Source: a virus. From it: 31,143 nt of DNA. Every line of letters begins with the position of its first letter. Within the stretch, counting starts at the first letter, position 1. A model generated the notes under the pieces. That model was not told the DNA's origin and made no database searches. It worked only from the letters and a program-made list of their open reading frames with translations. Position numbers and translations under genes: made by a program. Where the stretch lies: positions 1-31,143 of the IMG/VR virus record IMGVR_UViG_3300021511_000024. The stretch is one strand, 5' to 3'. Positions 1-31,143 of this stretch are shown here, one piece after another.

Positions 1-141
1 AGCGCCCTTGGCCGAGACTACCGCAGCAATGTGAACCTCAGCCGCCTCTCCAATCTCCGCAGCCCATACTTCAAGATCGGCAATAGGCAAGTACACGTTT
101 GCGGGCAGTGGCGTGGTAGCCTTGCCAAATGCCTTGCCGGG
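1..141. repeat. Terminal direct repeat, left copy (circular closure)
   Basis: Bases 1-141 match 31003-31143 apart from position 120 (c) versus 31122 (a). The portal-MuF reading frame continues perfectly across the join, so the overlap marks a circular assembly (or circularly permuted/terminally redundant DNA) rather than two separate loci. The mismatch changes codon 634 from Ala (this copy) to Ser (other copy). Confidence 0.9.
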
Positions 142-2019
142 CTTGCCGTGCAACCGTGCCAACACACGACCGAGCTGATTGATCAACACCCCTTTCATAG
201 CCTTGGCAAACTTCGGGTTGTCCCACGCCTTGCATTCCTCTCCATCACTCCGCTTGTGCCACTGCCCGATCTGGCTGGCGATATCAGGTGGTGGCTCAAC
301 AGTGGGCTTCGGCTCATAGCCAACATAACCCTTTCTCAGCTCATCCCGCAGCCACGTCAATGATTCAAGCAGACCAGCCTCTAGAGTAATATCCTTCTCG
401 TCCTCACCGTTGTTGCTGCTAGTGTTGGCCAGCCGTGGCGGCACTTCTCGCTTGGACACTTCGGGCAGTATCGCTGCCGCCTGTTCGGGAGTAAGCCCAA
501 CAAACCGCAACACCATATACGCCCGCGCTGCCTCAATCGTTATATCACCAGCCTGCACGGCATCAGCCAGTTGCAACAAATCAGAGATTGGCGGCACTTC
601 TGGAACAGGCTCATCAAGCCCTGCATCGCCTGTGCCGCCGCCGTCGTCTGTATCTGCCCCAACACCCATACCAACACCCATACCAACACCCATGCCCATG
701 CCTGTGCCCACGGCAGGCGTTCCCAGTGGTACGCTACCCATCGCAACCATCGGCACATCAGCCGCCGGGTCATCCAACAACTCATCGCCGGCATCTGCAC
801 GCACCTCGTTGACAGACCAACCGCTGCGCAGCTTGCTGTCACGTTCTTGGATCAGTATGGCCCGATCCTCGTTGATCGGGTTGTCATGCACCAAGATAAG
901 CTGATCGCCCCACAGCGGCAGCAGCCGCTGGTTCAACCGATCCTCGACGCGCTGTATCAGTGGCCATATCGTGGTCCGCATGTGCGTGATACTGCCCTCG
1001 CGCGCATTGGCAAGGTTCACGTCGTCGCTTGTTACCAGTGCCTTGGGTACGCCGAATGCCTGGCATATCTCATCCCGGATATCCTTCTTGCCCTCGCTGA
1101 ACTCCAGCTCTTTTGGCGTGCTGGCAAGCTGCTTGATGTCGACGTCGCCGCTGATGATCGCTACCGACTCATCCCGGTTGTACAGCTTGCCGAACAGCCG
1201 CCGCCACTGCTTGCGGAATGCAGTTTTCTGGTCTTCCTTCATGCCGCCCTTGGCAACAATCACCGTGTCAGGTGTCCCGCCCCGCTGGAATATCCACTCT
1301 TGGAACGCCATGATGGCATTGTCGGCATCGATAGTGCGCAGCCACGCCTCGAGCGGGCCGAACCCGCCATATGGATCATCAGGATCAGGCAGCTTGAACC
1401 ACAGCACCTCATGCGGCTCAAGCGTGATGTTGTCGACACCATGCCCAATCTCATAGCCCGCAACGAAGTTGCTCACACTCGGCAACACCTTGCACGATTG
1501 CGGCATGATGCGCCACATCTCACTTGGTGGTGTTGCGCCGTTCTCATCTGTGCCGATCAGGTTCCAGTATGCGCGGCCAGTGATTTGCAAGTCAAGGTAC
1601 AGCTCCTCGCGGAACGTGTACCCCTCGGTCCACGGGTTCACATCGCTGAGCAGATCGAGGATCGGGTGCTTGTATATCTCAGTCAGTGTCTCAGCCGTTG
1701 ACACCTTGGCCTGTGCAGCGCTGCTTGCCTTCAGTTCACACCGGCCATCAAAGTATGCCTTGGTCCGCTTGTCAATCGGCCTGGCCAGTTTGTCAACCTT
1801 GGCCACGGTTGTACTGGTGGTGAACAGCCTGGGCTTGACCGCAGCCGCAGCCGCCGCATTGATTGTGGTACAGCGATGCACCCACCGGCCATACCGCTTG
1901 ATCAGATCAATCGGCTCGGCCCGCCGCATGCCAGTTGTTGACATCATGCCCCGCCTACCGAGTTGAGCAGTTAGCAGTGCAGTCGGGTTGTCGGACTTCT
2001 TACTTCTTCGCCAGAACAT
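1..2019 (-). CDS. Portal-MuF fusion protein, N-terminal 673 codons (continues at 30463-31002)
   Basis: The minus-strand frame is open from an ATG at 2019 to base 1 and continues without a stop at 31002, ending at 30463, to give an 852-aa protein. The first ~430 residues read as an HK97/SPP1-type portal, the dodecameric ring through which DNA is packaged: residues such as RAYWNLIG, the EVLWFKLPDPDDPYGGFGPLEA region, FQRGG, and the DIRDEICQAFGVPKAL stretch are typical. Residues 440-454 are a Gly-Met/Gly-Val repeat linker, then a region of unknown fold, then the MuF domain encoded at the other end of the window. The start at 2019 (MFWRRSKK) has AGGG 8 nt upstream and lies 40 bp after terL; ATGs at 1947/1944 are weaker options. 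Portal and MuF are usually separate neighbouring genes, so the fusion is unusual. Confidence 0.88.
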   Translation of the reverse strand, partial: MFWRRSKKSDNPTALLTAQLGRRGMMSTTGMRRAEPIDLIKRYGRWVHRCTTINAAAAAAVKPRLFTTSTTVAKVDKLARPIDKRTKAYFDGRCELKASSAAQAKVSTAETLTEIYKHPILDLLSDVNPWTEGYTFREELYLDLQITGRAYWNLIGTDENGATPPSEMWRIMPQSCKVLPSVSNFVAGYEIGHGVDNITLEPHEVLWFKLPDPDDPYGGFGPLEAWLRTIDADNAIMAFQEWIFQRGGTPDTVIVAKGGMKEDQKTAFRKQWRRLFGKLYNRDESVAIISGDVDIKQLASTPKELEFSEGKKDIRDEICQAFGVPKALVTSDDVNLANAREGSITHMRTTIWPLIQRVEDRLNQRLLPLWGDQLILVHDNPINEDRAILIQERDSKLRSGWSVNEVRADAGDELLDDPAADVPMVAMGSVPLGTPAVGTGMGMGVGMGVGMGVGADTDDGGGTGDAGLDEPVPEVPPISDLLQLADAVQAGDITIEAARAYMVLRFVGLTPEQAAAILPEVSKREVPPRLANTSSNNGEDEKDITLEAGLLESLTWLRDELRKGYVGYEPKPTVEPPPDIASQIGQWHKRSDGEECKAWDNPKFAKAMKGVLINQLGRVLARLHGKPGKAFGKATTPLPANVYLPIADLEVWAAEIGEAAEVHIAAVVSAKGA
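658..702 (-). repeat. 12-bp tandem repeat encoding a Gly-Met-Gly-Val linker in the portal-MuF fusion
   Basis: On the plus strand the unit ccaacacccata is repeated about three times, followed by degenerate units. In the gene frame it encodes alternating Gly-Met and Gly-Val over residues 440-454. It separates the recognisable portal portion from the part leading to MuF. Near-identical DNA units suggest slippage-prone linker length. Confidence 0.8.
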
Positions 2020-2058
2020 GCACGCATCCCTGCTGTTTGTATTCGGCGCGCCTTGCCA

Positions 2059-3312
2059 TCACTGCCATGCCTCATCACTGTTCGCCCGATCCTGCCAAGC
2101 ATCCCATCGCTGCTCGGCCCCACCATCACCAACGTCAATCGTAACCGCCATCGGTTGCCTGCTCAACTTATACCACGCCAAGGCCAGTGCCATCACGCAA
2201 TCATCATGCAGACCGCTCGGCGCGGTGTACCGCACACCGCTTGGCCTGTACTCATACTCGAAGCACTCCAGCTCATTCACAATCGGGCCTTCAGGATATG
2301 CAATAGCTTGAGTCTGGATTGCAACGGCCAGCCCCTCCATCAACTGCTGCTTGGATTTGCTGGTGAACGTGTACCCTTCAACGCTGCTGCACTTGGCTTG
2401 TAAGTCCTCGACAATGGGATCTCCCACACCAGTTGAGTCAACCGCAGCAGGTATATCGCCGAGCATGCCTCTGAGTCTGGCGGTTGTGTTTCGCCAGTCA
2501 GACTGCCATCGCTGAAAAGCACAGGTTTGCCCATCCACGTTGAGTCCGACGGCAACGGTCCAGTCAACACTCTTTGCCAGGTCCACCCCCCACGCGGCAA
2601 CGGGGCCAGGTGCCATGTCTGGCATGACGCATGATCGTATCGCCTCGATTCCAAATGGGTTTGCTGCATCAGATAAGAACTCCGCTAGGTACTCCTGTTG
2701 GTACGCATCGGCGGGCAAGTCCTGCCGCGCCGCCTCGATTTCATCTTTGTCGATGAATGGGTTGGTTGCAGTGGGCATCTGCCACGCTACCCAATCCCGC
2801 TCCTTACCGCCCTTGGACCATAGCTTCTGAAAGTAGTTGTGGCCGCGCGGATTTGACAGGAACCACGCATCACCGCGCAGGTCGGTCAACGTCGGCCTGA
2901 TTGATTTGGTCCACTGTGTTTTTAGGTTACGAGCAAATGCAGCCTCATCAAGCACCACACGTTTATACTTACGACTACGACCAGCATCATCCCGCTCAAG
3001 ACTCCAGAAGTCTATCAACCCACCATTCCACAACTTAATCTGCCGCTCCTGCTTGTGTGGCTTGCATAGATCCCCAAGCGGGTGCAATATATCAAGCGTC
3101 TCTACCCATGCCAGATCAAGATATTTGTACGTTGGAGCAAACCACCCCACCGGATTTGATGTCAATGCGCATTCAATTGCAAGCTGCTCACCCAGCGTGG
3201 TCTTGCCCCATCGTCGTCCACATGCAAGCGTATTAAAGCGCTCGGCATCTTGCAACACTTGCAACTGCCCTGCATGCGGTGTGTTGAGCTTGATGTGGCG
3301 CTTGTCGTTCAA
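2059..3312 (-). CDS. terL: Terminase large subunit
   Basis: A 417-aa DNA-packaging motor ATPase and headful/cos nuclease. The Walker A motif GRRWGKTT is at residues 32-39 and Walker B VVLDE at 119-123. The C-terminal RNase H-like nuclease has GVDLAKSVDWT, then DSTGVGDPIVEDL, then HDDCVMALALAW, giving the expected spaced acidic residues. The start is TTG at 3312, overlapping the stop of the upstream small membrane gene as TTGA, with GGAAGGA about 12 nt upstream. The length is typical for the compact terminases of siphoviruses. It is followed after 40 bp by the portal-MuF gene and acts at the procapsid portal vertex. Confidence 0.96.
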   Translation of the reverse strand: MNDKRHIKLNTPHAGQLQVLQDAERFNTLACGRRWGKTTLGEQLAIECALTSNPVGWFAPTYKYLDLAWVETLDILHPLGDLCKPHKQERQIKLWNGGLIDFWSLERDDAGRSRKYKRVVLDEAAFARNLKTQWTKSIRPTLTDLRGDAWFLSNPRGHNYFQKLWSKGGKERDWVAWQMPTATNPFIDKDEIEAARQDLPADAYQQEYLAEFLSDAANPFGIEAIRSCVMPDMAPGPVAAWGVDLAKSVDWTVAVGLNVDGQTCAFQRWQSDWRNTTARLRGMLGDIPAAVDSTGVGDPIVEDLQAKCSSVEGYTFTSKSKQQLMEGLAVAIQTQAIAYPEGPIVNELECFEYEYRPSGVRYTAPSGLHDDCVMALALAWYKLSRQPMAVTIDVGDGGAEQRWDAWQDRANSDEAWQ

Positions 3313-3437
3313 CGCTTATACAGTCCTTCCCACAAATTGATCAGCGCACACCCAACCATTGCCACCCACAACCCGCCCGCAGCAACAACACCCATAATCA
3401 CCACCGCAAACGATATAATACTTTCAACGCTACTCAT
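3309..3437 (-). CDS. Small single-pass membrane protein (42 aa)
   Basis: A 42-aa ORF starting at ATG 3437, which overlaps the stop of the upstream terS-like gene (ATGA), and ending at TGA 3309, which overlaps the TTG start of terL. Residues 7-36 form one hydrophobic segment (isoleucine, valine and alanine rich, with two Trp), and the end is basic (LYKR). The double overlap and the coupling with terL are the main evidence that it is real. The function is unknown; a holin-like or membrane-anchor role is possible but not shown. Confidence 0.65.
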   Translation of the reverse strand: MSSVESIISFAVVIMGVVAAGGLWVAMVGCALINLWEGLYKR

Positions 3438-3826
3438 TGCCCTTCCCCATTACTCATGCCTGTCACTATTGCCCGATCTCTTATACACTGCGGCACATCC
3501 ACGTCCTCATACGTTACAACAACATCAATCTGATGCTCAATCTGCTCTTTCAACGGACCATCAACACGATCAATGATAAGTTGCCAGAATTGGCAGTGAC
3601 CCTTCTTGGCCTGCCTTATCGCCTCATCAATCAAATCTTGGGCGATCTGGCCATCATTCTCCATCACAATGCGGCGCAGCTTGTCTGCCATCTTGCGGCC
3701 AGGCTTAGACCCTTTGGGGTTGCGAGTACACCCCGGCTTGATAGCAAAACTGTTGCCCTTAGCAAACTGCCCCTTGCCGTTCCTGTCCTTGTCGCTGTTT
3801 TCCGTTCCGTTTCCGTTACTACTCAT
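3434..3826 (-). CDS. Terminase small-subunit candidate (DUF5681-like N-terminus)
   Basis: A 130-aa basic protein. The N-terminus NGKGQFAKGNSFAIKPGC...NPKGSKPGRK resembles the FxxGNxxxPKGRPKG motif of DUF5681-type phage proteins that sit just before terL. The middle (residues 43-95) is predicted helical and ends with DRVDGPLKEQIEHQ, as in small terminase-like DNA-recognition proteins. It overlaps the zinc-finger gene upstream and the membrane ORF downstream by ATGA. It probably recognises phage DNA for packaging; this is inferred from position and motif only, and no clear HTH was identified. Confidence 0.6.
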   Translation of the reverse strand: MSSNGNGTENSDKDRNGKGQFAKGNSFAIKPGCTRNPKGSKPGRKMADKLRRIVMENDGQIAQDLIDEAIRQAKKGHCQFWQLIIDRVDGPLKEQIEHQIDVVVTYEDVDVPQCIRDRAIVTGMSNGEGQ

Positions 3827-4197
3827 CGGCCTATTCCAACTGCCTTGCCCTCCTTGGCGTATCTCCGCTTAACTGCCGCCAGCATTAGCGCAATCGTGCG
3901 GGTGTTATCTTCCATCATGTGCGCACCTAATACAAGCGGCACCCAGCCAGCCTGAAACTCACGGTAATCAACAGACTGACACCATACCCGCACATCATCA
4001 GATGACGGCATGGGTTCATAACTCTCTATCGCTTCGCAGTGATAGCCAGGATCAACCGACTTGGCCGCCACATGCCACAACTTAGCACACTCCCTGCACC
4101 GTCCCTTCAAGCCACTCTTGTTCCGCCCGTCTTTACTGAACGCAGCAAACGGTTTGACCACACCACAGTGGCAGCATTTCTTTGCTGTATCAATCAT
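3823..4197 (-). CDS. Zinc-ribbon protein (124 aa), function unknown
   Basis: The N-terminal 45 residues hold CCHCGVVKPFAAFSKDGRNK and then GRCRECAK, a CxxC-x~20-CxxC zinc ribbon like the one preceding HNH domains in phage endonucleases. No HNH catalytic His-Asn-His follows. The C-terminal half contains WCQSVDYREFQAGWVPLVLGAHM and a helical basic end. The gene overlaps terS-like downstream and the fibre-like gene upstream (ATGA). It may be a DNA-binding packaging accessory, or a remnant of an HNH gene of the kind commonly next to terminases. Confidence 0.7.
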   Translation of the reverse strand: MIDTAKKCCHCGVVKPFAAFSKDGRNKSGLKGRCRECAKLWHVAAKSVDPGYHCEAIESYEPMPSSDDVRVWCQSVDYREFQAGWVPLVLGAHMMEDNTRTIALMLAAVKRRYAKEGKAVGIGR

Positions 4198-4937
4198 GCC
4201 GTGGTCATCCTGTCCAGCACTTCCATCTCACCATAACCGAGGCACCGCTTCAGCCCGCCAGCGCTCTCCACCCACAGCTCATACGTTGCATGTTTGTACG
4301 CAGTCATCGCCAATGTTTCGGTGTCGGTGAGTGTCAGCCCTACCGTCAACGTGTCACCTGATTGACTGACAGTTGCCGTGCCTGCGTTGATGCCAACCGT
4401 GTCGCCAACATGCCGGTATGTGAACTGAGCAGTGGCCGCAGCCCATGTTGCATTGGTCCAGCTGCCCTCACTCCATGTGGGGTCATTATCGAGCGTTGGC
4501 CCATAATCGCTGCCCCTGTATATCGTGAGCTTGTTATCCGATGCAACCGGATTGGTGTACGTGATCGAGCTGCCCACCGTGTTCTCAACCAGATCAACCT
4601 TGAGGTAATCACTGCCACTCACCAGCGAGTCGTACACATTGGCGGGCAGGATCATGTACTCGGTCCAGCACGGCAATGCACCAGACTCATGCACCGCAAC
4701 ATTCAGCCTGCCAAGCGTGGCCGTGTCAGTTGCATCAAGTGTAAGGTAATACCAGCCGTTTTCGTCATGCGTAGCACCGCCAGCATCATTGGTCTGCGCA
4801 AAGTCGCCGCCATTCTTACTCAGCCGGATATCAGCCTGGCTGATTGTCAGACCGGTCTCGGCAGTCTTGGCGTCAGTCTCATCAAGGAACGGGCCGAACC
4901 TCACCGTGATACTTGTCGATTGCTTGAGCCACTGCAT
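4194..4937 (-). CDS. Putative virion fibre or receptor-binding protein (247 aa)
   Basis: The start chosen is ATG 4937 (MQWLKQSTSITVRFGPF), 1 nt after the preceding stop; an in-frame ATG at 4976 would overlap the previous gene and has no better ribosome-binding site. The N-terminal half carries the pattern ETGLTISQADIRLSKNGG...GWYYLTLDATDTATLGRL...EYMILPANVYDSLV, common to phage tail-fibre or baseplate-type beta proteins. The C-terminal half is Thr-rich and beta-strand-like. It is coupled to 4939-5496, which is also beta-rich. A structural role on the virion is inferred; substrate or receptor is unknown. Confidence 0.6.
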   Translation of the reverse strand: MQWLKQSTSITVRFGPFLDETDAKTAETGLTISQADIRLSKNGGDFAQTNDAGGATHDENGWYYLTLDATDTATLGRLNVAVHESGALPCWTEYMILPANVYDSLVSGSDYLKVDLVENTVGSSITYTNPVASDNKLTIYRGSDYGPTLDNDPTWSEGSWTNATWAAATAQFTYRHVGDTVGINAGTATVSQSGDTLTVGLTLTDTETLAMTAYKHATYELWVESAGGLKRCLGYGEMEVLDRMTTA

Positions 4938-4938
4938 A

Positions 4939-5496
4939 CTATCTACGCCTCTGTCTGTACTGGTGCATGTGGGCACCAGCGCCGCCCGCTGGTGTGTAGG
5001 TCACCTTCAACCGCACATGATCAATATACGCCTTGATGCTTTCCTCAGAATCACCGACGTGCCGCACCCTAATCAGCAACGTGAAGTTTGCATTCTTGAG
5101 GATCGCCGGGGTGCATGGATCAAATTGCAACGTGGCTGGCGTTGTACCAAACATGTCAACTTCTTCTGACAGCGGAAGCTCAAAGTTGCCCGCCCAATCA
5201 GCACCAAGCCAACCCGCACCACCCACCGCCTTATATCTGGCGTAGATCATCTTCATGCCACTGTCATCGGCATACCACTCAAAATAAACATTGGTGCCAG
5301 TAATCGTAGCATCATCTGGCAGCGCCGATAGATCATCAACCCACTTGATCGCCAGGTAGTCTGATCGAGCAGTCTGCTCCAACTCAACCGATGCGCGGTC
5401 ATTATCGCTGGCGGTAATCTTGTCGGCATTGGTCCAGTCTATCGAACCGATGTCCTCATTGGCACCGGTCGGATTAGTACACCACAGCTCAGCCAC
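4939..5496 (-). CDS. Beta-sandwich-like putative virion protein (185 aa)
   Basis: The start chosen is GTG 5496 (VAELWCTNPTGANEDIG), 1 nt after the upstream stop; a longer frame to ATG 5541 overlaps the preceding gene. The pattern NPTGA...IDWTNADKITASDN, SDYLAIKWVDDLSALPDDATITG and the terminal YIDHVRLKVTY resembles beta-jelly-roll proteins found among phage virion accessory genes. It probably works with the adjacent 4194-4937 product as an adhesin or fibre component. No enzymatic motif is visible. Confidence 0.55.
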   Translation of the reverse strand: MAELWCTNPTGANEDIGSIDWTNADKITASDNDRASVELEQTARSDYLAIKWVDDLSALPDDATITGTNVYFEWYADDSGMKMIYARYKAVGGAGWLGADWAGNFELPLSEEVDMFGTTPATLQFDPCTPAILKNANFTLLIRVRHVGDSEESIKAYIDHVRLKVTYTPAGGAGAHMHQYRQRRR

Positions 5497-5497
5497 G

Positions 5498-5656
5498 TCA
5501 CTTGCCCTTCTTCTTGGGCAGTGTCCACCAGTTGAGTACATGCCCAGCCACCATCAGGAAGAAGATTCCCCCCACGCACGTGGTAGCGAACCAGATGTTG
5601 CCGAGAAAGTCTGAGAGTCCAGAAGATGCGTCTGCGAACATTTGCCGTTTCTCCAT
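5498..5656 (-). CDS. Small single-TM protein, holin candidate (52 aa)
   Basis: The ATG at 5656 gives MEKRQMFADASSGLSDFLGN, then one transmembrane segment (IWFATTCVGGIFFLMVAGHVLNWW) and a short basic tail (LPKKKGK), an architecture shared by class III/pinholin-like proteins. It overlaps the end of the preceding membrane gene by about 100 bp in another frame. No strong ribosome-binding site is seen, and an upstream in-frame GTG is possible. The lysis role is an inference; no endolysin gene was clearly identified beside it. Confidence 0.5.
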   Translation of the reverse strand: MEKRQMFADASSGLSDFLGNIWFATTCVGGIFFLMVAGHVLNWWTLPKKKGK

Positions 5657-6201
5657 TTCCAGAATTGTAGCAGGTGGATCGTTGCCCACACCAGCGATAT
5701 GGCTGCGGCGATTCCCGCCGTGACCATCGCCGGAAGGAACAGCCACCCGCCCCACTTGATCACCACGTAGCTCCCCACGCACAGAGCTGCCCCCACGGCC
5801 ACGCCCCGCCACCCCCTGCTGCTGCGAGTGCAGACCATGAACAACACCCCGGTCAGGATGCACGGGGCTGCCACGGCCATCAGCGGCCACATGGCCGCCG
5901 TCGAAGGGTCCGAGTTGGATAGTACCTTGCCAGCGGCATCAGCCGCCCCTGCCCCGATTGGTCTTGGCGAACATCCCCAGGCCGTAACAACAGCCACACC
6001 CATCAATACCAGCAGAGCCAGTATCGACAGTGCGGCCACAATCCGCTGCTGCGTGGCATATCTCATCAACATGCCCTCAGGCCGGTGACGCGCCTTATGG
6101 TACGCCATATCGGCCAGATTGCCAGTTGAGCAACAGAAGTCGTTGAGTTGAGTGGCACAGCAACGCGGAGCAGAGCAGGACGACACGACGTAATGCGGCA
6201 T
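5554..6201 (-). CDS. Multi-pass membrane protein (up to 215 aa)
   Basis: Four hydrophobic segments lie near residues 53-77, 104-124, 132-149 and 151-180. The region before residue 46 is Cys-rich (CCATQLNDFCCSTGN), which may be a real N-terminal domain or a non-coding extension. The start is uncertain: ATG 6201 follows AAAGGATG, while ATG 6066 (MRYATQQ) has GAGG 9 nt upstream and would give 170 aa. Another frame from ATG 6212 (48 aa) overlaps the RuvC stop as ATGA and ends at 6066 as TGATG, so a coupling ORF is also possible. The position next to a holin-like ORF suggests a lysis or envelope role. Confidence 0.55.
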   Translation of the reverse strand: MPHYVVSSCSAPRCCATQLNDFCCSTGNLADMAYHKARHRPEGMLMRYATQQRIVAALSILALLVLMGVAVVTAWGCSPRPIGAGAADAAGKVLSNSDPSTAAMWPLMAVAAPCILTGVLFMVCTRSSRGWRGVAVGAALCVGSYVVIKWGGWLFLPAMVTAGIAAAISLVWATIHLLQFWKWRNGKCSQTHLLDSQTFSATSGSLPRAWGESSS

Positions 6202-6208
6202 AATACAT

Positions 6209-6712
6209 TCATCCTTTGCCCCCCCCAGTTTGTTCTATCTCCTGCTGGCGTTGCTCGGCATACGTCACCGCCAAGGCCAGTGCCGCCCAGCAGTGAGACT
6301 TCACACCGTACAGCGGTCCCGGTTGCTTCTTGGTCCCTTGCCAAGGTCGCTTACCCCCGCCAGTCGCGGGGAATCGGTCGATGAGTGCCTGCCGGATATT
6401 GGTGTCTTTTGCCCGCATCGAACCGCACAGATGGATCTTGACTGCCTTGCGACCAATCCGCACAAACTCGCCCGGCCACGCCTGGCAGAACCGGCCAGTC
6501 CAGAAAACAGTATCAAACACTGATGCGCCGACCGCCATCCCGTAGCACTCAACTTTTTCGATGATGAGGACTTCACTCAGCGACAGCATTATGCCGAACG
6601 CATCTACCAGTTCCTCGTTGTTGTACTCACTATTCTTGGCCTCTATCTTGGCCCCATCAAAGAGAACCATTCCGCTCCGCTCCGGGCCAGGATCAATGGC
6701 TAGCACCCGCAT
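6209..6712 (-). CDS. RuvC-like Holliday junction resolvase
   Basis: A 167-aa RNase H-fold nuclease. It begins MRVLAIDPGPERSG, the first beta strand with catalytic Asp7, and the second acidic site is LIIEKVE (Glu52/Glu55). The usual DxxDA helix is replaced by SHCWAALALAVTYAE, a variant seen in phage members of this group. Such enzymes resolve branched recombination or replication intermediates before packaging, which fits the exonuclease/SSB set in this genome. It lies 43 bp downstream of the PAPS-reductase-like gene, and its stop overlaps a downstream ATG (ATGA at 6212). Confidence 0.85.
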   Translation of the reverse strand: MRVLAIDPGPERSGMVLFDGAKIEAKNSEYNNEELVDAFGIMLSLSEVLIIEKVECYGMAVGASVFDTVFWTGRFCQAWPGEFVRIGRKAVKIHLCGSMRAKDTNIRQALIDRFPATGGGKRPWQGTKKQPGPLYGVKSHCWAALALAVTYAEQRQQEIEQTGGGKG

Positions 6713-6755
6713 GGTTGCCCCTTTCGTTATTCCAAACCCAACCGCCGCCTATCAG

Positions 6756-7598
6756 CTACGTGCCGCAATATCCCAAGCACTCACCATGGCTCCAAAACTC
6801 TGCTTGGCTCGCGTCCTCATCAATGTTGGCCTCACCCAGCGGCACTCGGTCACGGTGCAAAAAGCACTCACCGCCGTTGTTGGCGGCAATCTGCTTGTCA
6901 ACATCAACAACATCATCCCACTCAACCGGGCTGGTGTCTCGTATGTACCGCCATTCCTTATTTGTGCGGAACGGACAACCAAGACAAGCAGATCGTGGGA
7001 TATGTTGAACGGGATAGTTTACCCGCAGCCACTCAATACACGCCTGCCTTGTCATACTGTGCGGCAACATCTGTTTGGGCAGCCCCACAAATGGATAAAC
7101 GTGAGACTTCCACGCCGCCACCGGCGATCGTACCCGCCGCAACTCATCTGATGTAATACCAAACCACATACGCACCGCCACGTCTTGCGGCCAGTGTTGC
7201 CGTGGCTTTAGCCCCAACATGCTTGATCTAATGTGCTTGTCAATCGGATCAATCTTGTATTCACGCGTACATTGCCGCCGAACCATCCCGCCCTTGTCAG
7301 TACCAGCATACAGCGGCAGTGTAACATACCGCTGGCCGTTGCTCCTGTTGCCACGCAGTACACCCTCAATAGCGTGTTGGCGAAGATCACCACCAGACAC
7401 AACGCGCAACGGGATGCCCGCTTTATTTGCCTTGTCCTGTAGCCACTTTAGATGCGTGTATACTTCTTCCGGCTCCCATTGCGTATCAGCAAAGATTGCC
7501 GCATCTAACTTCGGCAACTCCCCACGGCATGACATCAACAGCAATACTGTTGATTGCACACCAGCGCCAAGCGATAAGATATCCAGCGGTTTGCTCAT
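6756..7598 (-). CDS. PAPS-reductase-like PP-loop nucleotide-binding enzyme
   Basis: A 280-aa member of the phosphoadenosine phosphosulfate reductase/adenine nucleotide alpha-hydrolase superfamily. The N-terminal PP-loop is ILSLGAGVQSTVLLLM, followed by AAIFADTQWEPEEVY; RRQCTREYKIDPI and ACLGCPFRTNKEWR supply conserved Cys residues that may bind zinc or a cluster. Stand-alone versions are frequent in phages. Possible roles are sulfur assimilation during infection or chemistry on a nucleotide or nucleic acid base; no dnd partner genes are present. The start is ATG 7598 with a GGGG motif just upstream. Confidence 0.82.
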   Translation of the reverse strand: MSKPLDILSLGAGVQSTVLLLMSCRGELPKLDAAIFADTQWEPEEVYTHLKWLQDKANKAGIPLRVVSGGDLRQHAIEGVLRGNRSNGQRYVTLPLYAGTDKGGMVRRQCTREYKIDPIDKHIRSSMLGLKPRQHWPQDVAVRMWFGITSDELRRVRSPVAAWKSHVYPFVGLPKQMLPHSMTRQACIEWLRVNYPVQHIPRSACLGCPFRTNKEWRYIRDTSPVEWDDVVDVDKQIAANNGGECFLHRDRVPLGEANIDEDASQAEFWSHGECLGYCGT

Positions 7599-7742
7599 CT
7601 AATCCCCGCCGCCACCTTATCGGCAACGGCGAAGCATTCTCAGGAGGGAATATCTGCACATTTGTTTCACTTTCCACAGAACCTCCAGCTTGCCCTTAGA
7701 CACACGGGACTTCTGTTGCGGCTCGTTACAAAGGGAGGCTCC

Positions 7743-8144
7743 TTATGTTGGGGGTTGAAGTGAGTCGTACTCAAAGTTAGAGATTCTTATTACTGCTTCA
7801 CACAAGCGAAGAAAATCGTCTGGAGCAGTTGCATTGCTAGTCTGTCTCATAAAAGCGTCGTCCTTTCGCTGAACGCCAAGAAGCGACATAATCCCACAAA
7901 TCGACTCTTTTCGATGGCGGGTGATTGGCACACCGGCAAGCCGTAGATTATACATCGTGGTCCCAAGATCACTAAGGAACAGGTGCCCATTACAATCTTT
8001 GGTGAGGTATGCGTTGATCAAATCACCATTGGGATAGCTGAATGATGTGATGATAAAATGCCGACCATCTACTGATCCAACGCCTTGGACCAAGCTGTCA
8101 TGCAATTGAGATGCCAAATTATGAATCGTCATATCACTCATCAT
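7743..8144 (-). CDS. DUF1828-like protein (133 aa)
   Basis: The central segment (GDLINAYLTKDCNGHLFLSD followed by LGTTMYNLRLAGVPITRHRKES) matches the general DUF1828 pattern, in which a polar beta hairpin leads to LSDxGxT and an Arg-rich helix. The C-terminus is helical (DDFLRLCEAVIRISNFEYDSL). The start at 8144 follows ACAGGGGTTT, a good ribosome-binding site; a second ATG lies 3 nt downstream. DUF1828 proteins occur on phages and plasmids and are not assigned one biochemical role. A host-interaction or anti-defence function is possible but unproven here. Confidence 0.6.
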   Translation of the reverse strand: MMSDMTIHNLASQLHDSLVQGVGSVDGRHFIITSFSYPNGDLINAYLTKDCNGHLFLSDLGTTMYNLRLAGVPITRHRKESICGIMSLLGVQRKDDAFMRQTSNATAPDDFLRLCEAVIRISNFEYDSLQPPT

Positions 8145-8263
8145 AAACCCCTGTCCAGATTCCCAATGCTGACTTTGATTCGCTTGTACTTCTTATGCCC
8201 CATATACACGCCGGGGGTTTCGCGTGGCGAGACGACGCCGCATTGTCTGCGATTCGCCTTCAG
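8141..8263 (-). other. Coding-like frame without a normal start codon
   Basis: Between the dockerin gene and the DUF1828-like gene the minus strand has an open frame reading VDRLERLKANRRQCGVVS, then ETPGVYMGHKKYKRIKVSIG, whose stop overlaps the next ATG (TTATGATG). The composition looks protein-like and the coupled stop is typical of this genome, but the only upstream start options are CTG 8263 or the rare ATT/ATC class; the ATG inside gives 19 aa only. It may be a short leader peptide, a decayed gene, or chance. Confidence 0.25.
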
Positions 8264-8289
8264 CCTCTCAAGTCTGTCAACTTCTGCTG

Positions 8290-9192
8290 TTACATCGCCA
8301 TCAGCACGGCGATCATGTCATCCACGTCAACATTGCAATCAGTGTCAACATCTTCCGGTGTGTCCGCCTCACACTCACCCCACGGCGAGAGCAACACCTG
8401 CACGAAGTCCGCCACATCAACCACGCCATCGCGATTCACGTCGGCAGGTTTATCGTCGTACTCATAAGTAAGCCTCAATTCGATCTTACGCTCAAGACCG
8501 TCAACCACACACACGCCCTCATGCGAGACTGTGAGTTGCCACAGCGAGTAAGGTAGAACTCGGTGGGTGATCGTACCCGTCCCAACGAAGTCCGCGATTA
8601 CCGCAGGGTCAACTGTCTCTCGCTTGAATACTGTCGGGCCGATCGAGCCAAGATGCACGTCCACCCATGTCTCATCCTGCAAGATCGGCGGTGCAATCTC
8701 CTCAGCCTCAACATAAGCAGCTGCCGGTGCAGGCCAGTCGCCACTCACGATCTTGAAGTCGAAGAACACTCTACACTTGAACGGGCAGAGCCACATGTCC
8801 CACGGCTCAAGATACTCACACTCACCTGCATCGCTGCCTGTTGGTGTTGCCGTCCATCCACGCTCATCAGCCTCAATGGTGTTGATGCCAATGTGGAATG
8901 TGAATGTCATCTTGGACGGCGTGCCAAGTGCGGGATCGCTTTGGTCCCACTGGATGTTATACTCATCCCATGGGTATCCCCACACGCCAGGACCGGTTGC
9001 AATGTATATCTGTGTGACCTCGGTCTTGCTGCCCACCGTCATCATCGGTGGCGTTTGCTCAACCACTCTTGGAATGGGTGGCCCTGCGTCATAGATGGTG
9101 TTCTCAGTGTACTTTTTTGCATCCACAAAGTTCTCCACCAGTGGAGCATAGCCCACAAAGTACATCCCAATTGCGAAAAGAATCATTTTCAT
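8290..9192 (-). CDS. Secreted protein with C-terminal type I dockerin-like domain
   Basis: A 300-aa protein with an apparent signal peptide (MKMILFAIGMYFVGYA). The centre is beta-rich with a Cys cluster (ECEYLEPWDMWLCPFKC). The C-terminus (residues ~246-300) has two EF-hand-like calcium loops: DVNRDGVVDVAD (positions 251-262, Asp/Asn at 1, 3, 5 and 12) followed by FVQVLLSPWG, and DVDTDCNVDVDD (281-292) followed by MIAVLMAM. This is the dockerin repeat form that is abundant in secreted planctomycete proteins. It lies in an operon of small phage genes, starting 3 nt after the stop of 9196-9396. It could be a host-derived surface or adhesion protein; export by the host is predicted, not shown. 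Confidence 0.78.
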   Translation of the reverse strand: MKMILFAIGMYFVGYAPLVENFVDAKKYTENTIYDAGPPIPRVVEQTPPMMTVGSKTEVTQIYIATGPGVWGYPWDEYNIQWDQSDPALGTPSKMTFTFHIGINTIEADERGWTATPTGSDAGECEYLEPWDMWLCPFKCRVFFDFKIVSGDWPAPAAAYVEAEEIAPPILQDETWVDVHLGSIGPTVFKRETVDPAVIADFVGTGTITHRVLPYSLWQLTVSHEGVCVVDGLERKIELRLTYEYDDKPADVNRDGVVDVADFVQVLLSPWGECEADTPEDVDTDCNVDVDDMIAVLMAM

Positions 9193-9195
9193 CGT

Positions 9196-9396
9196 TCAAG
9201 TCTCCGTTGTTGGTCCCCTCCAACGTGGTTGATACATTCTAAACTCTGATGCCGTACTGCTCATCTTTCCACTCTGTATTATATGCTGAGGTATTCCCAC
9301 ATGTAATTCTTCCCACCACTGTTCAAGCCTTTGCTCAAACTCTATATCTGCTTGGCTTCTTGTAGGTGGAGTAAATTGAATGATATCTTCACTCAT
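9196..9396 (-). CDS. Small acidic hypothetical protein (66 aa)
   Basis: The ORF starts at ATG 9396, overlapping the stop of the preceding gene (TAATG), and ends just before the dockerin gene. It contains QADIEFEQRLEQWWEELHVG, a likely amphipathic helix. No family was recognised. Tight coupling on both sides supports it as a gene. Confidence 0.6.
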   Translation of the reverse strand: MSEDIIQFTPPTRSQADIEFEQRLEQWWEELHVGIPQHIIQSGKMSSTASEFRMYQPRWRGPTTET

Positions 9397-9689
9397 TACC
9401 CACCACCTTCCTGCACTGGAGGCGTGTTGGTTGTTGTTTCTGTCGGCACATCTCTTAGTTCAGATGGCTGCTCAATGGAGTGATTATAGACCTCTCCATA
9501 TTCATAGACCCCACTTGGCTGTAACCTCTCAATCTCGTCAAGCAGTAAGTGGAATAGATCTCTTTCTCCAATATGCCTTTTGAACTTGTCAATGGCTTCT
9601 AATCTGGCCCACCCATCAAATCCCACTCCAAGATACGCCCTACGCTCGGCAAGGATCTTCGGTATGTCCTCTGGTGTGTAGGTCATCAT
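9396..9689 (-). CDS. Small hypothetical phage protein (97 aa)
   Basis: It starts with MMTYTPEDIPKILAERRAYL; the middle (RLEAIDKFKRHIGERDLFHL, then LLDEIERLQ) is charged and helical, and the end is a Pro/Thr/Gly-rich tail (TTTNTPPVQEGGG). The first ATG overlaps the stop of the 57-aa gene upstream (TAATG) and its own stop overlaps the next ATG. Comparable short helical proteins are common in phage early regions. No function is assigned. Confidence 0.6.
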   Translation of the reverse strand: MMTYTPEDIPKILAERRAYLGVGFDGWARLEAIDKFKRHIGERDLFHLLLDEIERLQPSGVYEYGEVYNHSIEQPSELRDVPTETTTNTPPVQEGGG

Positions 9690-9862
9690 TACCTCGACTT
9701 CTTTTTCTTACGAACCTTCCAGTTGTTGCCCCACTTGCGATTCTTAGGTCTTGGTCGGTATCGCCGCTCTCTGTCTCCGCCAGCCAAAGAAGCAGTGAGT
9801 GCCAGCGATGCCATTGCCGCCGTAGACATTGACGGGAAATTCTTTATTGTATAGTTTTCCAT
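9689..9862 (-). CDS. Small very basic protein (57 aa)
   Basis: ATG 9862 shares its A with the stop of the previous gene (TGATG), and the TAA overlaps the next ATG at 9689. The N-terminus MENYTIKNFPSMSTAAM leads to an Ala/Leu segment, then RERRYRPRPKNRKWGNNW and a terminal KVRKKKKSR. The strongly cationic C-terminal half suggests nucleic acid or membrane-surface binding. No family was recognised, but overlap on both sides makes a real gene likely. Confidence 0.6.
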   Translation of the reverse strand: MENYTIKNFPSMSTAAMASLALTASLAGGDRERRYRPRPKNRKWGNNWKVRKKKKSR

Positions 9863-10182
9863 CACCCACCACCTTCTTTCTGTGCCGCTTCATCGGCCTC
9901 AGCAGCCGTTAGATAACATTCAGAAGCGTGGTATCCCCACATGCTCCATATTCCATACAAATATACCAATGGATGGCCGTGTCGAACACCCTCAGGACCA
10001 ACAAATGATTTATCGGGGTGGAACACACAAATCCCCATGCCAGGAATAACCCTCTCACCGGTTTTGACTACCGGTAGCTTTTCTAGGTCATCGGCGGCAC
10101 GACGGAGAAGTTCGGCGGGTTTTAGATGCCTATCATCCTCAAGTTCTCTGACTATTTGCCTTAGTTGACTCATGTCACTCAT
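9862..10182 (-). CDS. Small hypothetical protein (106 aa), related in layout to its upstream neighbour
   Basis: ATG 10182 (MSDMSQLRQIVREL) is chosen: it lies 2 nt after the upstream stop and has AAAGGGA in front; an upstream in-frame ATG at 10230 would overlap the neighbouring gene. The protein shows LLRRAADDLEKLPVVKTGER, then VIPGMGICVF and a C-terminal ECYLTAAEADEAAQKEGGG. The same order (helix, LxxLPV, GxRVxPG, EC...EAAQK) appears in 10185-10538, indicating tandem duplication or a shared fold. The function is unknown. Confidence 0.65.
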   Translation of the reverse strand: MSDMSQLRQIVRELEDDRHLKPAELLRRAADDLEKLPVVKTGERVIPGMGICVFHPDKSFVGPEGVRHGHPLVYLYGIWSMWGYHASECYLTAAEADEAAQKEGGG

Positions 10183-10184
10183 TG

Positions 10185-10538
10185 TTATTTCCCTTTCTGT
10201 GCCGCTTCCCATGCCTCGCGGGATGACCATAACTTACTGCACTCCAATACATCTCCTGCAGGTTCACCCCCGTCTGTCCAATCACATATTGCATCACCAG
10301 CAATACCTACGCTGGCAACTGTTATCTCGCAGAGGCTGGGTGGTGTTGTAAAGTAATAGAATGCCTGTTTCCCCGGCACAACTCTTACCCCGTCAGCCGT
10401 AACCGGCAATCGAGCAAGCGTGTCGGCGGTACAGTGGAGTAGAACAACATTCCCAGCACGAGTTACCGCAGACAATGGCTCTGGGTTCTCCTTAGTAAAA
10501 TATTTAGCTACGTCTCTCAGCCGTTCCACATCATCCAT
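10185..10538 (-). CDS. Small hypothetical protein (117 aa), paralogue-like neighbour of 9862-10182
   Basis: The start chosen is ATG 10538 (MDDVERLRDVAKYF), with GGGAGT about 9 nt upstream and overlapping the end of the hydrolase gene. The core ADTLARLPVTADGVRVVPG and the terminal LECSKLWSSREAWEAAQKGK parallel the next gene. The layout suggests a small domain with an Ala-rich C-terminal helix. No enzymatic motif is seen. Confidence 0.65.
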   Translation of the reverse strand: MDDVERLRDVAKYFTKENPEPLSAVTRAGNVVLLHCTADTLARLPVTADGVRVVPGKQAFYYFTTPPSLCEITVASVGIAGDAICDWTDGGEPAGDVLECSKLWSSREAWEAAQKGK

Positions 10539-11685
10539 CTTGTTTACTCCCAATACTCGGCCTGCTCACATCACGTCCCTTCTTGAAAGATACATACTCC
10601 GGCGTTGGTGCAGTTGACTTGATCTGCACCGGTACCTTGTGCCACTTACCCGGCCTTACAAATGGCCGCACAACATCAACCCCGTTCACCACATCCATTG
10701 CAGTTGCGGAAACGTAGTACTCCAGCCGAGCAAGGTACTCATCGGCTGTCTCTGTTGTAAGTTTCTCAGATGCTATAACCTGTGGGAACGCACCCGTCTT
10801 GAGCCAGCGGTGCGTGATGTCCCAGATGAGGAGGCCATCGGGGATACTATTGCCGCCGTATGGTAACAGAGCAAACTCCAAATACTCTCTTAGCGTTTTA
10901 TGGTCCATCAACTCACGTGTTACTTTATCCCGTGCCCACACACAAGGATAGACTGGCTTGGCGTAATCTGACAACGCCTGAGCAACTCGTCCCCTTTTGC
11001 GTACCATGTTATCGGCAACGGTTGCCGTGATATAACAATCTGGCAGCAGCACATCCACTTCATCCATCAACGGCCTGATCGCATCGAGTGATGCCTGGCG
11101 GTCAACGCCGTAGTTGCTGTAGCGGTCGAAGGGAAGGCCCCAGTAGCCTACCTTGGCATAGGGGCGGAGTTCCTTGACATACTTCAGCAGTTTACGATAG
11201 TCAGTAAATGTCTGCTTCCAACCCGGATGGTCCGGGCCAGCCTTGAGAATGTAGATTCCCTCTTGCTCCCAATCGATGGCAACAATGCCGTCAAAGCCAT
11301 TTGGCACACACGATTGAATCCAGTTGCAAATCTTGTTGTGCGGTGTTGTCCACAGCCCCTCATGCTGCGGATCAAACAACCACTCCGTCATGTTGAACCA
11401 CGGCTTCACACCCTCAACCGCAAACGGCTCCATCAACTTCGAGGGGTGGCGTGTGCAGAGTAGGACTTCCTGCTTTTGAGCGGGTGGGTTGTCTGGGATG
11501 TCTGGCACATCAACGTATTCACAAACACGATGCCGTCCAGGGGGCAATACTTCACTCGCCTGCTTGACCTCCACTTCATCAAGGCGAGATTCCAGCTTGG
11601 CATACTTGCCGGCAAGCAATCCCACCTTATCAGCGATCTCAACAACTGCGGCTCGCACCTTCTCGTCAACGCACTGTTTCGCCAT
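10531..11685 (-). CDS. TIM-barrel glycoside hydrolase resembling GH56 hyaluronidase
   Basis: A 384-aa protein. Residues ~5-42 form a probable coiled coil (KVGLLAGKYAKLESRLDEVE). The rest reads like a TIM barrel: FDGIVAIDWEQEG contains the D-W-E pair (Asp138, Glu140) equivalent in pattern to the catalytic DxE of GH56, followed by RPYAKVGYWGLPFDRYSNY (174-192), which parallels the RPxGxWGxYxxPxCYNY segment of hyaluronidases, then KPVYPCVWARDK and DGLLIWDITHRWLK. No signal peptide is seen. ATG 11685 follows AAAGGG. It could be a virion depolymerase or an intracellular lysis enzyme; it is encoded away from the tail genes. The family match is by pattern only. Confidence 0.6.
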   Translation of the reverse strand: MAKQCVDEKVRAAVVEIADKVGLLAGKYAKLESRLDEVEVKQASEVLPPGRHRVCEYVDVPDIPDNPPAQKQEVLLCTRHPSKLMEPFAVEGVKPWFNMTEWLFDPQHEGLWTTPHNKICNWIQSCVPNGFDGIVAIDWEQEGIYILKAGPDHPGWKQTFTDYRKLLKYVKELRPYAKVGYWGLPFDRYSNYGVDRQASLDAIRPLMDEVDVLLPDCYITATVADNMVRKRGRVAQALSDYAKPVYPCVWARDKVTRELMDHKTLREYLEFALLPYGGNSIPDGLLIWDITHRWLKTGAFPQVIASEKLTTETADEYLARLEYYVSATAMDVVNGVDVVRPFVRPGKWHKVPVQIKSTAPTPEYVSFKKGRDVSRPSIGSKQDG

Positions 11686-11711
11686 CACATCACCCTTTCA
11701 TGCTTGTGTTT

Positions 11712-11930
11712 TCATGTAACGCAGCACCGCGCGCATCCGTGCGCGGGAAGCAGTTCAGCCGGGGATGATCTGCCTTGGTGCTGCATAGGAGGTTGTAAGT
11801 ATAAACCGCCCAGCCTGGCCGCAACAAGCAGCCTGGATATTGGTGGGGCTGGGCGGAAAAGTGAGATACCGACTTGAACCACACACCGGCCAGCCGTGAT
11901 CTCGGTTAGTTGTTGTTGGGAGTCTGTCAT
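11712..11930 (-). CDS. Doubtful short ORF (72 aa) over a structured region
   Basis: ATG 11930 overlaps the stop of the replication gene (ATGA) and opens MTDSQQQLTEITAGRCVVQV, which looks protein-like. The remainder is Arg/Pro/Cys-rich and unconvincing, and it coincides with strong inverted repeats. It may be a short true peptide, or the region may act as RNA. Confidence 0.35.
   Translation of the reverse strand: MTDSQQQLTEITAGRCVVQVGISLFRPAPPISRLLVAARLGGLYLQPPMQHQGRSSPAELLPAHGCARCCVT
11728..11747. other. GC-rich hairpin
   Basis: The arms ccgcgc and gcgcgg surround a short loop. It lies just upstream of the hydrolase gene's ribosome-binding site. No T-run follows on the minus strand, so it does not look like a standard terminator; a transcript-stability or processing element is possible. 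Confidence 0.5.
11806..11856. other. Inverted repeat with 10-bp perfect arms
   Basis: The arms ccgcccagcc (11806-11815) and ggctgggcgg (11847-11856) are perfect complements separated by 31 nt that contain further partial copies (cagcctgg). On the minus strand the element is followed by TTTATA. It lies between the replication gene and the hydrolase gene and may form a structured RNA or an attenuator. Confidence 0.6.
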
Positions 11931-13009
11931 TGTGCCGGCACCACCCCATCCAGCCGATCCGCAATCAACGGCAGCACCATATTCCTCACCATCGTGTTGG
12001 CCAGCCCGCACCGCCCCATTGCCTGTCGTGCAACGCCGTTGGTGGCCAGCCCCACTGCCTGCTGCCTCAGCTCATCCTGCTCATCCTGGCTGAGCGAGTC
12101 GATGTACGCAGCCACACGTGCATCCTCAGCCGCTACAAGCCTCTCTGCCGCGTTTCTTTCTAAGATGGCTCTTGATACCCTTTCTGCCTCGACGGCCCTT
12201 AGACGGGCTTGTGTGGCCTTGTGGGCTATGGCAACCCGATTTGCCTCAACCGCTGCCTTGATGTTGTTGACCATCATGCCGATGCCCCCGCCCAGTTGTT
12301 GGGTGGTCGCCGCGGTGGAGGTGATGATGTCGGCGGTGATCCCCGGCATGGAGGCCAGATCCGTTCTGGTAGGTTCCCCGATCCCCGTTCCCATCAGCGC
12401 AGCGATCACATCAGCAGCCGGCGTAGCCGCCTCGGCGCAGCCGGCAGAGGCTGCCGCCACGCGCGCGTCTTTGGGACCGGAATCAATCTGCCGTCGCTGA
12501 TGATGGTTCCTCTTATGGTTCTCTTTTGGTTCCTGAGCAACAGCTGTTGCACAATCAACGGTCACAGGTTGCTCAATCAACGACCGTGAGTTGCTCAAAC
12601 AACGCCCCGATGATTGAGTAACAACTGTTGCACAATCAATACCATGTGGGGGCGCTGTTGTTTGAGTAGCCCGGGTTGCACAATCAACAACAGTGTCCTC
12701 GACACATGGGAAGCGATAAATTGTGATTGCACTTTGTACCCTGCCACCCCCCATCCGTCCCCGCTTACACTGGATCATCCCAGCCGCCTCAAGGTCTTTG
12801 ATGCTCCCCCACACGGTACGCCTGCTCCGCCCGATCATCTTGGCGATGGTGTCTTGTGAGGGCCAAGCCAGCCCCGTCTTGCGGTTGCGGTGAGCCAGCA
12901 AGACCAGCAGTGTTGCCCGTCTTGACTCCCCCATCTGCCAGAACTGCGGATCAAGCAGAAGTGAGTTCGGCACGTATGTGCTGCCGGTGTCCACCCTGTT
13001 TGTTGCCAT
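11927..13009 (-). CDS. Winged-helix replication initiation protein (lambda O-like role)
   Basis: A 360-aa protein from ATG 13009 (MATNRVDTG); ATG 13018 lacks room for a ribosome-binding site. The N-terminal domain (residues ~25-100) has a winged helix: RATLLVLLAHRNRKTGLAWPSQ, DTIAKMIGRSRRTVWGSIKD, then LEAAGMIQCKRGRMGGGRV. The middle is low in complexity and encodes the DNA repeats at 12537-12688. The C-terminal half is Ala-rich and helical (coiled-coil-like, 200-320). This matches initiators that bind iterons inside their own gene and recruit the host helicase. It lies in the early operon after the SSB and exonuclease genes. Role assigned by domain and repeats, not by a named family hit. Confidence 0.7.
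   Translation of the reverse strand: MATNRVDTGSTYVPNSLLLDPQFWQMGESRRATLLVLLAHRNRKTGLAWPSQDTIAKMIGRSRRTVWGSIKDLEAAGMIQCKRGRMGGGRVQSAITIYRFPCVEDTVVDCATRATQTTAPPHGIDCATVVTQSSGRCLSNSRSLIEQPVTVDCATAVAQEPKENHKRNHHQRRQIDSGPKDARVAAASAGCAEAATPAADVIAALMGTGIGEPTRTDLASMPGITADIITSTAATTQQLGGGIGMMVNNIKAAVEANRVAIAHKATQARLRAVEAERVSRAILERNAAERLVAAEDARVAAYIDSLSQDEQDELRQQAVGLATNGVARQAMGRCGLANTMVRNMVLPLIADRLDGVVPAQ
12478..12536 (-). other. Strand-asymmetric tract beside the iterons (possible DNA-unwinding element)
   Basis: The plus strand is T/C-rich with a ~12-bp imperfect repeat (tggttcctctta, tggttctctttt, ggttcctgag), so the minus strand is purine-rich. It abuts the iteron array and corresponds to the charged QEPKENHKRNHHQRRQ part of the protein. 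Lambda ori has a similar asymmetric AT-rich stretch next to its iterons. Confidence 0.45.
12534..12688. repeat. Iteron array, putative replication origin inside the initiator gene
   Basis: Five direct copies of a 14-bp motif gttgcwcaatcaac occur at 12546-12559, 12568-12581, 12590-12603 (one base off), 12627-12640 and 12675-12688. The first three are spaced exactly 22 bp apart. Partial inverted copies lie at 12534-12544, 12612-12625 and 12656-12669. Copies 1, 4 and 5 encode [V/I]DCAT in frame, but copies 2 and 3 fall in other reading frames, so conservation is at the DNA level. This resembles origins located in initiator genes of lambdoid phages. Confidence 0.7.
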
Positions 13010-13027
13010 GCCATCCACCAGATAACC

Positions 13028-13117
13028 CTACCGGGCACAGCCCAGCACCACCCACGACAATGGTGCCGGGCCTGTGTGCCGCAGTAGGATTGTTGTATTG
13101 TCTGTGATCGTGGTCAT
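13028..13117 (-). CDS. Very short ORF (29 aa), uncertain
   Basis: ATG 13117 to TAG 13028 encodes MTTITDNTTILLRHTGPAPL and nine further residues. Its ATG overlaps the stop of an even shorter TTG-started frame (TPIADKVEWQLWTTI) that follows the 65-aa gene. Coupled spacing is suggestive, but lengths are too small to be sure. Confidence 0.3.
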   Translation of the reverse strand: MTTITDNTTILLRHTGPAPLSWVVLGCAR

Positions 13118-13168
13118 ATCGTGGTCCAGAGTTGCCACTCTACCTTATCGGCAATCGGCGTCAAGTCA

Positions 13169-13366
13169 TCAAAAGATCAGCCGTTCCCGCCGCAGCATCT
13201 TTGTCTTGGCGTGCGGTGCATGCTCGCCACCTGCACAGTCGTGGCTGTTCTTGTGCCCCGGCATATGTGCCGGCTCATCGTCCTGCTCGATCCGCCCGCA
13301 GATCATGCACTCGTGCCACACCTGGACCTTCACCTTCATCCGACTTGGCAGTGGTGTTCGTTTCAT
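13169..13366 (-). CDS. Small zinc-finger-like protein (65 aa)
   Basis: The start ATG 13366 follows GGAGGGG with a 5-nt gap, an excellent ribosome-binding site. The sequence has HECMICGRIEQDDEPAHMPG, then HKNSHDCAGGEH, a CxxC plus His/Cys arrangement able to bind zinc, and a basic tail (KTKMLRRERLIF). Small zinc proteins are common in phage replication regions, where they bind nucleic acid or host proteins. No specific family was recognised. Confidence 0.7.
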   Translation of the reverse strand: MKRTPLPSRMKVKVQVWHECMICGRIEQDDEPAHMPGHKNSHDCAGGEHAPHAKTKMLRRERLIF

Positions 13367-13441
13367 GTCGGCCCCTCCGTCTGATGGTAATGCCTGCCGC
13401 CGAGTTTCCCCAACGGCAGACAGTGCAAAAGTGGAAGGGGG

Positions 13442-13957
13442 TTAGAATGGGATGTCGTCATCGCTGATTGGCGCAGCATCATCAACAGGCGCGGCGCCCA
13501 CCCCCGGCACCGAGCGCGTCAGTGCCGCAGCCATGCCGCCCGTGTTCTCGACGTGTTGCTCGGTCGATGATACCGGCGATACCTGTTGTGATTGTTGCGC
13601 GGGCTGTACTGGCTGTGCAGGTTGTGTTGCTGGCAGCGATGGTGCATTCAGCCGCACCCGCAAGCACGTCACCATCTCGCCCCTGAACTCAGTCTCAGTT
13701 GGGTACACGGTGATCGCCTTGCCAAGCCACGCGTCAGTCTCAGGTCCGTGCAACTTGCTGATGGTGTTGGCGTTGGTCTTGTTGAGGATCAGCCCTTTGT
13801 TCTTGCCGGAGAAGTATATCACCGGCTTGACGTCGGTGGGGTTGTCGCTGCCACCCACGTCCTCAGTTGTCACGGATGCGATTGTCACGGCAGCGTCATG
13901 GCCTTGCAGGTCAGATGCCCGCAGATACTTTGATGGGAATTGGTCGTTGATGTTCAT
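13442..13957 (-). CDS. Single-stranded DNA-binding-like protein with acidic C-terminal tip
   Basis: A 171-aa protein. The N-terminal ~105 residues form a beta-rich domain (FPSKYLRASDLQGHDAAVTI; PVIYFSGKNKGLILNKTNAN; VTCLRVRL) conserved in phage recombination/replication regions. It is followed by a Gln/Pro/Ala linker and ends in SDDDIPF, matching the SSB C-terminal tip that binds partner proteins. It is next to a PDDEXK exonuclease, which fits an SSB or annealing cofactor role. The start has AAAGGG 8 nt upstream. Confidence 0.75.
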   Translation of the reverse strand: MNINDQFPSKYLRASDLQGHDAAVTIASVTTEDVGGSDNPTDVKPVIYFSGKNKGLILNKTNANTISKLHGPETDAWLGKAITVYPTETEFRGEMVTCLRVRLNAPSLPATQPAQPVQPAQQSQQVSPVSSTEQHVENTGGMAAALTRSVPGVGAAPVDDAAPISDDDIPF

Positions 13958-13991
13958 GTCTTACCCTTTCTTTGGCACGTTAGAACTAACA

Positions 13992-14924
13992 TTAGAAACT
14001 GACAGGCTTGCCGCCCATCGTGATTGACTCGTCATCGTAAACACAATCCGGCATGGTGAATGCCGTGGGGTTGGCTGGCCCCGGCCACTTGTCGGTATCG
14101 CGTGCAACCACGTATTGAGCCAGCACCTTGCGGTACAGCTCACGGCCAGCTTGTAACGCCCGTTCATGCAGCGGCGCTGCCAGCGTGATGTAAGGCGATG
14201 TGCTGCCGAGGACCACCATGATCCACTCCCATTGCAGGCCCCCAGTGTTGGCTGCCATGCCGTCCGTGTAAATGGCACCTTGCATATCATAACAGTATTT
14301 ATGTATTGAGTGTGAGAAAGCCAGCGGGTCTGCATCAGTTTTCACATCAATCAACCTGCACGTACTGTTGCGCACCAAGTCAACCCGCGCCTTCATCCGC
14401 ACACCGCTTGCTGCATCATCCCACACAAGACACGTTTCGGGATGGCCGCCACTTCTCAGATATTGAACCGCAATAGAATTGTCCCGCAATGATCGCAGCA
14501 TTGCCTGCATCCGATCGAAGTCAGCCTGGCTCACCACTTCCCGATCACCGTTGACCGTGGCAAACTCATTGGCCCTTGCCCTGTAGTATGTGGTGTTCTT
14601 GCTGTTGGTTGGCTTGCCTGCTTGTGTCACGTTGTCGGCATCACCCTCAAACGCCGGCATGACAACGTACCGAGCTGCAATCTGTAGAGTCTCCAGCGAT
14701 GCTGTGTGCAGGAAAGATCCGAACTGCATTGCCTTGGTGGGTGGGGTGGATATACCCGCATGCTCATCAATCGCAGCCTTAAGGTGAGCCATGCTGACTT
14801 TGCGGTCACGCACAACAGCACGCTTGAGCAGGCTGTTGTTCATGTACGGCCAGGTGCGGTACTCGCTGAACGGGACATCATGGTAGATGCCGGGTGGTGG
14901 TGCGGTTGTTGGTTGATCACTCAT
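13992..14924 (-). CDS. PDDEXK exonuclease (RecE/exodeoxyribonuclease VIII type, DUF3799)
   Basis: A 310-aa nuclease. GIYHDVPFSEYRTWPYMNNS is the typical N-terminal segment; GSFLHTASLE (His73) lies in the first helix; MKARVDLVRN and RLIDVKTDADP give the Asp182...Asp193-x-Lys195 catalytic core; YDMQGAIYTDGM gives the QxxxY motif. It would degrade 5' ends of double-stranded DNA to prepare single strands for recombination. The gene overlaps the DnaA-like gene (ATGA) and precedes the SSB-like gene. No separate RecT-like annealase was seen. Confidence 0.88.
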   Translation of the reverse strand: MSDQPTTAPPPGIYHDVPFSEYRTWPYMNNSLLKRAVVRDRKVSMAHLKAAIDEHAGISTPPTKAMQFGSFLHTASLETLQIAARYVVMPAFEGDADNVTQAGKPTNSKNTTYYRARANEFATVNGDREVVSQADFDRMQAMLRSLRDNSIAVQYLRSGGHPETCLVWDDAASGVRMKARVDLVRNSTCRLIDVKTDADPLAFSHSIHKYCYDMQGAIYTDGMAANTGGLQWEWIMVVLGSTSPYITLAAPLHERALQAGRELYRKVLAQYVVARDTDKWPGPANPTAFTMPDCVYDDESITMGGKPVSF

Positions 14925-15253
14925 GGATTGATCCTCCTGAACTCGCCGTACACTGCCAGAAAGTCCTGCTGATAATCAACCCGCCTGGCCTGCTCATCGT
15001 CGTAATAACCTTCAAGCATCCCATACACAGTGCTCCCCGCACGGCCAAGCGGCTTGCCGATCTCGGCCATGCTCATGTTGAGGCTGCGCTTCATTATGAC
15101 CGCAGCCAATCGGCGTGCCTTCACCAAAAATCTGGTACGCAGCGGACCTCGCAACGCTCCCTTGTTCAGCCCGTACAGTGCGGTCACTGCCCGTACCACA
15201 TCATCAGCCGATCTGATCTCGGCCACTTGCATTGCTGGTTTCTTTGCGGACAT
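14921..15253 (-). CDS. Stand-alone DnaA domain IV-like DNA-binding protein
   Basis: A 110-aa protein whose residues ~33-85 (FLVKARRLAAVIMKRSLNMS, then MAEIGKPLGRAGSTVYGMLE) match the DnaA C-terminal helix-turn-helix, including the aR..A..l.r...s..EIG...gR..sTV pattern. There is no ATPase domain. Such short proteins could bind DnaA boxes, redirect host DnaA or act as a regulator. The start shares its A with the previous stop (TAATG). Within the early operon, it suggests control of replication initiation. Confidence 0.75.
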   Translation of the reverse strand: MSAKKPAMQVAEIRSADDVVRAVTALYGLNKGALRGPLRTRFLVKARRLAAVIMKRSLNMSMAEIGKPLGRAGSTVYGMLEGYYDDEQARRVDYQQDFLAVYGEFRRINP

Positions 15254-15546
15254 TACAGACTCCTTGTAACCAGCAGCCCAGCCTGCTCACGCTCGCGCAC
15301 AACCAGAGTACCCTGCAACTTTGTTGCCCGCTCAATGAAGCGCTGCAACTCCTTGGTCACGCGCTGAATTGTCTCATCCCCGATCATTGCAGCTGCACGG
15401 TTGACCAAGCCCTCCAGCTCGGTCGATGTGATCACGGCATCAACGGCAGGTGGTTGCAACTGCACGTCTTTGACGGCAGCCACCGCCGCCGTTCTGATCA
15501 TGTTCTCCAACTCATACAATGGAGATTGAAGTGGTGTCTGTGTCAT
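15253..15546 (-). CDS. Helical early protein (97 aa), function unknown
   Basis: The start chosen is ATG 15546 (MTQTPLQSPLYELENMIRTA) because GAAAGGG lies about 7 nt upstream; ATG 15582 is possible. The start overlaps the end of the zinc-ribbon gene by 35 bp. The sequence is helical throughout (ELEGLVNRAAAMIGDETIQR; KELQRFIERATKLQG) and ends LVTRSL. It may be a coiled-coil accessory protein. No family was recognised. Confidence 0.6.
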   Translation of the reverse strand: MTQTPLQSPLYELENMIRTAAVAAVKDVQLQPPAVDAVITSTELEGLVNRAAAMIGDETIQRVTKELQRFIERATKLQGTLVVREREQAGLLVTRSL

Positions 15547-15844
15547 CGGTTGCCCTTTCTTGTTGGTGTTGTTCGCACTCATGATCCTGCTTGGTGTCCA
15601 CGATCTCGCCACAGTCATCGCACACCTGCACCTCATCCACATCGTAATGAATGTCAGCGCAGCACCCCGGGCAGATGGTTTCCTGCTCCCAATGTGCGAT
15701 TGTGCTGCCCTGCTCCGGCACATGCACGTTGGTTGTTGCCCCGTCCAGCTCGTCATAATCCATCAGGTGTTTGCAGACCGGGCACTGCCACATCTGCGTT
15801 GTCTGCTGGTACAAGTCCTCGGCCATCACGGTTGTTGTTGTCAT
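15512..15844 (-). CDS. Zinc-ribbon protein (110 aa)
   Basis: It contains three CxxC motifs: WQCPVCKHLMDYDELD, ETICPGCCADIHY and VQVCDDCGEIVDTK, plus acidic linkers and a terminal Asp/Glu/Thr-rich tail. The Cys pairs would form one or two zinc ribbons. ATG 15844 overlaps the previous stop (ATGA). A role in binding nucleic acid or host RNA polymerase is possible; it is unproven. Confidence 0.7.
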   Translation of the reverse strand: MTTTTVMAEDLYQQTTQMWQCPVCKHLMDYDELDGATTNVHVPEQGSTIAHWEQETICPGCCADIHYDVDEVQVCDDCGEIVDTKQDHECEQHQQERATDDTDTTSISIV

Positions 15845-16056
15845 ATCGTCACCTCACTTTCAGCAGCCATGATGCGAATTTTCGAACGGTTGTCAACAGG
15901 TTGCCGAATGTTTTCCGAAGTTATTTTATGGGACGGCATGGCCCTGATATCGTCGGCCAGGCGTTGCAGGGCTGCCGCCTCATGGTGGCCGATCCTGTGC
16001 TGCGATGTGCCTTTCTTTAGATTCCTTTGCAATTCTGCCACAAGATCAGTGGTCAT
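15841..16056 (-). CDS. Small charged early protein (71 aa)
   Basis: It begins MTTDLVAELQRNLKKGTSQH and continues with ALQRLADDIRAMPSHK, then a basic stretch (PVDNRSKIRIM). The start lies inside the end of the upstream lipoprotein gene and its stop overlaps the zinc-ribbon start. It may be a small DNA- or protein-binding factor. No family was recognised. Confidence 0.55.
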   Translation of the reverse strand: MTTDLVAELQRNLKKGTSQHRIGHHEAAALQRLADDIRAMPSHKITSENIRQPVDNRSKIRIMAAESEVTI

Positions 16057-16237
16057 ACCGCACCTCTTCCTTGGTCATGGCCGACCGCGTGGACTCAGCC
16101 ATCCGGTGGATGTCCGTGCCCAGCCCCGACAGTGCGTGGCATCCGGTACAACTCATTAGCACGGCAATGATTACAGCCACCAAGACGATGGCGGCAATGG
16201 TGCTGATTCCGAGTTTCTGGCATGTGCAATGTCTCAT
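16046..16237 (-). CDS. Small lipoprotein-like or membrane peptide (63 aa), first gene of the early operon
   Basis: A hydrophobic segment (ISTIAAIVLVAVIIAVLMSC) is followed by TGCHALSG. LMSC (Cys30) resembles a lipobox, although Met at -2 is atypical. The remainder is polar (MAESTRSAMTKEEVRYDH). GAAAGGGACCAC precedes ATG 16237, a strong ribosome-binding site. As the first gene after the control region it is probably expressed early; an envelope role such as superinfection exclusion is a guess. Confidence 0.6.
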   Translation of the reverse strand: MRHCTCQKLGISTIAAIVLVAVIIAVLMSCTGCHALSGLGTDIHRMAESTRSAMTKEEVRYDH

Positions 16238-16260
16238 GTGGTCCCTTTCGTTTGGTTTGG

Positions 16261-16326
16261 TTTCGTCCGCTATGCGTCCGCTATGCGCCCCTTATGCGCC
16301 CCTTATGCGCCCCCTATGCGCCCGCT
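16261..16326. repeat. 11-bp tandem repeats upstream of the early operon
   Basis: Units at 16272, 16283, 16294, 16305 and 16316 follow the consensus atgcgyccsyt (for example atgcgcccctt twice), preceded by a degenerate unit (tttcgtccgct). The period equals one DNA helical turn, so proteins would bind on one face. It may be an operator, activator site or second origin element. Confidence 0.75.
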
Positions 16327-16466
16327 ACGTGTGGGCAGATACACACCATCGACCCGCCGCCAGCAGGTCTTGACCGTATCTTGAGATTGCTCTAAACGCC
16401 GTATGCTGCCCAGCAGCCACACAATGCCCACCAGGGCATCTCAGCCACACAAACGTAGCACGGCCA

Positions 16467-16485
16467 ATCCTCAGCCCTTGAGGAT
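16467..16485. terminator. Hairpin downstream of the main terminator
   Basis: The arms atcctca and tgaggat form a 7-bp stem with a 5-nt loop. No T-run follows on the minus strand. It may back up the stronger terminator at 16497 or act as a processing site. Confidence 0.4.
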
Positions 16486-16496
16486 CATGCAAAAGA

Positions 16497-16513
16497 TGCC
16501 CGCATTGCGGGCA
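16497..16513 (-). terminator. Rho-independent terminator of the virion operon
   Basis: On the minus strand TGCCCGC-AAT-GCGGGCA (7-bp stem) is followed by TCTTTTG. A second hairpin (cctcg...cgagg, 16518-16533) lies just before it. It sits downstream of the last virion-side gene and upstream of the early repeats, where a transcription stop is expected. Confidence 0.65.
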
Positions 16514-16540
16514 CCAACCTCGGTATAACGAGGGGAGTAG

Positions 16541-16714
16541 TTATGATTCTACTGGCGGCTGGCTGATGCGGGATATGATGCCGCACTTGGTTCGTCGGAT
16601 ATACCTCACCGGATAGATGTCCTCCAGTCGCTTGCCCGCACGGAGAGTATCAAGCAATTCGGCCAGCGCCTCGGCGATCTGTTCTTCAGCTGTTTGCTCG
16701 GCTGGGTGGTCCAT
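16541..16714 (-). CDS. Small protein (57 aa), last gene of the virion block
   Basis: ATG 16714 has AGGGGCAGCAC upstream, a good ribosome-binding site, and TAA at 16541. Residues 4-29 are acidic and helical (AEQTAEEQIAEALAELLDTL), then RAGKRLEDIYPVRYIRRTKC, a basic segment. It lies directly after the fibre-like gene and before the terminator. The function is unknown; a small virion or chaperone role is possible. Confidence 0.65.
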   Translation of the reverse strand: MDHPAEQTAEEQIAEALAELLDTLRAGKRLEDIYPVRYIRRTKCGIISRISQPPVES

Positions 16715-16723
16715 GTGCTGCCC

Positions 16724-17581
16724 CTACGTAATGGCAATCGTCCTGCCTGCGCCAACCCGCACACACCGGCCCGCTGGCCACTGCTTGAGTGAGGTATAGG
16801 TTACCGGACATGCGCCTGACGCCTCGAGGATACGGCCCTTTGGTGAGTAGATGTTACCTGCCGTGATGGTCACGCCGACTGTTTCGTTGTCGCTGAAGTC
16901 GAGCGTGGCATCATAAAGGTTGAGCACCCCGATGGCCCCCGAGCTGTTGTAGCGAATCCTTGCCCCGCTGCTGATGTTCATAGCGGTTGTGCCATAAGAG
17001 GCAGTTCCGGTGCAAGTCAACTGCCCCCCACGCGCCTCGACCGTTGCGCACGTTGCGGCAAGCGTTACGTTGCCGCTGTCTATTTTCGCAGAAGTTGCCG
17101 GGCCTGTCACATCGCTTGCCGCAACAAAGGTGCAACGTGGTGCGTCGCAAATGTAAAGCGTCAACATCGTTGCCCCATCACCCGCATCAACCTTCTCAAA
17201 CGTGATCGTTCCCATCCATCCACTTACCACGTACATGCTGGTGATCGCCCCGCCGATGTGCAGAGCATCATCCCCACCCATGCCGCCACCGGCAATGGCC
17301 GAAGTGTAAGTGCCCGATAAATACGCACTCGCGCCCCGCCCGTTGTAGATCAACGTGGTTGCATTAATCTGTAATGGCGTACCCGATGTGCCAATACTGC
17401 CGGTGAAGCCGTGGCCAACGCTCATACTGGCCAGATCAATTGCGCTTTTATCCAAGCCGTCGATGTCATCGTCGCCATCCAAGATGAACACGTCATCAGC
17501 ATTAACCGGCTGGTTTGCAGGTGACCAGTTGCCCGCCGCTTCCCAATCCCCATCAGTTCCGATCCATAGCTTATCTGCCAT
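16724..17581 (-). CDS. Beta-helix-like putative tail fibre or surface protein (285 aa)
   Basis: The start chosen is ATG 17581 (MADKLWIGTDGDWEAAGNWS), with AGGAGA 9 nt upstream; a longer frame to 17614 lacks such a site. The opening WxGxxGDWxxAxNWSP...PVNADDVFIL resembles secreted autotransporter or parallel beta-helix repeats. The body has many short Gly/Ser/Thr-rich strands (AGGGMGGDDALHIGGA; AGNIYSPKGRILEASG), consistent with a beta-helix. It lies at the distal end of the tail block, where receptor-binding fibres often occur. No enzymatic motif is seen. Confidence 0.6.
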   Translation of the reverse strand: MADKLWIGTDGDWEAAGNWSPANQPVNADDVFILDGDDDIDGLDKSAIDLASMSVGHGFTGSIGTSGTPLQINATTLIYNGRGASAYLSGTYTSAIAGGGMGGDDALHIGGAITSMYVVSGWMGTITFEKVDAGDGATMLTLYICDAPRCTFVAASDVTGPATSAKIDSGNVTLAATCATVEARGGQLTCTGTASYGTTAMNISSGARIRYNSSGAIGVLNLYDATLDFSDNETVGVTITAGNIYSPKGRILEASGACPVTYTSLKQWPAGRCVRVGAGRTIAIT

Positions 17582-17606
17582 TACGAGTCTCCTAGCGAGA
17601 AAGTTT

Positions 17607-17954
17607 TCACGCAATCTCCTGCAATACCTGATCTAACTTACACGCCCACCCGTCTGCCCGTATCCACCCCGACAACCCGCACAACTGATCGGCCCGCATG
17701 TCCGGCATACACTCAGTCAGGTGATCACACGTGCGGCACTTGGCAATCTGTGCGGTGAGCCAGGGTGGACGTGTTGATCGTTGCCGTTTGTGCTTGACCG
17801 TTGTTACAGTCGGTGCATCACCATCCCATCCGGTCCTAACATTGCAATGCTGAATACACGTGCCGAATGATGGATGACCGCCATGCTTGCCGGTTGCACA
17901 GCACCCTCCGGTACGTGTGCGTGGTGACCAATGTTGGCAGTGGATAACTGTCAT
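17607..17954 (-). CDS. Cys-rich protein (115 aa)
   Basis: The start chosen is ATG 17954, overlapping the stop of 17951-18478 as ATGA. It contains nine or more Cys residues, including TGGCCATGKHGGHPSFGTC, IQHCN, KCRTCDHLTEC and two near the C-terminus, suggesting metal binding or disulfides. The CCxxGKxGGxPSxGxC motif looks like a small zinc/iron-type fold. It is encoded among virion genes, so it may be a tail tip component; this is inference. Confidence 0.6.
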   Translation of the reverse strand: MTVIHCQHWSPRTRTGGCCATGKHGGHPSFGTCIQHCNVRTGWDGDAPTVTTVKHKRQRSTRPPWLTAQIAKCRTCDHLTECMPDMRADQLCGLSGWIRADGWACKLDQVLQEIA

Positions 17955-18478
17955 GATGTTACACACGTCCCGGCAGTTATCATATACACGCCAGGCCCGG
18001 CACCAGTGCGAATATAACTATCCCACGTCCACGATTTGATCGGCACACATGGTGGCTCAGATAGCAACCACCGTTCTGAATAACCGAATTGCCCATAGCC
18101 AATATTGCCGCCACCAGCGGCCGTTGCTGCCACCTTCATCCATGCATACCACATCTGCAAACCGGTGCCGGCGTGCCAGCCGTTTACAACTACTACCTCC
18201 TGTACCCAACACTTGCAAGCGTCTGGACTTGTTGACGTACACAACAGGGTGTGCGGTGCCGACGATACCCACTGCCACTTACACGTATTGCCAACTCGTG
18301 TGATGGTCTTGCTGAAATTGAACTCCCCACCGCAGTCGTCACAATCTTCTGCACCCGGGCAACCATCAGTCAGCTCAACTTCAAACCCATTGAATGTGGC
18401 AGTATAAGTAGAGTCACAATCTGCGCAGTCTGCGAAGTCGCCGTCACCGTGACAACATACAACACGGTGCTGACTCAT
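17951..18478 (-). CDS. Cys-rich distal tail-region protein (175 aa)
   Basis: ATG 18478 (MSQHRVVCCHGDGDFADCAD) overlaps the upstream stop as ATGA. There are at least 13 Cys, with paired motifs CADCDSTY, CPGAEDCDDCGGEF, LLCTSTSPDACKCW. The rest is strand-rich and aromatic (WYAWMKVAA; YGQFGYSERWLL). Such proteins may be metal- or disulfide-stabilised surface proteins. It lies after two hypothetical virion genes and before a second Cys-rich gene. No family was named. Confidence 0.6.
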   Translation of the reverse strand: MSQHRVVCCHGDGDFADCADCDSTYTATFNGFEVELTDGCPGAEDCDDCGGEFNFSKTITRVGNTCKWQWVSSAPHTLLCTSTSPDACKCWVQEVVVVNGWHAGTGLQMWYAWMKVAATAAGGGNIGYGQFGYSERWLLSEPPCVPIKSWTWDSYIRTGAGPGVYMITAGTCVTS

Positions 18479-19026
18479 GTGCTGCACTCCCCGTCATGTT
18501 GGTTCATCAGGAAGAACACACGCACCAACTGCCCCTCATCGCTCCGCAAGAAGTGCATCCATGCAGGCGGTGCTTGGTTGACATTAGCATGACTGTTCTG
18601 CCCAGCCCTGATCGGCACAAGCGCAAACCCCGCAGGGTAATCCGCACCATCAATATCAACACCACCACTTAACACACCCGTTGGCTCGTTGCTGCTCTCA
18701 ACTCCGTTGTATGCCGGGTAAGCAAACACGTCAGTGCCGTCACTGCTCGACAATCTGGGGTGGGGCTTGATAATAAACTTGGCCGCACTCTCGTCCCATA
18801 TTGCTTCCCACCAGCCATACTCCCACCGATTGACCTCTGTCCCAATCGCTTGGCAGCATGTGATCAGCACAGGTATCCCATGCTGCACCCACGGCTCACT
18901 CTCTCGCTTGGCCATTGACTCGATGCTTGGCCGCACCGCCTGCCATGCCGCGATCTCCGCAAACAGATCGTTCAACACCTGCGCGGTGAGTATGCCCTGT
19001 CCCTTGGTGAAGTGTGGCCAGGTCAT
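18475..19026 (-). CDS. Hypothetical virion protein (183 aa)
   Basis: It begins MTWPHFTKGQGILTAQVLND, followed by a helix (LFAEIAAWQAVRPSIESM) and a beta-rich domain with EVNRWEYGWWEAIWD and GGVDIDGADYPAGFALVPIR. ATGA overlaps join it to both neighbours. The position behind the tape measure suggests a distal tail or baseplate component. No enzyme motif is present. Confidence 0.6.
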   Translation of the reverse strand: MTWPHFTKGQGILTAQVLNDLFAEIAAWQAVRPSIESMAKRESEPWVQHGIPVLITCCQAIGTEVNRWEYGWWEAIWDESAAKFIIKPHPRLSSSDGTDVFAYPAYNGVESSNEPTGVLSGGVDIDGADYPAGFALVPIRAGQNSHANVNQAPPAWMHFLRSDEGQLVRVFFLMNQHDGECST

Positions 19027-19889
19027 TCCAGGTTGATCCCCAGTTGAGTAAAGTCGCCCGTTGTTGGGTACGGCTGAACGAAGAAAACAGGTTGGGCCAT
19101 CTCACCGATGGGAACGTCAACGCCATCCGGTGCGTCTGTGTATATCGTTGTGTTTAACTTTGGCTTACCATCCACTTCACGCTCAGGCACTTGTCGTAAG
19201 TGATACCAGTCATCCCATGCAAACCTGTGCGTCACTTCCCATGTGTACCGGTTGACATTAGTTCCAACGCCGCCGATGTACACCAGCTTGCCAGGCTCAG
19301 CCCCCATAAAGATGGAACTGTTCCGCTTGTTCTCCATGCCTGCGATAACTGGATTAATACCCAGGTCTGCATACTGCTCGGTGATCGTGAGTACCGCCTT
19401 GCGAATCCCTACGCTTGTCGGCACACCCATAGAATCAATCGGCTGCCCACCAATATCATCGCCCCGCACAGGCTCATTGATCTTAGGTGGCAGCGTCATA
19501 CCACAGCTCCGCCACTGATCCTCAAAGTCGGTCTTGTAATCAATGTTAACTCTGCTGTAGAACTCATCGCTGCCACCATCCCCGCCCTCGTCTGCATCCT
19601 CGGGGTATTGCAATGGCAGTATGGTATACACACATTCCATCAGCCAGTGCCGCTCACCGCCCGGCAACATGCGCGGGATGATACTCGTCACCACCATGCT
19701 TGCGTCGTCAGGGTGCGGCTCGTAGATCGGCGGTATCTTCATGCCGGTTGATGAGTCAACTGCCATCAGCGCAGCCGTTGCAGACACCACCGGAGTAGCC
19801 GAAGTGCCAACCGCGTTGAATACACGGATGGCCTTCTCCGGTGTTGGCTGTTCCCGTCTGTTGACCGCTTCGTTAACTGTGTATGTCAT
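19023..19889 (-). CDS. Hypothetical tail-tip or baseplate-region protein (288 aa)
   Basis: It begins MTYTVNEAVNRREQPTPEKA, with a central part rich in acidic loops (EDADEGGDGGSDEF) and strand-like stretches (SIFMGAEPGKLVYIGG; RYTWEVTHRFAWDDWYHLRQ). It directly follows the tape measure gene and overlaps the next gene by ATGA. In siphoviruses this position holds distal tail proteins. No clear family was recognised. Confidence 0.6.
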   Translation of the reverse strand: MTYTVNEAVNRREQPTPEKAIRVFNAVGTSATPVVSATAALMAVDSSTGMKIPPIYEPHPDDASMVVTSIIPRMLPGGERHWLMECVYTILPLQYPEDADEGGDGGSDEFYSRVNIDYKTDFEDQWRSCGMTLPPKINEPVRGDDIGGQPIDSMGVPTSVGIRKAVLTITEQYADLGINPVIAGMENKRNSSIFMGAEPGKLVYIGGVGTNVNRYTWEVTHRFAWDDWYHLRQVPEREVDGKPKLNTTIYTDAPDGVDVPIGEMAQPVFFVQPYPTTGDFTQLGINLE

Positions 19890-19890
19890 G

Positions 19891-21459
19891 TTACGGGTAT
19901 CCAGTGAATGGGGCTTCGCCGCCGCCCGATGCCGCGCGTGATGCTATATCAATCTGTTCGTCCATCTTATTAACTATGGAGCTTACATTGTCGCTGATGG
20001 TACGAGCAGTCTGCTCCAGCACGGTACGCTGCCCCACCCGGTAAGTGCCGGTTGCGGTCTGTATTGCAGTGGTGATGCCCTTGACAAGATTAGCAACACC
20101 GGCGCCGCCGCCGATGGAGGGTGGTGCCTTGCCGTAACTGCCACCCCCTCGCCCCGTTGTCTCCAATAAGTCATCCGCCAACATATTATAGAATTCCATC
20201 AGGGATGGCTTATCGCCCGGCCCCTTCCACGCCTCGGATAGCATGCGCGCCTGCCCCATCAATTCCCGCACCTGCTTCTTCTTGAGAAACAGTATACCGC
20301 CCCGCTGTGCCTCAAGTTCCTCACGGAATATCTTAACCAGATCTTCAATCTTTGACCTGCCCTTGGCATCTATTCCTTCTTCACCCAGCACCCCCCGCAA
20401 CAGCCTGAATCCAGGGGTTGTGGCTTCGGCAATGTCCAGTACCATCCCCGCCTTCTCGATCAGCCAATCGACCTTATCCTTGATGTAGTCAAAGATACCC
20501 ACAACACGCAACTTCAACTCATATACTGCAATCTTGATCTCGTCAATAAAGTTGCCCTTGCCAAACTTCATCCCGGTGAACTCGTTGACCATATCTAACA
20601 GATCACGGGCCACCCGCTTGATATCGTCAAGCTGGCCACGAACACCCTTCAGCCGGGTCTCAAGGTCAACTGCAACCTTTCTCAGCCCATCAATCCACGA
20701 CTTTGTTTTGTCGGCAGCGCCGGTTGTAAGTATCCTGCCGAGTTGCTCAAGCACGTTGCCGATTGCTTCTCTGAGCAACTTGAGTCTACCGGTCTGGACA
20801 TCCATTTCTGCATTGGCCGCCTGATACCCCTCAGCAACAAACTGTTGCACTATGGCCAGCTTCTCGGCCTGCGCCGTCACCGTCCGCAACTGCGGCACCA
20901 TCTCCTGTAATGCTTCAAGCTGGCCGAGCTGAATCTGTAGAGCATATTTGACGATCTCGGGGCTGATCTCACGGCCTAGCTTCTTGGCGAAGCCGATAGC
21001 CGTCTTGACCATATCCCCAGCCTCTTTTGCGCTCGCCCCCATGCCGATGGACATTGCAGCCAGAGACAATAGGTACTCATCGCTGTATGATGTCACCTTC
21101 TGAATTGCACTCATCTGTTCTTTTAACAGCTTGGTGTTATTCTTCACTTCTTGCCCAGTTGACCGCAGCGCGGCAGACACATCATTCTCTGCCTTCTCCT
21201 GCGCTTGCCACGCCTTGATTGACTTGTAAATCAACACGCCAGTCAACGCAACAACGGCCAACGCAGCTCGCTTGGCCCATTTGATAATCCCCTGAAACAA
21301 GTCTTTAGCCATATTACTGAGCTTGCCGAACAAGCCGGCATACTTGGTCTTGATCTTTGCCGCCGACTCCTTGCTCATCTGAACAGACTTGGTTAACCCC
21401 TGCTTGAGCTTCGCAGTCTTGGCACTCAACTCAACATATATTTCAGCCAGCTTGCTCAT
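19891..21459 (-). CDS. Tail tape measure protein
   Basis: A 522-aa helical protein. The N-terminal AEIYVELSAKTAKLKQGLTK pattern and the long coiled-coil stretches (residues 10-60, 180-320) are typical of tape measure proteins. A hydrophobic stretch lies near residues 60-83 (WAKRAALAVVALTGVLIYKS), as used for DNA passage into the host. The centre has ALQIQLGQLEALQEMVPQLR, common in tape measure proteins. At 522 aa it is short, predicting a short tail. It directly follows the tail assembly chaperone pair. Confidence 0.85.
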   Translation of the reverse strand: MSKLAEIYVELSAKTAKLKQGLTKSVQMSKESAAKIKTKYAGLFGKLSNMAKDLFQGIIKWAKRAALAVVALTGVLIYKSIKAWQAQEKAENDVSAALRSTGQEVKNNTKLLKEQMSAIQKVTSYSDEYLLSLAAMSIGMGASAKEAGDMVKTAIGFAKKLGREISPEIVKYALQIQLGQLEALQEMVPQLRTVTAQAEKLAIVQQFVAEGYQAANAEMDVQTGRLKLLREAIGNVLEQLGRILTTGAADKTKSWIDGLRKVAVDLETRLKGVRGQLDDIKRVARDLLDMVNEFTGMKFGKGNFIDEIKIAVYELKLRVVGIFDYIKDKVDWLIEKAGMVLDIAEATTPGFRLLRGVLGEEGIDAKGRSKIEDLVKIFREELEAQRGGILFLKKKQVRELMGQARMLSEAWKGPGDKPSLMEFYNMLADDLLETTGRGGGSYGKAPPSIGGGAGVANLVKGITTAIQTATGTYRVGQRTVLEQTARTISDNVSSIVNKMDEQIDIASRAASGGGEAPFTGYP

Positions 21460-21758
21460 GTCTTATCATCCCGCCTCGGCACCTTCTTGACCTTCATGCC
21501 CATCGACCTCGCCATCGCAAAGACCTGCTTGGGTGGGGTTGATTTATACTCTGATGTGTGTCCCGAAGAATGGCCCGCCGCCGGGGGGTCGGTCGGTGCG
21601 CCGGTCCCTTCACCCCCGGCCAGCGGGTTGATCAATGGCAATATACTTGGCAGCTCCTTCATGTGCCTGATGAATGTACCAAGTGTCATACGCCTTACCT
21701 CACTCAGCGGCGTGCTTGTCGCCGCTGCAAACATCATCCAAGCCTGCGGCCAGTTCAA
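21456..21758 (-). CDS. Tail assembly chaperone, downstream (T-like) frame
   Basis: A 100-aa ORF that starts at TTG 21758, overlapping the preceding stop as TTGA. It begins with LNWPQAWMMFAAATSTPLSE and lies in the -1 frame relative to 21755-22189. That frame is open upstream through a Gly-Ser linker, so it could be made as a frameshift extension, as with lambda G/GT. It precedes the tape measure gene. The end is basic (MKVKKVPRRDDKT). Confidence 0.7.
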   Translation of the reverse strand: MNWPQAWMMFAAATSTPLSEVRRMTLGTFIRHMKELPSILPLINPLAGGEGTGAPTDPPAAGHSSGHTSEYKSTPPKQVFAMARSMGMKVKKVPRRDDKT

Positions 21759-22189
21759 CTCGTTGAGGGGCTGGCCGCTTCCGCTTCCCCCACATCACCA
21801 TCTTCATCAGGTACAAGACCCGCGATACGCTCAATCACTTCAACCATACGCTCAAGCCCGCCAACGAGCTTGAGTACATCCGATTGCTTGACATCAGGGT
21901 GGTTGCCTTTGAGTGCGCAATGCACCAGCCACGTTGCGCCATCTAAAGACATCACATGCTCAAGCAGTTCATCAAACTGCACACCCTTGCGTACATGCTC
22001 GCTGTAGAGTGCGGCCCGATACTCAACCGGTACAGCCTCGATTGATTGGCGGTGCTGTTCCTTGACCCACTCACGGAACTCACCCATCAACACATCCTGG
22101 CTGATGGGCGAGAATGTATAGTCCTTGCCATCCGTGAGTTGCATTGTCACGGGTGCATCAACAATGTTATCCATGCCGGCGCTGGTCAT
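21755..22189 (-). CDS. Tail assembly chaperone, upstream (G-like) frame
   Basis: A 144-aa acidic helical protein: FREWVKEQHRQSIEAVPVEY, then QFDELLEHVMSLDGATWLVH and SDVLKLVGGLERMVEVIERI. It lies between the tail tube and the tape measure gene, the normal location of the chaperone that coats the tape measure during assembly. The last codons carry a GGGGGAA run that could promote -1 frameshifting into the next frame. Confidence 0.75.
   Translation of the reverse strand: MTSAGMDNIVDAPVTMQLTDGKDYTFSPISQDVLMGEFREWVKEQHRQSIEAVPVEYRAALYSEHVRKGVQFDELLEHVMSLDGATWLVHCALKGNHPDVKQSDVLKLVGGLERMVEVIERIAGLVPDEDGDVGEAEAASPSTS
21785..21791 (-). promoter_or_regulatory. Candidate -1 frameshift site between chaperone frames
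   Basis: On the minus strand the run G-GGG-GAA spans codons Val133-Gly134-Glu135 of the upstream ORF. A -1 slip leads to SGSGQPLNELNWPQAW, fusing it to the downstream ORF (about 244 aa). The heptamer is not a perfect X-XXY-YYZ. The position and direction match tail-chaperone frameshifts of many siphoviruses. Confidence 0.5.
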
Positions 22190-22204
22190 GTGTTCATAAC
22201 TCCA

Positions 22205-22609
22205 TTACGTGGTGGTTGATTCTGTGATAGTCGGCTCACCGTCACCGATGAATGTAAACGTCAATGAGTTTGCCGCTTCGATATCAACCGATGTATCAAT
22301 GCCCGTGATGATGATGTTGCCAGCGATTGAGCCGTCTGTTGTATCATCAGCAAACACGAACGTAGCAGCAGCACTGGCACCCGCCAGCCCCGCAGCGCTT
22401 GGCCCGTCGATATCTTCCTCGGCATCCCAGCGTGCAGTGTAACTGCCGCTCCAAGACTTCAGCCCGCCCATATGTGACCGCCATGTATCACTGAATGCAG
22501 TGATCTCGCCCGTGTCACCCGTGAGCGTGATAGACCACTGGTGTACGTCGGTATCGTAGCCGGAGGCAAACGTCACCGTTCCTTCAATTCCATGCGCAAC
22601 ATTGGCCAT
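22205..22609 (-). CDS. Major tail tube protein
   Basis: A 134-aa beta-sandwich protein: VAHGIEGTVTFASGYDTDVH, QWSITLTGDTGEITAFSDTW and WSGSYTARWDAEED are typical tail-tube signatures. The C-terminal strands (IIITGIDTSVDIEAANSLTF) complete the sandwich. It lies between the tail terminator and the chaperone pair, as expected. It polymerises into the hollow tail. Confidence 0.85.
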   Translation of the reverse strand: MANVAHGIEGTVTFASGYDTDVHQWSITLTGDTGEITAFSDTWRSHMGGLKSWSGSYTARWDAEEDIDGPSAAGLAGASAAATFVFADDTTDGSIAGNIIITGIDTSVDIEAANSLTFTFIGDGEPTITESTTT

Positions 22610-22622
22610 CGTTAGTTACTCC

Positions 22623-23048
22623 TTACGTGGCATTGCCCTGAATGAGATAATCTGAATCACATCGCCAGGTGATGCCGTCAACAAACGGCCCTCTGTTGAT
22701 GTCACATCTTGCGCACCATGTGTAATGATCTGTAATGCTGAAGGTGGCATTGTGCAGCCTTGCCCGCAGCTTGTCTTGTATTACCGTTGCCGCACGCGGC
22801 CCGGGTGCCCGCGCCGTGTAAATACTGAACTGTACCCGCACCATAAAGCCGGTTGTTGTGAATGTATCTTCCGGCACATCATCAATAACCAGCGTCACCG
22901 CATATGGCAGCGTTGCTTCTTCGACCGCCTCGGCCAGATATAGCCGCCCGGCAGTTGAACCGGTGCCACCCAGCGCGGTGTTGAACGCGCTGTCGCCGGT
23001 CAGGTGCGAGTAGAGTCCGTCGAGGATGTCTTGTATTTCAACTGCCAC
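22623..23048 (-). CDS. Tail completion/terminator protein (DUF3168-like)
   Basis: The GTG at 23048 (VAVEIQDILDGLYSHLTGDS) is preferred: it overlaps the end of the gp10-like gene and has GGGGA upstream; a longer frame to 23102 overlaps further. The pattern ALGGTGSTAGRLYLAEAVEE, LPYAVTLVIDD and FMVRVQFSIYT matches small tail terminators. The product would cap the tail tube at the head-tail joint. Confidence 0.8.
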   Translation of the reverse strand: MAVEIQDILDGLYSHLTGDSAFNTALGGTGSTAGRLYLAEAVEEATLPYAVTLVIDDVPEDTFTTTGFMVRVQFSIYTARAPGPRAATVIQDKLRARLHNATFSITDHYTWCARCDINRGPFVDGITWRCDSDYLIQGNAT

Positions 23049-23559
23049 TGATAGTCCCCAACTTGCTCTTGATCTTAACCTTCTTGATCTCGGCCAAAAC
23101 ATCTTTGCGCTTGTGGTCCATCGCTGGCCGCAGCCACGGTCGTGGTTCCAGCCGGGGAATAAACACCCTTTTGCGAAAGATCACAGCACCGCCGTGCCCA
23201 ACAAACCGCAACGCCCGCCCCTTCTTTGCTATAATCATGTGTGCCTTGGCTCCCAATTCCAGCCACTTGCCATACTTGACGTTGGTGCCGGTACGGGCAA
23301 AGAACGTGCCATCACGCTCTGCCGTTTCGGTTTGCACGTTTCGGCCAAGATGCCCGGTGCGCTTGTGTGGCGGCTCGCCCGGACCAGATGATGCCGTTGT
23401 TGGAGATGTAATGGTCGGCCCGGCCTCCAGGTTGAGCAGCCGCTTGGCTTCATCTTGCACCACAACCCCGCCGCGAGCAACAGCAGCCTCAATTCCGCTC
23501 TTGGCGCTGCGGAGAACACCGTGCAGATCATCTTTGAACCGTACCTCGCCAACTATCAC
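23038..23559 (-). CDS. HK97 gp10-like head-tail joining protein
   Basis: A 173-aa protein starting at GTG 23559, which overlaps the previous stop (GTGA). It contains RRG-type features of the family: VVVQDEAKRLLNL, SSGPGEPPHKRTGHLGRNVQ and KYGKWLELGAKAHMIIAKKG, then RPWLRPAMDHKRK. These match the gp10-like family. It lies between head closure and tail terminator, where such proteins lock the tail to the capsid. Confidence 0.85.
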   Translation of the reverse strand: MIVGEVRFKDDLHGVLRSAKSGIEAAVARGGVVVQDEAKRLLNLEAGPTITSPTTASSGPGEPPHKRTGHLGRNVQTETAERDGTFFARTGTNVKYGKWLELGAKAHMIIAKKGRALRFVGHGGAVIFRKRVFIPRLEPRPWLRPAMDHKRKDVLAEIKKVKIKSKLGTISGS

Positions 23560-23888
23560 AATTCTTCCTCCAGGTGCAACGTGGTGAACCTGCCCAGCAT
23601 ATCGATGTCACGAACGCCGACAACGAGAAACGTGCGTGATGTGCCGTTGATCGTGGCGGTGAGTTTATCCTTGGCGGTGATCTCCGGGGTGCCGCTGATG
23701 TAAGCCTTGAGCATACGTTGATGGACAGTACGGTCATACAACTGCAGCTCTTGTGCGTTGAGCGCCTGCACTCTTGCCCACACGGTTGCACCATCAGACC
23801 ATGAGCGCACCACGCCACCGGCAGCATCTTTGCTTTCAGTGTAACTCTGCACGGTGCATTTAGTGTTGGCGAGTGTTGCTACACTCAT
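23556..23888 (-). CDS. Head closure/head-tail adaptor protein
   Basis: A 110-aa beta-barrel-like protein: CTVQSYTESKDAAGGVVRSW, VWARVQALNAQELQLYD and TFLVVGVRDIDMLGRFTTLH give the typical pattern of SPP1 gp16-type head closure proteins (PF05521 type). It sits after the connector gene and before gp10-like. It would close the connector after packaging. Confidence 0.85.
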   Translation of the reverse strand: MSVATLANTKCTVQSYTESKDAAGGVVRSWSDGATVWARVQALNAQELQLYDRTVHQRMLKAYISGTPEITAKDKLTATINGTSRTFLVVGVRDIDMLGRFTTLHLEEEL

Positions 23889-23933
23889 ATCATGCTCCGC
23901 GTGATAGTCATGGCAATGTCCTCATTCCAGTTC

Positions 23934-24767
23934 TCACGGCAGCTCCCTTTTGTACCTTGCCAGCAGATCATGCCACTCAGATTGCCTGCTATCTGCCGTG
24001 GCCAGTGTGTAGGCATAATCGCCCAGCTTCTCAGATTGCAGCGCACCATCACGCGCAGCAGAATCAAGCGAAGCGTGGCACATCTCCAACAGCAGCAACT
24101 GGATATCATCAGGCAACGCCGATGCTCCAGCCGTGTACTCAACAAGCATCTGCCCGAGGTGACTCCACGCAGACCACCCCACCACGCCGGCAGCAGTTAT
24201 CGTGCCAGCGCCGTAGTCCACGCGGTAATCATCATCCCAATCCGCCCACGTCTGTAGTGTTACCGGCTTGCCGTCAGCATCAATCACGCCCTGGCGGTGC
24301 AGGTACGCACTCGGTCCATCGTTGACAGTCGATGCAGACCACCCACCCAACGCATCAATCGTGGTAACCATATCGCTGATCTTCACGTTGGCCGCAAAGG
24401 TGCTGGTTGTGGTGGTCGTGGTCGTCCCCACACGGCTCCGCGTAACCACCGCAGTATCAGTCACCTCGACAGTTGCGTGCGTGTCAGAGCCGCTGTACTC
24501 GGCCGTGAGGCTGTCATCCAGCTCTAAGCACACCCGCATAACCGCTGTTACATCCGGCTGCCGCAGCACCAGCTCCCCACCGGTCGGCACTTGATACACT
24601 TCGCTGTAATCAGTGCTGAGTAGATCACGGCCGAGGTGTACGGTGATGCGCGCGTACAGCTTGTCGAACAACATCCTGAGCGTTGATTCGCTTGCGGTGC
24701 TGTTGGGCTGATACTCAGTGAGATAGAAACTCACCAGCTCGCCGCGTTCATCCTTGGTCAGTGCCAT
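23934..24767 (-). CDS. Head-tail connector (gp6/gp15-like) with an inserted or extended domain
   Basis: A 277-aa protein. The N-terminal part is helical (MALTKDERGELVSFYLTEYQ). The centre is strand-rich with a TTTTTTSTF tract. The C-terminal segment LPDDIQLLLLEMCHASLDSA, then LGDYAYTLATADSR, resembles adaptor proteins of the HK97 gp6/SPP1 gp15 class, which usually are ~100 aa, so this version is long. It follows a 74-aa head gene and precedes head closure. Confidence 0.7.
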   Translation of the reverse strand: MALTKDERGELVSFYLTEYQPNSTASESTLRMLFDKLYARITVHLGRDLLSTDYSEVYQVPTGGELVLRQPDVTAVMRVCLELDDSLTAEYSGSDTHATVEVTDTAVVTRSRVGTTTTTTTSTFAANVKISDMVTTIDALGGWSASTVNDGPSAYLHRQGVIDADGKPVTLQTWADWDDDYRVDYGAGTITAAGVVGWSAWSHLGQMLVEYTAGASALPDDIQLLLLEMCHASLDSAARDGALQSEKLGDYAYTLATADSRQSEWHDLLARYKRELP

Positions 24768-24972
24768 CGTCGGTTACCTTCTTCGGTGGTTTGGGCTTCT
24801 TCTTGATCTTGGTAATGATCGCCTTGGCGAATGGCGGCAGCTCATCCGCCAACGGCTTGACAACCAGCTCGGCCACACCTGCCGCAATGAACTGCTTGGC
24901 GGGGATGTCATCGAAGTCATGTACCTCGCCAGCCCCATACTCGCCAACACGTGTTGTGAATCTAATGTTCAT
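24748..24972 (-). CDS. Small head-region protein (74 aa)
   Basis: The start chosen is ATG 24972 (MNIRFTTRVGEYGAGEVHDF); an upstream in-frame start at 25050 overlaps the previous gene. The segment DDIPAKQFIAAGVAELVV resembles small head proteins that often precede the connector gene. The C-terminus is Lys/Pro-rich. Its end overlaps the connector start. The function is unknown. Confidence 0.6.
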   Translation of the reverse strand: MNIRFTTRVGEYGAGEVHDFDDIPAKQFIAAGVAELVVKPLADELPPFAKAIITKIKKKPKPPKKVTDDGTDQG

Positions 24973-24982
24973 GTAATCATCC

Positions 24983-25486
24983 TTATCTGTCCGTGTCCCC
25001 GCGCTGGCCGAATATCGGCCAGATGTCTGAACCCTGCAAATCTGTGCCATCCACCTTCTGCCACAAGAGACCGATGAACTTCTCTTGCTCCTGATGCCTC
25101 AGGCTGTTGACCGCACTCATCCCCTGAAACTGAGTCTCTACTTCCTTCAACCCCTGAGCAAGTGACTCGATTATCTTGGAATCAACCCTTGTGCGAACAT
25201 CATCTTCCTCAATCCAATGCTTTACCTCTGCAATGTTTGTCGCAAGTGGGTTCAACGCCATTGCTCCCACAATACTGATGATCGTCACCGTGCCCATCAG
25301 GGCAAACATCAACACACTGATCAGGGCAATTGTGGTCTTGCCGTCGAGCTTGCCCGTGACGGCTTGCTGGGTCGCAAGCCCACCAATCGCGTCCTTGATA
25401 TCCTTTACGTCCTGTCTGATCTCCTTGCGAAAGGTCACAAACTCAGACAATGGGGTGTACTCGGTATCGTGCTGCGTATCAGCCAT
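24983..25486 (-). CDS. Membrane-anchored coiled-coil protein (167 aa)
   Basis: N-terminal coiled-coil (SEFVTFRKEIRQDVKDIKDA), one strong transmembrane helix (residues ~52-80, TIALISVLMFALMGTVTIIS), then a second helical region (KIIESLAQGLKEVETQFQGM). Its start overlaps the end of 25479-26114. The architecture resembles small phage membrane proteins such as holin-accessory or exclusion factors. The position among head genes is unusual. No family was assigned. Confidence 0.6.
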   Translation of the reverse strand: MADTQHDTEYTPLSEFVTFRKEIRQDVKDIKDAIGGLATQQAVTGKLDGKTTIALISVLMFALMGTVTIISIVGAMALNPLATNIAEVKHWIEEDDVRTRVDSKIIESLAQGLKEVETQFQGMSAVNSLRHQEQEKFIGLLWQKVDGTDLQGSDIWPIFGQRGDTDR

Positions 25487-26114
25487 CTACTTTGCTCCCC
25501 GCAGTTACGGCATCATCAACCACATGTATAAACTCGGTCGGTATCGCCATGATGGTCCCAACCACTGCACCCAGTACATGCTGGGCGATGTGTTCATGTC
25601 GCTGCACCTGATATCCGTACAAGTCGGGCTGCCACGGGTACGGCTTGGCCACATCACTTGCCGGGTCGATCTCAACTTTGATACCCCGGCCAATGGCAAG
25701 CCCGATCCAATAATCAAGGCACGGCTTCTGCGCCATGTAATCAGCCGATGCAGGCAGACGGTACATGCCGTACAGGTTGATCCGTTCATAACCTTGCAGG
25801 ATGGCATGTGCAATCATGTACGCAATCGAGCTGGTGAAGTACGGTCGTCCGCTCAGCATGATTGCATCTTGTAGCGGGTATCTGTCCTGCCTCTCAATGC
25901 CGGGGAACTCGGCCCGTGCCACCACCGGCCCGCCCCACTTGTTCACGATCTCTGCGAAGTTCGGCGGGTAATACTTGTGGTGGTCCATCAGATACAGCCG
26001 TGTCAGTTGCCCGTACTTCAGCACGGCAGTATTGCATCCCCACACCTCTGCACCCCTGCTGCACTTGAACTGCCTGGTGCCGAGCTGCCCGACGATGTGT
26101 ACCATCTTGCTCAT
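25479..26114 (-). CDS. Rossmann-like protein C of a tandem trio (211 aa)
   Basis: The start chosen is ATG 26114 (MSKMVHIVGQLGTRQFKC), overlapping the upstream stop as ATGA. It shows MVHIVGQLGTRQF, EVWGCNTAVLKYGQLTRLYL and MDHHKYYPP, the same order as its two neighbours (nucleotide-like loop, then a small core, then a DxxxYF-like site), but less conserved. It continues with GYERINLYGMYRLP. Possible roles are sugar-nucleotide transfer or modification of the virion or host surface; none is established. Confidence 0.5.
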   Translation of the reverse strand: MSKMVHIVGQLGTRQFKCSRGAEVWGCNTAVLKYGQLTRLYLMDHHKYYPPNFAEIVNKWGGPVVARAEFPGIERQDRYPLQDAIMLSGRPYFTSSIAYMIAHAILQGYERINLYGMYRLPASADYMAQKPCLDYWIGLAIGRGIKVEIDPASDVAKPYPWQPDLYGYQVQRHEHIAQHVLGAVVGTIMAIPTEFIHVVDDAVTAGSKVDG

Positions 26115-26668
26115 ACTTCCAGCCTTTCTACTTGCTTGGCTTCTGGCATCCACTCGCAGAAGGTTGACAGCGGCGAAGCGTTAACCCACTCCTGCCCAGC
26201 CTCTACAGCCAACGGCCACCACTCACGCATCACGTTGTTGATCGGTCTTAGTTCATTCTCCAGCAGGTCACACCCAACAAAGATCAGCCGTTCATAGCCC
26301 AGCCTCGCAGCGAGTTGCACGGCGAAGAACAGACTGTAATTGCGGGGCAGTGGTCCACCGACAATCGGACCATCCGGCCCGAACTGCACGTCCCTCGAGT
26401 CGATGTATTCCCATGCCCGCACGCGAGGATACTTGCTCCACCGCTTGGCAAACTTGTTGCCCGCGATATGCTTGGTGAAGTTCTCGGATGATTGCAGCCA
26501 CTCAGGGAAACAGACAGGCCGATCCAGCGTGCAGAAGTGTGTGATGTCAGGTGCGAACTTGTAACCACCACTCACCGCCATGATCGGCACATCCATAGCA
26601 TCCCAATCGTACAACTCAGCACTTGGCCCCTGCCCCAGCAAGATGATGCTGTCACTGGCGGTACTCAT
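26111..26668 (-). CDS. GxGPS Rossmann-like protein B of a tandem trio (185 aa)
   Basis: It begins with SIILLGQGPSAELYDWDAMD, then VPIMAVSGGYKFAPDITHFC, TLDRPVCFPEW and, near the end, GYERLIFVGCDLLENELRP. The order and motifs match 26665-27384 closely, so these are tandem paralogues. The GxGPS loop resembles the DUF115/6-hydroxymethylpterin-like or glycosyltransferase-like folds found in phages. ATGA overlaps couple it on both sides. The substrate is unknown. Confidence 0.6.
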   Translation of the reverse strand: MSTASDSIILLGQGPSAELYDWDAMDVPIMAVSGGYKFAPDITHFCTLDRPVCFPEWLQSSENFTKHIAGNKFAKRWSKYPRVRAWEYIDSRDVQFGPDGPIVGGPLPRNYSLFFAVQLAARLGYERLIFVGCDLLENELRPINNVMREWWPLAVEAGQEWVNASPLSTFCEWMPEAKQVERLEV

Positions 26669-27384
26669 ACTGCCACCCCCTCAGCCATAAACTCGGCAAG
26701 TGGCGAACCCGGCGTATCACACACCCACTCAATGCCGTGCTTCTGTGCAGCCGGATACCATTGCTTTAGTGTGGGTGTCACCAACTCATATACGGCATGT
26801 GTCAGATCGCAACCAACAAAGATCAACCGGCGGAACCCCATCCACGCCGCAACCTGCACAGCAAAGATCATGCTGCTGCTGCACGCATGCAGTCCTGTCA
26901 TTGCGTCTTGTTCGTTAGGATCGAAGCACAGCCCGGTTGCCGGGTTCATCGGGTACGCATGGACATCGGTATAGTCTGCCCAGCCCGGCTGCCAGCCCAG
27001 CGCGTGCGGGTACTTCTCAAACCCAGCCATCACCTTATCGCCAACGCCCCCATGCACGGCGTTGATTCGTTCTTGCAGGTCAACCGCAATCGTCCGCTCA
27101 TGCCCGGGCTTGTGCCGAGACAGCGGCACATGCTTCATCACGTCGCCATCATGTAAGAAGTCCCACCACCTGCAATGCACCGAGTTTGGCCACGAGTGGT
27201 CACGGTCTGCAATGTGCCGGTCATCAAAGTATTTAACTGCATCTAATGTGCAGAAGTGTTGTGGCTTGACCTGCAACGCAAAGACCGCCGAACTCACCGC
27301 CATGATGGTGATTGCCGGATCAAACTCATAACTGGCCAGCGATGGTCCCCGGCCAACTATGTAAATGGAGTCTGACTCTTGCAT
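26665..27384 (-). CDS. GxGPS Rossmann-like protein A of a tandem trio (239 aa)
   Basis: The start chosen is ATG 27384 (MQESDSIYIVGRGPSLASYE); an in-frame extension to 27639 would overlap the decoration gene. It shows IYIVGRGPS, TIMAVSSAVFALQVKPQHFC, TLDAVKYF and GFRRLIFVGCDLTHAV, the same series as 26111-26668. An RNA hairpin lies just in front of its start. It may be a sugar- or nucleotide-dependent transferase; location between the capsid and connector genes suggests virion-related modification. Confidence 0.6.
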   Translation of the reverse strand: MQESDSIYIVGRGPSLASYEFDPAITIMAVSSAVFALQVKPQHFCTLDAVKYFDDRHIADRDHSWPNSVHCRWWDFLHDGDVMKHVPLSRHKPGHERTIAVDLQERINAVHGGVGDKVMAGFEKYPHALGWQPGWADYTDVHAYPMNPATGLCFDPNEQDAMTGLHACSSSMIFAVQVAAWMGFRRLIFVGCDLTHAVYELVTPTLKQWYPAAQKHGIEWVCDTPGSPLAEFMAEGVAV

Positions 27385-27389
27385 AAACC

Positions 27390-27416
27390 GTGCTGGGAAG
27401 CATTGCCCCCCAGCAC
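27390..27416 (-). promoter_or_regulatory. Hairpin upstream of the GxGPS trio
   Basis: The arms gtgctggg (27390-27397) and cccagcac (27409-27416) form a perfect 8-bp stem with an 11-nt loop. On the minus strand the stem ends 5 nt before the ATG at 27384, covering its ribosome-binding region. There is no T-run. It may limit translation or read-through after the highly expressed capsid genes. Confidence 0.5.
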
Positions 27417-27449
27417 AGCGAAAGGGGGGAGGAAACGAATAATCGTCTG

Positions 27450-27896
27450 CTACGTTGCGGCAGCCCCTGCTCCTGCCGTCAACGCTGTCTTGCCGTAACG
27501 AGGTGAGCTGAGTATGTAGACCACCTGCCACTCGTCCGTGGCGGCTGCGGTCTTGACTACAGCCGAGATATATCGCACGCCCGAAGTAGTGCTGTCCTGG
27601 CCAGCCAGGTCGTCCGATGTAACTTCCAGCATTGCCCAATCACCCGTCGCATCAGGATCGGTGCTGCCGGTGCGAGTTTTCAGCGTTGCCGCCGAAGTGC
27701 CCGCCAGTGCGGCCGATCCATCAATGCGGAAGATTTGAGTGTTATCTGATCCAACCGACTTGATGAGCAACACCATACAACGGTGATACTCGCTCATGTC
27801 AACCCAGGTGGTGCTGGAAACATTAGCCGATGTAGTGGCGTTGGGGTCATGGTCGGCCACCACAATCTTAACTTCTTCGCTGAGTTTGAGACTCAT
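27450..27896 (-). CDS. Capsid decoration-like protein (148 aa)
   Basis: A beta-rich, Ala/Thr/Ser-rich protein: VKIVVADHDPNATTSANVSS, STTWVDMSEYHRCMVLLIKS and GVRYISAVVKTAAATDEWQV. It directly follows the major capsid gene (5 nt gap), the usual site of decoration or head-fibre proteins. It ends with an AGAGAAAT tail. The assignment is from position and beta pattern. Confidence 0.6.
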   Translation of the reverse strand: MSLKLSEEVKIVVADHDPNATTSANVSSTTWVDMSEYHRCMVLLIKSVGSDNTQIFRIDGSAALAGTSAATLKTRTGSTDPDATGDWAMLEVTSDDLAGQDSTTSGVRYISAVVKTAAATDEWQVVYILSSPRYGKTALTAGAGAAAT

Positions 27897-27900
27897 GGTG

Positions 27901-29307
27901 TTATGCCCTCGCGCCTAGAGTGATGAATGCGCTCATGGTGTTACTTCCATCACGCGGGCTGATGGTAGTGTTACGCCACGGTTGCCCGTCTGCTCGCATT
28001 CTGAATTTGAAGCACGTCACGTCCTGGTCGAAGAACAAGTGGATCGAGCTGAGTGCCTCAACCCCTGTGCTCTTGACCGCTGCGATGTACTGTTTCATGC
28101 TGGCGAAAACGATATCGCCAACATCGCCAACCGTTGCAGCGTGCTGTGTGGCAATCACGGGCTTGCCGAGCAGTGTTGCATACGGCGCATCACGCGCGCC
28201 GCCGGGCGGGATATAGATCGGGCCGCCGCCATCTTGTGAGGTACCCGCATCAGTTTTAGAACTGAGTGCCATCGTGAACAACGACGGCTCCAGATCTTGA
28301 TTGATCCACCACACCGCATCTTTACGGAACGGTGCATACATGCGCGAGTACATCGAAAAGATGTTGTTCGCCTGAATGGTATCTGCAACCTGGTCAGCCA
28401 CCTTGTCGGCTTCAACCTTGCCGTCACCTGTCAGGAACCCAAGCGGCTGCCCCGCACCCGTACCTCGGAAGATGGCTTCGCCCAGCTTGAAGTCGAGCTT
28501 CTCGCCAGCCTTGCGCGTGAGGTACGCACCAAGCGCAGCCGCATCCTCAAGCAACTCATCCGTTACCGGAATGAGTGCCGTCACCTTGCGCAGCCTCAGC
28601 TCCTTTGTGGTGAGCAGCGGCTTGCTTTGTGTGATGCTGCCAGCCTCGCCTTCCCAATACGCCTGAATCCCGCCGCTTGTCTGCCACGGCGTAGTCTCGT
28701 CGGTTGGGAATGCAATCGAGTTGCCGGTCAAGGGGAACTGGTCACATCGAGCAAGAACAGAGTCCTCGCCCTCGACCATCACGCGGATGTCACTTGCCCA
28801 CTGGGGCGGAACCGCGAACCCGCCATCAGCTCCGACGTTCTCAGAACCGTAGGAACTGAGCGTCTTGGTCCAGATGTCCAGGTCATTGCTGATCTTGCCG
28901 CTTGCGGCAACATCCTTGACCTGCATGGCAAAGTGACCGAACGATTTGAACCCGCCCTGCGGATCGTCAATCAATCGGTCCTTGCCGACCTTGATGTCAT
29001 GGATCTTGGTGCCCTTGCCTGGCTTGCGATCAAGCCCCAAGTCCTTCATCACATCAGCAACCTCCGCACTTACAGCAGCGCGGAACCGTTCCTCGTCTTC
29101 TCGCTTTGCGGCAGAACCGGATGCATCCAATGGCTTGCCCGGCCTGCCTTCAAAGAGTGTTTTCAGTTGTACTGCCTCGCCGTCAAAGACGGTCTCATCA
29201 GTGTTGTGGCCTTCCTTGGCCAGCCACGTCTGCACTGTCTCAAGATCGTCTGCGGCACCTGTAAACCCCATACCTTTGATGAGGTTGATAAAGTCCTGCC
29301 ATTTCAT
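27901..29307 (-). CDS. HK97-fold major capsid protein
   Basis: A 468-aa protein starting at ATG 29307 (MKWQDFINLIKGMGFTG), with GGGAG 9 nt upstream. The N-terminal ~130 residues are helical and charged, the scaffolding-like delta domain usually removed by the protease. Then come SENVGADGGFAVPPQWASDI (start of the mature subunit region), PLLTTKELRLRKVTALIPVT, DELLEDAAALGAYL and EAIFRGTGAGQPLGFLTG, all typical of HK97-type capsids. It follows the prohead protease and precedes the decoration gene. Confidence 0.93.
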   Translation of the reverse strand: MKWQDFINLIKGMGFTGAADDLETVQTWLAKEGHNTDETVFDGEAVQLKTLFEGRPGKPLDASGSAAKREDEERFRAAVSAEVADVMKDLGLDRKPGKGTKIHDIKVGKDRLIDDPQGGFKSFGHFAMQVKDVAASGKISNDLDIWTKTLSSYGSENVGADGGFAVPPQWASDIRVMVEGEDSVLARCDQFPLTGNSIAFPTDETTPWQTSGGIQAYWEGEAGSITQSKPLLTTKELRLRKVTALIPVTDELLEDAAALGAYLTRKAGEKLDFKLGEAIFRGTGAGQPLGFLTGDGKVEADKVADQVADTIQANNIFSMYSRMYAPFRKDAVWWINQDLEPSLFTMALSSKTDAGTSQDGGGPIYIPPGGARDAPYATLLGKPVIATQHAATVGDVGDIVFASMKQYIAAVKSTGVEALSSIHLFFDQDVTCFKFRMRADGQPWRNTTISPRDGSNTMSAFITLGARA

Positions 29308-29369
29308 GGCACTGACTCCCATATTAGAGTCAGGCCGCGAATCAGTCGCCCCCATGCGTCATGCCACGA

Positions 29370-29453
29370 TCAGGTTGTTAAGCCACCGTCAGTTTCAGCA
29401 TGATAAACGGTGATCAGCATCACCATCGTTGTTTGCGCGACATACGCAGTCAC
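29370..29453 (-). CDS. Very short ORF between protease and capsid (27 aa), uncertain
   Basis: GTG 29453 overlaps the protease stop as GTGA and reads MTAYVAQTTMVMLITVYHAE plus seven residues. The rest of the gap up to the capsid start holds no other ORF of note. The overlap is suggestive; length and composition are not convincing. Confidence 0.25.
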   Translation of the reverse strand: MTAYVAQTTMVMLITVYHAETDGGLTT

Positions 29454-30097
29454 GCCAATACTATCTTGCTCCCGTCAGTATAACACTGCACGCGGTTGTC
29501 TGGTACAACCAGTGCGTCAGATTCCACCTTAGTCGTCAACGCCCGGCACGTCCAACCATCAATATCCATCATCCCTTTTGATACCGCCACGGCCAGTGCA
29601 TCTTGATTGGCGGGCAGCGGCACCACGCTGATCTCCAGCAGTTCCCACCGATTGATAACACGCTGCACCTTCTCACCAAACCGCATGATGTCGCGCTTAT
29701 TCGGCTCACGTGCGTCTTGAATGGTGAACCCCACCGAGAAGGCACGCAGGATCTCCTGCCTGAACAGATCGAAGATGACATCCGGTGTCCACTCCGCCTC
29801 ATTCGGCAGCGACTCTGGCCGCTCGGCAAACCGCACCTTGGCTGTCAGCCCATCGGTCTGCCGCTTGATGCCGCCAGATGGCACCGCACCTACCGGCAAC
29901 TTGCCGCCGTCATGCGCAAACATAACAACCGGGTTCTTGAGGTAGTTGCTCAGTTCAGCCCCACTCGGCAGCATCACATCACCGTCACGATCAACGCTTG
30001 TGGTGGAGATGCGGGCCTCGACCATGCGGGTCTCATCAACCGCCTTGATCACCACGCCCAGGTTCTTGTCAAGTCTATCAATCATTCTGTTGGTCAT
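29450..30097 (-). CDS. HK97-family prohead protease
   Basis: A 215-aa serine protease starting at ATG 30097 (MTNRMIDRLDKNLGVVIKAV), which overlaps the upstream stop as ATGA. Motifs: ISTTSVDRDGDVMLPSGAEL, PVVMFAHDGGKLPVGAV (catalytic His62), LRAFSVGFTI (Ser121) and LLEISVVPLPANQDALAVAV. These match the U35/S78 prohead protease pattern. It cleaves the capsid delta domain and itself during maturation. It precedes the capsid gene. Confidence 0.93.
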   Translation of the reverse strand: MTNRMIDRLDKNLGVVIKAVDETRMVEARISTTSVDRDGDVMLPSGAELSNYLKNPVVMFAHDGGKLPVGAVPSGGIKRQTDGLTAKVRFAERPESLPNEAEWTPDVIFDLFRQEILRAFSVGFTIQDAREPNKRDIMRFGEKVQRVINRWELLEISVVPLPANQDALAVAVSKGMMDIDGWTCRALTTKVESDALVVPDNRVQCYTDGSKIVLA

Positions 30098-30369
30098 CTG
30101 CGCCGCCTTTTCTTCTTGGCCGATGTCCTGATGGTCAACGGCTTGACGCGCACCCACCGCCATGCGTGGTGTGTGTCCCACCATGTCAGTTTGCCAGCCC
30201 CGAACTTCAGATCACATTGCAGCTTTAGTTCAGACAGGTCTAATGCCTGTACATCACACCGCACGAACCCACCATCAACAGCAGCTTGGGCATAGATGGT
30301 GTATACCGGTTTCGGCGGTGCGGGTTGTTCAGCCTGTTTGTTCTTGTAGGTCTCAAGCATGTTCATCAT
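30094..30369 (-). CDS. Hypothetical basic protein (91 aa)
   Basis: It starts MMNMLETYKNKQAEQPAPPK (starts at 30369 or 30360 are possible; the latter lies within the end of the previous ORF). A small strand-rich centre (VYTIYAQAAVDGGFVRCDVQ) is followed by WWDTHHAWRWVRVKPL and a KKKRRRR tail. It overlaps the protease start by ATGA. The function is unknown. Confidence 0.55.
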   Translation of the reverse strand: MMNMLETYKNKQAEQPAPPKPVYTIYAQAAVDGGFVRCDVQALDLSELKLQCDLKFGAGKLTWWDTHHAWRWVRVKPLTIRTSAKKKRRRR

Positions 30370-30460
30370 CCGATCCCATCTGTCTCAGACCACCAATAAA
30401 GCAAACAACCCAAAGCATAAACCCGGCACCTAGGCAGAAATACAACCAAGCCTCACACAC
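30353..30460 (-). CDS. Small single-pass membrane peptide (35 aa)
   Basis: GTG 30460 is preceded by GGAGG with a 6-nt gap, an excellent ribosome-binding site, right after the portal-MuF stop. It encodes one hydrophobic segment (CEAWLYFCLGAGFMLWVVCF, then IGG) and a polar tail (MGSDDEHA). Its stop overlaps the start region of the next gene. The function is unknown. Confidence 0.6.
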   Translation of the reverse strand: MCEAWLYFCLGAGFMLWVVCFIGGLRQMGSDDEHA

Positions 30461-30462
30461 AA

Positions 30463-31143
30463 CTAGCCTCCACCCGTTGACAGTATCGGCAGGATATCAC
30501 ATCGGCAGTGAGGGTGTACGGGTGCGCCTGCAATTGGTGCATAGTCCGCTCGCAACACCCTTGGCGCTCCACCCGACTTGGCAGGTGGTAATGTAATGCG
30601 GCCACCTTGCGGCACAAACGCGCCGCCAAGCTGTGTCTGCCGATTGTCAATGGCCTGGCAGAAGTCACAGCACCCAGCCGCAGCCTGGAACCTCTTGCCC
30701 TCAACAACGCCCGATTGCTCCCAGCCAAGATCGATTGCACCCGTTGCTGCAAATGCGGTCTCAGTCCTTGCGATCATGTCAGCCTTCCACGGCGCATCAG
30801 CAACATGTGATTGTATACGCTTGGCAATCTCGCGCGTAGATTCACCGGCAGTAATGCCGGCCTGTAGTTCAACTTTGAGCGTTTCCCGCCAAGTAGCAGC
30901 CGTTTGCCCGCCCACCCGGTTCTTGGCCCGCTCAATCGCATCAATCACGCGCGTGTTGTTCATATCGAACAGCAACGAACTGCCAAGATCGGCCATAGCC
31001 TCAGCGCCCTTGGCCGAGACTACCGCAGCAATGTGAACCTCAGCCGCCTCTCCAATCTCCGCAGCCCATACTTCAAGATCGGCAATAGGCAAGTACACGT
31101 TTGCGGGCAGTGGCGTGGTAGACTTGCCAAATGCCTTGCCGGG
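30463..31143 (-). CDS. Portal-MuF fusion protein, C-terminal MuF part (continues from 1-2019)
   Basis: This is the C-terminal 226 codons of the 852-aa fusion (the first 47 codons lie in the repeated overlap). Helices with ITAGESTREIAKRIQSHVAD are followed by the MuF hallmark IARTETAFAATGA (residues ~750-762) and the zinc-type signature CCDFCQAID (785-788) with HPHCRCDILPI (836-841). MuF proteins sit inside the capsid near the portal and assist head assembly or ejection. Fusing it to the portal fixes a 1:1 ratio. TAG at 30463 is followed 2 nt later by the next gene. Confidence 0.88.
   Translation of the reverse strand, partial: PGKAFGKSTTPLPANVYLPIADLEVWAAEIGEAAEVHIAAVVSAKGAEAMADLGSSLLFDMNNTRVIDAIERAKNRVGGQTAATWRETLKVELQAGITAGESTREIAKRIQSHVADAPWKADMIARTETAFAATGAIDLGWEQSGVVEGKRFQAAAGCCDFCQAIDNRQTQLGGAFVPQGGRITLPPAKSGGAPRVLRADYAPIAGAPVHPHCRCDILPILSTGGG
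31003..31143. repeat. Terminal direct repeat, right copy (circular closure)
   Basis: Second copy of the 141-base overlap; 140 of 141 bases are identical to 1-141. The unique genome length is therefore about 31,002 bp. The repeat lies inside the portal-MuF coding frame, so it is not an intergenic direct terminal repeat. Confidence 0.9.

Follow-up and report, generated by a model that had tools for sequence, protein, structure and literature searches.

The winged-helix gene and its repeats

The window, by which the whole analysed stretch of DNA is meant, is a 31,143-base viral record that was classed as linear and is possibly a fragment. A gene located at 11927-13018 (Table 1) encodes a protein matching HTH_36 (E 1.5e-9, residues 34-80) and HTH_Crp_2 (residues 34-88), and its best PHROGs matches are to replication initiation or O-like proteins (E 3.5e-10 to 1e-9). 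By these Pfam and PHROGs matches the product belongs to the winged-helix, O-like type of initiator that is characteristic of lambda-O-type origins. No plasmid Rep-type initiator family, as expected for an iteron plasmid origin, was among the Pfam and PHROGs matches. A sequence search of solved structures yielded nothing useful. A single-sequence structure model of low confidence (mean pLDDT 47) was used solely to note that the stretch encoded by the repeats described below is predicted to be an unstructured linker.

Directly after the part encoding the winged helix, at codons 111-164 and approximately 330 bp inside the gene, away from the promoter, there are eight 14-bp sites, of which five are direct copies of GTTGCWCAATCAAC and the other three are inverted and degenerate. 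Thus, as in lambda-O-type origins, multiple iterons lie within the initiator gene behind the DNA-binding domain. The first-pass annotation had described five direct repeats, three of them spaced by exactly 22 bp, and three partial inverted copies, all inside a winged-helix gene for a putative initiator. All these elements were recovered, the exact 22 bp spacing being that of the copies at 12546, 12568 and 12590. Of the interval it had assigned to the array (12534-12688), the end coincides with the last copy, but the start falls 6 bases inside the outermost one. The inverted and direct partners are 18 bp apart in all three pairs (12528/12546, 12609/12627 and 12657/12675), and the array consists of these three inverted pairs and two single direct copies. 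In a lambda-O-type origin each iteron is expected to have dyad symmetry and to bind a dimer; here the dyad, GTTG-N6-CAAC, is weak (90 of 2000 permutations were as good).

The array is adjoined by an A-rich 11-bp tandem repeat, which was absent from the first-pass annotation. At the junction of the two, the lowest-GC 45-bp stretch of the initiator gene begins 1 base past the last direct copy and has a GC content of 42% compared to 59% for the gene. The array thus has an A+T-rich strip beside it, as lambda-O-type origins do, although this strip is the minimum within its gene only, and stretches of lower stability occur elsewhere in the contig.

Table 1. Coordinates of the initiator gene and of the repeats embedded in it
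Feature	Position	Strand	Remarks
Winged-helix replication initiator gene	11927-13018	-	363 aa, GTG start; HTH_36 and PHROGs matches
Part encoding the winged-helix domain	12728-12934	-	About residues 29-97; HTH_36 34-80, HTH_Crp_2 34-88
11-bp tandem repeat, putative unwinding element	12503-12534		A-rich on coding strand; 2.8 copies; TRF score 50
Iteron array, putative origin with putative initiator-binding sites	12528-12688		Repeat scans and codon shuffles
Degenerate inverted copy GTTGCTCAGGAACC	12528-12541	-	4 mismatches; partner 12546
Iteron GTTGCACAATCAAC	12546-12559	+	0 mismatches
Iteron GTTGCTCAATCAAC	12568-12581	+	0 mismatches; 22 bp from previous copy
Iteron GTTGCTCAAACAAC	12590-12603	+	1 mismatch; 22 bp from previous copy
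Inverted copy GTTACTCAATCATC	12609-12622	-	2 mismatches; partner 12627
Iteron GTTGCACAATCAAT	12627-12640	+	1 mismatch
Inverted copy GCTACTCAAACAAC	12657-12670	-	3 mismatches; partner 12675
Iteron GTTGCACAATCAAC	12675-12688	+	0 mismatches

Other origin signals were sought in the window. GC skew, a check named in the first-pass annotation, is negative throughout, tracks gene orientation and shows no turn at the array. DnaA boxes are not enriched in the window, their number being lower than expected by chance, although a gene near that of the initiator (14921-15253, minus strand) encodes a 110-aa protein whose sole match is the DnaA DNA-binding domain (Bac_DnaA_C, E 4.8e-10).

Some further minus-strand genes of the window deserve mention. 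The gene at 6756-7598 resembles phosphoadenosine phosphosulfate reductase auxiliary genes (PHROGs, E 6.8e-36). Beside 25479-26153, the products of 26111-26668 and 26665-27639 share GxGPS-like starts, and the latter has a sub-threshold MptE-like match. The product of 8290-9192, for which no Pfam match was obtained, ends with two Asp-rich repeats, DVNRDGVVDVADF and DTDCNVDVDDMIAV, which by eye look dockerin-like and presumably hint at a planctomycete host.

The repeats as DNA sequence and their relatives

At three or fewer mismatches to the motif the whole window contains 21 sites, whereas shuffled sequences averaged 6.7 and never exceeded 14. When the protein was held fixed in 200 synonymous shuffles, the maxima were 3, 4 and 6 sites at up to one, two and three mismatches, respectively, as opposed to the 5, 6 and 8 sites actually present. 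A motif-free test gave 7 clustered 12-mers, whereas 500 synonymous shuffles reached 6 at most; the 13 other window genes examined in this way all stayed within the range of their own synonymous shuffles. The copies at 12546, 12627 and 12675 share one codon phase and those at 12568 and 12590 occupy the others, as had been noted on first reading. Because synonymous shuffling never reached the array and the copies are distributed over all three reading frames, the repeat is maintained as DNA, beyond any peptide constraint, which bears out the original claim.

No array of GTTGCWCAATCAAC was found elsewhere in IMG/VR. Five loci considered as possible array copies had two copies each, a chance level; four of them represent a single long structural gene and the fifth lies in another, unrelated gene. 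Close relatives of the initiator protein were not detected by tblastn or pattern searches of phages and of viral and genome contigs, and no close relative carrying this array came up in the collections searched. The exonuclease neighbour, used as query, retrieved no viral locus, and the terminase relatives in viral contigs were without an HTH_36 gene. Two prophage-like loci, each with a distantly similar winged-helix gene, were reached through terminase relatives. In one of them (L051, Rubellimicrobium) the winged-helix domain is followed by a strong array of CCCGGAA repeats; the other (L048, Methylorubrum) contains two copies of a 22-bp repeat, which are not significant by shuffling. The reading frame of the L051 gene (4463-5514) stops soon after the array and seems to resume in another frame past a C-rich run, a possible frameshift. 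The suggestion that the repeat sequence is specific to this phage agrees with these results: no such array occurred elsewhere in the searches, and distant relatives carry other arrays in the same place.

A survey was made of distantly related winged-helix genes, phrog_270-like and window-like, mostly from Planctomycetota genomes; one locus (L120) was left out, the wrong ORF having been picked. Twelve of the 33 genes beat all 40 of their synonymous shuffles, compared to one of 45 control ORFs with 20 shuffles, but the former is a rough figure, as two of the twelve (L129 and L144) appear to be weak cases and host regulators may be present among the weak family matches. In ten arrays that were inspected closely the copies follow the winged helix, and each element has its own repeat sequence. 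The usual copy spacing is about 22 bp in most of them, but 14 bp in L051, 17 bp (alternating) in L123 and 21 bp in L114. The arrays of L124, L126, L137 and L051 occupy all three frames; that of L114 is less clear, its copies largely encoding the same peptide. Six of the ten share with lambda and the window a 45-bp stretch, among the lowest in GC of its gene, at most about 110 bp beyond the array. The phrog_270-like Planctomycetota arrays (L114, L123, L124, L126, L128, L133, L134 and L137) resemble that of the window in their position just after the winged helix, in the spacing prevalent among them and, in several, in rotation through the reading frames; L123 also shares the mixed orientations. 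They differ from it in repeat sequence.

Comparison with known origins and alternative explanations

The layout was said at first reading to parallel lambda ori inside gene O, and the annotated lambda record supports this. The lambda iterons are at codons 117-144 of 299 (codons 111-164 of 363 in the window) and the lowest-GC strip of the gene comes immediately behind them, so the order of winged helix, iterons and lowest-GC strip is the same, and in both cases the repeats fall in several reading frames. Lambda ori, however, comprises four copies of 18 bp, all oriented alike and with a clear dyad inside the repeat, whereas the window has eight 14-bp sites of unrelated sequence with three inverted pairs and a weaker dyad; lambda also has gene P, for which no equivalent was recognised among the window genes scanned. 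The O-like genes of lambda, P22 and phage L carry different repeats (PMC8022706). The gene 18 origins of P22 and phage L are similar to the window array in having phage-specific repeats in the coding region of an O-like gene, but the repeat sequences are different, that of phage L being six 11-bp copies of TGTCCAACGGA (PMC8022706). Iteron plasmids such as RK2, P1 and F likewise have initiator-specific repeats beside an A+T-rich strip, but these are mostly direct repeats bound by monomers (PMC5043065).

Could the repeats simply mirror a linker peptide of low complexity and repetitive sequence (VDCATxxTQ), without any function as DNA? The three copies sharing a codon phase all encode DCAT, and the linker is predicted to be disordered. 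The copies at 12568 and 12590, however, encode different peptides and the inverted copies unrelated ones, which, together with the shuffling results (see above), refutes this explanation; we consider it very improbable. If the array acts as DNA, it could still be a site of another kind. Packaging sites lie within coding genes in some phages, but the initiator gene is the wrong gene for pac, TerL is about 9 kb from the array, and the layout matches the initiator-gene arrays of unrelated elements, so that a packaging or recombination site appears the least probable of all.

More weight, though still little, can be given to the possibility that the same winged-helix protein uses these sites for regulation or partition, as an autorepression roadblock or a centromere, and that replication starts elsewhere. 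A protein with a winged-helix fold could act as a repressor by binding sites of its own, and partition sites too can mix direct and inverted copies. Repression is difficult to reconcile with the position of the array inside the gene; the single promoter-like match near it (13137-13164) is at chance level. Partition is disfavoured by the lack of a ParA-like match among the window genes scanned. Taking into account that the protein matches initiator families and that, as in lambda, the low-GC strip borders the array, we regard this explanation as improbable.

A putative origin of the lambda type

Very probably the array is the replication origin of the phage, of the lambda ori type, and is bound by the protein encoded around it. 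In lambda, dimers of O bind the iterons of ori and, under negative supercoiling, open the A+T-rich region of 40 bp next to them (PMC5043065). By analogy, the winged-helix N-terminal domain of the initiator, probably dimeric, would bind the eight iterons and wrap or bend the DNA. The resulting strain would open the adjacent A-rich tandem-repeat strip (about 12495-12545), and the C-terminal helical part of the initiator, or another partner, would then recruit the host helicase. Helicase loading is the weakest step of this proposed mechanism, because the ORFs scanned, a subset of those in a linear and possibly fragmentary contig, included none recognisable as encoding a helicase or helicase loader.

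The mixed architecture, with three inverted pairs, two phased direct copies and the 11-bp tandem repeat, might represent an origin subtype of its own, with paired and single sites serving different functions such as opening and copy control, but we think this unlikely. The array fits the known class of iterons inside O-like genes, and its differences from lambda are matters of detail.

The analysis places a probable origin of replication in an uncultured phage for which the collections searched contained no close relative. The survey also suggests that genes for winged-helix initiators of this class commonly contain embedded arrays, each element having its own repeat sequence, and such arrays could help to identify origins, and initiators together with their iterons, directly from sequence.
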